Assembly: GCA_019429385.1 (NCBI GenBank)
Contig: JAHYIS010000015.1
Span: 1 to 50,382 of the forward strand
Source: ANME-2 cluster archaeon
GTDB lineage: Archaea > Halobacteriota > Methanosarcinia > Methanosarcinales > Methanocomedenaceae
DNA: 50,382 nucleotides
Reading direction: 5' to 3'
Numbering within the stretch: the first letter of the stretch is position 1; every line of letters begins with the position of its first letter. This document shows positions 1-50,382 of this stretch, one piece after another. Both the position numbers and the translations under genes were made by a program. A model generated the notes under the pieces. It did no database searches. It was given only the letters and a program-made list of their open reading frames with translations, and was not told the origin of the DNA.

Positions 1-336
1 TTGCTTAAATAAAATGTTGTGAGACTGCGCTCTATCTGCAGTCTAATTTAGCCCCCATTTTTATTTTAAGAATTGTTGTTTTGGATTATAATATTTTTTA
101 GATGCACAGGATAGCTTTCCCGGTAGAATAACTATCCTCGTACTGATAGTACCAGGTCTTACCATACTTTAATTAATTGATTTGTTGTTTTGAATCATGA
201 TGAATGGTTAATACATCACTTTAAGTTTCTAAAAATTGTTGGGAAATAGAATCTTAATGTAAGTTTTCGACATTATATATAAATTATCCAAACTTATCAG
301 CCTCAAAGGTGTAGAAGCAATCCCCAAAATTCTTCC
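1..336. other. Intergenic A/T-rich stretch with one perfect hairpin
   Basis: No credible coding frame is seen. Bases 22-28 (agactgc) and 38-44 (gcagtct) form a perfect 7-bp inverted repeat with a 9-base loop, followed by an A/T-rich run, so it could be a terminator for a gene lying to the left of the window. Two similar words containing ttgttgtttt occur near 74 and 183. The rest is A/T-rich spacer downstream of the minus-strand U32 gene. Confidence 0.5.
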
Positions 337-1554
337 TTATAACCCTTCCTCTCCCCCACCCCTCTCAATCCTATACACAATATCATTCTTCCTGACCTTG
401 CCAGCCACAGCCAGTCCCACATCCTGCCCCTGTTCAGCCATCTGAATAGCCCGGTGGTCTTTCATCAATGACCCCACCTGCTGCTCAAGAAACGTGCTGG
501 CACCTTCAATCACTATGAGGTCACCAACACTCAACCCATCCTCTCGAAGCCTGACAGCCGCAGCCCCATGCTCAGGAAAATAATTCACTACCACACCCAC
601 AGCCTGCCTGCGCACCTGTGAAGCGTTCATGTCCTTCTCCATTGCCATCCCGTCAGGACCCGGCGCCCCGAAATAGAAACCCGTTGAAAAGCCCCTGTTA
701 TAAACGGCAGCCATCTGTTCCTTCCATTGCAGTGCCCGCTCCCCCCGGTATGAACCGTCCCTGCAGGCATCCAGAGCCTCTCGATAGCACCGGGAGACCA
801 CAGCAGTATAGCCGGGGTCCCTCAGCCTGCCCTCCAGCTTGAAGGCATCCACACCCGCATCCACCAGTTCTGGCACGTGCTCTATCATGCACAGGTCCCT
901 GACGCTGAGCAGGTATTTCCCGCCCAGTTCCACCTCTGCCCCGTCCTCGCCGTGCAGTGTCCACTGCCAGCGGCACGGCTGGGTACACGCACCGCAGTTC
1001 CCCGAGCCCCCCAGCAGGTACGCGGACAGGTAACAGCGTCCTGAAACTGCCTGGCACATGGCGCCGTGCACGAACACCTCCAGTTCCACACCAGTATGCT
1101 GCCTGATATCCCGTATCTGCTCAAGGGTCAGCTCGCGGGACAGTATCACCCGGCTGGCGCCCAGTTCCCGGTAAAACTCTGCCGTCCGGCCGTTGGACAC
1201 ATTGGCCTGGGTCGATATGTGCAGTTCAAGCCCGCACTCCACGGTCCTGCTGATGACTGCCGGGTCCCAGGCAATAACTGCATCCACACCGGCACTGGCA
1301 GCCGCTTCCACCACTGAGTCCATAGCAGGCAGGTCATCAGGATACATCACGGTATTGACTGCCAGGTATGCCTTGAGACCGCCGTCTTTTACCTGCCCGA
1401 CAAAGGTATCAAGGCTGTCCAGGGTAATGTCCCGGGCGCGTGACCTGAGACTGAACCGGTCAAGGGAAAAATACACGGCATCGGCATGGTCCCTGCACGC
1501 TGAGAGAGCCGCGATGTTGCGTACGCCAGCCACAAGTTCAGGAATATCGGGCAT
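337..1554 (-). CDS. Peptidase U32 family protein
   Basis: A 405-residue member of the U32 (YegQ/RlhA-like) family. The diagnostic block is present around the middle: FVHGAMCQAVSGRCYLS followed by GNCGACTQPCRW, the cysteine-rich signature of U32 proteins, which in characterised members are often tied to RNA or cofactor hydroxylation or to collagenase-like activity. The exact substrate cannot be told from sequence. The frame stays open to 1599, but the ATG at 1554 is preferred because the mRNA has an aaggaggg Shine-Dalgarno sequence seven bases before it and the protein then begins with MPDIPELVAG. It lies 16 bases downstream of the Sua5 gene on the same strand, so the two are probably co-transcribed. 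Confidence 0.88.
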   Translation of the reverse strand: MPDIPELVAGVRNIAALSACRDHADAVYFSLDRFSLRSRARDITLDSLDTFVGQVKDGGLKAYLAVNTVMYPDDLPAMDSVVEAAASAGVDAVIAWDPAVISRTVECGLELHISTQANVSNGRTAEFYRELGASRVILSRELTLEQIRDIRQHTGVELEVFVHGAMCQAVSGRCYLSAYLLGGSGNCGACTQPCRWQWTLHGEDGAEVELGGKYLLSVRDLCMIEHVPELVDAGVDAFKLEGRLRDPGYTAVVSRCYREALDACRDGSYRGERALQWKEQMAAVYNRGFSTGFYFGAPGPDGMAMEKDMNASQVRRQAVGVVVNYFPEHGAAAVRLREDGLSVGDLIVIEGASTFLEQQVGSLMKDHRAIQMAEQGQDVGLAVAGKVRKNDIVYRIERGGGEEGL

Positions 1555-1570
1555 GGTCAGACCCTCCTTA

Positions 1571-2632
1571 TTACCCGGTTCCGGTATCCACCGATTCACC
1601 GGTAGCCTTGTTCAACCTGTTCCTCACTGCCTCACCCACACCATCCTCCCCTATCCAGCCGTCAGCAATGATAACATCAAGGTCTTTTTGATCCAGATAC
1701 CGCAGGCCAGCGAACAGATTACTGGCAATGGCGGATGTATCGTACCTGCTCCCCAGCAGGAACACCTCATCCGACGACACGTACTCAGCAGTCTCATCAG
1801 TAACCAGCAACCCTACCCGGAAATCCTGTTTCCGGTATTCCCTGGCCAGCTCCCCGATCCTGTCCACAACAGCCTGGCTGTTCCCTTTGACCAGCACCAG
1901 TCTCGTCTGTGGTGAATAATGGGTATATTTCAGGCCTGGCGACCTGACAATCTCTCCCGGGGCCGCCATGTGTTCCGTGTAACCAATACGCACCTCACCC
2001 ACGTATTCCCGTATCTGCTCCACATCCACCTCACCCGGTCTGAGCAGCACGGGAATGTCTGAGGTCATGTCCAGCACCGTGGATTCAACACCCACGCGAA
2101 CAGGCCCGCCGTCGATCACCGCATCTATCCTGCCTGAAAGGTCAGCAATCACATGCTCTGCAGTTGTAGGACTGGGCCTGCCGGACAGGTTGGCACTGGG
2201 TGCTGCGATGGGTGTGCCTGCCTGCCGTATCAATGCCGTTGCCACCGGATCATCAGGCATCCTGACCGCCACAGTGTCCAGCCCACAGGTAGTGACGTCA
2301 GGTACAATGTCCCTGCGCCTGAAGATAAGGGTCAGGGGGCCGGGCCAGAATGCATCCATGAGATTGCGGGCGCTGTCGGGTATATCCCTGGCAAGCACGT
2401 CCAGTTGCTCTTTGTCTGCTATATGCACGATAAGTGGATTATCCAGCGGGCGCCCTTTTGCCTGGAATATCTTTTGGACCGCTCCGGGATTCAATGCATC
2501 GGCGCCCAGGCCGTATACGGTCTCGGTGGGGAATGCCACGGTACCGCCCTGCCTGAGAATCTGTGCGGCTGTTGTGATAATCTCCTCAAGATTGCCGCTT
2601 TTTATCCTGAAAATGCGTGTCTTGCTCACCAT
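1571..2632 (-). CDS. sua5: L-threonylcarbamoyladenylate synthase (Sua5/TsaC type)
   Basis: The enzyme makes threonylcarbamoyl-AMP from threonine, bicarbonate and ATP, the first step of the t6A37 modification of ANN-decoding tRNAs. The N-terminal YrdC domain (about residues 15-200) shows GTVAFPTETVYGLGADA, KGRPLDNPLIVHI, PGPLTLIF and APSANLSGRPSPT, all family hallmarks for nucleotide and threonine binding. A linker with SPGLKYTHYSP leads to a C-terminal Sua5 domain, so at 353 residues this is the long two-domain form and not the short TsaC. The start is an ATG followed directly by GTG. It is the upstream gene of a likely two-gene unit with the U32 protein. Confidence 0.95.
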   Translation of the reverse strand: MVSKTRIFRIKSGNLEEIITTAAQILRQGGTVAFPTETVYGLGADALNPGAVQKIFQAKGRPLDNPLIVHIADKEQLDVLARDIPDSARNLMDAFWPGPLTLIFRRRDIVPDVTTCGLDTVAVRMPDDPVATALIRQAGTPIAAPSANLSGRPSPTTAEHVIADLSGRIDAVIDGGPVRVGVESTVLDMTSDIPVLLRPGEVDVEQIREYVGEVRIGYTEHMAAPGEIVRSPGLKYTHYSPQTRLVLVKGNSQAVVDRIGELAREYRKQDFRVGLLVTDETAEYVSSDEVFLLGSRYDTSAIASNLFAGLRYLDQKDLDVIIADGWIGEDGVGEAVRNRLNKATGESVDTGTG

Positions 2633-2683
2633 TCGCCCGGTTATTGAGTATAGGTCATTAGGGAAAAAATGAAAGGAACAGGC

Positions 2684-3706
2684 TTATTTGCCTATTCCCA
2701 TTGTCCTGTTGGTCTTTGCTATGGACTTTGCACCGTCGGATTCCAGTCCGCACATGGCACGGATGGCATCAACGTTCTCGGGGACCACATCAGATTCCTG
2801 GTGAATGGCCTGGAAGAAGTACAGCTCGCCCTGGTACTTGCTGATACTGTCCTTCCATATCACGTTCTCGAACATGTCACTGCGGCTGCGCCCCAGGTCC
2901 CTGGCGAATTCCATTACTTCTGCAGTGCTCGTTATCTTATCTGCCCCTGATACGAACCTGATACGGGGGCGGGAAGCATACAGGTCTATGATATCCTGCG
3001 GTTCGAAATCACGTTTCAGTTCTACATTGAGTGAATGGAAATGCATGATCGTGGTGGACAGTTTTACAGCCACGGTGGCAATCTGGAGGTCGGGCAGGAT
3101 GGAATTTACATCAGGCCCGTGGTGGCTGGGTAAACTGATGGGATTGGGCACAATGGCATTGATCGGTCCGCTCTTGATATTGCCCGGGTCTGCTGCCCTG
3201 CGCATCAGGGTGACCCTGGATTTCTTTACACCAAAGGTCTGGTCAAGGGGATACAGTGCCCTGGTAAGCCCGGTAGTATTGCAACTGACCACCCTGGTAA
3301 GATCGCGGCCAATGGCGTCAGCATAATTTGCCTCTGCATTGAAACTGAAACCTGCTAACTCATGGTCTTCGCCGCCCTGCCAGATGGCCTTTATGCCGTG
3401 CTTCTGGTACACTTCCTTATAGGCAGCTCCCACGCCTCCGGGTGTGCAGTCTACCACCAGGTCTGCACCTGCCAGCAGGTCATCCAGTGAACCTGAGACC
3501 TCAAGCCCGGCCTTTTTTAAGCCATCTATCTTGTCAGGAGAAGCTGCATACAGGTCAAATCCACGGTCAATTGCCATTTTTGCCTCAAAACTGGGGCGCG
3601 TTTTCACGACACCTGCAATCTCCATGTCATCCTGGGCAGCAACCGCATCTGCCACACGTTTTCCTATGGTACCATACCCATTTATTGCAATCTTAGCTTT
3701 AGACAT
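2684..3706 (-). CDS. gap: Type II glyceraldehyde-3-phosphate dehydrogenase (phosphorylating, archaeal)
   Basis: A cytoplasmic enzyme of glycolysis and gluconeogenesis, NAD(P)-dependent, interconverting glyceraldehyde 3-phosphate and 1,3-bisphosphoglycerate. At 340 residues it has the length of the archaeal class. The Rossmann motif INGYGTIGKRVADA is at residues 8-21 and the catalytic cysteine is Cys142 in the motif SCNTTGL. RRAADPGNIKSGPINAI and HHGPDVNS are also typical of the archaeal family. A box A lies about 30-40 bases upstream of the ATG and a gagggag ribosome binding site just before it, so it probably has its own short-leader transcript. In methanogens and relatives the enzyme is thought to work mainly in the gluconeogenic direction. 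Confidence 0.96.
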   Translation of the reverse strand: MSKAKIAINGYGTIGKRVADAVAAQDDMEIAGVVKTRPSFEAKMAIDRGFDLYAASPDKIDGLKKAGLEVSGSLDDLLAGADLVVDCTPGGVGAAYKEVYQKHGIKAIWQGGEDHELAGFSFNAEANYADAIGRDLTRVVSCNTTGLTRALYPLDQTFGVKKSRVTLMRRAADPGNIKSGPINAIVPNPISLPSHHGPDVNSILPDLQIATVAVKLSTTIMHFHSLNVELKRDFEPQDIIDLYASRPRIRFVSGADKITSTAEVMEFARDLGRSRSDMFENVIWKDSISKYQGELYFFQAIHQESDVVPENVDAIRAMCGLESDGAKSIAKTNRTMGIGK

Positions 3707-3735
3707 CTATTCTCCCTCAATTGAAATGATAACCA

Positions 3736-3746
3736 CTATTTATAAG
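3736..3746 (-). promoter_or_regulatory. Box A (TATA) of the gap gene
   Basis: On the minus strand this reads cttataaatag, a good archaeal TATA box. Transcription starting about 25 bases downstream would leave a leader of roughly ten bases before the gap ATG at 3706, still enough for the gagggag ribosome binding site. Confidence 0.6.
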
Positions 3747-3767
3747 AGTTCCTTACTATACCATAAC

Positions 3768-3959
3768 CTAATCGATTTTCTGTATCAGGGCTTCCTGTTT
3801 CGTGAGGTCTATGCGCAGTATCTTCCCTTTGACATTCTTGGTATCGCCCAACATTCCGGTCATGGTTATGTCCTCATTGTCAACAACTAACCGTACAACA
3901 TCCTCCATCAACAATTTCCTCTCGGTCCCGTCAACCAGCATGGCATGTAATTCGCACAT
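3768..3959 (-). CDS. cooT: CooT family nickel-binding protein
   Basis: A 63-residue protein that begins Met-Cys-Glu-Leu and continues with LMEDVVRLVVDNEDI and GDTKNVKGKILRIDL, the pattern of the CooT family (a small beta-barrel-like fold). In Rhodospirillum rubrum CooT the N-terminal Cys2 binds Ni(II) and the protein helps mature the Ni-dependent CO dehydrogenase; Cys2 is conserved here. The start ATG is fixed by that Met-Cys terminus. It is transcribed away from the bactofilin-like gene. A CooC-like ATPase lies about 27 kb away in this window, which fits CODH use by the host, but no CODH subunit is seen here. Archaeal homologues are often annotated only as RNA-binding or hypothetical, so function is inferred. 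Confidence 0.75.
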   Translation of the reverse strand: MCELHAMLVDGTERKLLMEDVVRLVVDNEDITMTGMLGDTKNVKGKILRIDLTKQEALIQKID

Positions 3960-4021
3960 AATAATCAGGCTGTAGATTAGACTGGATTATAGATAAAACG
4001 TTCGAGAAATAAAAGCAAAAC

Positions 4022-4031
4022 ACTTTATATT
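4022..4031 (+). promoter_or_regulatory. Box A of the bactofilin-like gene
   Basis: The word actttatatt lies about 45 bases ahead of the GTG/ATG start at 4072-4077. A start of transcription near 4055 would leave a leader of about 17 bases that contains cggag, a plausible ribosome binding site. Confidence 0.45.
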
Positions 4032-4071
4032 CTCTGGATACTAAATACCTCAAATTATTGCGGAGCAAAAC

Positions 4072-5454
4072 GTGATGGAAGAACTGTTGAGGACGTTCAC
4101 AATACCTGATAACACCAAAATGGAAGAGCGTTCCATTGTGGTGGATGGCGGAGCCATTATAGGCAATTATTGCGACATAGGTTTTGGCATAATTGCGGAT
4201 TCGGTAATAGCAGGCGAGAGGGTACGTATCGACGGTAATGTGATAGGGCCGCAAGAGATACGTATCGATATGTGGTCCCATGTTGGTGGTGATGTAAGGA
4301 CCAAAAACCAGGCCTTTATCGGTGAATTTGTTGACATTGACGGGAAACTGGTTGTGGGTGGCGACCTGGATATCGGCAAGGATGTGAAGATCGGTGGGGG
4401 TTTTGAGGCAAAAGGCTGGATAGTCGTCAGGAATCCCATTCCCGTTATTATATACATTTACCTTTATCTTACCGAAATGCTGAGATTGGGCAAGGGCGAG
4501 GAAGTTGAAAAAGCCCTGAGTGAACTTTTCAGTGACGACGATGATGACCTGTATGAGGGGAAACTGTTCATAATCCCCAGCGGTTCAAAGGTGGATATGG
4601 AAACCATCAGGGTACCTGACAGGGCAAATATCGGCAGTGGATGCCGGTTGATGGGGAATATCAGGGCCGCGTCACTGGTCATGGGGAATAATAATACGCT
4701 GTTCGGCAGCATCAAGACCATGGATGATATCGTCATCGGAGAAGGCAATACCATTCATGGGAACCTTGTCACCAGGGGGAATGTGCGCGTGGGTAAAGGC
4801 ACCCACATCCTTGGTGAGATCAACGGCGGCGTGGTCACGGTACATGAAGATGCAAAGGTGGACGGCCCGATGCGGGCCCCTGGCGGCGTGACAATCTCCC
4901 GGTTCGAGATAGAGAAAGAACCGAGAATGAGTGGTATCCTGGATCTGGTGCCACAACCAGCCGCGAAAAAGAAACCCAAAGAGGAACTATTTGTAATCCC
5001 TGAAAAGAGAATGAATACAGCCATCCGGCTTTCAGCCGGTGAAACCAGGACTGCTGCAAAACCAAAAACCACATCGTCGGGCACGACCGGGATAAAAGTT
5101 TCTGCAGGTAGTTCCAAAACCAAAAAAGCCATCACAGAAGCGAAGATCGCTGCTGAAATAGAAACAGCATCCGAAGGGGCACGGCCTGATGAAGTCATTC
5201 CGGCTGAGAAGACTGTTCCCCAAAAAGGTCCTTCCGGTAAAAAGACGACCGGAACAAAGACTGCACCTAAAACGAAAAAAACCTCGGTTGGTAATACTAA
5301 GGGCAAGAGGACAACTACAAAAAAGAAAGCAACAACTGGCCAAACTGCCGCAAAAGACAAAACTGCAAAGAAGACTGGAGCCAAAAGCACAAACAAGATA
5401 GCTCCTCCTAAAACTGTAAAGAAGACAGTTCCTAAAACCGCTCCTAAAAAATAA
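4072..5454 (+). CDS. Bactofilin-like polymer-forming protein with Lys/Thr/Ala-rich tail
   Basis: A 460-residue protein in two contrasting halves. Residues 1-290 are made of short beta-strand turns rich in Gly, Val and Ile (for example IVVDGGAIIGNYCDIG, NIGSGCRLMGNIRA, VRVGKGTHILGEINGG), typical of the right-handed beta-helix of polymer-forming cytoskeletal/bactofilin proteins, with a short hydrophobic stretch VIIYIYLYLTEML and an acidic DDDDD loop in between. From about residue 300 on it is low complexity and very basic, rich in Lys, Thr, Ala and Pro (KKTTGTKTAPKTKK and similar), like histone H1 or bacterial Hc1/AlgP tails. The start may be GTG 4072 or the next codon ATG 4075. Function is not known; assembly into filaments is inferred from the fold, and the tail could bind nucleic acid or polyanions. 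Confidence 0.8.
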   Translation: MMEELLRTFTIPDNTKMEERSIVVDGGAIIGNYCDIGFGIIADSVIAGERVRIDGNVIGPQEIRIDMWSHVGGDVRTKNQAFIGEFVDIDGKLVVGGDLDIGKDVKIGGGFEAKGWIVVRNPIPVIIYIYLYLTEMLRLGKGEEVEKALSELFSDDDDDLYEGKLFIIPSGSKVDMETIRVPDRANIGSGCRLMGNIRAASLVMGNNNTLFGSIKTMDDIVIGEGNTIHGNLVTRGNVRVGKGTHILGEINGGVVTVHEDAKVDGPMRAPGGVTISRFEIEKEPRMSGILDLVPQPAAKKKPKEELFVIPEKRMNTAIRLSAGETRTAAKPKTTSSGTTGIKVSAGSSKTKKAITEAKIAAEIETASEGARPDEVIPAEKTVPQKGPSGKKTTGTKTAPKTKKTSVGNTKGKRTTTKKKATTGQTAAKDKTAKKTGAKSTNKIAPPKTVKKTVPKTAPKK

Positions 5455-5473
5455 CCCTACGAATTGTTGATTA

Positions 5474-5977
5474 TTACGATACTGTTACGCTTTTTACACC
5501 GGGTACTTTCATCAATTCATTAACAAGGTCACCGGGTATCTTACTATCGGTGATGATAGTCAGTTGTGGTTTTTCAGTCAAATAAGGGTCGTCGGTCACT
5601 GCCTGCCTGATACTTAAACCCCGACGTGCCACTGCGGTGGCCACACTGCCCAGAATACCTGTCCTGGAGGCATCTCCGGGTGTTATGACCAGAACCCCAA
5701 GACCCAATTCGGGTGCCACGTCCTTCAGGAACGGTATGGTATGAATATTACGGAAAATACTGCTCAGGGTCCTGTCATCCAGTATCACTTCGCACGTGGA
5801 GTCAATGACACGCCGGTCCACGTCTATCTCCCTGCCCACCTGGGTATGGGGTATCTCGATGTTTCCCGATACTACCCGGCCCTGTTCATTGACCTGGAAA
5901 CCGCGCTCCAGCAAGAGCTTGATGACCTTCTCCTGTGCAGGATGTTTTTTAAAGTTGTTCAGTATTTTGCTCCACAT
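5474..5977 (-). CDS. ACT-domain regulator of amino acid metabolism (COG2150 type)
   Basis: A 167-residue archaeal protein. The N-terminal half (KVIKLLLERGFQVNEQGRVV) looks like a small helical, possibly DNA-binding region, and the C-terminal half (LGLGVLVITPGDASRTGILG through VPGVKSVTVS) has the beta-alpha-beta pattern of an ACT domain, which usually binds an amino acid. The whole matches the archaeal family described as predicted regulator of amino acid metabolism. Ligand and targets are unknown. Two 19-base direct repeats lie 35 and 62 bases upstream of its start, in its promoter, which suggests autoregulation. Confidence 0.82.
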   Translation of the reverse strand: MWSKILNNFKKHPAQEKVIKLLLERGFQVNEQGRVVSGNIEIPHTQVGREIDVDRRVIDSTCEVILDDRTLSSIFRNIHTIPFLKDVAPELGLGVLVITPGDASRTGILGSVATAVARRGLSIRQAVTDDPYLTEKPQLTIITDSKIPGDLVNELMKVPGVKSVTVS

Positions 5978-6011
5978 GGATTGCGAACCTGAAAATTAAT
6001 TATTATAATAG

Positions 6012-6057
6012 ATATCAATAGTAAATTAATTATACTAAATATCAATAGTATATTAAT
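6012..6057. repeat. Two 19-base direct repeats upstream of the ACT-domain gene
   Basis: The word atatcaatagtaaattaat at 6012-6030 recurs at 6039-6057 with one mismatch, a spacing of 27 bases between starts. They fall in the promoter region of the minus-strand ACT-domain gene and overlap A/T-rich sequence that could serve as box A, so they may be operator sites. The period is not an exact number of helical turns (about 2.6), so binding on one face is not assured. Confidence 0.6.
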
Positions 6058-6062
6058 CATTC

Positions 6063-7037
6063 TTAAATCCATTCATAATGTGCCATTACCTCTGGCTTGA
6101 AATCAAACAGGAGGCTACCCTCAACGTATCCGAAAAACAGGCATCCACCACAATTCCGTGCTGTTCTGGCACGTTGGTCCTTTGACGACTCCCATACATG
6201 TTCCAGCCCCTCGCTTGCATGACCAAGTCGTTCTTTTTGTACCCGGCAGTGTTCTATGCAGCCATCTGATGTGACATTGAGGATAATATCAGCGGCATGA
6301 CACGTGAAATCCATGGTACGGTCCCGTACCATTTTCAGGTATGTCAGGGAATTGATAATAGGATATCCTTCTTTCTTCAGCCTGATTATACTGTCCACAG
6401 CCCGCTCGTATTTGGCAGTATCCTGTATCCCTATCCTGTCCCACACATCCTGACCTATGCCTCCTGACTGGTTCAGCGCCTCAAAGGATATCCATACTCC
6501 CATCTCCCTGGCCAGGTGTACCAGCGGCTCAATATCATCCAGGTTCTGTCCGGAGATGACGCAGTTCATCAGGATAGGGTTCCTGCGCCCATCATTAGCC
6601 GCTTCGATACCGGCCAGAAGGTCATTGAAATCCATGCCCCTGATATCTTTATAGGAATCGGTCCCGTCTACTGATACTGACAGGTAGTCCACCACATCCA
6701 GTTCATGCGCCCGCTGTTTAAGCAGTTTACCGTTCGTTATCATGGACGTTATCATTCCCAGCTCGCGGGCATATGCCATGATAAAGGGCAGGTCGTCCCT
6801 CAATAATGGTTCTACGGTCCAGGCATTGTAATACTTGATGCCAAAACGTTTTGCCTCATCCAGCATGCGCAGGATATCCCCCGTCTCCATTTCGTCCTTT
6901 TCTTCTTTCCAGTATTCACAAAAATCGCAATGCATGTTGCACCTTGCATTGATACCGTGGGATAGGACGAAAGGTCTTTTTTTGATCCTGAGCTGCCAGA
7001 GGGCTTTAGATGCAAGAATGGGGGAGAATGTTCTCAT
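6063..7037 (-). CDS. Radical SAM protein
   Basis: A 324-residue radical SAM enzyme. The [4Fe-4S] cluster motif CxxxCxxC is formed by Cys33, Cys37 and Cys40 (CNMHCDFC), followed by the usual barrel elements (YYNAWTVEP, MITNGKLL, YLSVSVDGTD). The C-terminal part has further cysteines, in EHCRVQKERLG and NCGGCLFFGY, which could hold a second cluster as in SPASM or twitch domains. The substrate cannot be named; the architecture is shared by peptide-modifying and cofactor-building enzymes. It stands between the ACT regulator and cbiE on the same strand, with only 18 bases between it and cbiE, so it may be co-transcribed with the cobalamin genes. Confidence 0.85.
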   Translation of the reverse strand: MRTFSPILASKALWQLRIKKRPFVLSHGINARCNMHCDFCEYWKEEKDEMETGDILRMLDEAKRFGIKYYNAWTVEPLLRDDLPFIMAYARELGMITSMITNGKLLKQRAHELDVVDYLSVSVDGTDSYKDIRGMDFNDLLAGIEAANDGRRNPILMNCVISGQNLDDIEPLVHLAREMGVWISFEALNQSGGIGQDVWDRIGIQDTAKYERAVDSIIRLKKEGYPIINSLTYLKMVRDRTMDFTCHAADIILNVTSDGCIEHCRVQKERLGHASEGLEHVWESSKDQRARTARNCGGCLFFGYVEGSLLFDFKPEVMAHYEWI

Positions 7038-7055
7038 AGAGGTCAGGTATTGAGG

Positions 7056-7658
7056 TCATTTCATGGTATGTTCCAGTGCCGGTCCAACAATCATACAGTA
7101 TAGCTGTGATGATATAACGGGTTTATTATCTATTGTTCCAATTTCCACGTGCTCGTCAGGATACCCTAACTTTTCAAGAACTGCAACCGGTACATCGAGT
7201 CTGATACTTCCAAGGATCGATACCACTTCATCGACACCAAAATGCGGGGAAGGAAGCAAGAAAATGGTTGAACCCAAAGTAATGGCCCGCCTGAATTTTA
7301 TTGCTACAGGTGCCGGATTCCTGCCATGCGCGTTAACCACCACGATACCGGCAAGGTTAACTTTCAACCGGGCACATGCAGCCTGCAAAGATGAGATCCC
7401 GGGTATTACCACATCATTGGGTCCTGCAAATTTACCCAGGCCTGAAAGGTTGGGGTCGCCGGTTGAAAGGAGAACAGCATCGGAGGGAAGGTCACGTACC
7501 CGTCCATAGTCCTCTATCGCCCTGGCTTCGCAGCAAATATATTCAGCTGCCAGTTCAAGGGCACGGGGTGAACCATACACCATCCCGGCTTGCTGTATTG
7601 TCAGGGCGGCCTCTGGGGTCACCATACCAGGACCGATACCAACGCCAACGATTTTCAT
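7056..7658 (-). CDS. cbiE: Cobalt-precorrin-7 (C5)-methyltransferase CbiE
   Basis: A tetrapyrrole methylase using S-adenosylmethionine in the anaerobic (early cobalt) route to cobalamin. The 200-residue protein starts MKIVGVGIGPGMVTPEA, the glycine-rich N-terminal motif of the family, and has LLSTGDPNLSGLGKF and GISSLQAACARL, the SAM-binding loops. It lacks the CbiT domain fused in CobL, so a separate CbiT should carry out C15 methylation and decarboxylation. The start overlaps the stop of cbiD by four bases (ATGA), which shows tight translational coupling. Corrinoids are essential for methanogens and methane oxidisers (methyl-H4MPT:CoM methyltransferase). Confidence 0.93.
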   Translation of the reverse strand: MKIVGVGIGPGMVTPEAALTIQQAGMVYGSPRALELAAEYICCEARAIEDYGRVRDLPSDAVLLSTGDPNLSGLGKFAGPNDVVIPGISSLQAACARLKVNLAGIVVVNAHGRNPAPVAIKFRRAITLGSTIFLLPSPHFGVDEVVSILGSIRLDVPVAVLEKLGYPDEHVEIGTIDNKPVISSQLYCMIVGPALEHTMK

Positions 7659-8677
7659 GCTATGCTCTCCGTATCCTTTATAATAGTGCCATCCCTGTCA
7701 AGGAGTATTATCCTCGTCCTTCCTGCTTTATTCACAGCCGCCTCGAGCGCCCGGTCCAGATTTGGGTTCGTCGGGTCATTATCCACCATCTCAAGCACGG
7801 TGTTGAACCCTGTCCCCTCCAGGATATCAGGCACTGCCCATTTCAATATCAATCCCGGGAGCCCACATAGTATCGTTTCTCCCCCTGACGCCTTAATACC
7901 TTCGTCAAGCCGGCTGCCCACCATGACGACCGTATGTTCAGGGAACAGCATCTGGGAATAACGCATCCCGACACGCCCTGTGGTCAGTACCACGTTCGAG
8001 GCATCTCGTATAAGGTCCATCCTGGTCTCGCCCAGGTGGTCGCTCCATGGTTCCACGAATCCGGTCGTTCCCAGTATGGATATGCCGCCTTCCACACCGA
8101 CCCGCGGATTCAGGGTTTGTGCCCCCACAGCTACGCCATCAGGTACAGACAGGCTCACGATGGCACCTTCCAGGCCGGTCTCATCCAGTGCCTCCTGGAT
8201 AGATTCCAGTATCTGGCGGTACGGAGCAGGATTTATGGCAGGCATCCCGACTTCAACCTGCAGTCCGCCTCTGGTGACCCTGCCAATACCGGGTCCTGCG
8301 AGCAGTTCAATCCGGGAGGAGGGAATTGCCTCAGCAATGAATACCAGACCACCCGTTGCATCGCTTTCATGGTCGCCCGGTATCTTTACCACCTCTGCCC
8401 TGCCGCTCGCTGCCTGTGTGCTAAGGTGTGCCCGTATTCCAGCCGGGGTAGGTACCGATACTGAATCCACCTCTCCCTGTATTGATAACACTGAAGCTTT
8501 AGCTGCGGCTGCAGCGGTTGTACCTGTGGTAAAGCCTCTGTGCAGCACCTTGCCGTTTGAGAGTACCACCAGCAGTCCTGCTCTCACGCCTTCGGCCAGT
8601 TCCCGGGACGGCATGTCCACCCGGTCGAGCCATTCCCTGGGAATCTGAAAATCGTTTACGGGGTCAATTAATTTCAT
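7655..8677 (-). CDS. cbiD: Cobalt-precorrin-5B (C1)-methyltransferase CbiD
   Basis: Methylates C1 of cobalt-precorrin-5B in anaerobic cobalamin biosynthesis, with SAM as donor. The 340-residue length is normal. Family features visible are HRGFTTGTTAAAAAKAS near residue 47, the central glycine-rich segments, and GTTGFVEPWSD. It is the first gene of a cbiD-cbiE unit with a four-base overlap and probably continues into the radical SAM gene. The N-terminus MKLIDPVNDFQIPREWL is a short extension compared with some bacterial forms. The 500 bases upstream are A/T-rich and hold the promoter. Confidence 0.93.
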   Translation of the reverse strand: MKLIDPVNDFQIPREWLDRVDMPSRELAEGVRAGLLVVLSNGKVLHRGFTTGTTAAAAAKASVLSIQGEVDSVSVPTPAGIRAHLSTQAASGRAEVVKIPGDHESDATGGLVFIAEAIPSSRIELLAGPGIGRVTRGGLQVEVGMPAINPAPYRQILESIQEALDETGLEGAIVSLSVPDGVAVGAQTLNPRVGVEGGISILGTTGFVEPWSDHLGETRMDLIRDASNVVLTTGRVGMRYSQMLFPEHTVVMVGSRLDEGIKASGGETILCGLPGLILKWAVPDILEGTGFNTVLEMVDNDPTNPNLDRALEAAVNKAGRTRIILLDRDGTIIKDTESIA

Positions 8678-9178
8678 ATTATGTACTATATTGTGGCTTA
8701 CTATTCAAACAATTTTATTATATAACTTTTGTATAAAATTTCTAGCGTGATAAAGTAAATAATTTGTAGTACTTATCGTTTTTTGAGTTATATATGTATT
8801 GTTAAATATTATTTAACGAAACAAAGTGGAGACCATCACGTATTTTGTGAGCATAAACCTTAAATAGCAGATACTGAATATCCTGCGGTTTCCAGCGACT
8901 TGATTAGTAAACATGTTTTAGTATGGTCAATAATCCATCAAGCTCTGTGGCAGAAGTCAAGCACCATAATCCATAGTTGCGGAGGTGGTTGATGTCTCGT
9001 CGAAAACTGTTCTGTTAAGTACGGACCGGGCGCAGGCATCAATGCAAGAATAGAGGCGGCGGGTAAGGTGCAGGAATGGAGGTAGCTGGAAGTGAAGAAA
9101 TGAATGGAGCCCGTACTTTTATCACAATAAAGATATATTTCAGATGGGTCCGGCACGTCTTAACATACCGCCCCATCT
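8678..9178. other. 500-base intergenic region between cbiD and the HsdR gene
   Basis: No gene is supported. The region is the cbiD promoter side (minus strand) and the end of the HsdR gene. Bases 8801-8807 (gttaaat) and 8811-8817 (atttaac) form a perfect 7-bp palindrome with a 3-base centre. Near 9047-9090 a G-rich stretch with the words ggcgggt and gtgcaggaatg loosely resembles the repeat seen at 49140 and 49961, but the match is too short to call a copy. Confidence 0.45.
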
Positions 9179-12100
9179 TCATACCGAAGCAGCATAAACA
9201 CTCTGTCCCTGCCCAAAATATGAATCATATACATGCTGATATACTACATCACACTTATTCTGATATACCTCTGGAGTATAAATTCGAGGCAGAAGATCTA
9301 ACGTCTCTTCGATAGATACAAAGACCGCAGCCCGGGATTGTTGTCTTTTACGCCAATCCAGCACCAACATCTCATCTTTTAGGGTTTCCAAAAGCTTTTG
9401 TGCCACCTTCTTAACCTGTGATTCTTCTTTCTCATTCAAAGTAATTTCCGGCCTGGTCAATAGATCAAAGATTGCCAATTCCTCTTCGCTAAGTTTTTCG
9501 GCAATTCCCCGTTTTTCTTCTGCATTGATTTCTTGAGCAAAAGCCATTAATTTCGTGAAAAAGAACTCCACATTATGTGAGCCAGAATTATACTCATCAA
9601 TCATTTCCTGGAACTTCTCCAGATAATCCATCCGACTTTTATTTAAACGAATCAACTGCGCCAATTTATTTTCAACTGAAGCTCTCAATTTTTCTGTTTC
9701 GATCCGTTTATGGCCTTTTTCAAAAGCTTCCTTTAATGCTTCAAAATTAACCTGGCTTAAATCCAGGTATTTGCTTACATCAGATTGTTCGGATGGATCC
9801 TGGATGATGTATCCTTCTGTAGCAATTGACTGATCTAACAAATCTTCAACTTCACCCATAATATCTGAGATATCAGCTTTCGGTGTCAGGGAACGAATTT
9901 TTACAGCTATTACTGTGATGAGTTTCTGGCTGGGTCCAAACTCATTTGCGGCTGGATCGGGGAGAATCGCCCGGTATATTTTAGCTACGTTCACTGCCAG
10001 TGACAGGTATTTTTTCTTCGAATCATCATTGACTAAAATTGCTTCAACAGCATTATCAAGTAATTTCACACGTTTAAAACCATCAGCAGCATGAATTTTA
10101 GCCAGGTTGATACCTCGTTTTTTACAAAAATCTGTTGTTTCATTGATCACCTGTTTCAGGTACTGAACAAGCTCACTTTTATCCCTTACCGGAGTTTCGC
10201 CCTCTTTGGTTTCTCCACCACCAGCAGATCCATAGATGGCCAGAGCTTTTTCCAGATTCCGGAATACTCCGATATAATCCACTATCAGGCCATTTAACTT
10301 ATCTCCAAAAACACGGTTTGCCCTGGCAATGGTCTGCATTAGCGTATGGTTGCGCATGGGTTTGTCGAGATAGATGGTAGAACAGGAAGGGACATCAAAA
10401 CCGGTCATCCACATAGCACAGACAAATACAATGCGAAATGGATCATTCGGATCTTTGAATTTTTTATCCAGGTCTTCATTTACGATCCGCCTTCTATGTG
10501 GGGCAATATCCAATCCCTTTTCTTTGAAGGTTTCAATTTCATTCTGCTCCTGGGATACCACAACTGCCATGTCGGTCTCTTTCATGAATTTGATTCTGAT
10601 CAGATGTTCTTTTCTCTCAATTTCATTAACGGAGACTGGTTTTGATTCAAGTTCGTTGAGATATTTTTGCCAGTACTCCTGCACTTTATCATACATCTTT
10701 ACCGCAGTTGCTTTATCGATGGAAATGACCATTGCCTTGCCAGTGGTCCCACGGCCCATGAAATGTGCAACAATATCTTCTGCGATCTTCTCAAGCCGGT
10801 CGTTCCTGGTAATAAGATGGTACTCCCGGGCAAATTCCCGGGCGACTTTCTTTTCCTGTTCTTCATCCAATTCTGCTTCTTCTATCAAGCATTCCAGATC
10901 TGTATTGAGGTCTTTATTGGTAAGCTGAAGTCCAGGGATGCGGTTTTCATAATACAGCGGTACTGTAGCTCCGTCCTCTACTGATTGTTTGAAATCATAG
11001 ATACTGATATAATCCCCGAATACTTCTTTTGTTTTTTCTTCGCCAATGATAAGGGGTGTACCGGTAAAGGCAATAAAGGCAGCATTGGGAAGAGCATTGC
11101 GCATATTGGTGGCAAGTATATCGTACTGACTGCGATGTGCTTCGTCAGTGATTACAATGATATCATCCCGGTCTGAGATCTTGGGGTAGGTTTCATCTTT
11201 ATCGGTTCGGAATTTCTGTATCAATGTGAAAATGAAACGGTGGTCTTCACTCAGGAGTTGTTGCAGGTGTTTGCCACTTGTGGCCTGTACGTGTTCTTCT
11301 GTTACGATTCCCGTATTGGCAAAATTTTTATAGATCTGGTCGTCCAGTTCCTGCCTGTCGGTTATCATAACAAAGGTATAGTTCCCGGGAATTTTGCGCA
11401 GTACCTTTTGGGAAAAGAAGATCATTGAGTAACTCTTCCCGCTTCCCTGTGTATGCCAGAATACTCCCAGTTTCCCCTGATTCTCTTTAATCTGTAATAG
11501 CGCTTCAGTGGCATTGTTCACACCCAGGTATTGATGGTTCTTTGCCACGAATTTTGCGAGACCGCCACTGATCTCACTGAAAATGGTGAAATTCTCTATA
11601 ATATCCAGCAGGCGGGAAGGTTCACAGGTCCCACGGATCATAGTATCCAGTGAAATGATACCCTCTTCCCCTTCGCTGTTGATCTTTTTCCATTCTGTGA
11701 AGTGCTCCCAAGCAGCGGTCATGCTGCCGATTTTGCTGATACTTCCATTTGAGAGTAGAATTAATGCATTGTACCAGAAGACCTGGGGGATGGTTGATTT
11801 ATAGTCGCGCAGATTATCCTGATATGCATGTTCCAGACGCCTGTGGGATGCTTTGAGTTCAATGAAAACGAGGGGCAGTCCATTGACAAAACCCACCAGA
11901 TCGGGCCGGCGCTTGTACATATCACCTGACACCCAGAACTGGGACGCAAGGAAGAAGTCATTATTTGAATGATTGTTCCAGTCAATGACCTGTACTGTTT
12001 CTACAATTTCTTCATTCTCATTATCCTGAAATGAGACTTTTACGCCATTTTTTAATAATTGGTATACTTCGCGGTTGGCATTGGCAGGGCTCATAATGCT

Positions 12101-12343
12101 TCTATCACGGGCCAGTTCTTCAATAGCCAGTTCAATGACTTCTTTGGGAAGAGCAGGATTTAATCGTTCCAATGCCAAACGTAATCGGGGCAATATCACT
12201 ACTTCGCTGGATGTCTCACGACCAAGTGTACAATCTTCACCGAATTTTTCATCAAAACAGTTGCCAGTTTCCCACCCTAATCCGGCAAATAGAGCAATTG
12301 CGGGTTGTTCAACAAGATTGTCTTCTGAGTAGTCATTTACCAT
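9179..12343 (-). CDS. hsdR: Type I restriction enzyme R subunit
   Basis: A 1054-residue HsdR, full length for the family. The nuclease domain has the PD-(D/E)XK core with Asp148 (RRPDLVGF), Glu162 and Lys164 (FIELKAS). The SF2 motor follows with Walker A HTQGSGKS (Lys303), the DEAH box ITDEAHRSQYD and FTGTP, then helicase motifs such as FVCAMWMTGFDVPSC and QTIARANRVF, and a helical C-terminus that would dock on the methylase. HsdR cleaves and translocates DNA only as part of an R2M2S complex. No intact hsdM or hsdS is present in the window; only a fused scar lies upstream at 15190-15465. The frame nevertheless looks undamaged, so the subunit is either recently orphaned, served by M and S genes elsewhere, or used differently. 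It starts 25 bases after the PD-(D/E)XK gene. Confidence 0.95.
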   Translation of the reverse strand: MVNDYSEDNLVEQPAIALFAGLGWETGNCFDEKFGEDCTLGRETSSEVVILPRLRLALERLNPALPKEVIELAIEELARDRSIMSPANANREVYQLLKNGVKVSFQDNENEEIVETVQVIDWNNHSNNDFFLASQFWVSGDMYKRRPDLVGFVNGLPLVFIELKASHRRLEHAYQDNLRDYKSTIPQVFWYNALILLSNGSISKIGSMTAAWEHFTEWKKINSEGEEGIISLDTMIRGTCEPSRLLDIIENFTIFSEISGGLAKFVAKNHQYLGVNNATEALLQIKENQGKLGVFWHTQGSGKSYSMIFFSQKVLRKIPGNYTFVMITDRQELDDQIYKNFANTGIVTEEHVQATSGKHLQQLLSEDHRFIFTLIQKFRTDKDETYPKISDRDDIIVITDEAHRSQYDILATNMRNALPNAAFIAFTGTPLIIGEEKTKEVFGDYISIYDFKQSVEDGATVPLYYENRIPGLQLTNKDLNTDLECLIEEAELDEEQEKKVAREFAREYHLITRNDRLEKIAEDIVAHFMGRGTTGKAMVISIDKATAVKMYDKVQEYWQKYLNELESKPVSVNEIERKEHLIRIKFMKETDMAVVVSQEQNEIETFKEKGLDIAPHRRRIVNEDLDKKFKDPNDPFRIVFVCAMWMTGFDVPSCSTIYLDKPMRNHTLMQTIARANRVFGDKLNGLIVDYIGVFRNLEKALAIYGSAGGGETKEGETPVRDKSELVQYLKQVINETTDFCKKRGINLAKIHAADGFKRVKLLDNAVEAILVNDDSKKKYLSLAVNVAKIYRAILPDPAANEFGPSQKLITVIAVKIRSLTPKADISDIMGEVEDLLDQSIATEGYIIQDPSEQSDVSKYLDLSQVNFEALKEAFEKGHKRIETEKLRASVENKLAQLIRLNKSRMDYLEKFQEMIDEYNSGSHNVEFFFTKLMAFAQEINAEEKRGIAEKLSEEELAIFDLLTRPEITLNEKEESQVKKVAQKLLETLKDEMLVLDWRKRQQSRAAVFVSIEETLDLLPRIYTPEVYQNKCDVVYQHVYDSYFGQGQSVYAASV

Positions 12344-12368
12344 TTTTAGCTTATCCTTCTAATTTTGA

Positions 12369-13412
12369 CTATTTATTTTCAGATTCACGTCTTTTGAGTT
12401 CGTCAGCAATTTTCTGTGCTATGCTTTTGTGGTACATCCTACATAATGTGGAGCGAATTGGAAGGTTATACCCCCATTGGCTGGATTCAGCTGGTCTGAC
12501 AGCTTTTTCAGGTTGGACAATTGTTTCCCAGGTTACGTGACGATTAAATTCTTGTTCATTTTCTTTTCCGAAGACTGATCCAGAAGAAAATGCATCCCTT
12601 TCTCCTAATATTCCAACAGCAGCTACGCCACGTCCGTTAATGTATGCAAAAACACGTCCTCCTGGTTCTGGCCGGTTTAGATATTCCTGGGTATTGGGAT
12701 AACCATGAACAGCAATAACTGATTGGTCAAACATTTTCTGGTATGCACCTTTACCATAAGTTTCATTAGTATTGAAAAACCAATCTCCAGACCAGCCCCA
12801 TTTTGGGGCAATAGGTTGAATATCAATTTTTGAAATCTGAAGAAAAACCTGGCCATTATTTTCATAGAATTGGAACGGAACATAATCAATGGGGACATTA
12901 TATAATTCACTCAACCACTTTATTATCCGTTTCATACTTTCATCTACTGAAGACGCAAGAATGAACAATCGTCTTTGTTCTAGGAATTCATCATCTCGAA
13001 AATCAGGATTTTCACTAAAATTTTTAAATTCTTCAAACAAATCACCAGCATTTACCCCTTTATATTTTTTCCACCTATCATTGAAATCTTCGTATTCCCA
13101 AGATGCCAACAGTGCTGCATAATCAAGGATTTGTCCCACTGTATTTCTATCTGACCAATCCCGTTTTATTTCGATGATTATCAGATTTCCTTGACTGTCC
13201 ACAGCAAGAAGATCAGCCATAACTTCACCGCTGATTTCCTGTGCGATTATCATAACTGAATCAGGGTTTGAAAATAATAATTTGGGCTCGGTGGCCATCC
13301 AATTCTCAATATTTTTTTCATTAATTTTAAGAGAAGAAGCATTACGGAGAGCAAATGGTGTGAAGTGACTTGTGTTCAAATCCACATTGTAAATACTATA
13401 ATTATCTTGCAT
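12369..13412 (-). CDS. PD-(D/E)XK nuclease-like protein (DUF91/NucS-like N-terminus)
   Basis: A 347-residue protein. Residues 30-105 carry the active-site layout of the NucS/DUF91 endonucleases: ENWMATEPKLLF, then Asp67 (MADLLAVD), Glu81 and Lys83 (LIIIEIKRD) and QILDYAALLA with Gln94, so the catalytic residues are in place. The rest (FLQISKIDIQPIAP, WGWSGDWFFN, RVFAYINGRGVAAVG) is a separate domain with no function I recognise. Such proteins are frequent passengers in type I restriction loci. It follows the Fic gene by 110 bases and has its own box A (13432-13446), and ends 25 bases before hsdR, so it may drive hsdR expression. A role in defence is inferred from context only. Confidence 0.78.
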   Translation of the reverse strand: MQDNYSIYNVDLNTSHFTPFALRNASSLKINEKNIENWMATEPKLLFSNPDSVMIIAQEISGEVMADLLAVDSQGNLIIIEIKRDWSDRNTVGQILDYAALLASWEYEDFNDRWKKYKGVNAGDLFEEFKNFSENPDFRDDEFLEQRRLFILASSVDESMKRIIKWLSELYNVPIDYVPFQFYENNGQVFLQISKIDIQPIAPKWGWSGDWFFNTNETYGKGAYQKMFDQSVIAVHGYPNTQEYLNRPEPGGRVFAYINGRGVAAVGILGERDAFSSGSVFGKENEQEFNRHVTWETIVQPEKAVRPAESSQWGYNLPIRSTLCRMYHKSIAQKIADELKRRESENK

Positions 13413-13431
13413 CTGCGAACACTATTGTTAT

Positions 13432-13446
13432 TTTTTATATATATAC
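13432..13446 (-). promoter_or_regulatory. Box A ahead of the DUF91-like gene
   Basis: The minus strand reads an uninterrupted tatatataaaaaa-type element here. Initiation about 25 bases downstream would fall almost on the ATG at 13412, predicting a leaderless or nearly leaderless mRNA for the nuclease-hsdR pair. Confidence 0.5.
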
Positions 13447-13523
13447 CCACTTTATTGAATTGTCAAATCTAACAAATCAGGATCTGCAATCCATCCCTCA
13501 AGTGGGTCGCAGTCTGAATAGTC

Positions 13524-14633
13524 CTATTTTGTCCGTTTTGCCGTTGAATTGCCGATATATTGCCGATAATGTTCGTTTAATGTATAGGCACGTGCCCGCC
13601 GGGACGGGTCTGCCACCTCCAGCCACCCTTCTTCCACCCAATTCTTTAACAGCACCCGTGCCATGCGCTGGGAGAGGCCTAAGGTATTGGCTACTTCAGA
13701 AGAGGTGATCTGCTCCTTTTTGGTGAACAGTGCCAGTACTGTCCTTGCCCGCGGATCAAGCCGGCGCAGAGCTTCAGGTTCAATGGTAATGCCTTCATCC
13801 AGACTGCGCAGTGCCTCCTCCCTGGCAGCAGTGAATACTTCTGCCAAAAGCCTGACAAAATATTCCAGCCATGAGGTCAGGTCGGCTGTGGGACGGCCTT
13901 CGTAATAGTTGTGGTGCGGATGGACGACCAGAGCCTGATAATAAGCGTCAAGGTCGCGTGCATGGTGCTCTTCAAGTGAAAAGAAGCCGTGTAATCCATA
14001 ACCGCCCCTGTGTAAGATAAACGTGGCCATCAGCCGGGCTGTCCTGCCGTTGCCGTCATAATAGGGATGGATGGTGACAAATTGGTAATGGACCAGTGCA
14101 GCGATGAGGGGCACTGGCACTCCATCTTTTGTGGCCGTATTGCCCCAATTGACCAGAGCGGCCATGAGTACGGGCACATCTTTGGCTTCGGGCGGCATAT
14201 ACACAATAGCACCGGAGGCAGAATCCCGTATCACATTCTGGCCGTCACGGTACGGGCTGGGTCCGGCCCTCGCCCCTTTCTCAACCAGTGCATGCAGGCG
14301 CTTGATAAGGTCTTCAGTAAGAGGCACCCCTTTAGCCGCCCATTCTTCTACGCGTAGCAGGGCGTTCCAGTAGTTGCGCACCTCACCCACATCCCGCTCC
14401 CGGCCGAGGAATTGTTTTCCCTCGATGACCTGCTCTGCCTCTTCCAGTGTGAGCCTGTTGCCCTCTATCCGGGTGGAATAGTGGGTGGAGCGGATGCGGG
14501 CACGGCGGCGCAGTTCTTCCTGTACTGCCAGGGGAAGCGGTGTTTGTTCCACCACGGTCCGGTCAGCTTCGATCTGCATGAGGGCGGCGGCTGTGGCAGG
14601 GGCTATGGTGTAGGTGGGGTGCCAGAATGTCAT
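13524..14633 (-). CDS. Fic family protein with self-inhibitory motif and C-terminal winged helix
   Basis: A 369-residue Fic/DUF4172-type protein, probably an AMP-transferase acting on a protein target or on itself. The active-site loop HPYYDGNGRTAR is intact, with catalytic His189 and Asp193 and the phosphate-binding GNGR. The N-terminal segment has STRIEGN at residues 53-59, which fits the (S/T)xxxE(G/N) inhibitory helix of class II Fic proteins, so activity is likely held off by Glu57. The C-terminal 80 residues (ALFTKKEQITSSEVANTLGLS and on) form a winged helix typical of Fic proteins that repress their own gene. It sits 22 bases after the DUF2283 gene within the restriction locus. Chromosomal Fic proteins of this kind are common passengers of defence loci. 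Confidence 0.92.
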   Translation of the reverse strand: MTFWHPTYTIAPATAAALMQIEADRTVVEQTPLPLAVQEELRRRARIRSTHYSTRIEGNRLTLEEAEQVIEGKQFLGRERDVGEVRNYWNALLRVEEWAAKGVPLTEDLIKRLHALVEKGARAGPSPYRDGQNVIRDSASGAIVYMPPEAKDVPVLMAALVNWGNTATKDGVPVPLIAALVHYQFVTIHPYYDGNGRTARLMATFILHRGGYGLHGFFSLEEHHARDLDAYYQALVVHPHHNYYEGRPTADLTSWLEYFVRLLAEVFTAAREEALRSLDEGITIEPEALRRLDPRARTVLALFTKKEQITSSEVANTLGLSQRMARVLLKNWVEEGWLEVADPSRRARAYTLNEHYRQYIGNSTAKRTK

Positions 14634-14655
14634 ATTTCAGACCCCAATAAAAGTA

Positions 14656-14871
14656 TCAAGCCACCAATGCGGCCTGTGCACCCTTTAGCGACACATTCAA
14701 TTCATTCATTTGCACAACCTTTGAGGCATCCAGAATTTCTATCTCAAGTATCTTCTTGTCTTTCGAGTAATGCGCGATAATTCCTTCAGCAAGGTCAACA
14801 GAATCTACGGGTTTACCTTCCCTGAGTTGAATTATCAATGCATCCGTATCAGGGGAGTATTTTATCTGCAA
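14656..14871 (-). CDS. DUF2283 family protein
   Basis: A 71-residue protein with the DUF2283 pattern: [36 protein letters not shown]. It overlaps the end of the DUF4258 gene by 23 bases. DUF2283 and DUF4258 genes are very often adjacent in bacteria and archaea and have been suggested to act as a toxin-antitoxin-like pair, with DUF2283 as the probable antitoxin; this is inference, since I know of no firm function. Confidence 0.85.
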   Translation of the reverse strand: MQIKYSPDTDALIIQLREGKPVDSVDLAEGIIAHYSKDKKILEIEILDASKVVQMNELNVSLKGAQAALVA

Positions 14872-15193
14872 AGTTATTACCTCCTTTAAAGTATCTTTTT
14901 GCGGTTGGATAATATACCGTTACAAGAACTGGCAATTTATGGTCATATTCATAGACTGCTCTAATTATATGTCCATTATATCTTTTATGAGCAATAAATC
15001 TGTTATTATGACCGGTCACCACTTCTTCCGGAAATAGCAAGGTCTCAATAACCTGTTCGGGTTTTAAACTCCATACAGCGATACGCTCTAATGAGTGCCA
15101 TGTAAGTAGCAATTCAACTTCTTTGGCTGCAACTTTGATTTTATAAAGCCTGCCTTTTGATTTGTCTTCGGTTCCCAAGATTTTGATTTTCAT
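14849..15193 (-). CDS. DUF4258 family protein
   Basis: A 114-residue protein with the DUF4258 signature: [44 protein letters not shown] and a C-terminal beta segment [19 protein letters not shown]. The fold is thought to be related to RelE/ParE-type RNA or ribosome-acting toxins. Its ATG overlaps the stop of the HsdM/HsdS scar by ATGA, so in the ancestral operon it was translationally coupled to hsdS. It probably pairs with the DUF2283 gene that follows. Confidence 0.82.
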
Positions 15194-15465
15194 GCTCCAC
15201 CGTTATCCGGCATCAGAATGTTAATTTTTTCCACATCCATCTCGCCTGAGATCAGCTTCGGCAGGAGCAGGTCGCAGGTGCGGACGCTGGTGCTCTTGCC
15301 TTCCAATTCCTGCCTGGCTATGGTGAATTTATGGTCGGCGTAGCGGAGAAAGATCAGGCCCAGTACAGGTGTTGAATATTCGGATGATTTCAGTTTGGAA
15401 TTGGCGCGGAGCTCGTCGGCGGCTTCCCACAGGCGTTTTTCTATTTCGGTATTATTGGTAGCTAT
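15190..15465 (-). pseudogene. Deletion scar: HsdM N-terminus fused in frame to HsdS C-terminus
   Basis: Translated on the minus strand from the codon at 15465-15463, this gives 91 residues without a stop. Residues 7-58 ([20 protein letters not shown], then [22 protein letters not shown] and ELEGKS) are a classic HsdM N-terminus. From about residue 62 ([20 protein letters not shown]) the sequence is the C-terminal end of HsdS. Everything between, including the methylase catalytic domain and both target recognition domains, is missing. The first codon is ATA where an HsdM would have ATG, although a gaggt ribosome binding site sits correctly in front, so translation is probably lost or weak. The stop overlaps the DUF4258 start. 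What is seen is the fusion; that one internal deletion removed the genes is inference. Confidence 0.85.
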
Positions 15466-15586
15466 GTGTATACCTCACGTACATTTTTCTTAGATTGGTA
15501 ATGATATGAAACAGAACTTGCTGAATCATAACGGTGCTGCTATTCTAGCCTGTGAATTTATAATCAATCGTAATATATGTTAGCAT

Positions 15587-16450
15587 ATGACCGTCGCACT
15601 GGAACCCATGGTCGATGAACCTGCCCTGGTTATTGAGAATACCATCCGGGTACTTGTGGTGGCAGATATCCATCTTGGGATCGAATGGGACCTTGGCAAT
15701 AGCGGTATTGTGGTCCCGAGCCAGTCCGCTGGAGGACTTGCAAGGATACTGGAATACCTGGATACAGCAAAACCTGACAGGCTCGTGCTGCTGGGGGATG
15801 TGAAACATAATGTGCCACGGATATCCTGGCAGGAACGGGAGGAAGTGCCCCATTTCCTTGAACGTATTGCCAGAAGGGTTCCGGTTGACATCGTGCCAGG
15901 CAACCATGACGGGGACATGGAATTCCTGTTGAGGCAAATCCCGGCAGGGCCTGAAGTGATACTGCAACCGGCCAGGGGTTTTGTGCAAGATGGCGTGGGG
16001 TACTTCCACGGTCATACCTGGCCGGACCCTGGCCTGCTGGCCTGCAGCCATATTATCATGGCACACAACCACCCCACAATCAGGTTCACGGACGCACTGG
16101 GTTCCAGCAGTACCGAACCTGCCTGGATACGCACCCGGTTACTCCGCTCACCGCTGGAATCACATTACCGCCTGACCGGTGATGAACTGCCGTGGTCTGA
16201 CCCTGAAGTGGTGATCATGCCCGCATTTTGCCAGCTCTGCGGGGGAGTGGCATTCAATGAATCAATGCACGAAGACCTGCTGGGTCCGCTATTTGCAGCA
16301 AAGGTTGTGAATATGGATGACGGGCAGGCGTACCTGCTGGATGGTACCAGGCTGGGAAAACTGAAGGATATGCGTAAACTGGATATTACAAAGAAACGGG
16401 CAGACCCGATACGAAAAAGAACTAATCGTCGCGGTACGGTATCTCGATGA
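15587..16450 (+). CDS. Metallophosphoesterase (COG1407-like)
   Basis: A 287-residue calcineurin-like phosphoesterase. The metal-binding motifs appear in order: VVADIHLG (Asp27, His29), LLGDVKHN, PGNHDGDME, then HGHTWPD and AHNHP for the distal histidines, so a dinuclear metal site is likely. The family (ICC-like, in many archaea located near helicases) has no established substrate. Its C-terminus is basic (ITKKRADPIRKRTNRRG). It converges on the RNase Z gene and their 3' ends overlap by 29 bases, an unusual antisense overlap that could couple their expression. The start ATG at 15587 is preceded by A/T-rich sequence and no clear ribosome binding site. Confidence 0.88.
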   Translation: MTVALEPMVDEPALVIENTIRVLVVADIHLGIEWDLGNSGIVVPSQSAGGLARILEYLDTAKPDRLVLLGDVKHNVPRISWQEREEVPHFLERIARRVPVDIVPGNHDGDMEFLLRQIPAGPEVILQPARGFVQDGVGYFHGHTWPDPGLLACSHIIMAHNHPTIRFTDALGSSSTEPAWIRTRLLRSPLESHYRLTGDELPWSDPEVVIMPAFCQLCGGVAFNESMHEDLLGPLFAAKVVNMDDGQAYLLDGTRLGKLKDMRKLDITKKRADPIRKRTNRRGTVSR

Positions 16451-17339
16451 CCATGAACTCTTCTGCGATGCATACATTGTTAAACTCCTTCAAAGCATCT
16501 TCCAGTAACTGTGATGTATCCTCTGAATAACGGGAGCTGATATGGGTCAGCACAAGCTGGTGCACATTTGCCAGGGATGCCAGGGATGCCGCCTCCCCTG
16601 CCGTGGAATGCATGGACTCGTTGGCCCAGTCCACCATGTCATCGGCAAGGGTCGAGTCATGGATAAGGATATCTGCTTTGTCGCTTGCTACAAAAACGCC
16701 GCTGCATGGCCTGGTATCACCGGAATAGACTATCCTGCGGCCCGGTCTCGGGGAGCCTACAACGTCACTGCTCTTTATGATCCTTCCCTGGAATTCGACA
16801 TCTTCTCCATTATGCAGGCGCTTGAACAGCGGTCCTGGAGGTATACCGAGTTCGAGGGCTTTATCACGGTCGAACCGTCCGGGCCTGTCTGCTTCCGCCA
16901 GGGCATAACCAACAGAGGGTACACTATGTTCGGTCCTGATAGCATCAATGTAATACTCACCCCTGTCCACCCTGTCCCCGGGATGTAATTCAATGGCCTG
17001 GATCTCGTATTTCAATTTATAGAATCCTATTGCCAGCATCAACCGGACGAATTCATTCACCCAGCGGGGACCGTATATTTTAAGAGGTTCTGTACGACCG
17101 TTAAAGTTCATGGTCTGTATCAGGCCCGGGATACCAAGGATATGGTCGGCATGGAAATGGGTGATGAATATGGAGGTCAGGTTGCCCATTCCGGTCTTGG
17201 CCCGCATCATTTGCTGCTGGGTGCCCTCTCCGCAGTCGAACAACATAAGCTCGCCCTTGCGGTTTACCAGAATAGCTGAAGGATTTCGTTTTGGGGTTGG
17301 TACACTGCCGCCGGTACCAAGGAATGTAACTCTGAGCAT
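16422..17339 (-). CDS. rnz: Ribonuclease Z
   Basis: The tRNA 3'-end processing endonuclease (short form, 305 residues). The metallo-beta-lactamase fold is clear: LGTGGSVPTPKRNPSA at the N-terminus, FDCGEGTQQQM, the zinc motif ITHFHADHILGIPGL, GDTRPC, and HDSTLADDMVDWANESMHSTAGEAA, the histidine-containing region typical of RNase Z. It acts in the cytoplasm on pre-tRNA trailers. The ATG start yields the expected MLRVTFLGTG. Its 3' end overlaps the convergent phosphoesterase gene. An ElaC identity is secure; a general hydrolase role is less likely. Confidence 0.96.
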   Translation of the reverse strand: MLRVTFLGTGGSVPTPKRNPSAILVNRKGELMLFDCGEGTQQQMMRAKTGMGNLTSIFITHFHADHILGIPGLIQTMNFNGRTEPLKIYGPRWVNEFVRLMLAIGFYKLKYEIQAIELHPGDRVDRGEYYIDAIRTEHSVPSVGYALAEADRPGRFDRDKALELGIPPGPLFKRLHNGEDVEFQGRIIKSSDVVGSPRPGRRIVYSGDTRPCSGVFVASDKADILIHDSTLADDMVDWANESMHSTAGEAASLASLANVHQLVLTHISSRYSEDTSQLLEDALKEFNNVCIAEEFMVIEIPYRDD

Positions 17340-17378
17340 CTAATGGTTTTATGGTATCTATGCTATTAAATAATATCC

Positions 17379-17687
17379 TTACATTTTTAATTTAACTGAT
17401 CTTACTTTTTCATCCAGTCCTTTACAGCCTTGCAGCCGGTGGTCTATCGTGATGCTGGTCAATACCCGGTTGACGCCCATATCCATTACAGCTTTGTGGG
17501 CTGCCTTGCACGCATCGAATATCTCGTCTATGCTCCCTGCCTGTATGGCAGTGCCCATTGGACATATCTGGTATTGCACATTGTGTTCATCCAGTGCTTT
17601 TACGGCGGTCGATATATAGCGGCTTAAGGAATCACCTTCGCCCAGGACTGCTAACTGGAGTTGTGCAGTAATTATTAATTCAGTCAA
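17379..17687 (-). CDS. Thiamine-binding-like protein of the MTH1187/YkoF family
   Basis: A 102-residue protein with the ferredoxin-like MTH1187 (DUF77) pattern: GDSLSRYISTAVKALDEHNVQYQICPMGTAIQAGS. Members form tetramers and bind thiamine or related ligands; the precise physiological role is unsettled. It lies 39 bases downstream of the RNase Z start on the same strand, and is followed by it, so the two may be co-transcribed. Confidence 0.9.
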   Translation of the reverse strand: MTELIITAQLQLAVLGEGDSLSRYISTAVKALDEHNVQYQICPMGTAIQAGSIDEIFDACKAAHKAVMDMGVNRVLTSITIDHRLQGCKGLDEKVRSVKLKM

Positions 17688-17989
17688 TAGGAATACCCCC
17701 TAATTGTTACGTGAAGTGATACGTTTAGTACTAATCAAGAAAAGATATGCGTTTATTTCTATATAGCATGCACTATGAATGATAAAAATACGGTAATAAT
17801 GCCAGATATGGATAAAATTGTCATACCGTAATTCATAATTTCAGCATGAAAAACGATATTTATCCGAGATTATCAGTGATTATTAACAACAAAACAACAA
17901 CATCATTATGATAATAATTATTATATGCACATTAATATAATTTCCCGTTGAAAGAAGGGGCTAGTTAAAACTATTTTTAGATGTTATCC
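17688..17989. other. A/T-rich intergenic region with a long imperfect inverted repeat
   Basis: No gene seen. Bases 17775-17780 (atgaat) plus 17789-17795 (tacggta) pair with 17824-17830 (taccgta) plus 17831-17836 (attcat), giving a 13-base stem broken by an 8-base bulge. It lies upstream of the thiamine-binding-like gene and downstream of the DUF72 gene, both minus strand, so it could be a terminator-like structure or a control site. Confidence 0.45.
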
Positions 17990-18946
17990 TCATGGATTGC
18001 CGGCATTCTTTTTTCCCATGGTTCTCCTGAGGTCTCTCAAAACGTCTTCTCTATTTTGGTATATTCCTTCATCCAACCTTTCCAGCAACACACGTACATG
18101 CACCCTTCTGTCTCCGGCCATATCTATCACCTTCCATCCCTGGGAGGCAATGAGTTCCTGCTTCCCTGCCGGGAACCGTGCATCTTCCAGCAGTACCTCT
18201 CCCAGGGCCTCTGCCCCGTTATGCGTTGTTACTCTCGGGAACCGTCCCTCTTTGCGGTAAACTTTCAACCTTGCCGCGTCCCTGTACATCCTGCCGCCGT
18301 GGAATGACAGGTACATAGACCCGGAACTGGTGTCCTGTGCCCTCCTGTCTATCTCAATAAGTTCTTCATCATCGAACTGGTAGAGGTTGTGGTAACCATG
18401 TCCGAACAGTCTTGAGTACAGAATGTCTGAACGATAGGCAGGTCCGGACTCCCTTGACAGGTCCACACAGTGCACCATATTGAACTCCTGCATCGATCGA
18501 ACCAGTTCGTCTCCCGGGAGCCCCCACCTGATCTCCCATACCAGCCGCACATCATCCAGCGGGACCGAGGCCAGAAGGTCGTGTATCCCTTTCACCGCCC
18601 TGTTTGGATCAAAGGACCGGGGGGTTTCCAGTACCAATAATCCTGAGCCCAGCCTCCTGCAAATCCCTATACTCTCTTCAAGCAGCCTGCATGAACGTTC
18701 AGACGGGGCCAGCATGTACCGGTGGGTCAGGTCACGATGACACCGTACCGAGAAGGTAAAACCTTCAGGAACCTTTTTCACCCAGGAATCCACCACCTCA
18801 GGGGACGGTGTCTGGTAGAACGTAGAGTTCACTTCCACAAAGTCGAATACCCGGGAATATGCTTCCAGGGTATCTGCACCCGGTATCCTGAAATATCCCC
18901 AGCCACAGGCCCCTGTCCTGTAATCCGGCATCAATTGATTTATCAT
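17990..18946 (-). CDS. DUF72 family protein with C-terminal extension
   Basis: A 318-residue protein. Residues 8-235 match DUF72, a TIM-barrel-like family of unknown function: GACGWGYFRIPG, FDFVEVNSTFYQTPS, GFTFSVRCHRDLTHRY, LVWEIRW and YSRLFGHG. The C-terminal 60 residues (ARFPAGKQELIASQGWKVID through YQNREDVLRDLR) resemble the small helical DUF2795-type module, not usually part of DUF72. A second, truncated DUF72 gene starts only 30 bases away on the opposite strand. No function can be given. Confidence 0.85.
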   Translation of the reverse strand: MINQLMPDYRTGACGWGYFRIPGADTLEAYSRVFDFVEVNSTFYQTPSPEVVDSWVKKVPEGFTFSVRCHRDLTHRYMLAPSERSCRLLEESIGICRRLGSGLLVLETPRSFDPNRAVKGIHDLLASVPLDDVRLVWEIRWGLPGDELVRSMQEFNMVHCVDLSRESGPAYRSDILYSRLFGHGYHNLYQFDDEELIEIDRRAQDTSSGSMYLSFHGGRMYRDAARLKVYRKEGRFPRVTTHNGAEALGEVLLEDARFPAGKQELIASQGWKVIDMAGDRRVHVRVLLERLDEGIYQNREDVLRDLRRTMGKKNAGNP

Positions 18947-18976
18947 CTGTCAAGGGTAATAATATTGCTGGAGTTG

Positions 18977-19384
18977 ATGTGTATGGGTACTATACGGCTT
19001 GGATGTTCAGGCTGGGACTATCGTGACTGTGGGGGTACGCTGTATGAGCGGGACGAGCCTTCGAAGCTCAGGGCATATACTTCACTGTTCAATACCGCAG
19101 AGATAAATTCCACGTTCTACAGCTACCCAAAACCCGGCCTGGTGCTGGGATGGACAGCTCATACCCCTGATGATTTTGTATTCTCGGTAAAGCTTAACCG
19201 GTTGGTGACCCACGATAAACAGCTTGACCTGGCAACCGGGGTGGAAGAGGATGTGCACAGGTTCTGCCAGCTTATGGAACCGCTGAAAAGAGCAGGGAAG
19301 CTGGCCATGCCACCGGAAAAAGGGAAATTGCTGCTGGATATGGTGAAAGGGCAGAAATGGGATTTCAGGCCGTATACGGGGTGA
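18977..19384 (+). pseudogene. Truncated DUF72 family gene
   Basis: The reading frame from ATG 18977 (or 18983) gives about 135 residues: IRLGCSGWDYRDCGG, SLFNTAEINSTFYSYPKPG, PDDFVFSVKLNRLVTHDK, FCQLMEPLKRAGKLA. These are the first half of a DUF72 protein, normally about 240-250 residues. After RAGKLA the sequence changes character (MPPEKGKLLLDMVKGQKWDF) and stops; no continuing frame with DUF72 features is visible downstream. It therefore appears to have lost its C-terminal half. It is divergent from the full-length DUF72 gene, but the two proteins differ a lot, so this is not a simple recent duplication. Confidence 0.7.
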
Positions 19385-19632
19385 ATTTTTATAGTTAATT
19401 TCGTATGACTCTATGATTGCCAGAGTATTGCGGACACCCTGGATACTATCCAGAGTCTCAAATAACTGCGACTGCAAAAGGTACATTTTCTCGTTGTTGC
19501 TTATTTTTTCTGCGTGGCATTTCCTGTGCACATGGCATGGACATTAAAGCGCAAATATCTAATTTTATAATAATTCAAGAATTATCATTTTAATATATAA
19601 GCACGACTATAAAAATTTTATATTACTAAAAT

Positions 19633-19648
19633 CGAAAAATATATATAG
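19633..19648 (+). promoter_or_regulatory. Box A of the putative leader RNA/small ORF unit
   Basis: The word cgaaaaatatatatag is a near-ideal archaeal BRE plus TATA element. Initiation about 25 bases downstream (near 19672) would produce a transcript with a leader of about 170 bases before the 50-residue ORF. Confidence 0.5.
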
Positions 19649-19707
19649 ACACATACCATACTAATTAACTATAACTTAGTGGAAATCGGAGATTGATCAT
19701 GGAAAAT

Positions 19708-19761
19708 ACCCCTCTCCAACCGTAAATGCAAATTATTAGCGGGCTGGGGAGTGGGGGTTAA
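19708..19761 (+). ncRNA. Possible structured leader or small RNA element
   Basis: An A/C/U-rich arm (tacccctctccaacc, from about 19708) can pair imperfectly with gggctggggagtgggggtt ending near 19759, making a G/C-rich stem with bulges around a loop of roughly 18 bases. It stands out strongly from its A/T-rich surroundings and lies between a good box A and a small ORF. It could be a leader element, a small RNA or a terminator of a short transcript. Only the inverted repeat is seen directly. Confidence 0.3.
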
Positions 19762-19841
19762 TTTATAGCACATATCAAAATTGTTTTAGATGATTTTGGT
19801 CAGTACCTGCATAATTTTCAGTCAAAGTTCGGGGAGATAAA

Positions 19842-19994
19842 ATGATTGCAATGTTAGAAACCTCTGAAGAAAGGATACAATTATTGAAAGCAGGATATGA
19901 TATAAAAAAGATCGAGCAGCTTTATGTCGAGGACCATAATTTTACAATTATAGTTGATCCAATTTTATTCAAAATAATCGAATTTGATCTCTAA
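19842..19994 (+). CDS. Small protein of 50 residues
   Basis: The ORF begins ATG after a ggggagata ribosome binding site placed six bases upstream. The product contains ERIQLLKAGYDIKKIEQLYVED followed by FTIIVDPILFKIIEF: an amphipathic helical half and a hydrophobic beta-like half. The codon use and the good ribosome binding site argue that it is real. I know no function; small archaeal proteins with the (E)RIxLLKxGxxxKxIExLY pattern appear familiar, but I cannot name a family. Confidence 0.5.
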   Translation: MIAMLETSEERIQLLKAGYDIKKIEQLYVEDHNFTIIVDPILFKIIEFDL

Positions 19995-20106
19995 AACGAA
20001 TGTCATGTACATGGGCATGCAAGTTCTTCACCGACCATGCTCGAAATTATGCAGGGGACAGGTACTGTTATCCGCGTACTCATGTACCATGCAATCTTCA
20101 AAACCA

Positions 20107-20116
20107 GTATAAATAG
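20107..20116 (+). promoter_or_regulatory. Box A of the MMP12 gene
   Basis: The word gtataaatag lies 36-45 bases ahead of the ATG at 20152, the usual archaeal arrangement with a leader of about 20 bases. Confidence 0.55.
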
Positions 20117-20151
20117 ACAGTGTTAATACCGATAAAACATTCCAGATAATT

Positions 20152-21120
20152 ATGTTTGTCGGCATAGACCATGGCACTACCCACATACGGTTTGCATCCA
20201 CAGACGGCCGTGTATTCAAACTATCAAGACTTCATGCGGCAAAGATGGCCGGTGAAGATATCCGGAATGCATTCCTGAAGGGACTGTACACTTCTGTATC
20301 AGAAATAACGATGATGGCCGTAACGTATTCCATGGGTGACGGGATAGACATGGTCACACCCATTGACCGTGTACCTGACAGGGGTATAAAGGACAGGCAC
20401 GGTGCCGGGCTTCATGTAGGTGGAGGCACGCTGGTCTATGACACTATCAAAAATTCAGGCATTCCGGCACTGGTAATACCCGGGCTTCACAGGGGCAATA
20501 CGCCCGATGCCAGGTTCAATGTATTTTCCCATGGTGCCAGCCCTGAAAAAATTGGCATCGTATACCATGCTTACAGGAAAGGATATGATAACATGGTTGT
20601 ATCTGATATCAGTTCCAACACGGTAACACTGGCAGTGGCACAGGGTACATTGCTGGGTGCGCTGGATGCGTGCATATTTGCGCCCGGAATACATCACGGT
20701 CCTATAGACCTGGAAGGAATACGGGATGTGGATTATGGAGAAATTACCGCTAATGAAGCCTTCACCCGTGCAGGAGTGGTCAAGATGGCAGGGGTGAAGG
20801 ACATAGAGGCTCTAATGGCTGCTTTTTCTGCGGGTGACCCTTCTGCAGTCCTTGCTCTGGATACCGCAGCCCTGTTTGCAGCAATGGAGATAGTTTCCAT
20901 GAAACTGCTGCTCAGGGAAAAAGGCATAGAGGACCCCCGCATATTCTTAGCAGGTTCGGTCAGTGATATCAAGTATGCCAGGGACAGGATAAAGTCACAC
21001 GTTGGTACAGGTGTGGAATGTCTTGGAGTATGGTCTGGTGCCCTGGGCTGCGCACGTATTGCAGAGGATATATGTGGCGGTGCCAGGGACATCATGGGAA
21101 TAGGCGTCGATATAGATTGA
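20152..21120 (+). CDS. Methanogenesis marker protein 12
   Basis: A 322-residue protein of the ASKHA (acetate kinase/Hsp70-like) superfamily matching methanogenesis marker 12. The N-terminus VGIDHGTTHIRFAS is a phosphate-1-type loop, with GAGLHVGGGTLVYDTIKN, VVSDISSNTVTLAVAQGTLLGALDACIFAPG and the C-terminal IFLAGSVSDIKYARDRI all family features. The role is unknown, but the gene is almost confined to archaea with methyl-coenzyme M reductase, so it is the best marker of organism type in the window. It is transcribed just ahead of pyrB, which has its own box A. Confidence 0.93.
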   Translation: MFVGIDHGTTHIRFASTDGRVFKLSRLHAAKMAGEDIRNAFLKGLYTSVSEITMMAVTYSMGDGIDMVTPIDRVPDRGIKDRHGAGLHVGGGTLVYDTIKNSGIPALVIPGLHRGNTPDARFNVFSHGASPEKIGIVYHAYRKGYDNMVVSDISSNTVTLAVAQGTLLGALDACIFAPGIHHGPIDLEGIRDVDYGEITANEAFTRAGVVKMAGVKDIEALMAAFSAGDPSAVLALDTAALFAAMEIVSMKLLLREKGIEDPRIFLAGSVSDIKYARDRIKSHVGTGVECLGVWSGALGCARIAEDICGGARDIMGIGVDID

Positions 21121-21138
21121 TTCGCAAGATATTCAATA

Positions 21139-21148
21139 GGTTTAAATC
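21139..21148 (+). promoter_or_regulatory. Box A of pyrBI
   Basis: The word ggtttaaatc lies 21-30 bases before the tandem ATGs of pyrB. At the normal box A to start distance, transcription would begin at or beside the first ATG, predicting a leaderless pyrBI mRNA. Confidence 0.5.
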
Positions 21149-21168
21149 ACTAAATCTCCATATTAAAG

Positions 21169-22095
21169 ATGATGAACTTTGACCGCTGTCACATTCTCTC
21201 AATGAAGGATTTTACCCGGGACGAAATTGATTTTATTCTGGAGAGGGCTCTTAAACTCGAAACGCTGGCCAGGGGCGGCAGGTCAGATATCCTGACAGGA
21301 AAGATCCTGGCACTGTTGTTCTATGAACCCAGCACAAGAACCCGCATGTCTTTCGAGACTGCAATGTTACGGTTGGGCGGCAACGTATTGAACCTGGGCT
21401 CAAAAGAGGCAAGCAGTGTTGTAAAAGGGGAGACTCTGGCCGATACCATTCGGGTGATAAGTACCTATTCGGATGCCATTGTATTGCGTCATCCAAGCGA
21501 AGGTTCGGCACGCATGGCAGCTGAATTTGCATCAGTCCCCATTATAAACGGAGGAGACGGTGCCGGGCATCATCCCACCCAGACCCTGCTTGACCTGTAT
21601 ACCATTAAAAAGGAAAGCCATCTTGATGATCTGGACATTGCCATAGTGGGGGACCTGAAGTACGGACGTACTGTTCATTCCCTTGCTTATGCCCTTTCTT
21701 TATACGGTGCAAATATCACGTTTGTATCCCCACCCCAGTTAAAGATGCCGCAACAGATAAAAGGGGACATCAAAGCAATGGGTGCCAGGGTCAGCGAGAC
21801 TGAAAACCTTGACGAGGTACTGGATAGCGTGGATGTGCTGTACATGACCCGCATCCAGAAGGAACGGTTCCCTGACCCGACCGAATACAACAAAGTAGTG
21901 GGTGCCTACAAGATAACAGGAGAGCATTTTAACAATGTCAGGGAGGATATGATAGTCATGCATCCTCTTCCCAGGGTATATGAGATTGACAGTTCAGTGG
22001 ATAATTCACCTCATGCCCGATATTTCGAGCAGTCATTCTACGGGGTGCCCATCAGGATGGCATTGCTTACTCTCGTGCTGGGGGTCGATGTATGA
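21169..22095 (+). CDS. pyrB: Aspartate carbamoyltransferase, catalytic subunit
   Basis: Catalyses carbamoyl phosphate plus aspartate to carbamoyl aspartate, the committed step of pyrimidine synthesis. The 308-residue length is standard. The carbamoyl-phosphate loop EPSTRTRMSFE, the HPTQTLLD motif and the late MHPLPRVYEID are complete. Either of two adjacent ATGs can start it. Its stop overlaps the pyrI start by four bases (ATGA), so catalytic and regulatory chains are made in a coupled way to assemble the c6r6 holoenzyme. Confidence 0.97.
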   Translation: MMNFDRCHILSMKDFTRDEIDFILERALKLETLARGGRSDILTGKILALLFYEPSTRTRMSFETAMLRLGGNVLNLGSKEASSVVKGETLADTIRVISTYSDAIVLRHPSEGSARMAAEFASVPIINGGDGAGHHPTQTLLDLYTIKKESHLDDLDIAIVGDLKYGRTVHSLAYALSLYGANITFVSPPQLKMPQQIKGDIKAMGARVSETENLDEVLDSVDVLYMTRIQKERFPDPTEYNKVVGAYKITGEHFNNVREDMIVMHPLPRVYEIDSSVDNSPHARYFEQSFYGVPIRMALLTLVLGVDV

Positions 22096-22556
22096 CCCCT
22101 GGAAAGGAATTGAGGGTACATCCAATACGTGACGGCACTGTCATAGACCACATCAATGCCGGGCAGGCTATGAATGTGTTAAAGATACTGGGTATAACGG
22201 GTTCGTCCAGTGCTGTTATTTCAGTGGCGATGAACGTGTCCAGCCGGGATATTATGTTCAAGGATATTGTAAAGATTGAGGACAGGGAACTGGAAGATAA
22301 AGAAGTGGACAAGATATCCCTCATCTCACCCAAAGCAACAATAAATATTATACGCGACTTTGGCGTTGCAGACAAGCATCGTGTGGAGTTGCCTGAAATG
22401 GTGGAAAGTATGGTCAGGTGTGCAAACCCGGACTGTATTTCAAATACCAATGAACCGGTGACCTCAAAGTTCGAAGTGAAAAAGGACCCGATACGATTAA
22501 GATGTATCTATTGCGAGCATATGATAACGGAAAATATCGCAGAACATCTTATTTAG
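22092..22556 (+). CDS. pyrI: Aspartate carbamoyltransferase, regulatory subunit
   Basis: The 154-residue regulatory chain binds CTP/ATP through its N-terminal domain (LRVHPIRDGTVIDHINAGQA) and contacts the catalytic chain through a C-terminal zinc domain whose four cysteines are seen in CANPDCISN and LRCIYCEHM. All elements are intact, so feedback inhibition by CTP is expected. It is coupled to pyrB by a four-base overlap. The CTP synthase gene, whose product is the effector, lies only 2.7 kb downstream. Confidence 0.97.
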   Translation: MTPGKELRVHPIRDGTVIDHINAGQAMNVLKILGITGSSSAVISVAMNVSSRDIMFKDIVKIEDRELEDKEVDKISLISPKATINIIRDFGVADKHRVELPEMVESMVRCANPDCISNTNEPVTSKFEVKKDPIRLRCIYCEHMITENIAEHLI

Positions 22557-22624
22557 CAGGTATATGCGATGGTTATTCAGCAGGGATAGTAACAGGTGTT
22601 TAATAGATATTACAGGATATTTTT

Positions 22625-22990
22625 ATGGTTGAGATCACGCGGGTACTTTTGCTTTTGAAAAATATGGTCTATGAGAGCACCAGCCCCCAGGAAACGATTC
22701 GGTTCGCAAAATACTACCGCAAAAAAGGACTTGATGTTGTAGTTGTACTGTGGGGTCCGATGGGTGTGCTCCTGGGTAAGAAAGATAAAAGGGGCACCCC
22801 TGTCTATGACAGGTCTGTACGTGAATGCCTGGACCTTGGTGTCCGGTTCAAATGCTGCCGCCTGGCATGTTCCATGGTCGGGCTCCAGGATGACGATTTC
22901 ATGGAAGGTATTGAAGTTGTTGAGTCGTTTGAAGTAGCTGAAATGTTCCTTGAGTATCAAAAAGAAGGGCAGCTGATAATAAGTTTGTGA
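22625..22990 (+). CDS. DsrE family protein
   Basis: A 121-residue DsrE/DsrF-like protein: LLLLKNMVYESTSPQETIRFAKYYRKKGLDVVVVLWGPMGV has the Rossmann-like start of the family, and two cysteines fall in FKCCRLACSM, one of which could carry sulfur as in sulfur-relay proteins. Substrate unknown. It starts about 70 bases after pyrI and could share its transcript. Confidence 0.85.
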   Translation: MVEITRVLLLLKNMVYESTSPQETIRFAKYYRKKGLDVVVVLWGPMGVLLGKKDKRGTPVYDRSVRECLDLGVRFKCCRLACSMVGLQDDDFMEGIEVVESFEVAEMFLEYQKEGQLIISL

Positions 22991-23150
22991 CTATTTACCG
23001 TATTTCATTTAAACAATGATTTATCATTGACAATACAGAAACATTAATGGTTGATAAAATATATTTTAAGTTGACCATAATAGCAAAATATCCCTATTGT
23101 TGCATAAAACAAACTATGCATAAATTTGAAGCATGACTTTAAGTAAGAGG

Positions 23151-23167
23151 AAATATAATTATATATT
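23151..23167 (+). promoter_or_regulatory. Box A of the HTH-CBS gene
   Basis: An aaatataattatatatt element sits about 50-65 bases ahead of the ATG at 23216, followed by A/T-rich sequence and an aggagca ribosome binding site. It is the only credible promoter in the 225-base gap after the DsrE gene. Confidence 0.5.
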
Positions 23168-23215
23168 CATTATTCATTATTATTATTACTAATTACTATC
23201 AGGAGCAAGTTAAAC

Positions 23216-24091
23216 ATGGAACTTACGCCAATTCAGAGAGAGATTTTAACTGCTTTAATTAATCTTTATCGACAGAATAAATGTGCAATTAAAGGAGAAA
23301 TGATTGCAGAAATAATTAACCGTAATCCCGGAACAGTTCGCAATCAGATGCAGTCACTGAAAGCGCTTGGATTGGTCGAAGGGGTACCAGGTCCCAAAGG
23401 CGGGTACAAAGCAACCGGTGCTACCTATCAAGTGTTAAATGTTACTGAAATGGATACCGAAGCAGTAGTCCCCATATATAAAAATCATCAGCTTGTTGAT
23501 GGGCTGACAGCTGCAGAGATTAGTTTTACTACCGTGCGCCATCCAGATACCTGCAATGGTATCATTCGCATTCTTGGCGATATACGTGATTTTGATACTG
23601 GTGATGTCATACAGGTAGGACCAACACCCGTCAATAAACTAATCGTTCGAGGAAAAGTAATGGGGCGGGATGATTCATCCAATGCTTTACTTTTTTCTAT
23701 TACTGAGATGGTTTCACTTCCCAAACGTCCAATACGTGAATATCTATCTGATAAAACAATTTCCGTACCAGCCAATGCTACCATTCAGGAAGCTGCAAGG
23801 ATATTTACCAGAAATAACATTCATGGTGCCCCTGTTGAGGATAAAGGCAGTATTGTAGGGGTCATTACCTATACCGATATTGGTAATACCCTTGCCAGCG
23901 GAAAGATGAACCTCAAGATACGGGAGATCATGACAAAAGACATCATTTCTGTGGATGGCGATACTGCACTATACGATGTTGTAAAGTTATTTGATAACAA
24001 GAAGGTCGGAAGATTGATGGTAACTTCCGGGGGCAAATATATAGGTATCATCAGCAAGACAGACGTTCTTCATGAGATGGTCGTTTACTAA
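23216..24091 (+). CDS. Winged-helix transcriptional regulator with paired CBS domains
   Basis: A 291-residue archaeal regulator. Residues 1-70 form a winged helix (PIQREILTALINLYRQN, NRNPGTVRNQMQSLKALGLVEG), a central 90-residue domain follows, and residues 175-290 are two CBS motifs (IREYLSDKTISVPANATIQE, HGAPVEDKGSIVGVITYTD; IREIMTKDIISVDGDTALYD, GGKYIGIISKTDVL). CBS pairs usually bind adenine nucleotides or SAM, so it probably senses energy or methyl-donor state and acts on DNA. An archaea-typical architecture, similar to MJ1232-like proteins. It lies in a nucleotide and amino-acid biosynthesis region, which fits but does not prove its role. Confidence 0.88.
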   Translation: MELTPIQREILTALINLYRQNKCAIKGEMIAEIINRNPGTVRNQMQSLKALGLVEGVPGPKGGYKATGATYQVLNVTEMDTEAVVPIYKNHQLVDGLTAAEISFTTVRHPDTCNGIIRILGDIRDFDTGDVIQVGPTPVNKLIVRGKVMGRDDSSNALLFSITEMVSLPKRPIREYLSDKTISVPANATIQEAARIFTRNNIHGAPVEDKGSIVGVITYTDIGNTLASGKMNLKIREIMTKDIISVDGDTALYDVVKLFDNKKVGRLMVTSGGKYIGIISKTDVLHEMVVY

Positions 24092-24355
24092 GGCAGCGAC
24101 ATATCACTTTTTTTGAGTTTCAGTTCGAATAAACTCAGGCAAGGATTTTTCAGTAATTCGGAGAAACAAATTCCCTTTCAACAAACCAGGGGCCTCATGT
24201 CTCTTGATTTTAGAACATGGGATTTTTACGAGATCATCGGGAATACGTTTTCTTTCTATTGAACAGAGTATTGCCAGCCCAGTATACACCGATAATTTGA
24301 TGAACGAATATGTCGTAACCATAAACACGATAAAAAGTTTTGTGAGTTGAGAACT

Positions 24356-24538
24356 GTGAAACATGAACTTATGGAAATATTATGCTGTCCAATGTGTAAA
24401 GGTGACCTGGTACTTACCGTGGATGAAGAGGATGAAAATGAGATTATTTCGGGCTCATTGTTCTGTGAAAAGTGTGATGAGCATTATCCTATAGAAGACA
24501 GCATCCCAAATATGCTTCCACCCGAACTGCGGGAATAA
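24356..24538 (+). CDS. Trm112-like zinc-ribbon protein
   Basis: About 60 residues starting at GTG (the frame extends back to TTG 24347, but homologues begin MKHELMEILCCP). The motif ILCCPMCKGDLVLTV and LFCEKCDEHYPIEDSIPNMLPPEL matches Trm112, a small zinc-ribbon activator of several methyltransferases in translation. Cysteines CCPMC and CEKC would bind zinc. The next gene begins about 20 bases later on the same strand. Confidence 0.88.
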   Translation: MKHELMEILCCPMCKGDLVLTVDEEDENEIISGSLFCEKCDEHYPIEDSIPNMLPPELRE

Positions 24539-24557
24539 CTCCAAGAGGCCGCTACTA

Positions 24558-25217
24558 GTGCAGCAGATACATATTAACCGCAATCCGGGTAATGCCATTG
24601 AATTTGACAGTCCTGAGATCACCGTGCCTTTAAGACCGGGAAATGATTGTAGTTTTGAAATAGTGATAAGTAATTATGGCAGTCCTACCCATGTTCATCT
24701 TTCAGCTGACAATCATGTCAGGAAATATGTCAAGTTCTTGCACGAGAATCCTTATGTGGCAAACCAGGAATATTTGCCGGTAGTGGTACATCTTCCTGCA
24801 GAGCACGAATGGGTTGAAGGGGAGATCAAGGTGGCTACCGGTTATGGTGCACAATCAGATACTTTTAAGATATTCATCGGGATCAAACAGGCTGAGGCCA
24901 AAACCAGGCACACCGTTGATGTTGACGAAAGACTGGGCACTCCCCGTTATTTGAAAAATACCACCTATGCGTTACCATCTGATATGAGTAATGAACAAGA
25001 TAGCAATTATGAAAAAGCAGACGTGTCGGACAGGCATGCTCATCAGTTTGACAAATATCTTATGCCCTTGCTCCTGGTCCTGATAGCGTTGATGGTATTG
25101 CTGGCCACATTTACATTCAACATGATCGATAAATTAACAGGAGCTGTGGCTGCATCTATCATACTGATGGTGATCCTGATGTACGCTGCAATACATTTAC
25201 TGAAAAAAAATGAATGA
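24558..25217 (+). CDS. DUF7524 family membrane protein
   Basis: A 219-residue protein starting at GTG. Residues 1-110 are a beta-rich domain (IEFDSPEITVPLRPGNDCSFEIVISNYGSPTHVHLSADN), then a charged linker, then two transmembrane helices at about 165-190 (YLMPLLLVLIALMVLLATF) and 193-215 (AVAASIILMVILMYAAIHLL). The pattern matches archaeal DUF7524 proteins; function unknown. It lies between the Trm112-like gene and pyrG and ends only 17 bases before pyrG, so it is likely in the same transcript. Confidence 0.75.
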   Translation: MQQIHINRNPGNAIEFDSPEITVPLRPGNDCSFEIVISNYGSPTHVHLSADNHVRKYVKFLHENPYVANQEYLPVVVHLPAEHEWVEGEIKVATGYGAQSDTFKIFIGIKQAEAKTRHTVDVDERLGTPRYLKNTTYALPSDMSNEQDSNYEKADVSDRHAHQFDKYLMPLLLVLIALMVLLATFTFNMIDKLTGAVAASIILMVILMYAAIHLLKKNE

Positions 25218-25234
25218 AATAATTGAGGGATCTT

Positions 25235-26821
25235 ATGAAATATGTCATTGTAACCGGCGGTGTGATGAGCGGACTTGGTAAGGGTATTACCGCCGCTTCA
25301 ATGGGAAGGATATTAAAAAACAAAGGTTACGATGTGACGGCCATTAAGATTGACCCGTACATCAATATCGACGCCGGGACAATGAGTCCTTTCCAGCACG
25401 GCGAGGTTTTTGTGTTGAAGGATGGCGGGGAAGCTGACCTGGACCTGGGTAACTATGAGCGGTTCCTTGACATTGAACTCACCCGGGAGCATAACATTAC
25501 AACAGGGAAAGTGTACCAGGCGGTCATCAATAAGGAACGCCGGGGCGATTACCTGGGCAAGACCGTACAGATAATTCCCCATGTCACGAACGAAATAAAG
25601 GAGAGGTTAAGGAACGTTGCCAGGAACAGCGGTGCCGAGATATGCCTGGTGGAAGTGGGGGGCACGGTCGGCGATATTGAGAGCATGCCGTTTTTGGAAG
25701 CAGTACGGCAATTGCATAACGAAGAGGACACTGAGGACGTGGTATTCATCCACGTGACCCTTGTACCCATGGACCCCCAGGGGGAACAAAAAACAAAACC
25801 GACACAGCATTCGGTCAAGGAACTGCGCCAGTTGGGTCTTCACCCCGACATGATAGTTACCAGATGTAAAAAGCCAATGCTGCCCGGTACCAAGGAAAAG
25901 ATAGCCCTGTTCTGTGACGTGCCGGCAAAAGCGGTGATAAGCGCCCACGATGCCGAAGATATTTACATGGTGCCCCAGAGGCTGGAAAATGAAGGTGCTG
26001 CGGATTACCTGCTGTCCAAGCTGGGCCTGAAATCCAGGGATGACCTTAAAGAGTGGGACCGGATGGTGGAAAAGATGCGCTCGGCCAGCGGTTCAGTGGA
26101 TGTTGCCGTTGTCGGCAAGTATACTGACCTGGAAGATTCGTACCTGAGCATCAGGGAAAGCCTGAAACATGCGGGCATTGAGGTGGGGTGCAAGGTAAAT
26201 GTCCACTGGCTGGATGCAGAGGATTTCGAGAAAGAGCCGGGCTCCATTGACAAGCTCTCAAAGTATGATGGAATACTTGTGCCCGGTGGGTTCGGTGTAA
26301 GGGGGACCGAGGGCAAGATCATGGCGATACAATACGCGAGGGAGCACAATAAACCATATCTGGGATTATGCCTGGGAATGCAGACCGCGGTTATTGAGTT
26401 TGCCAGGAACGTTTTGGGATATGAAGATGCCAACAGCTCGGAACTGGCTTCTACCGGACATCCGGTGATAGACCTTTTGCCTGAACAGGAAGGAGTGATG
26501 GATATGGGGGCTACAATGAGGCTCGGTGATTATTTTGCTGAACTGACCCCGGGAAGCCTTGCCAATAAACTGTATGGCATTGATGTGATAATTGAACGAC
26601 ACCGCCACAGGTATGAAGTCAACCCGAAGTACATTGATGAAATAGAAGATGCGGGATTGAAATTCACTGGCAGGAACAAGAACCGGATGGAGATTGCCGA
26701 AATTCCCGGACACAGGTTCTTCTTTGCCAGCCAGTTCCATCCAGAGTTCAAGAGCAGACCCAACAGGCCTTCGCCACCGTTTTTGGGTTTCGTCAGGGCC
26801 ATGTTCGAGAAAAACAAGTAA
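25235..26821 (+). CDS. pyrG: CTP synthase
   Basis: Makes CTP from UTP, ATP and glutamine. The synthase domain starts [22 protein letters not shown] with the phosphate loop, followed by [24 protein letters not shown] and [11 protein letters not shown]. The glutaminase domain has the nucleophile motif [11 protein letters not shown] and the catalytic His/Glu in [11 protein letters not shown]. The frame is open from 25223, but ATG 25235 with gaggga before it is the likely start, giving 528 residues. Its product is the allosteric inhibitor of the upstream PyrBI. aroA follows after about 30 bases. Confidence 0.97.
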
Positions 26822-26851
26822 TACTCATTTATGATGCGGTTTTGGTGAACA

Positions 26852-28135
26852 ATGAAGGCGAAAATTAACTGTTCTGTCCTGAAGGGTAAGGTACTTGCGC
26901 CCCCTTCCAAGAGTTATACCCACAGGGCCGTAGTCATGGCATCACTGGCAGAAAGGAGTATAATCAACCGTCCCCTGCTGTCTGCCGATACTGTTGCCAC
27001 CATTCGGGCATGCAGGGCACTGGGTGCTGTGATACGGGAGGAGAATGACAGCCTCATTGTAGAAGGTGTGAAAGGAAAACCAATCACGCCCGACAATGTT
27101 ATCGATGTGGCAAACAGCGGAACCACGTTACGGCTTCTGATGGCGGTAAGTGCCCTGTGTGACGGTACAACGGTGCTGACCGGGGATGATTCTATCCGCA
27201 CCCGGCCTAACACGCCGCTTATTGGTGTCCTGAACCAGCTTGGAGCCAGCGTTCTGTCCACCAGGGGTAATGGGATCGCACCTATTGTGGTAAAAGGCCC
27301 GATGAAAGGTGGTGAGGCAGTGATGGATGGCAGTATCAGCAGCCAGTTCTTCTCAGCATTGCTCACGGCCTGCCCGCTGTGCAGGACCAGAACCGTTGTC
27401 AAGGTGGACGGTGAATTAAAATCCAGGCCGTATGTGGAAATTACTATTGAAATGCTGGAAAATGCAGGTATTGCAATCGATCTTGTTGAAGGTGATAATG
27501 GGAACCTGTCTTTTATTATTCCACCGAACCAGGTATACAGGCTGACCGAATACACAGTGCCAGGGGATTTTTCTTCAGCTTCATACCTGCTGGCTGCCGG
27601 TGCACTTGCAGGCAGCGGATTAATTGTGGGGGGTTTGTATCCGAACAGGCAGGGCGATGCTGCCATTATACCCATAATGCAGGACATGGGTGCCGACCTT
27701 GAATGGGACCGGGAACGAGGTGAGGTAAAGGTGAACAAAAGCCAGTTGACGGGTGTTACCGTTGATGTGAGCATGACACCTGACCTGGTACCTACACTTG
27801 CGGTGCTGGGTGCGCTATCCCGGGGCGAGATGGTCATTACGAATGCCCAACATGTCAGGTACAAGGAAACTGACCGCTTGCATGCCATGACTGTGGAACT
27901 GGCAAAGATGGGAGTGGCTATCAGGGAGGAACCTGACCGGCTGGTGATACGGGGCGGCGGCCTTCATGGTGCACAGGTGAGCGGCTGGCACGACCACCGT
28001 ATTGTAATGGCTTTGACCGTAGCAGGATTGGTTGTCGGAGATACGGTGATTGATACGGCAGAGTCAGTTAAAATCTCATATCCGGGGTTCTTTGAAACCA
28101 TAAAGGCACTTGGCGGAGATAGTACACTGGAATGA
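26852..28135 (+). CDS. aroA: 3-phosphoshikimate 1-carboxyvinyltransferase (EPSP synthase)
   Basis: The sixth step of the shikimate pathway: transfer of the enolpyruvyl group from PEP to shikimate 3-phosphate. The 427-residue protein has the expected motifs APPSKSYTHRAVVMASLAE, DVANSGTTLRLLMAV, ISSQFFSALL, YTVPGDFSSASYLLAAGAL, RYKETDRLHAM and GWHDHRIVMAL. It belongs to the class I type by the N-terminal motifs. It follows pyrG by about 30 bases and is probably co-transcribed. Confidence 0.97.
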   Translation: MKAKINCSVLKGKVLAPPSKSYTHRAVVMASLAERSIINRPLLSADTVATIRACRALGAVIREENDSLIVEGVKGKPITPDNVIDVANSGTTLRLLMAVSALCDGTTVLTGDDSIRTRPNTPLIGVLNQLGASVLSTRGNGIAPIVVKGPMKGGEAVMDGSISSQFFSALLTACPLCRTRTVVKVDGELKSRPYVEITIEMLENAGIAIDLVEGDNGNLSFIIPPNQVYRLTEYTVPGDFSSASYLLAAGALAGSGLIVGGLYPNRQGDAAIIPIMQDMGADLEWDRERGEVKVNKSQLTGVTVDVSMTPDLVPTLAVLGALSRGEMVITNAQHVRYKETDRLHAMTVELAKMGVAIREEPDRLVIRGGGLHGAQVSGWHDHRIVMALTVAGLVVGDTVIDTAESVKISYPGFFETIKALGGDSTLE

Positions 28136-28489
28136 ATTCTCTTTCAGGACTGTCATTTCTTATAGCCTTTTTACCAGATACTATTTCTCTTGTGTACAAT
28201 AGGGAGGAACATTGAATCCCCTGACATCCTGATAATAAGGGATACAACAGCCTGAAATCACCCGAAAAGGTTAAAAGGATGTAATTACCTTAAAGCTCAA
28301 ACACCAAAGCATTCATAGTTGCTTTGATCGTGATAATACTTGTGGATTCCGCGGGAATAAGAAGGACAGACTATATAAACATTAGATTTTTTTAAGAATC
28401 AATTTTTCAGTAGTATCCTTTAGCTCATGAAGTATTTCACCAATCAGGTACGATGGAAGCCAAAATGTGAAACGTAAACCGAAGTGGCC
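28136..28489. other. 350-base intergenic region with a box A
   Basis: No gene seen. A promoter element ctatataaac at 28371-28380 probably serves the small ORF and coiled-coil gene that follow. The first 200 bases after aroA show nothing I can assign. Confidence 0.5.
28371..28380 (+). promoter_or_regulatory. Box A of the small ORF and coiled-coil unit
   Basis: The word ctatataaac is a good archaeal TATA box. A start near 28403 would leave a leader of about 85 bases before the small ORF at 28490. Confidence 0.5.
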
Positions 28490-28603
28490 ATGAAACCAAA
28501 GTGTGTTGAAAGGTTGCTCTCGTACGGTATCGTGCATTATGAGGTGCATGAAATACCAGCATTCATTGCTGGAGAAGGAGGACTATTAGGTAATGCTAGA
28601 TGA
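28490..28603 (+). CDS. Possible 37-residue small protein
   Basis: ATG at 28490 opens a frame that ends at 28603, overlapping the start of the coiled-coil gene by 11 bases. The product contains ERLLSYGIVHYEVHEIPAF followed by IAGEGGLLGNAR, a peptide that looks like genuine protein sequence and not random translation. No ribosome binding site stands out. It could be a leader peptide, a coupled small protein, or the remnant of a longer gene. Evidence is thin. Confidence 0.35.
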   Translation: MKPKCVERLLSYGIVHYEVHEIPAFIAGEGGLLGNAR

Positions 28604-29453
28604 ACTGCAAAAAAGGAAAACTGAACTTAAAATAAAGTCAGAAGAGTACAAGGAAAAGCGTAACGATCTCAATACCGAAGCCAGTGCGTTGGCTTCCAGG
28701 CGGAACGAACTTAACAAACGCACAAAAGAACTCATTGAAGAAGCACAGGAAATTAAGACCCAGAGAGATTCCAACAATGAATCTGTGGGTACGAACAAGA
28801 CCCTGCGTGATGAATTGAATGAGAAGGCCAATAAATTTTATACTCAGATCGACAAAATCAGGAAAGATCTGAATCTTAGTACCGGTCCATCCTTAAAAGA
28901 GATGAGACATGAAATTGATACTCTTGAATTCAAGCAGCAGACCACGGTAATGAAACCCAGTGCTGAACGCGAACTGGTTGAAAAGATCGGGCATCTCACC
29001 GATGAGTTCAAGCGCCGCAAGACACAACTTGAAGGTAACCAGGAACTCAAAACACTTCTTGAAGAAGCACAGAAATTACGGGATGAGGCCTCTGTATACC
29101 ATGAACAGGTGAAGGTGTTTGCCGATGCAGCCCAGGAATATCACGAAAAGATGATTGCCACCTTCAAAGAGGCTGATAAGGTCAGGGCAGAGTCTGATTC
29201 AGTACACAAGGATTTCGTAAAGGTCCAGGAATCTGCCGATGAACAGCACGCCCAGTTCATAAAGACCCAAAAAGAGATACGGGATATTGATAAGACCTTA
29301 ATGGGTCTTCGAAGAAAAGGCAAGAAAACAAAGGATTCTGCTGTCATGGCCCAAACCAAGATCGATGCAGAAGAGATATTCTCCCAGTTCAAACTGGGTG
29401 AAAAGATCAGTACAGAAGACTTGCTTGTATTGCAGAGGTCAGGGTTGCTTTAA
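28593..29453 (+). CDS. Archaeal coiled-coil protein (COG1340 type)
   Basis: A 286-residue protein that is almost entirely heptad-patterned and charged (KTELKIKSEEYKEKRNDLN; ELNKRTKELIEEAQEIKTQR), ending with the conserved tail GEKISTEDLLVLQRSGLL. This matches a coiled-coil family widespread in Euryarchaeota, of unknown function, with a phosphoserine phosphatase gene often nearby in other genomes. A gaaggagga ribosome binding site precedes ATG 28593. It converges with the trmY gene; their ends overlap by four bases. Confidence 0.85.
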   Translation: MLDELQKRKTELKIKSEEYKEKRNDLNTEASALASRRNELNKRTKELIEEAQEIKTQRDSNNESVGTNKTLRDELNEKANKFYTQIDKIRKDLNLSTGPSLKEMRHEIDTLEFKQQTTVMKPSAERELVEKIGHLTDEFKRRKTQLEGNQELKTLLEEAQKLRDEASVYHEQVKVFADAAQEYHEKMIATFKEADKVRAESDSVHKDFVKVQESADEQHAQFIKTQKEIRDIDKTLMGLRRKGKKTKDSAVMAQTKIDAEEIFSQFKLGEKISTEDLLVLQRSGLL

Positions 29454-30211
29454 TCGCACCCTTTCCTTCTACTATTTTTTCTGTCAAGTTCATTATTGAC
29501 CACAATGATACAGTGGTCAGCATGCAGGCTCAAGGGTCCCACGTTCAGGGAGCTGGCACCTGCACCTATAATTTTTTGCTCCTCATCGGTTGTCATACCT
29601 TCATGGTCGCCCAGGATGAATATAGCCCGTTTGGGCAAGGGTCCCTTCATCTCATCCCTTATATCTATACCGTCTTCATGGAGGTAATACAGTTTGCATC
29701 CTATGTCTTCAACAGCACTCGCTCCGACATCCTCATTTTCTCTCCCCCTGGTATCATCATCTATCTCCCTGCCGGCATCCTTATTTACCCTTCCGCCGGC
29801 ATCATTATCGCTACTATTCCCATTCCCATCATCAATACCGGTGTCGATGTTCAATTCGGCCAGCAGGTCTTCAAGGCCTCCCTGCCGTACCCATACGCCG
29901 GGTGTGGATTCTTTCCACCTGATTGCCGACTTCAACTCCAGTGCTTTTTTGATAAGAGAACCGCTGCTGCGCTCGTCAGGGTTAAGGTAACGCACATCCC
30001 GGCCGCTGATCTTTACTATCTTCGGTGGTCCTGGAACGCCCAGCAGTACCAGGTAAATCACGGTATCCCTGCGCAGGTCATGGCTTAAGAACAATGCCGA
30101 GTTTACGCAACGGCACATTATATCCATCCTGCCTGCACTACCCGGAAGGTCGTTGAGACTGAACTGTCCGTCAGTTACGGCCCTGTGTCCCACTACAATA
30201 AACTCTCGCAT
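29450..30211 (-). CDS. trmY: tRNA (pseudouridine54-N1)-methyltransferase TrmY with acidic insertion
   Basis: A SPOUT-class methylase forming m1-pseudouridine at position 54 in archaeal tRNAs. Starting at the second in-frame ATG (30211) the protein begins MREFIVVGHRAVTDGQFSLNDLPG, the conserved start; motifs LGDHEGMTTDEE and GPLSLHADHCIIVVNNELDR near the C-terminus form the knotted SAM site. The usual length is about 195-200 residues, but this one has 253 because residues 122-168 are an Asp/Asn/Gly-rich insertion without counterpart. The catalytic regions are intact, so the enzyme is probably active. Confidence 0.92.
   Translation of the reverse strand: MREFIVVGHRAVTDGQFSLNDLPGSAGRMDIMCRCVNSALFLSHDLRRDTVIYLVLLGVPGPPKIVKISGRDVRYLNPDERSSGSLIKKALELKSAIRWKESTPGVWVRQGGLEDLLAELNIDTGIDDGNGNSSDNDAGGRVNKDAGREIDDDTRGRENEDVGASAVEDIGCKLYYLHEDGIDIRDEMKGPLPKRAIFILGDHEGMTTDEEQKIIGAGASSLNVGPLSLHADHCIIVVNNELDRKNSRRKGCD
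29708..29848 (-). repeat. Low-complexity acidic insertion inside trmY
   Basis: About 47 codons encode a run rich in Asp, Asn, Gly and Arg/Glu (GIDDGNGNSSDNDAGG, GREIDDDTRGRENEDVG). At DNA level the plus strand shows the word ccggcatc twice about 27 bases apart (around 29772 and 29799), so the segment looks like an expanded imperfect tandem repeat. It keeps the reading frame and lies between the conserved N-terminal and SAM-binding parts. Confidence 0.65.
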
Positions 30212-30272
30212 GCAAATGTACAATGCACAAGACATATATCTGTTTAACGTACATGAATTGATAGGTAATTAC

Positions 30273-30905
30273 ATGAAACTACTGGCACTATCAGACTTTC
30301 ACGGAGATTTCTCAAAAGTGCAGGCTCTGCTTGAACATGCGGGTGAGATCGATGGTGTGCTGATTTCGGGTGATATTACTCATTTCGGGCCTGATGAGAG
30401 GGCACGTGAACTTATCGACATGTTCGATATGCCTGTACTGGCCATACCCGGTAACTGTGACCTGCCCGGCATCCTTGAGGTGCTGGATAGTTCCCGTGCA
30501 ATTAACCTGCATAAGAAATGTTATTCTATGGGTGATGCAAGTTTTATGGGGCTGGGAGGTTCGAACAGTACTCCTTTTAACACGCCGTTCGAACTGACTG
30601 ATGAAGATATGGAAGAAGCACTTGATGGTATGCTGAAGTCCTGTTCTGGTATCAGGAATATATTATTGAGCCACGCGCCCCCCTTTGGTCATGTGGATGA
30701 ACTTTCTATAGGGCACGTGGGCAGCCATGCAATTGCCAAATTCCTGAACCACTTTGACCTTATCGTATGCGGCCATATTCACGAGGCCAGGGGTTTGGTT
30801 GTGAGCGGGAATACTACCATGGTCAATGTCGGGGTGGCATCTCATGGGTACGGTGCATTGATAATCTTGAACGACACTATTTGCGTAGAACTTATTGAAG
30901 TATAA
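30273..30905 (+). CDS. Metallophosphoesterase (small calcineurin-like type)
   Basis: About 210 residues from ATG 30273. Metal ligands are clear: LALSDFHGDFSKV, VLISGDITHFG, IPGNCDLPG, LLSHAPPFGHVDE, and VCGHIHEARGL. The family acts on cyclic nucleotides, nucleotides or phosphoproteins; the substrate is not predictable. A longer frame from 30153 overlaps trmY and is unlikely. It is divergent from trmY with about 60 bases between, and is followed by the CooC-like gene with a gap of only 16 bases. Confidence 0.9.
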   Translation: MKLLALSDFHGDFSKVQALLEHAGEIDGVLISGDITHFGPDERARELIDMFDMPVLAIPGNCDLPGILEVLDSSRAINLHKKCYSMGDASFMGLGGSNSTPFNTPFELTDEDMEEALDGMLKSCSGIRNILLSHAPPFGHVDELSIGHVGSHAIAKFLNHFDLIVCGHIHEARGLVVSGNTTMVNVGVASHGYGALIILNDTICVELIEV

Positions 30906-30921
30906 ACGCATCTTTCAATGT

Positions 30922-31680
30922 ATGAAAATCGCTATAACAGGAAAAGGAGGGGTGGGCAAGACCACCCTGGCAGGTACGCTGGCACGGCTTATGGCACGGG
31001 ACGGTATGGATGTCCTGGCAATTGATGCGGACCCGGATATGAACCTGGCGTCTGCGCTGGGTATTGATAATCCGCCCGGTCCTTTGACCGATTATAAGGA
31101 ATTTATTGACGAGCGGGCGGGTGGTCCGGACGGGATGTTCAAATTGAACCCGAAGGTAGACGATGTGGTGGAGCGTTTCGGGGTGGTCGGGCCTGATGGA
31201 GTGAAGATGCTCATCATGGGTACCGTGGAGCGGGGCGGGTCAGGTTGCATGTGTTCCGCGTCGTCGTTCTTGAGGGCATTGCTGCGTCATGTAGTGTTCA
31301 GGGAATCGTCTGTGGTCATCATGGATATGGAAGCTGGCATCGAGCATCTGGGCAGGGGTACCACGAAGGGTATCGACCTGATGATAGTGGTGGTGGAACC
31401 GGGTTCCCGCAGTCTTGAGACAGCTGAGCGGATAAAGAGGTTGGGTACCGAACTTGGGATAGGGAAGTTTGCTGCTGTGATAAATAAGGTCAGGGAGGGG
31501 GATATCGGTGTTGTTGAATCCAGGCTGGAAGCACTGGGGATTCCTGTGCTGGGAATGCTTCCCTATGATATTTCAATGGTGGAGGCTGACCTTAACGGAC
31601 AACCTCCTTTGAAGAGCGGCGGCCTGGCCGTTGATGCAATGAAAGATGTCAAAGACAGGCTGTTATCGGGCCAATATTGA
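30922..31680 (+). CDS. cooC: CooC-like nickel-insertion ATPase
   Basis: A MinD-type P-loop ATPase of about 252 residues with the deviant Walker A GKGGVGKTT (signature Lys8, Lys13), ADPDMNLASALG, and the CxC motif Cys109-Met-Cys111 in GGSGCMCSASSFLRALL that binds Ni/Zn in CooC dimers. CooC inserts nickel into the C-cluster of CO dehydrogenase. The start ATG at 30922 gives the usual MKIAITGKGG. It is very close to the phosphoesterase gene on the same strand. Together with CooT in this window it supports CODH use by the organism. Some CooC homologues serve other Ni enzymes, so the target is inferred. Confidence 0.88.
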   Translation: MKIAITGKGGVGKTTLAGTLARLMARDGMDVLAIDADPDMNLASALGIDNPPGPLTDYKEFIDERAGGPDGMFKLNPKVDDVVERFGVVGPDGVKMLIMGTVERGGSGCMCSASSFLRALLRHVVFRESSVVIMDMEAGIEHLGRGTTKGIDLMIVVVEPGSRSLETAERIKRLGTELGIGKFAAVINKVREGDIGVVESRLEALGIPVLGMLPYDISMVEADLNGQPPLKSGGLAVDAMKDVKDRLLSGQY

Positions 31681-31698
31681 TACCAGTATAATTTTCCT

Positions 31699-32190
31699 TC
31701 AACCTACCTGTACCGTATCGCCATAAGCAGTTATGGCATCATTGATATTCATGACTATCTGCCCGTTCTGGACAGTATATGCCACCTCTTCTTTTGGATA
31801 TGCCACACATCCGCCGCTGATACCATTTCCTGTATCGGCTTCAAATAGAGTGCCGCATGAATCACACACCAGGACGCCGTTATCCAGGGTGAATCCTATA
31901 CTGTTGCATGGCGGGCATACATTTGCCCTGACATATGTCTTGCCATCGAGGTTGTAGGCCATAAATGCAAGCGGACCATAATTGCTGGTCGGCACATTGA
32001 AATGGACATTGGTATACTTGTCAACATCGCTCTGGGGAATGCTTACCTGGTCCCCTGATACCGTTGCCGTTATCCATTTAGCTTTTACCGGGCCCGATTG
32101 TGTGTTAGACTCTCCGGTACATCCGGCTGTGACCAGTACCAGTCCTGCCAGTAATACTGTTATCATAATGTGTTTTGGTTTCATATTCAT
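31699..32190 (-). CDS. DUF2318 lipoprotein, part of an ABC transporter operon
   Basis: A 163-residue protein with an N-terminal hydrophobic segment and lipobox-like VTAGC (Cys about 24), so probably anchored on the outer face of the membrane. The DUF2318 core follows: VRANVCPPCNSIGF, LVCDSCGTLFEAD and SGGCVAYPKEEV, with two CxxC motifs for metal. In bacteria this family sits with FtsX-like permease and ATPase genes in iron uptake loci (FtrD, Campylobacter p19 region). Its start overlaps the end of the ATPase gene by four bases. Binding of iron or another metal is inferred. Confidence 0.85.
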   Translation of the reverse strand: MNMKPKHIMITVLLAGLVLVTAGCTGESNTQSGPVKAKWITATVSGDQVSIPQSDVDKYTNVHFNVPTSNYGPLAFMAYNLDGKTYVRANVCPPCNSIGFTLDNGVLVCDSCGTLFEADTGNGISGGCVAYPKEEVAYTVQNGQIVMNINDAITAYGDTVQVG

Positions 32191-32852
32191 GTTTCTCCTA
32201 TGATTTTTCCGTCTTCGATATTGATGATCCTATCAGAACCCGCAGTAAGAGCTTTGCTATGGGTTACCATGACCAGCGTAACCTTTTCAGACACTGATTC
32301 GAGCAGGGATAGTATGTTGGCACCTGTCTTCTGGTCAAGTGCCCCTGTTGGTTCATCGGCCAGGATAATGTCAGGTTTCATTACCAGTGCCCTGGCAATA
32401 GCCACTCTTTGCTGCTCGCCGCCCGATAATTCGCCTGGTTTATGCTTCAGGCGGTGGGACAGGCCAACCAGCTCAAGTGCTTCCTCCACGCGCCCGTCCA
32501 TGTTATCATTTGCAAATATCATGGGCAGTGCCACATTCTCTGCTGCGGTAAGGGTAGGTATCAGGTGGAACTGCTGGAATACGTGTCCAATGGTACGCCG
32601 TTTCAGGTTGATTATGGCTTTTTTCGACATCTTCGCCACCTCTTCACCCTTAATGCTGACCGTACCTGTGGAGGGGGTATCCAGAAGGCCCATGATATTG
32701 AGCAGCGTGGTCTTGCCGCTGCCGGATGGCCCCATGATGCAGATGAACTCCCCGCTTTCAATGTTCAGGTCTGTTTCATTCAGAATGGTGATGGATTGAT
32801 CGCCCAGGTTGTATGACCTGGTAACGCCTGCAAGTGTTATCATATCAGACAT
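32187..32852 (-). CDS. ABC transporter ATP-binding protein (MacB/LolD class)
   Basis: A 221-residue ATPase with Walker A MGPSGSGKTTLLN, Q-loop FQQFHLIP, signature LSGGEQQRVAIARAL, Walker B IILADEPTGALD and the switch VMVTHS. These belong to the FtsX-coupled (mechanotransmission) family. It overlaps the permease stop by eight bases and the lipoprotein start by four, so all three are co-translated. Confidence 0.94.
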   Translation of the reverse strand: MSDMITLAGVTRSYNLGDQSITILNETDLNIESGEFICIMGPSGSGKTTLLNIMGLLDTPSTGTVSIKGEEVAKMSKKAIINLKRRTIGHVFQQFHLIPTLTAAENVALPMIFANDNMDGRVEEALELVGLSHRLKHKPGELSGGEQQRVAIARALVMKPDIILADEPTGALDQKTGANILSLLESVSEKVTLVMVTHSKALTAGSDRIINIEDGKIIGET

Positions 32853-34002
32853 CCCTCAACACCTCCACCGGGTCGATGTCAAGCGCGCGCCTGGCCGGGG
32901 GGTAAGCTGCAACCATACAGATGAGCATGGATATAACGATAACAATGGGGAGCAGGTCATACAGGGGATGCACAACTGCATCAAAGAGCATCGGCCCGAA
33001 GAGCATTGCTGCTACCGTTCCCCCGGCAAACCCGATGACTCCGCCAATAAATCCGATGATGGTGCCCTCCAGCATCACCATGAACGTTATCTGTCCGTCA
33101 CTGGCACCCACTGCGCGCATGATCCCTATCTCTTTGGTCTTTTCATTGATCGCCGCCAGCATCGTGGATGCTACGGTCATGGCACTGACCAGGATCGTCA
33201 CCAGTGCCACTGCCATTGCAGATGATTTGGTCTTTTCGATCATTGCCATCTCGCCCATGACTATCTGGCTGATGGCCCTTGCCTCCACACCAGGGACGGC
33301 ACCCTCTATCTGGCGGCTCATCTCCTCCACCGGACAGTCATTACACAATGCACGGACCTCTGCAGTGCTGACCAGACCAGGTCTTTCGAGCACTGCCTGT
33401 GCATCATGCAGGTTCATAATAATAAATGCATCTTCAGCAGCTCCTGTACCTCCCAGTACACCGCTAACGGTAAAATTTCGCGCGTGGCCATTATTTACCT
33501 GGAAAACATCCCCGACTCCAAGGCGGAGATTGTGTGCAATATCCGTGCCCAATAATACTTCTCCTTCCTCCGGCCATTCACCTTCTATCTTCCACCAGGG
33601 TTTGAGCCGGCTTTCCTGCGCGGAATTAATACCCAGAAGAACTGATTTTGTGGCGTTAACTTCAATGATCCCGTACAGTTTTGGCGCTACTACTGCTATG
33701 TTCGCTTTATTTTCAATGCTATAAATCAGTCCCAGATCAGATTCGTTGATATAATTGTCTCCTGTGGCGAGAGTGCCTAGTGTCGTGGAGCCGGCAAGCA
33801 ATGATACCTGTTCTGTCCTGGGTTTAATGATAATATTGGCGCCGTATTTAGAAGCCTCATCCCATAGTCCATCCTCGGCTGCCGAAAAAATAGTAGTAAT
33901 GGCAGCAAAAGCAGAAACTGCGATTGCTACACTCAGTAAAGCTAACAGAAGTTTAGCCTTACGTCTGGTCAAATCCTTTACCGTAATGTTGAGCATCTGC
34001 AT
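32845..34002 (-). CDS. FtsX/MacB-like ABC transporter permease
   Basis: The frame is open from 34137, but the protein proper starts near ATG 34002 (MQMLNITVKDLTRRKAKLL), about 385 residues. A first transmembrane helix (LLLALLSVAIAVSAFAAITTIF) is followed by a large extracytoplasmic domain, then three helices near the C-terminus (AMAVALVTILVSAMTVASTMLA, GTIIGFIGGVIGFAGGTVAAMLF, LLPIVIVISMLICMVAA): the MacB/FtsX layout. Conserved ending ARRALDIDPVEVLRDV. With the ATPase and the DUF2318 lipoprotein it forms a small operon probably dealing with metal or a metal complex. Function is inferred from neighbours. Confidence 0.88.
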   Translation of the reverse strand: MQMLNITVKDLTRRKAKLLLALLSVAIAVSAFAAITTIFSAAEDGLWDEASKYGANIIIKPRTEQVSLLAGSTTLGTLATGDNYINESDLGLIYSIENKANIAVVAPKLYGIIEVNATKSVLLGINSAQESRLKPWWKIEGEWPEEGEVLLGTDIAHNLRLGVGDVFQVNNGHARNFTVSGVLGGTGAAEDAFIIMNLHDAQAVLERPGLVSTAEVRALCNDCPVEEMSRQIEGAVPGVEARAISQIVMGEMAMIEKTKSSAMAVALVTILVSAMTVASTMLAAINEKTKEIGIMRAVGASDGQITFMVMLEGTIIGFIGGVIGFAGGTVAAMLFGPMLFDAVVHPLYDLLPIVIVISMLICMVAAYPPARRALDIDPVEVLRDV

Positions 34003-34032
34003 GGCTTTACAATAACTGTAAAAGGATATATA

Positions 34033-34074
34033 GTTTACGACAAATGTAAACGAGTTCCTCGTTATTGTAATAAC
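34033..34074. promoter_or_regulatory. Triple palindrome in the divergent ABC operon/CitG promoter
   Basis: Three adjacent or overlapping inverted repeats lie in the 113 bases between the divergent genes: gtttac at 34033-34038 with gtaaac at 34046-34051 (7-base spacer), acgag with ctcgt at about 34050-34062 (3-base spacer), and gttatt with aataac at 34061-34074 (2-base spacer). All are perfect. They would suit dimeric repressors, and a metal-responsive regulator is a reasonable idea given the operon. The regulator itself is not identified. Confidence 0.5.
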
Positions 34075-34114
34075 AGCAGGATAATATATTATCGGCACAT
34101 AAAATCCAGCCAGA

Positions 34115-35035
34115 ATGCCAGACCCAGTGCATATCACCTATAATGATCACCGTATAGCCCAGTATGCCCAACTTGCCATGATACTGGAAGTATGTGCCAC
34201 TCCCAAACCCGGCAACGTGGACAGGGACCACAACTATCCCGATACCAGACTTGAACATTTCCTGGCTTCGGCTGTAAGTGTCTACCCGGTTGTTGAGATG
34301 GCTTCTCAAGACAACATGGGTATTGGCAGATACATCCACGAGGCCGTCCTTGAAAGCGGCAAATGGCAACTGGGGGGGAATACTCATTTTGGCGCTTTTC
34401 TGCTTCTCATGCCTCTGGTAATGGCAGCAGGGAAACTTGAAAACAAGAACCAGAACACACCTGCGATTTTCCCGGAGCTGAAAAGGATGACCGTGGAACT
34501 GGTGCAAAATACTACTGTGGATGATGCGGTTGAGGTCTACAGGGCATTTTCAAAGGCAGGGGTGAAGGTAAAAGATGTATCAGAACTTGACCTGAACGAC
34601 CCGGCATCTATTGACAACATCAGGAGCAATGGGACCACATTATACCAGTTGATGGAGATATCATCTTCGTATGATATGATCGCGAGGGAGTGGACCGGCG
34701 GGTTCCCTCTTACCTTTTCCTGTGCAAGCAGCATTCTTGGGAAAAAGGAACAGATATGCTTAAATGATGCAGTTGTATGGAGTTTCCTTGAGATACTCGC
34801 CAGGAATCCGGATACGTTCATCGGGATAAAGTTCGACACCCAGAGAGCAGAAAATGTTTCTGGAAGGGCAAAGGACATTATTCATACCATTGAGCGTTCA
34901 GGATTTGATAATGCAAAGGATGACATCCGCACCTTTGATGAAGAACTGATACGTGATGGTATAAATCCCGGGTCAACTGCAGACATTATAATAGCCGGTT
35001 TGTTCATTGCATTGATGGGAGGGCTGAAAGTTTGA
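34115..35035 (+). CDS. Triphosphoribosyl-dephospho-CoA synthase family protein (CitG/MdcB-like)
   Basis: A 306-residue protein with the CitG family layout: AMILEVCATPKPGNVDRDHNY, HFLASAVSV, GGNTHFGAFLLLMPL (a metal/ATP site), and late GINPGSTADIIIAGLFIALM. In bacteria CitG makes the prosthetic group of citrate lyase, which archaea of this type lack. Archaeal and methylotroph homologues accompany genes for tetrahydromethanopterin-linked C1 metabolism, so a role in that cofactor pathway is a plausible alternative. The stop overlaps the DUF447 start (TTGA). Confidence 0.82.
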   Translation: MPDPVHITYNDHRIAQYAQLAMILEVCATPKPGNVDRDHNYPDTRLEHFLASAVSVYPVVEMASQDNMGIGRYIHEAVLESGKWQLGGNTHFGAFLLLMPLVMAAGKLENKNQNTPAIFPELKRMTVELVQNTTVDDAVEVYRAFSKAGVKVKDVSELDLNDPASIDNIRSNGTTLYQLMEISSSYDMIAREWTGGFPLTFSCASSILGKKEQICLNDAVVWSFLEILARNPDTFIGIKFDTQRAENVSGRAKDIIHTIERSGFDNAKDDIRTFDEELIRDGINPGSTADIIIAGLFIALMGGLKV

Positions 35036-35616
35036 ATCCGGAACTTGACAGGTACGGTTTGTGGGAGGGTATCAACGAGGTCATTATGACAACGGTTTCT
35101 TTGGATGGGAAACCCAATGCGGCACCCATAGGTATCATCAGGCATGACGGTAAGCTCACGGTCAGGGTATACAATGGCTCGCATACGTATACCAATATCA
35201 TGGAAACAGGTCTGCTGGCAGCCAATATGGTCTATGACCCGGTATTGTTTGTGCGCTGCGCATTGTCTGATATGGGAGAGGAAGAGTTCGAGTTCATAGC
35301 GACAGACGATGGCAGGATTTTTCCGGTAATAGTGGATTGCAGTGCATGGATGCTTTTTCACGTGGAGCATACCAGAGGTGAAAATCTGCTGGTGGCTGAA
35401 TTGAAAACCATAACCGGCACGATCAGGACCCAGGAAATAAGACCGGTAAATCGAGCTTTCAATGCGGTCATCGAAGCAGTGATTCTCGCCACACGTTACA
35501 AGGTTTTTAAAATGGAAAAATATTTAATACAGATGGAAGCATACAGTAATATTATATATAAATGTGGAGGGAGTATAGAAAAAAAAGCATATGAGCTCAT
35601 ATTCAGGTTATTGTAA
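35032..35616 (+). CDS. DUF447 family protein (flavin-reductase-like barrel)
   Basis: A 194-residue protein starting at TTG, directly coupled to the CitG-like gene. Motifs GINEVIMTTVSLDGKPNAAPIGIIRHDGKL and YTNIMETGLLAANMVYDPVLFVRCAL match DUF447; known structures have an FMN-binding split barrel. Function is unknown. Homologues are again seen in H4MPT-dependent organisms, often near the CitG-like gene, so the two may act in one pathway. Confidence 0.85.
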   Translation: MNPELDRYGLWEGINEVIMTTVSLDGKPNAAPIGIIRHDGKLTVRVYNGSHTYTNIMETGLLAANMVYDPVLFVRCALSDMGEEEFEFIATDDGRIFPVIVDCSAWMLFHVEHTRGENLLVAELKTITGTIRTQEIRPVNRAFNAVIEAVILATRYKVFKMEKYLIQMEAYSNIIYKCGGSIEKKAYELIFRLL

Positions 35617-35766
35617 TTAGGATTTTCACTATACATACCTGCAATTAAAAATTTAAGATGTTAAAACACGCTGTAATAACCTATTCAAAGCTATGCAATG
35701 ACATACAGATTAATTTAACCATATACTGACTACTCTGAATTTTAGATAACAGAAGGTGGAAAAATC

Positions 35767-36132
35767 TTGACTACAACAACTGAAATGCTTCAGGAGATAC
35801 TTGCCAACCTGAAAAATCTGGGAAGCATTGAAGCATGTGCAATAGCCAGTCGTGACGGTTTATTAATGAGTTCAGATATGCCCGAGGGTGTGCTGGGTGA
35901 AACATTCGCCGCCATGTCAGCTACTATGCTGGGAGCTGCTGAAACAGCTGCATCCGAACTCAATAAAGGAATACCGGGTCGAGTTATTGTCGAATCGAAA
36001 AACGGGAAATTGATTTGCATGGGTGCGGGACCAAAAGCACTGCTTGTTGTTATGACCGAGCATGATGCCGGACTCGGTTTGATTTTACTGGAAATTGAAA
36101 AGGCAGTTGCTCAAATAAAGGAAATCATTTAG
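35767..36132 (+). CDS. Roadblock/LC7 domain protein
   Basis: A 121-residue single-domain protein: LQEILANLKNLGSIEACAIASRDGLLMSSD, SATMLGAAETAASELNKG, and the C-terminal helix LLEIEKAVAQIKEII. Roadblock proteins (MglB, LC7) regulate or scaffold small GTPases and related NTPases. The start is TTG 35767, behind a ggtgg ribosome binding site. It is the first gene of a six-gene signalling cluster and ends eight bases before the KaiC-like gene, so its partner is probably that ATPase. Confidence 0.9.
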   Translation: MTTTTEMLQEILANLKNLGSIEACAIASRDGLLMSSDMPEGVLGETFAAMSATMLGAAETAASELNKGIPGRVIVESKNGKLICMGAGPKALLVVMTEHDAGLGLILLEIEKAVAQIKEII

Positions 36133-36140
36133 GGGTTTTT

Positions 36141-37589
36141 ATGAAGCAAGTTATATCAGGAATTTCCGGGCTTGATGAAATACTTGGTAAAGGTTTTATC
36201 AGGCCGTCCACTGTTCTTATTGGGGGTGTAATGGGTACAGGAAAGACAACATTTACCATGCAAAGCCTATTCAATGCCGCAAGGGAAGATGAGATATGCA
36301 TGTACATTACTGCCATATCAGAACCCATTGCCATGATAAACACGTTCATGTCGCGATTTAGTTTTTACAGTATTTCTATGATGGGGAAGGGGAACGTGAA
36401 GTATGTTCCACTTGACCCGGAACAGATCAAAAAGGGTACTTCAGCTATTGTCCAGGAGATCGAACGTAACATTGAAGTTATCAAACCGGACCGCATTGTC
36501 ATTGACCCGGTGAATGTGCTTACAAGCTGGATGGATGAGCGCGAGAAAAGGGAATTCTATTATCATCTATTTAATAAAATGAAAGGATGGAATTCACTGG
36601 TACTGATCACCGGTGAATTTTCCGGGGAACATATTTTAAAAGACGCGATCAGTTACATTGCAGATGGGGTTATCTACCTTTCAAATGAACGATTGAGACA
36701 TAAACGGGTGAGGCATCTGGAAGTACTCAAAATGAGGGGACAGAAGTATCTGTCCGGCAAACATTCATTTGAGATCACTGATGATGGTTTTGAGGTTTAT
36801 CCCTCGCTGCTTCCTGGTGCAAGGGAATCACTGACCTATGAGCATGTTCCCACGGGAATTAAAGGACTGGATAATATGACCAATGGTGGTTTTATCCGGG
36901 GTAGCAATGTGTTGTTGAGCGGTGGGAGCGGAACCGGAAAGACCTTGATAGGTCTCCAGTTCATTGTAGATGGTGCAACTATGGGCGAGCCAGGTGTCAT
37001 TGTTAGCCTTGAAGAGGATCCGGTGCTGCTTCGGAATAATGCGGCACGTTTTGGCTGGAACCTGGAAAAACTGGAAGCAGATGGTTTACTTAAAATAATA
37101 TATTCAAATGTTAGTCAACTTGACGTGAACAAGCTGGCTCTTGAAATGAAAACCATCATTGAGGAATTGGGTGCCAAACGCGTGGTCCTGGACGGGGTCA
37201 ATAATTTGAAGATAGCACTGCTGGACGATTTGAGTATGGGTGAATATATATCTGTCCTGTCACGGTATTTTTCATCCAGGAACATCATTTCGCTGTTTAC
37301 CAATGAGACCTCAGAACTAATGGGTTCTTCCACCATCACAGGAAATGGTACATCTGTAGTGATGGACAGCATCATCCTGTTGCGATATGTTGAAATCCAG
37401 AGCGAAATGAAAAAAACTATTTCTGTCCTGAAAATGAGGGGCAGCAACCATGATAAAGAGATCAGGGAACTGGTTATCAATCAAAAGGGTGTTGAAGTCA
37501 AACTACCCTTCACTGAATATTCTGGTTTGATGTCAGGTAATCCAGTAAAATCTCCATCACAGGCTTTTGTGGAAGCATTCAAAAAATAA
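36141..37589 (+). CDS. Tandem KaiC-like RecA-family ATPase
   Basis: A 482-residue two-domain protein. Domain I (about 1-225) has Walker A GGVMGTGKTT at residues 28-37 and Walker B-like DRIVIDPVN. Domain II (about 230-480) has Walker A GGSGTGKT at 261-268 and RVVLDGVNNL. After each domain comes the KaiC-type tail LEVLKMRGQ or SVLKMRGS. In domain II the paired catalytic glutamates are present (SLEEDP, Glu291/Glu292), but in domain I they are replaced (TAISEP, residues 57-62), so domain I may bind but not hydrolyse ATP. Homologues include cyanobacterial KaiC and archaeal KaiC-like kinases. It is placed between Roadblock and two membrane proteins. Confidence 0.9.
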   Translation: MKQVISGISGLDEILGKGFIRPSTVLIGGVMGTGKTTFTMQSLFNAAREDEICMYITAISEPIAMINTFMSRFSFYSISMMGKGNVKYVPLDPEQIKKGTSAIVQEIERNIEVIKPDRIVIDPVNVLTSWMDEREKREFYYHLFNKMKGWNSLVLITGEFSGEHILKDAISYIADGVIYLSNERLRHKRVRHLEVLKMRGQKYLSGKHSFEITDDGFEVYPSLLPGARESLTYEHVPTGIKGLDNMTNGGFIRGSNVLLSGGSGTGKTLIGLQFIVDGATMGEPGVIVSLEEDPVLLRNNAARFGWNLEKLEADGLLKIIYSNVSQLDVNKLALEMKTIIEELGAKRVVLDGVNNLKIALLDDLSMGEYISVLSRYFSSRNIISLFTNETSELMGSSTITGNGTSVVMDSIILLRYVEIQSEMKKTISVLKMRGSNHDKEIRELVINQKGVEVKLPFTEYSGLMSGNPVKSPSQAFVEAFKK

Positions 37590-37613
37590 CATATCGTTAG
37601 ATGGGTGATTATA

Positions 37614-37913
37614 ATGGACTATCATATAATGATTGACTTGCTTCATTTGTATACCTGGATACTGATAAGCATTTTAATCCTTATCACCGGAGCCATCGGT
37701 TTCTTTTACCAGAAAAAATTCAATATCAAGACTAATTATAATATATTTATTCTGTCTGCTGTTTTAACATTAAGCGTGGTTCTGAATGGAGGCGAGTTAT
37801 TAAATATTTATATTGTAGGTTTTATAAATGTTGAACTTATCGAACTATCAGGTATACTGTTCGCTTCATTTTTATCCTTAAAATTATTTAGAGCTATGAC
37901 AGGAGCCATGTGA
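37614..37913 (+). CDS. Small three-helix membrane protein A of the KaiC cluster
   Basis: About 99 residues from ATG 37614 with three predicted membrane spans: YTWILISILILITGAIGFFY, FILSAVLTLSVVL and LIELSGILFASFLSL. No recognised domain. It overlaps the next membrane protein gene by four bases, so the two are probably made in equal amounts and may form a complex. Function unknown; location suggests it feeds or anchors the signalling proteins around it. Confidence 0.75.
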   Translation: MDYHIMIDLLHLYTWILISILILITGAIGFFYQKKFNIKTNYNIFILSAVLTLSVVLNGGELLNIYIVGFINVELIELSGILFASFLSLKLFRAMTGAM

Positions 37914-38239
37914 TGCATCAGGTATCAGGATTGCTGTATGATGAGTTTTCCAGTATAGCTCTTTTATTGATAATTTATGTGTTATACCATCTCAGCCGGC
38001 GTCTGGGTGAAGCCCTGCAGATGAAACCGTATTATTACCTATTTATTATTGGTGGTATCATAATTTTCATTTCCTGGATGGCAAATTCTATAATACTGTT
38101 CAATCAATCATATATCTCTGATAATGAAATCGTGAAGTACATATTCATAGTAAAATTGATTCGTTCATTTGGTGTGACCCTATGTCTGTTACCGGCCTTG
38201 AAATACTGGGGATGGCTGATAAAAGAGATTTTAAATTGA
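37910..38239 (+). CDS. Small three-helix membrane protein B of the KaiC cluster
   Basis: 109 residues starting at GTG 37910 or the adjacent ATG 37913, with an aggag ribosome binding site inside the end of the previous gene. Three hydrophobic spans: IALLLIIYVLYHL, YYLFIIGGIIIFISWMA and IVKLIRSFGVTLCLLPALKYW. No known family recognised. It stands between membrane protein A and the sensor kinase, 16 bases before the latter. Confidence 0.75.
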   Translation: MMHQVSGLLYDEFSSIALLLIIYVLYHLSRRLGEALQMKPYYYLFIIGGIIIFISWMANSIILFNQSYISDNEIVKYIFIVKLIRSFGVTLCLLPALKYWGWLIKEILN

Positions 38240-38255
38240 TGAATATGAGGACGAT

Positions 38256-40583
38256 ATGCAGACATCCATCAGGAAAAGACTTGCATTTGCATTTTTAGTA
38301 ATTGTTTTAGCTTCTTTTCTCATAGCTGGCGGAGTAGGGTTTTATTTATTCAATACTATGATACAAGCAACCATCCAGCATGATGTTGAACATGACCTGG
38401 ATGCGGCCGATATCATATTTCATACCCGGTTAATTGATACCGAGGAAATTGTAGAGTATTCGTCAGGTTATTCACAGATACGTGACCCTCTTCTCAACAA
38501 TGATCATGCTACCCTTCGGCAGGGACTTTTTGACTTATACAATGAACGTTTCAATAATACGATCGAAATTCTTACTGTTACTGATAACCATGGGGTAGTG
38601 GTTGCCAGGGCCAGAAATCCTGCAATGTTCGGGGATTCGTTGGAAAACAACCCCCTCATCAGGCAGGCATTAATGGGTGAAACAGTATCGTCTGTAGAAA
38701 TTATCAGCCGCGAAGAACTTCTCAAAGAGAATGAATTACTTGCCCAACAGGCATATATGGAGTTCACACTCACCCCGAAAGCAAAACCTCGAAACGAAAA
38801 CCACTCAACTTCGGGCATGGTATTGATGGCGGCCACTCCCATATATGACGATAACGGTGCCCTGGCAGGAGTGCTGTACGGAGCAGACCTGATTAACCGT
38901 GATTACGCAATTGTGGACCTGATTAAAGACGCATTATACATGGATGAGATGGACGATGGAAGGAATGTGGGTACTGTGACCATCTTCCAGGATGATTTCA
39001 GGATATCTACGAATGTTTTGACAGATGAGAGGGAACGGGCCATAACCACCAGGGTATCGCAGGAGGTCAACGATGCAGTACTGGAGAGGGGAGAATCATG
39101 GAATGACAGGGCTTTTGTGGTGAATGCCTGGTATGTTACTGCCTATAAACCGATACGCAATTTTGAAGGCGATATCATTGGTATATTGTACGTGGGGATA
39201 CTTGAGCAGCCATATATTGATGCGGGATATAAGATACTATTAGCCTATATCGGCTTCCTGTTATTAGGTTTTCTCATTTCTATGTTTATATCACGCTATT
39301 TTACAGCATCTATCATCAGCCCTATCAATAAATTAATAGAAGGTACTGAAGCAATAGCAAAAGGGGAGTTTAAAGGCTTACAAGTAACCACACATGATGA
39401 AATCGGGAAACTCTCAACAGCATTTAATGATATGGCTGTGGAATTACAACAGACAATGGCTAAACTGATCTCATCTAAGAATGAAGTAGAGACCATATTT
39501 GAAAGTGTCAGTGATGTTGCCTGCGCCCTGGATATGGATATGAGAATCACCTTTGCGAATAGAATGGCAAAAGACCTGTATGGTGATGATATCATTGGAA
39601 AATCCTGTTATCAGGTATTTGAAGGAAGAAGTGAGGTGTGCGATGACTGCCCTTCGATTATATCGATGGAAACGGGAAATATCACACGGACGATCCACAT
39701 TATTACCGATGAGGTTGGTGCTTCCTCCTATTTTGAGATTACCGGTTCACCGGTAAGGGATGAACAGGACAATATTACAGGCACGGTAATGATACGCAGG
39801 GATATTACCGAGCAAAAGACACTCGAAAACGAATTAAGGGAATCATACGTGAATCTTGAGACCACTTATGAAGAACTGAAACAGCTTGATACAATGAAAT
39901 CTGAGCTGGTTGCCAATATATCTCATGAAATACGCACGCCATTGACTTCAATCAGGGGATATACTGAACTGTTGCTGGATGGTACATTAGGCAAGACCAC
40001 GGAGCAACAGCTTAAAAGCATGAAAGTGGTGCTGAGAAATGTTGATAGACTAACCCGGATGATATCAAATGTCCTGGACCTGTCCAGGTTTGACCAGCAG
40101 GAACGGGTGGTCAGAGAAGTTGGACTGAAGAAGATTATCAAGCATGCTGTCGATGATTTAGGGAAAGAGGCAAATGATAAGGGTATCGATGTGACTGTTG
40201 AGGTGTCGGATACCCTGGTACTGGAATGTGATGCTGATGCACTGGAGCAGGTGTTTATTAATCTGCTGGGAAATGCAATAAAATTCACCAATAACGGTGG
40301 TAGTGTATCCATACATGCATATTACGAGGATAAACATCATATTCATGTTGAGATTCGTGATACCGGGATTGGGATTCCTGAAGATAAATTTGAGTTTATA
40401 TTTGACAGGTTTTACCAGGTAGATGCCAGTTCTACCCGCAACTACGGGGGCACCGGTCTGGGACTTGCCATAACGAAAAAGATAGTGGAATGGCATAAAG
40501 GGGCCATATGGGTACGGAACAATCCGGATGGGAGCAATGGAAGTGTTTTTCACATTATTCTTCCAATAAAGCATAATGAATGA
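38256..40583 (+). CDS. Membrane sensor histidine kinase (Cache-HAMP-PAS-HisKA-HATPase)
   Basis: A 775-residue sensor kinase. A transmembrane helix at about 8-32 and a second at about 327-347 (LLAYIGFLLLGFLISMFIS) flank an extracytoplasmic Cache-type domain (TVTDNHGVVVARARNP, AATPIYDDNGALAGVLYGADL). HAMP follows (SPINKLIEGTEAIAKGEF), then a PAS domain (about 415-525) with a CDDCP motif, then HisKA with the phospho-accepting His557 in NISHEIRTPLTSIRGY, and HATPase with NLLGNAIKF, DTGIGIPE and GGTGLGLAI. All catalytic boxes are intact. It senses an outside ligand and probably phosphorylates the receiver encoded next. RBS gagga precedes ATG 38256. Confidence 0.94.
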   Translation: MQTSIRKRLAFAFLVIVLASFLIAGGVGFYLFNTMIQATIQHDVEHDLDAADIIFHTRLIDTEEIVEYSSGYSQIRDPLLNNDHATLRQGLFDLYNERFNNTIEILTVTDNHGVVVARARNPAMFGDSLENNPLIRQALMGETVSSVEIISREELLKENELLAQQAYMEFTLTPKAKPRNENHSTSGMVLMAATPIYDDNGALAGVLYGADLINRDYAIVDLIKDALYMDEMDDGRNVGTVTIFQDDFRISTNVLTDERERAITTRVSQEVNDAVLERGESWNDRAFVVNAWYVTAYKPIRNFEGDIIGILYVGILEQPYIDAGYKILLAYIGFLLLGFLISMFISRYFTASIISPINKLIEGTEAIAKGEFKGLQVTTHDEIGKLSTAFNDMAVELQQTMAKLISSKNEVETIFESVSDVACALDMDMRITFANRMAKDLYGDDIIGKSCYQVFEGRSEVCDDCPSIISMETGNITRTIHIITDEVGASSYFEITGSPVRDEQDNITGTVMIRRDITEQKTLENELRESYVNLETTYEELKQLDTMKSELVANISHEIRTPLTSIRGYTELLLDGTLGKTTEQQLKSMKVVLRNVDRLTRMISNVLDLSRFDQQERVVREVGLKKIIKHAVDDLGKEANDKGIDVTVEVSDTLVLECDADALEQVFINLLGNAIKFTNNGGSVSIHAYYEDKHHIHVEIRDTGIGIPEDKFEFIFDRFYQVDASSTRNYGGTGLGLAITKKIVEWHKGAIWVRNNPDGSNGSVFHIILPIKHNE

Positions 40584-40592
40584 AATGTATAG

Positions 40593-40603
40593 CTATAAAT
40601 AAT
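40593..40603 (+). promoter_or_regulatory. Box A of the receiver gene
   Basis: ctataaataat lies about 45 bases ahead of the TTG start of the receiver gene. The receiver could thus be transcribed on its own as well as with the kinase. Confidence 0.45.
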
Positions 40604-40643
40604 ATAAACTTCAGAAATAGATATAAGCCGGAGGAGAACTTTT

Positions 40644-41012
40644 TTGGCAAAGATATTGATAGTGGATGATGAACCTGATACCGTAGACCTTGTGAAACTT
40701 GTACTGGAAACCGAGGGATTTCAAACCTCTGTTGCATACAACGGAGAGGAAGCTCTTGAAAAGGTCAAGAGCGATAAACCTGATCTTGTGTTACTTGACA
40801 TCATGATGCCAAAAATGGATGGCTGGGCAATCAGAAAGAAGATCATCAATGACGAAGAGACCCGGGACATACCTATTGTCATGTTGACTGCCAAGGCCCA
40901 GCCGATCGATAAGATGATCGGGTTGCATGTGATAGGTGTAACGGATTATATTACCAAGCCGTTCGGCCGGAAAGAAATCATTGATAGTGTGAAGAAGGCG
41001 CTTGGGGAGTAA
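40644..41012 (+). CDS. CheY-like response regulator receiver protein
   Basis: A 122-residue stand-alone receiver beginning at TTG with a ggaggag ribosome binding site. Acidic pocket Asp8/Asp9, phospho-acceptor Asp52 (LLDIMMPKMDG), Thr82 (MLTAKA) and Lys105 (TKPFG) are all present. There is no output domain, so it must act by binding a partner, perhaps the Roadblock/KaiC proteins or a transcription component. It lies 60 bases after the kinase gene. Confidence 0.93.
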   Translation: MAKILIVDDEPDTVDLVKLVLETEGFQTSVAYNGEEALEKVKSDKPDLVLLDIMMPKMDGWAIRKKIINDEETRDIPIVMLTAKAQPIDKMIGLHVIGVTDYITKPFGRKEIIDSVKKALGE

Positions 41013-41045
41013 GTACGGCGTATTATTTGCCGGTTCAGGCGGTAG

Positions 41046-41061
41046 ATATATTTATATTATC
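41046..41061 (+). promoter_or_regulatory. Box A of tyrS
   Basis: An atatatttatattatc element 43-58 bases ahead of ATG 41104, followed by an aggtgg ribosome binding site, gives a leader of about 20 bases. Confidence 0.5.
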
Positions 41062-41103
41062 TAAAAGAGTGTACTCTGGAATCTACCAGGTGGTTGAATC
41101 GTA

Positions 41104-42054
41104 ATGGACAGACTCTCACTTATCAAGCGCAATACTGAAGAGATTGTAACACAGGAAGAACTTGAAGCTCTTATTGAAGCAAAAGAAGCCCCTACTGCTT
41201 ATGTTGGATATGAACCCAGTGGTAAGATCCATATGGGCCATGTCCTGACCGTGAACAAACTCCTTGACCTGCAACATGCGGGTTTTAAAGTCACGGTGCT
41301 GCTGGCGGATGTCCATGCTTACCTGAACCAAAAGGGAACCATGGAAGAGGTCAGGAAAATTGCAGATTTTAATAAGGAGTGTTTTATTGCGCTGGGCCTG
41401 GATGAGGATAAGACCAATTATGTTTATGGTTCTGATTACCAGCTTGAACCTGATTACATGTTGAACGTGCTGAAACTGGCCAGGGCAACCACCCTGAACC
41501 GTGCCAGGCGGAGTATGGACGAGGTGAGTCGCAATGCTGACAATCCTATGGTCTCCCAGATGGTATACCCTCTTATGCAGGCAGTGGACATTGCCATGCT
41601 GGGTGTGGATGTGGCGGTTGGTGGCATTGACCAGCGTAAGATACACATGCTTGCAAGGGAAGGATTGCCGGGACTTGGTTTCAAAGCACCAATCTGCATC
41701 CATACACCTATCCTGCTGGGACTGGACGGTAAGAAGATGTCTTCATCTTCAAATAACTTCATTTCCATGGATGACACAGCGAGTGCGTTAAAGAAAAAGG
41801 TCAATAAAGCGTTCTGTCCCGAAGGTGAGATTGCAGATAACCCGGTGCTGGCACTGTTCAAGTACCACATTATCCCGCGGTACGAAAAAATTATTATCGA
41901 GCGGCCTGAAAAGTATGGTGGTGACCTTCATTATGAATCCTATGAAGAGATGGAAGCTGCCTTTGCATCAAAGGAATTGCATCCCATGGACCTGAAAAGC
42001 GGTGCTGCTGATTACATGAACAGGATACTTGAGCCTGTGCGCAAAAAGATGTAA
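41104..42054 (+). CDS. tyrS: Tyrosyl-tRNA synthetase
   Basis: A 316-residue class I synthetase of the short archaeal/eukaryotic type. HIGH-like motif in PSGKIHMGHVL, GSDYQLEPDYM, YPLMQAVDIAMLGVDVAVGG (tyrosine binding), and the KMSKS-like KKMSSSSNNF. The C-terminal anticodon part is short, as in archaea. It charges tRNA-Tyr with tyrosine. It converges with hppA across a perfect hairpin terminator. Confidence 0.97.
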   Translation: MDRLSLIKRNTEEIVTQEELEALIEAKEAPTAYVGYEPSGKIHMGHVLTVNKLLDLQHAGFKVTVLLADVHAYLNQKGTMEEVRKIADFNKECFIALGLDEDKTNYVYGSDYQLEPDYMLNVLKLARATTLNRARRSMDEVSRNADNPMVSQMVYPLMQAVDIAMLGVDVAVGGIDQRKIHMLAREGLPGLGFKAPICIHTPILLGLDGKKMSSSSNNFISMDDTASALKKKVNKAFCPEGEIADNPVLALFKYHIIPRYEKIIIERPEKYGGDLHYESYEEMEAAFASKELHPMDLKSGAADYMNRILEPVRKKM

Positions 42055-42094
42055 TATGACCTTGAATTGAAATAATTATTTTTTAAAAAAAGTA

Positions 42095-42120
42095 TTAAGA
42101 AGGGGAAAGCCCCTTCTTAA
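42095..42120. terminator. Bidirectional hairpin terminator between tyrS and hppA
   Basis: A perfect 11-bp stem (ttaagaagggg at 42095-42105 with ccccttcttaa at 42110-42120) encloses a four-base loop. On the minus strand it is followed by a run of seven T residues, a classic intrinsic-terminator shape for hppA; on the plus strand the A/T-rich sequence after it is weaker but usable for tyrS. Confidence 0.75.
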
Positions 42121-42135
42121 AATAAGATTTTATCC

Positions 42136-44181
42136 TTAAAACAGCCCGGAATTTATGAACAGGGCAGCGAACAGGATCGAGATCATGTTCACTACCTTGA
42201 TAAGGGCATTCAGCGCCGGACCTGACGTATCCTTGAACGGGTCGCCAACGGTATCGCCCACTACGGCAGCTTTATGTGCCTCTGAACCTTTACCGCCGTA
42301 CGCTCCGTTCTCGATGGTCTTTTTGGCATTATCCCATGCGCCTCCGCCGTTCGCCATCATCAGGGCCATCAATAGACCGACTACAATGATACCGATGAGC
42401 AGGCCAGCGAGTGCTTCTTTACCGAGCACCATTCCAACAACCAGGGGTACTCCGATAGCCATGATGCCGGGGAGTGCCATTTCCCTGATGGCAGCTTTGG
42501 TAACAATGTCTACACACTTGCCATATTCGGGTTTGGATGTGCCTTCCATGATGCCGGGTATTTCCTTGAACTGGCGCCTGACCTCGTTGACCACTTCAAA
42601 TGCGGCTTTTCCGACCGCTTTCATAGTGACGGCACTGAACAGGAATGGCAGTAATCCGCCAATGAACAGACCTACCAGCACAAGCGGATTGGAAAGACTA
42701 AGGTCACTTGCAGTCAGGTCAACTTTGTGTGTGAAATCAGCGAACAGGGCCAGTGCGCCCAGTCCTGCAGAACCGATAGCATATCCTTTGGTCACTGCTT
42801 TCGTGGTGTTACCTACACTATCAAGGGCATCGGTGGTCTTTCGGGTTTCTTCAGGCAGGTTTGCCATCTCGGCGATGCCACCTGCATTATCGGTAATCGG
42901 ACCGTACGAATCAAGGGCAACAATGATGCCTGTGGTCGAGAGCATTGCTGCTGCTGCGATTGCTATGCTGTACATGCCGACAATTTCCTGGCCCGGGATA
43001 AACCCTCCGCCAACATAGAACGCTCCCAGGATGCCGGTAGCTATCACGATAACAGGCAGTCCTGTGCTTTCAAGACCTACGGCAAGGCCGGTGATAATAT
43101 TGGTACCTGCGCCGGTCTGTGAGGAATCAGCGATGGATTTCACAGGCCTGAACGAACCGGATGTGTAGTATTCGGTAATTATTACCATCAAAACCATAAT
43201 GACCGTGCCGATAAGGGCAGAGTAATAGAATTTGATATCCCCCATCAGCATATCGGTTACGAAATAGAACAGTACAAGACTGATAATAGCCGCTACCGCC
43301 ACGCCTTTATACAGTGCTTTCATGATCTTCCCGTCATCACCGATCTTGACAAAGAACACCGCAATGATGGATGCCACGATGGCAGATGAACCCAGCATGA
43401 GCGGGAACAGAATGGCATTGGGGAACTGGCCAATAACAAGACCGCCAAGCAGCATAGCTGCCAGTGCTGTGACCACATAGGTTTCGAACAGGTCGGCACC
43501 CATGCCGGCACAGTCGCCTACATTGTCGCCCACGTTATCAGCAATGACACCGGCATTTCGGGGGTCGTCCTCGGGAATGCCTGCTTCGACCTTACCCACA
43601 AGGTCAGCACCTACATCGGCTGCCTTGGTAAATATGCCTCCGCCGACCCTGGCGAACAGGCTTATAAGACTGGCACCGAAACCAAAGCCAATGACCATGT
43701 CAACACTTTCAGGTTCTGCGCCGAAAAGAATAAAGAAGCCGCTGGTACCCAGCAGTGCCAGACCGACAACGGCCAGACCGGTAACAGCGCCACCCTTAAA
43801 TGCCACATCCATGGCACTCTTCAAGCCTTCTTTCGCTTTCTGGGCGGTCCTGACATTGGCCCTGACCGAGACATTCATGCCGATATACCCTGCAAGTGCC
43901 GAACTCACAGCACCGACCAGGAATCCGATGGTTGTCTTCACGTTCAATCCGTTCTCTTTTGGCAGTGCTATGAACATGGCAACTGCCAGTATCACTGCGA
44001 CTATAGCAATGGTCTTATACTGGCGGTTCAGGTATGCCATTGCACCTTCCTGTATCGCTCCGGATATTTCCTGCATTTCTGGTGTGCCAGGGTCGCTTTT
44101 GAGTACTTTCTTTGCGAAGATCCCGGCAAATACCAGACTTAACAATCCTGCCAGAGGGGCAAGATATAATAATTTGTCCAT
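42136..44181 (-). CDS. hppA: Membrane-bound H+-translocating pyrophosphatase, K+-independent type
   Basis: A 681-residue integral membrane pump using pyrophosphate to move ions outward. Catalytic motif [21 protein letters not shown] and [17 protein letters not shown] bind Mg-pyrophosphate. [10 protein letters not shown] at residues 457-466 has Lys461 and Thr464, the residues known to mark the K+-independent, H+-pumping subfamily (K+-dependent forms have Ala there). About 16 hydrophobic spans are visible. It makes use of the pyrophosphate released in biosynthesis. A four-base-loop terminator follows it; its promoter lies in the gap before the ubiquitin-like gene. Confidence 0.96.
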
Positions 44182-44321
44182 GTATTTCCTCCTCTCGAAT
44201 CAATAACTATTCTAATAGTTTTTTGCTGAATTACAGCAATAAATGTATTAGCAAAGCTAAATCTGGCGTTTAATAGTTTACATATATTAAAAGATTATCG
44301 GAAGGCATCGAATTGACGGTA

Positions 44322-44618
44322 TTACCCGCCGCAATATCCATAGAGCAGGGATATGGTGTCCCCTTCCTGTAAACAGTGTTCAAGCAGGTCCGGCGGCGCC
44401 TCATCATTGACAGTGGCAATACAGCTGTTCAGGTTACCGTTCCTGTTGAGTATCTTGACTTTACCTGAGCCAACTCCTTTTAATGTGCAGGCTTCTTCGA
44501 TGAGTGTATCTACAGATTCCAGGAAAACGAGAAGAGTAGTATGTTCCGGTATGTCCAGTACCTGTATGTCGCCCATCAGGTCCTTCTGGGTGTAGTCGAA
44601 TTCGATGGTAACTTTCAT
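44322..44618 (-). CDS. MoaD/ThiS-like ubiquitin-fold protein ending in Gly-Gly
   Basis: A 98-residue protein with the beta-grasp pattern (VTIEFDYTQKDLMGDIQV, CIATVNDEAPPDLLEHCLQEGDTISLL) and a C-terminal Tyr-Cys-Gly-Gly. The terminal Gly-Gly is what MoaD, ThiS and archaeal SAMPs use after adenylation to carry sulfur or join proteins. It could be a molybdopterin or tRNA-thiolation sulfur carrier or a SAMP-like modifier; no E1-like gene is near. A ggagat ribosome binding site precedes the ATG. Confidence 0.82.
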   Translation of the reverse strand: MKVTIEFDYTQKDLMGDIQVLDIPEHTTLLVFLESVDTLIEEACTLKGVGSGKVKILNRNGNLNSCIATVNDEAPPDLLEHCLQEGDTISLLYGYCGG

Positions 44619-44963
44619 GGTTGTATCTCCATTCTATACCGTGTTCCGTTATGGGTATTTATTCTGAAAATTTATTGGATTGATGTTTTACATTTGTAAA
44701 CCAAAACAGGGTTAATGTGGCCAGTCATATGTATCTTTGGGTCAAGTCAGCCCGGATACATGATTTCTATCTAAAAAATAACCAACCACCCAACAAATAA
44801 ACTATGTATCCGTACCTTATTAGCAAACCTCCCAGGCGGCAGACTGACCATGTCCGGAGCTAACCACTCCGGGCATATTTGTATTATGTTTTTAATAACC
44901 GAATTCGATGAATGAGATTATGCAAACAGATTTAACTAATACCGTTTAATATTTTTACAGATT
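44619..44963. other. 345-base intergenic region with two inverted repeats
   Basis: No gene seen. A perfect 9-bp inverted repeat is formed by cggatacat (44753-44761) and atgtatccg (44804-44812) with 42 bases between. A separate hairpin, tgtccggag (44851-44859) with ctccgggca (44867-44875) and a 7-base loop, has one G-T pair and is followed by a T-rich run, so it may be a terminator. Together they could delimit a small RNA on the plus strand, about 44750-44890. The final 70 bases are the promoter of the ABC1 kinase. Confidence 0.45.
44851..44875 (+). terminator. Possible hairpin terminator with no obvious gene ahead
   Basis: The 9-bp G/C-rich stem and 7-base loop are followed by tatttgtattatgttttt, a terminator-like shape on the plus strand. 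As no plus-strand gene precedes it, it either ends an unannotated RNA or is a regulatory fold. Confidence 0.35.
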
Positions 44964-46514
44964 ATGTTAGAAAAATCAGGTCGATATTTCAGGATAATAA
45001 TTGTTTTCATAAAATACAATCTTTTCTCCCTGTTATACACAGACATCAAGCAGGATTATATTTCTGATAAGAAATGTGCATGCCAGATAGACCAGAAATA
45101 CCGTAATAATGCAGTCAAACTGAAAAAGGCATTCGAAGAACTGGGACCCACATTTATAAAACTGGGCCAGACCCTGAGCAACAGGCCAGACCTGCTGCCA
45201 AGACCGTACATTATGGAACTGGACAAATTGCATGACGATGTGGAAGTATTGCCTTTTGAGAGCATGAGGAGGTCATTCGAAGGGACCTGTATATGTGACA
45301 CGGTACCTGAAGAACACAGTCCTTTCTGTTACCACTGCAATGATATCCTGGACCTTTATGATGAGTTTGATACAGATCCCATTGCCAGCGCTTCAATAGG
45401 CCAGGTATACCGGGCGGTGCTCAAGGGGCGGGAAGTGGCGGTAAAGATTGCCAGACCTGATGTGATAGATACCATAAACCTCGACCTGATGATTTTGAAG
45501 GACCTGAAAAGGGTGCTTTTTGGTATGTTAGGTTTCGGGAAGGACTTTGATGTTGACGGGTTCCTGGACGATTTTAAGGATATGCTTACCAGGGAACTTG
45601 ACTACAAAAGCGAGGCCCTGAACATCGAGCGGTTCAGGGAGAATTTCAAGGGTAACGAGAATGTGAAGATACCGGATGTATTCTGGGATTATACCCGCGA
45701 CACGGTACTGGTAATGGAGTTTATTTACGGGACACAGATACAGGACGTGCGTGATATTGACGGGGATACGAGGAACAGACTGGTAACTTTGATAAGTGAA
45801 AGTTACCTGAAACAAATATACCTGGACGGTTTTTTCCATGCTGATCCCCACGGCGGGAACATTATAGCCCTTGAAAACGGCAGTATCGCCTTGCTGGATT
45901 TCGGTGCTGTTGGTGTGCTTGACAGTGAACTCCAGTGGAACCTGTTCAACCTGTTCTACGGGGTGTATAAAAGAGATGTGGATATAGCTGCGGATTATTT
46001 CTTCAGGATAGGGTTCGTGAAGGATAGGAACATTGATATGCATGCGTTCAAGGAGGACATGGACATGCTCATATCCAGGCAGCATTTCAGTAAGGCCGGG
46101 GAGAAGCAAAGCGATAATTACGTGATGCTGGCGGTAAAATACAATATTTCCATGCCCAGGATATTCTCACGACTGGAGCGGGCACTGTTCCTGGTCGAGG
46201 ATGTCTGTATGAAACTTGACCCCGCGTTCAATATCATGGACGAGGCAGAAGCACTGGTCGGAAAGTCAATGCGTGCCAGGTTCAGTCCCGAAATGGTTGC
46301 GAAGAATAGCCAGAAGGATGCGACAAATTATTATATGATGTTCAGGTCACTGCCGGAAAGGGTTGAACAGACATTGAATTCTCTGGATTCTTTTTTTCTG
46401 TCCATGGAGAGAAATACGGCATCCCGGCAACAAAGATACCGTATCTTGAAAAAAGGGATGTTCATGCTTTCAATTGCGGTATTGGCTGCTGCAATTCTTG
46501 TCTGGTTCACCTGA
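44964..46514 (+). CDS. ABC1/UbiB family atypical kinase with four-cysteine insertion
   Basis: A 516-residue protein-kinase-like protein. Family motifs: AFEELGPTFIKLGQTLSNRPDLLP (the KxGQ region), ASASIGQVYRA (the Ala/Gly-rich loop), VAVKIARP, LVMEFIYGTQI, DGFFHADPHGGNI and ALLDFGAVG. UbiB-type proteins support isoprenoid quinone or lipid metabolism and bind membranes. Between the KxGQ region and the A-rich loop there is an insertion with Cys109, Cys111, Cys122 and Cys125 (CxC-x10-CxxC), which could bind zinc or iron. One transmembrane helix closes the C-terminus (LSIAVLAAAILVWFT). Confidence 0.93.
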   Translation: MLEKSGRYFRIIIVFIKYNLFSLLYTDIKQDYISDKKCACQIDQKYRNNAVKLKKAFEELGPTFIKLGQTLSNRPDLLPRPYIMELDKLHDDVEVLPFESMRRSFEGTCICDTVPEEHSPFCYHCNDILDLYDEFDTDPIASASIGQVYRAVLKGREVAVKIARPDVIDTINLDLMILKDLKRVLFGMLGFGKDFDVDGFLDDFKDMLTRELDYKSEALNIERFRENFKGNENVKIPDVFWDYTRDTVLVMEFIYGTQIQDVRDIDGDTRNRLVTLISESYLKQIYLDGFFHADPHGGNIIALENGSIALLDFGAVGVLDSELQWNLFNLFYGVYKRDVDIAADYFFRIGFVKDRNIDMHAFKEDMDMLISRQHFSKAGEKQSDNYVMLAVKYNISMPRIFSRLERALFLVEDVCMKLDPAFNIMDEAEALVGKSMRARFSPEMVAKNSQKDATNYYMMFRSLPERVEQTLNSLDSFFLSMERNTASRQQRYRILKKGMFMLSIAVLAAAILVWFT

Positions 46515-46539
46515 AATATCCTGCCGACCTCATCAACAA

Positions 46540-46689
46540 ATGGAATATTTCGGTCTGATGACCCGGGTGGAAACAGATGATGATATTGGGCGGGATTTAA
46601 AGGGAACTGTGGGAGAGGGTAGGGATTATTTCGAATACCTTAATACCGATGACTTAATAGTAATATTGGTAGATATTTTTGGTAAATGA
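46540..46689 (+). CDS. Possible small protein ahead of the HEAT-repeat gene
   Basis: An ATG at 46540 opens a 49-residue frame containing LMTRVETDDDIGRDLKGTVGE and DYFEYLNTDDLIVILVDIFGK. There is no ribosome binding site and no known family. The frame overlaps the HEAT-repeat start by 11 bases, so it might be a leader or a decayed piece of the next gene. Weakly supported. Confidence 0.3.
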   Translation: MEYFGLMTRVETDDDIGRDLKGTVGEGRDYFEYLNTDDLIVILVDIFGK

Positions 46690-47713
46690 TACTAAAATCC
46701 GGGGGATGCCTTTAAATGATGATGCAAAAGGGCATAAAGAAGCAGTAGACCAAATGCACTATAATTTTTCAATTCTTTTGGACACGAAAAAGGAAGAGGC
46801 TTCAACATATCTCCTTTCGCTTGCGAAAGACGAGCATAGCGGTATACGAAAGGGGGCAGCCAGTATCCTGGGTCTGGCCTTCAAGGACATGAGTGACAAG
46901 GTTCTGGCGACGAAATACCTGCTTACCCTCACGAAAGATGAGAAAAGCGACGTACGAAGGGGTGCAACTGATGCCCTGGGTTCGGCATTTCAGCATGTCA
47001 CCGATAAGGACGAGGCATCCACTGAACTACTGGCACTTACAAAAGACGAAGACAGTGGTGTACGGTGGCGTGCAGCTTATGCCCTGCGTTCTGCCTTCCC
47101 ACATATTACTGATAAATTTCATGCATCTGAAGACCTTCTGAAACTCACCACGGATGAAGACAGCCTCGTAAGAAGGGGGGCAGTAGATGCCCTGGGTTCG
47201 GCATTTCCGCATATAATCGATAAGGTCCACGCATCTGGAAATCTCCTGTCATTGACAAAGGATGAGGATAGGGGGGTACGATGGCGGGCGGTTGAAGCAC
47301 TTGGCTTTGCATTTCAGTATCTGACCGATAAGGTTCAGGCATCTATGGAATTGCTTTCTCTGGCTCAGGATAAGGACAATCTTGTGCGACGGGGGGCGGT
47401 GGATGCCATTGGTTTGGCTTTTCAGTATATGAGCAACCAGGAACAGGTATGGAATGGGCTACTGGTGCTCACGAAGGATGAGGACAGCCTCGTGCAATGG
47501 GCTGCAGCTGATGCACTTTGCTCGTCATTCCCACACATGACCGATAAAACCAATGCCTGGAACGACCTGGTGGCGCTCACCAGTGATGAGGACCGCAATG
47601 TGCGAAGACGGGCTGCCGATTCGATCGGATTGGTATTTCAGTATGTTACCGATAAGGTTCAGGCATCTCATGACCTCCTGGAACTCTCTAAGGGCCGGGA
47701 CAGCGACGAGTGA
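46679..47713 (+). CDS. HEAT-repeat protein
   Basis: 344 residues, almost wholly tandem HEAT repeats of 36 residues with the consensus DKxxASxxLLxLTKDEDSxVRRxAxDALGxAF. Eight full units and the first 20 residues of a ninth are seen; even and odd units alternate between VRRGA and VRWRA forms, suggesting duplication of a two-repeat block. The last unit stops abruptly (ELSKGRDSDE). Start TTG 46679 or the later ATG 46706 cannot be decided. Such solenoids bind proteins; similar arrays are typical of Methanosarcinales and ANME genomes. Function unknown. Confidence 0.82.
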   Translation: MVNDTKIRGMPLNDDAKGHKEAVDQMHYNFSILLDTKKEEASTYLLSLAKDEHSGIRKGAASILGLAFKDMSDKVLATKYLLTLTKDEKSDVRRGATDALGSAFQHVTDKDEASTELLALTKDEDSGVRWRAAYALRSAFPHITDKFHASEDLLKLTTDEDSLVRRGAVDALGSAFPHIIDKVHASGNLLSLTKDEDRGVRWRAVEALGFAFQYLTDKVQASMELLSLAQDKDNLVRRGAVDAIGLAFQYMSNQEQVWNGLLVLTKDEDSLVQWAAADALCSSFPHMTDKTNAWNDLVALTSDEDRNVRRRAADSIGLVFQYVTDKVQASHDLLELSKGRDSDE

Positions 47714-47819
47714 TGGTGTGCAGGCAAGTGAGGGATATGAGGGGAGTATTTCAACTGGCGGATATGAGAGTGGCGTGAACAGGCCATGCATTCGTTTTTT
47801 GGATTATGGTTTTGTGATA

Positions 47820-48968
47820 TTAGAACATGTTTTGTGGTACTGTATACAATAACCGGGTAAAATCAGTTCCTTTGAATTCACTTCTGAGAATTCTTAACAT
47901 ATTTGTTTCATCATAATCGGACAGAGCTTTCAAGAATGCGTAAATGCCTCTCTCAGGGGCCAGTTTATAATAATGCAAAAACATCTTGCACATTTTGAAA
48001 TGCCTTGTCATATGTGAAATATATGTTTGATAATGCAGCCTGGCAGTCTCCAGGTCATGGGAATTGAGCAATAGGGCCAATTTCCTGGCAGACAATAATG
48101 AGAAACGTATCCCTTCACCTAGGAAACAGCTTGACTGTGATGAGGCGTCACCTATCACAAAACAATTATTGAAGGATGGATCTTTTAGCGGTTGATAATA
48201 TGTCATGGTTCCGCCGTGGATCTCATTAATATTGTTCTCATTGAAATTCTTGACCGTAATAATACCTGAAGATATGAACTCATGAAGAGCGTTCTTTAAA
48301 TTCACTTTTTTTGTACCGCCTTTTTGGTAAACAAGTTTTCCCAGGCCAATCCTGGCAGTAGTCTTTCCGGTAGGGAAGACCCATGCATATCCTTCAGGGA
48401 TGATAGTATTACTAAAGAAAAAGTCAAAAGAATCAGCATCGAAATCAAGTCCGGTAGCTTCATATTCCAGTCCATGTGCAAGCCACTGTCTTTGGTAATA
48501 TGACGGATTAAGATGTTTTAACAGGACTCTTGCCTCGCCGGAAGCATCAACGAAAAGGTCTGCTTTGTAAAGAGTGTCTTCAATTTCAATACTTTCGACG
48601 TTGCCATTTTTAAGGGTAACGTTCTCAACTGAAGCAGGATGTATCATTTCGCAATTCATTCTTGCTTTGTCGGACAGGATTTTTATCATTCGTGGAAAGT
48701 CCAGGGAATGAAGTACAGGTTTTTCATAGTGGAATTCTTTAGTAAAGCCGTTCCCAAGGATGATTCTAAATCCTTTTGATGAATGACGTACAGCCTCTTC
48801 CAGTTCAAAGTCAGTAAGCGTATCAGTAAACGTCCCTGCAGAAGACTTTACAGGAATTCCAAGCTCAGGTTTCCTGTCGACTACCAGGACATTCTTATTT
48901 TTAATGGTTCCCGAAAAACCAAGCCCGGCAGGTCCGGCTCCCACCACAATTATGTCATATTTCTCCAT
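47820..48968 (-). CDS. Geranylgeranyl reductase family FAD-dependent oxidoreductase
   Basis: A 382-residue flavoprotein: N-terminal dinucleotide fold YDIIVVGAGPAGLGFSG, then DLFVDASGEAR, PEGYAWVFPTGKTTARIGLG, and the FAD pyrophosphate motif CFVIGDASSQSSCFLGEGI. These are hallmarks of the geranylgeranyl reductase-like family, which saturates isoprenoid chains of archaeal lipids or related compounds. A lipid or quinone substrate is likely but not shown. It converges with the HEAT-repeat gene. Confidence 0.88.
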   Translation of the reverse strand: MEKYDIIVVGAGPAGLGFSGTIKNKNVLVVDRKPELGIPVKSSAGTFTDTLTDFELEEAVRHSSKGFRIILGNGFTKEFHYEKPVLHSLDFPRMIKILSDKARMNCEMIHPASVENVTLKNGNVESIEIEDTLYKADLFVDASGEARVLLKHLNPSYYQRQWLAHGLEYEATGLDFDADSFDFFFSNTIIPEGYAWVFPTGKTTARIGLGKLVYQKGGTKKVNLKNALHEFISSGIITVKNFNENNINEIHGGTMTYYQPLKDPSFNNCFVIGDASSQSSCFLGEGIRFSLLSARKLALLLNSHDLETARLHYQTYISHMTRHFKMCKMFLHYYKLAPERGIYAFLKALSDYDETNMLRILRSEFKGTDFTRLLYTVPQNMF

Positions 48969-49408
48969 ATCTTCTCTTTTAATAGTTTATTCAATGATAG
49001 GTAATAAAGTATACATTTTAAATTTCATGTGATTTCCTTCCTGTCCAATGATAAGCCCCAGATGACAGATATTGGAATCTCATTATTTCCTGCACCTACT
49101 CCCCATCTTCCTCATCACAAGAGGGTGCAGTTGGGTGATATTCAGGAGGGCGGGAGGAGAGTGCAAGAACGAATGGGGCAAGACAGCATTTCTGTGTTTA
49201 GGTTATATAATCACATAAATACTATATTTTAACAGCCATGGCAGCACTCCCCCACCTTCCGCTTATAGTTATTGGCGTTTGAGGAGACGGATGGGAAGTA
49301 CAATTTTGTTTCCTATTTTTGGGGATAACATAAAATGAATGCAAATTCATATTCGTATCATTGATATTCTGACGGTATGTTTAAATAATTATTAATTAAT
49401 CTATTATT
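48969..49408. other. 440-base intergenic region carrying repeat copy 1
   Basis: No gene is supported. It contains the promoter side of the flavoprotein gene and, at 49140-49265, the first copy of an intergenic repeat (listed separately). The frame 49029-49232 has an ATG but is repeat sequence with no ribosome binding site. Confidence 0.5.
49140..49265. repeat. Intergenic repeat, copy 1
   Basis: Two blocks match copy 2 at 49961-50175. Block A (49140-49178) begins attcaggagggcggg and ends gaacgaatgggg; 35 of 39 bases are the same in copy 2. Block B (49223-49265) begins tatattttaacagccat and matches 50133-50175 at roughly three quarters of positions. In this copy the blocks are about 44 bases apart. 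Confidence 0.75.
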
Positions 49409-49612
49409 ATGGCCGGGATTGCATTTGAAAAGAAGATTTTTGATGAACTTACCCATATAAAAGCTGAATTGGATGAAATAAAAGAGCATATGGTGGATGC
49501 AGATACGATCATAAGTGAGGACGAAAGAATACTTGTTTCAGAAAGTTTTAAGCATGAAAAGGAAGGAAAACTTGTTTCTCTTTCTGAGTTCAAAAAAGGT
49601 TTCGGTAATTAG
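49409..49612 (+). CDS. RelB-like antitoxin
   Basis: A 67-residue helical, charged protein (FEKKIFDELTHIKAELDEIKEHMVDADTIISEDER) ending with KLVSLSEFKKGFGN, a C-terminus typical of antitoxins for RelE/ParE. It lies two bases ahead of the RelE-like gene. It probably neutralises that toxin and represses the promoter. Confidence 0.82.
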   Translation: MAGIAFEKKIFDELTHIKAELDEIKEHMVDADTIISEDERILVSESFKHEKEGKLVSLSEFKKGFGN

Positions 49613-49614
49613 AA

Positions 49615-49872
49615 ATGTTTAGGATTTTTCTTGATATTCCTGTCCAAAAATTTCTCAAAAAACTTGATTATAGCATTTCTCAAAGAATTATTGAAGTTGT
49701 TGAGATGCTTGCTGAAGATCCTATCCCTCACGATTCAAAGAGGATTATTGGTATAAAGGAGAAAGTTTTCAGGATAAGGGTGGGCAAATTTCGTGTGCTT
49801 TACCGAGTTAATTATGAAAACTTTAGTATAGTGATTATTGATATAGATACAAGAGAGCATGTCTATAAGTAA
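49615..49872 (+). CDS. RelE/ParE family toxin
   Basis: An 85-residue protein with the RelE fold pattern: FRIFLDIPVQKFLKKLDYSISQRI, EVVEMLAEDPIPHDSKRIIG, KVFRIRVGKFRVLYRVNYE and IIDIDTREHVYK. The R-x-G-x-[FY]-R-x-[LI]-Y-x-[VI] core is complete. RelE-type toxins cut mRNA at the ribosome. It follows the antitoxin gene by two bases. Confidence 0.93.
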   Translation: MFRIFLDIPVQKFLKKLDYSISQRIIEVVEMLAEDPIPHDSKRIIGIKEKVFRIRVGKFRVLYRVNYENFSIVIIDIDTREHVYK

Positions 49873-49960
49873 TTCACTTTTTCGTTTTCTTTCTATACAC
49901 TACTTTCAGATTACTCGCTCATCACCTATAATTCCCATTATATGCCGGGTAGAGGGCTGG

Positions 49961-50175
49961 ATTCAGGCGGGCGGGAAGAGAGCGCAGGAACGAATGGGGG
50001 GCATGTTCGTTGCAGAATAAATGTGGTATTGGTTTTTGAATAACTCACCGCAAAAGCCGCAAAGTTCACTAAGACATTGTTGCCTTAACTTTGCGTTCTT
50101 CGCGTTCTTTGCGGCGGAGTATGATATAAAAAATATATTTTCACAGCCATGCAAACACTCTACCATCTTACACTC
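49961..50175. repeat. Intergenic repeat, copy 2, interrupted
   Basis: Block A (49961-49999) and block B (50133-50175) match copy 1, but the distance between them is about 133 bases instead of 44. The extra sequence contains a 67-base palindromic element (50048-50114), so the repeat seems to have received an insertion, or copy 1 lost it. Confidence 0.7.
50048..50114. repeat. Palindromic ccgcaaa/cgcaaagtt element
   Basis: ccgcaaa (50048-50054) pairs with tttgcgg (50108-50114) and cgcaaagtt (50058-50066) pairs with aactttgcg (50087-50095): nested perfect arms with a 20-base loop. Such cgcaaag-rich palindromes are scattered in many bacterial and archaeal genomes and behave like small non-autonomous repeats. 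No transposase is near. Confidence 0.8.
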
Positions 50176-50277
50176 CTCGTTTTTGTCCCCATCCGCAGCT
50201 ATAGGAGCCGGCAAGTCATCTGTAGTAGTTTGTGGAAAGATTGAATCGCGAGGCGGAGTTATACAATTAAGTATAAC

Positions 50278-50289
50278 TATTTATACAAT
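50278..50289 (+). promoter_or_regulatory. Box A of the AbrB/MazE-like gene
   Basis: The word ctatttatacaa is a good TATA box, about 30 bases ahead of ATG 50316, so the mRNA would be almost leaderless. Confidence 0.5.
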
Positions 50290-50315
50290 AGACTTCAATT
50301 TTATATTTGATCAAA

Positions 50316-50382
50316 ATGTGCCATTCAACAGTTGAGCTTAAGAGATGGGGCAACTCCCTTGGAATAATCATCCCTAAAGACA
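50316..50382 (+). CDS. AbrB/MazE-like antitoxin, 5' part only
   Basis: The window ends after 22 codons: a short lead, then ELKRWGNSLGIIIPKD. The KxWGNSLxxxIP pattern is the swapped-hairpin start of MazE/AbrB-type DNA-binding antitoxins. A toxin gene (PIN or MazF) would be expected just beyond the window; that part is not seen. It would be the second toxin-antitoxin locus within 1 kb. Confidence 0.75.
   Translation, partial: MCHSTVELKRWGNSLGIIIPKD

Follow-up and report, generated by a model that had tools for sequence, protein, structure and literature searches.

A conserved ANME-2 gene cluster of Roadblock, double-domain KaiC, two small membrane proteins, a sensor kinase, and a stand-alone receiver

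Described systems and how the cluster compares

Receivers without an output domain are common in archaea, and KaiC proteins have been put forward as hubs, with few of their partners known. The cyanobacterial KaiABC-SasA-RpaA clock combines a double KaiC with a histidine kinase and a receiver, and ArlH is the single-domain, KaiC-like ATPase of the archaellum, which sits on the ArlJ membrane platform. The actinobacterial conservons (Cvn/AGPS) comprise a kinase, a Roadblock protein, a Ras-like GTPase, and, in some, accessory proteins (PMC13343842). KaiC-centred signalling hubs have been proposed for archaea (Makarova et al. 2017, cited in PMC5847659), iKaiC-REC fusions have been reported from Methanosarcinaceae (PMC5847659), and stand-alone receivers, KaiC hubs, and Roadblock and KaiC genes near pilus loci have been described (PMC5847659, PMC4858521). 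In Myxococcus, the MglA-MglB-RomR polarity module places a Roadblock protein and a receiver around a nucleotide switch (PMC6785124).

Here we analysed a six-gene cluster in a stretch of 50,382 nucleotides (the window). The genome to which it belongs, as contig C15, has 2.4 Mb in 70 contigs and is estimated to be 100% complete. Among public sequences, those most closely related to the cluster KaiC bear the labels "ANME-2 cluster archaeon" and "Methanosarcinales archaeon". The conservon is the described system with the nearest functional resemblance; like the cluster, it unites a histidine kinase, an MglB-type Roadblock, and a nucleotide-hydrolysing switch in one operon. The conservon switch is a Ras-like GTPase, whereas that of the cluster is a KaiC ATPase; we saw no CvnC-type gene in the cluster, which has, in its place, two membrane proteins and a receiver. 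The cluster Roadblock has a weak sequence match to CvnB5, yet the cluster is not a conservon member, because a Ras-like GTPase (CvnD) is absent from it and from its close flanks.

The other systems share fewer elements or different ones. Archaeal KaiC hubs and iKaiC-REC proteins also tie a KaiC-family ATPase to two-component parts and join a receiver to a KaiC-type protein, but in the cluster KaiC is double-domain and keeps both P-loops, the receiver is a protein by itself and of a distinct subfamily, and a Roadblock and the membrane pair are present. The cyanobacterial clock has the double KaiC, kinase, and receiver in common with the cluster; in contrast, no KaiB was found in the cluster genome (no PF07689 match), the T432 site is a valine, the kinase is a Cache/PAS membrane protein, and the receiver has no DNA-binding domain. 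ArlH is likewise a KaiC-type ATPase paired with an integral membrane protein, whereas the cluster contains no archaellum genes, and its predicted three-helix membrane proteins have no similarity that we found to solved proteins. Set against the MglA-MglB-RomR module, the cluster has a KaiC ATPase in place of a small GTPase and no sign of polarity. A polarity switch, raised in the sequence-only reading of the window, was rejected, as the cluster holds no Ras/MglA-type GTPase and nothing else that points to polarity. Literature on KaiC together with ANME, Roadblock, or Methanoperedens yielded no description of the cluster. Across the literature searched, which had Makarova et al. 2017 outside its scope, we found no description of the six-gene assembly, the families of the membrane pair, or the receiver subfamily; KaiC as an archaeal hub was already proposed.

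Gene layout, domains, and the membrane pair

All six open reading frames lie on the plus strand at 35767-41012, and the gene set, the strand, and all five gap lengths agree exactly with those read earlier from the sequence. A Roadblock/LC7 protein (35767..36132, 121 aa), with a TTG start behind GGTGG, is followed after 8 bases by a double-domain KaiC-family ATPase (36141..37589, 482 aa). The first small membrane protein, TMA (37614..37913; alternative start GTG 37605), begins 24 bases further on, counted from ATG 37614, and overlaps the second, TMB (37910..38239), by 4 bases. A gap of 16 bases separates TMB from a membrane sensor histidine kinase (38256..40583, 775 aa), and 60 bases separate the kinase from a stand-alone receiver (40644..41012, 122 aa). 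Elsewhere, the window encodes a type I restriction enzyme HsdR (9179-12343) and a protein with a bactofilin-like stretch (4072-5454).

Pfam confirmed the Roadblock, KaiC, kinase, and receiver domains. The Roadblock assignment is based on Robl_LC7 (E 3.2e-15, 56.1 bits versus a gathering score of 23), solved Roadblock relatives, and orthologues that are 79-90% identical and stand upstream of KaiC in all same-family loci. The kinase has extracytoplasmic sCache_3, HAMP, PAS_4, HisKA, and HATPase_c domains, with the phospho-histidine H557 in SHEIRTP, and its same-family orthologues in place are 61-81% identical; the receiver matches Response_reg (E 4.3e-29). The KaiC assignment is based on two stretches matching Pfam KaiC (E 5e-95), on PDB KaiC alignments, and on conservation across 69 KaiCs. 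The "tandem KaiC" of the sequence-only reading thus holds for the domains, which are two, but not for the genes, as a single gene encodes both.

Both RecA-like KaiC domains have Walker A and keep their P-loops. The catalytic Glu pair is kept in CII (E291/E292), and in CI it is S60/E61, the first Glu being replaced by Ser. Across the 69 KaiCs and the PDB KaiC alignments, the equivalent of S431 (S405) is conserved, and the equivalent of T432 (V406) is at a variable position. As KaiB was not found in the genome and the T432 phosphosite is absent, we rejected a circadian clock, and a slow clock of the KaiC type is unlikely. The protein scores 57.9 bits against the ArlH equivalog cut-off of 215, and neither its genome nor most of the same-genus genomes with the cluster encode an ArlH over that cut-off. 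The genome has nine Roadblock genes. On contig C1, one is located just upstream of two KaiC-type genes (L232:4829-7058), and on contig C12, a KaiC overlaps a weak, tentative Roadblock-like gene downstream (L233:2806-4034); the Roadblock-KaiC pairing therefore recurs in this genome, tentatively so on C12.

The kinase-receiver spacer (40584..40643, plus strand) contains a TATA-like run (TATAAATAATAT) and GGAGGAG. The window, L046, and L048 have almost the same spacer sequence, and the spacers of L050 and L051 resemble it; this is more conservation than a plain spacer requires. The receiver may have an internal promoter of its own at the TATA-like run, and the cluster is perhaps not transcribed as one unit. 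Promoters between each of the genes had been named earlier as a sign of separate expression, and this one, before the receiver, is the internal promoter suggested. On the 3' side of the receiver, a terminator-like hairpin followed by a T-rich tract (41024..41048, plus strand) is a consensus match only, the regional count of such sites being not above that in shuffles.

The membrane proteins were described earlier as being of unknown family, and our searches agree. Neither TMA nor TMB has a Pfam match at E 0.01, an NCBIfam match over cut-off (run on the window proteins), a PDB fold match with E<0.001, or a credible hit in the PDB profile search. The two families gave weak Pfam matches to MASE3, RseC, and TMEM174. 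MASE3 was rejected for TMA, as the match (best E 8e-4, with 11 of 44 members matching at E<=1) was not taken as credible, and assignment of either protein to a known fold was rejected on the same fold, profile, and Pfam results. AlphaFold2, using alignments of 44 to 48 members, predicts with good confidence that each forms three membrane helices (TMA: pLDDT 86.2, pTM 0.76; TMB: pLDDT 90.5, pTM 0.78). Judging from their profiles (hhalign probability 84.9%), the two are probably related families. They have a common topology, in which the first loop and the C-terminus are conserved and net positively charged and the second loop is variable; the conserved faces are therefore predicted to be cytosolic, on KaiC's side. 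Invariant residues of TMB are S29, G33, Y99, W100, and W102.

Gene order and the receiver subfamily across genomes

Among the 69 TMB loci read, 30 have the order Roadblock-KaiC-TMA-TMB-kinase-receiver (29 counted by script and L152 by locus map), and these belong to two archaeal families, the window's own (f1) and f5. The compared genomes are mostly drafts in many contigs, and every sufficiently long locus of the same genus or family that carries the cluster KaiC has the full order. The flanks are CitG-DUF447 and TyrRS in f1; f5 has different ones, with LeuRS upstream in L052 and L055 and DUF2150 downstream in L055. Since the full order occurs in two families and in differing chromosomal settings, the cluster is not a chance line-up. 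Spacing is conserved as well: the distance from the end of KaiC to the start of TMA is at most ~30 bases in almost every intact locus, and the TMA-TMB overlap is usually 4 bases. In many f5 loci, TMB and the kinase are ~900 bases further apart; in L052 and L053, the two read, this additional DNA encodes a phosphonate-binding-type lipoprotein just before the kinase (L052:3766-4698, L053:9507-10427). This lipoprotein is perhaps a ligand-binding partner of the sensor kinase. A gene of the same type also directly precedes a sensor kinase in L201 (3218-4171).

The KaiC-TMA-TMB core is more widespread: it occurs in four of the order's families and also in f15, a family of another class. We take f2 to be ANME-2c-like, f4 Methanosarcinaceae, f5 Methanoperedenaceae, and f15 Methanocellales. 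The second cluster of f5 is mostly KaiC-TMA-TMB-receiver-kinase, f2 loci have KaiC-TMA-TMB-kinase or KaiC-TMA-TMB by itself, and f4 genera g27 and g19 have Roadblock-KaiC-TMA-TMB. In f15 a single-domain KaiC precedes TMA-TMB, and the receiver is next in two of three genomes. These f15 cores (L134-L136) lie directly behind ABC transporter genes; in L135 a substrate-binding protein, a permease, and an ATPase come consecutively before the core. Many f2 loci and the second cluster of f5 have no Roadblock gene beside KaiC, the receiver is at a separate locus in f2 and f4-g27, and kinase and receiver can lie apart from the core, as in f4-g19 (L204 versus L132). The sequence-only reading held that homologues scattered in related genomes would speak against a system; no such scatter is seen in f1 and f5, and it is partly true of f2, f4-g19, and f4-g27, where the receiver or kinase is elsewhere.

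Loss of the genes is also informative. In L206 (6028-6815, G012:C31, f1), the N-terminal start of Roadblock is fused in frame to the last kinase residues and followed by the receiver, while KaiC, TMA, and TMB are gone and the flanks are unchanged; this is a natural deletion, and the loss occurred as a block. The other f1 genomes without TMB also lack the cluster KaiC. One f4 locus, with NAD synthetase and a PIN/Zn-ribbon gene as flanks (read from the sequences), exists in three states: Roadblock-KaiC-TMA-TMB, TMA-TMB only, and KaiC only. A quick tree arranges the TMA-linked KaiCs mostly by family and shows losses in f4. One f4 g19 genome has a further cluster (L133) whose KaiC groups with f1, possibly through lateral transfer. 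The conserved order in two families, the block loss, and the shared phyletic pattern support the earlier proposal that the six genes behave as one system.

The cluster receivers form a subfamily of their own. The window receiver has D8, D9, D52, T82, and K105 and the subfamily motif at D89-V96, and three of these features (the Asp, the acidic pair, and the Lys) are conserved across the cluster receivers. The cluster receivers carry D[KR]xxGLHV (in a few, K is replaced by T or M) before (A/V)xDYI(T/I)KPFG, and they are one residue longer before DYITKPF (GLHVIGVTDY versus the ordinary GLEIGADDY), which appears as a one-residue insertion in the alignment with a CovR-like receiver. Unlinked receivers in the same loci lack D[KR]xxGLHV. 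As a DNA pattern, which does not capture variants like DTM/DMM or CGN-coded R, the motif occurs in 88 of the class's 238 genomes, and a reversed control pattern had 0 matches. Copy number per genome is 0-3 and most often one; most f5 genomes holding two clusters have two. TMB and the receiver pattern are both present in 53 genomes and both absent from 141, with TMB only in 9 and the receiver only in 35; the association (Fisher p 3e-20, not corrected for relatedness) is only indicative because the genomes are related. Of the receiver-only genomes, 27 of 35 are from one genus (f4 g16), where the receiver occurs without TMA and TMB.

Proposed signal flow, possible output, and meaning

Our best explanation, which we hold to be somewhat more likely than not, is a membrane-anchored KaiC signalling unit in which the signal runs from kinase to receiver to KaiC, with TMA-TMB as platform and Roadblock as adaptor. 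The Cache domain would sense a small molecule outside the cell, and the kinase would pass phosphate to the stand-alone receiver, a step suggested by gene linkage, as is the next. Having no output domain, the receiver would act on the double-domain KaiC, or on KaiC with Roadblock, and its phosphorylation would set the ATP-bound or autophosphorylated state of KaiC. TMA and TMB, as a putative diverged duplicate pair, would form the membrane platform whose conserved cytosolic loop and C-terminus hold KaiC. By analogy with MglB-type Roadblocks on Ras-like GTPases, Roadblock may be a dimeric adaptor on KaiC. The earlier reading had named Roadblock or KaiC as candidate partners of the receiver. In two f15 loci (L135, L136) and one f5 locus (L139), the receiver adjoins KaiC-TMA-TMB without a kinase, which favours KaiC.

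The same three loci weigh against the main rival, in which the signal flows in reverse: KaiC, Roadblock, and TMA-TMB would sense the energy or membrane state and modulate the kinase (cf. KaiC-SasA and CvnF-CvnA), and the receiver would signal elsewhere. This arrangement would suit the several f2 loci with KaiC-TMA-TMB-kinase and no adjacent receiver, the sensor domains that vary while the core stays, and the accessory CvnF8, which stimulates its conservon kinase (PMC13343842). However, the kinase has its own Cache sensor and the f4-g27 core has no adjacent kinase, and we consider reverse flow rather improbable.

Another proposal concerns the output, which would be a surface filament, with the archaellum or type IV pilus motor tuned via the KaiC-like ArlH or an assembly ATPase. 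It draws on f4, where g16 (L198, L199, L210, L211), g7, and g27 have the subfamily receiver beside a larger receiver fusion, i.e., a fused response regulator, and near FlaC/D/E, archaellin-like, and ArlH genes; the f4 receiver loci (L198, L199, L201-L203, L205, L210, L211) are mostly near archaellum genes, and those of g16 also hold a GvpD/KaiC-like ATPase. The fusion resembles, in size and taxon, the iKaiC-REC proteins of Methanosarcinaceae (PMC5847659); a profile comparison did not confirm its N-terminal half as an inactive KaiC (prob ~3%), and that assignment was dropped. KaiC and Roadblock genes have also been reported near archaeal pilus loci (PMC4858521), and the haloarchaeal KaiC homologue CirA affects motility (PMC13286277). 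Our best guess for the f4 output is pili or archaella. Nevertheless, archaella cannot be the general output and archaellum control was rejected as the core function, since no ArlH exceeds the cut-off in the window's genome or in most genomes of its genus that have the cluster. Moreover, we recognised no pilus gene among the cluster genes, and all three secretion-type ATPases of the genome are encoded on contigs other than C15. A filament output is improbable overall. That the genes are ordinary neighbours, a simple two-component pair kept by slow rearrangement next to a KaiC operon unrelated to it, would fit the separable kinase and receiver of f4-g19 and the possible promoter before the receiver, but is very improbable given the order kept despite different flanks in two families, the linkage of the receiver subfamily to the core in another class, and the block loss.

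The cluster points to a specific receiver subfamily, a specific set of KaiCs, and two new membrane families that travel together, which opens both a route from receiver to KaiC and a KaiC bound to the membrane to direct testing. KaiC seems to partner Roadblock here in the position that a small GTPase has elsewhere. More speculatively, there might be a class of membrane-embedded, ATP-driven switches in which a KaiC ring docks on a duplicated three-helix membrane pair and has its state set by a receiver of its own and by Roadblock as adaptor. Such a class would be the archaeal equivalent of the Ras/Roadblock conservons, built on KaiC and ancestral in Methanosarcinales-type archaea.
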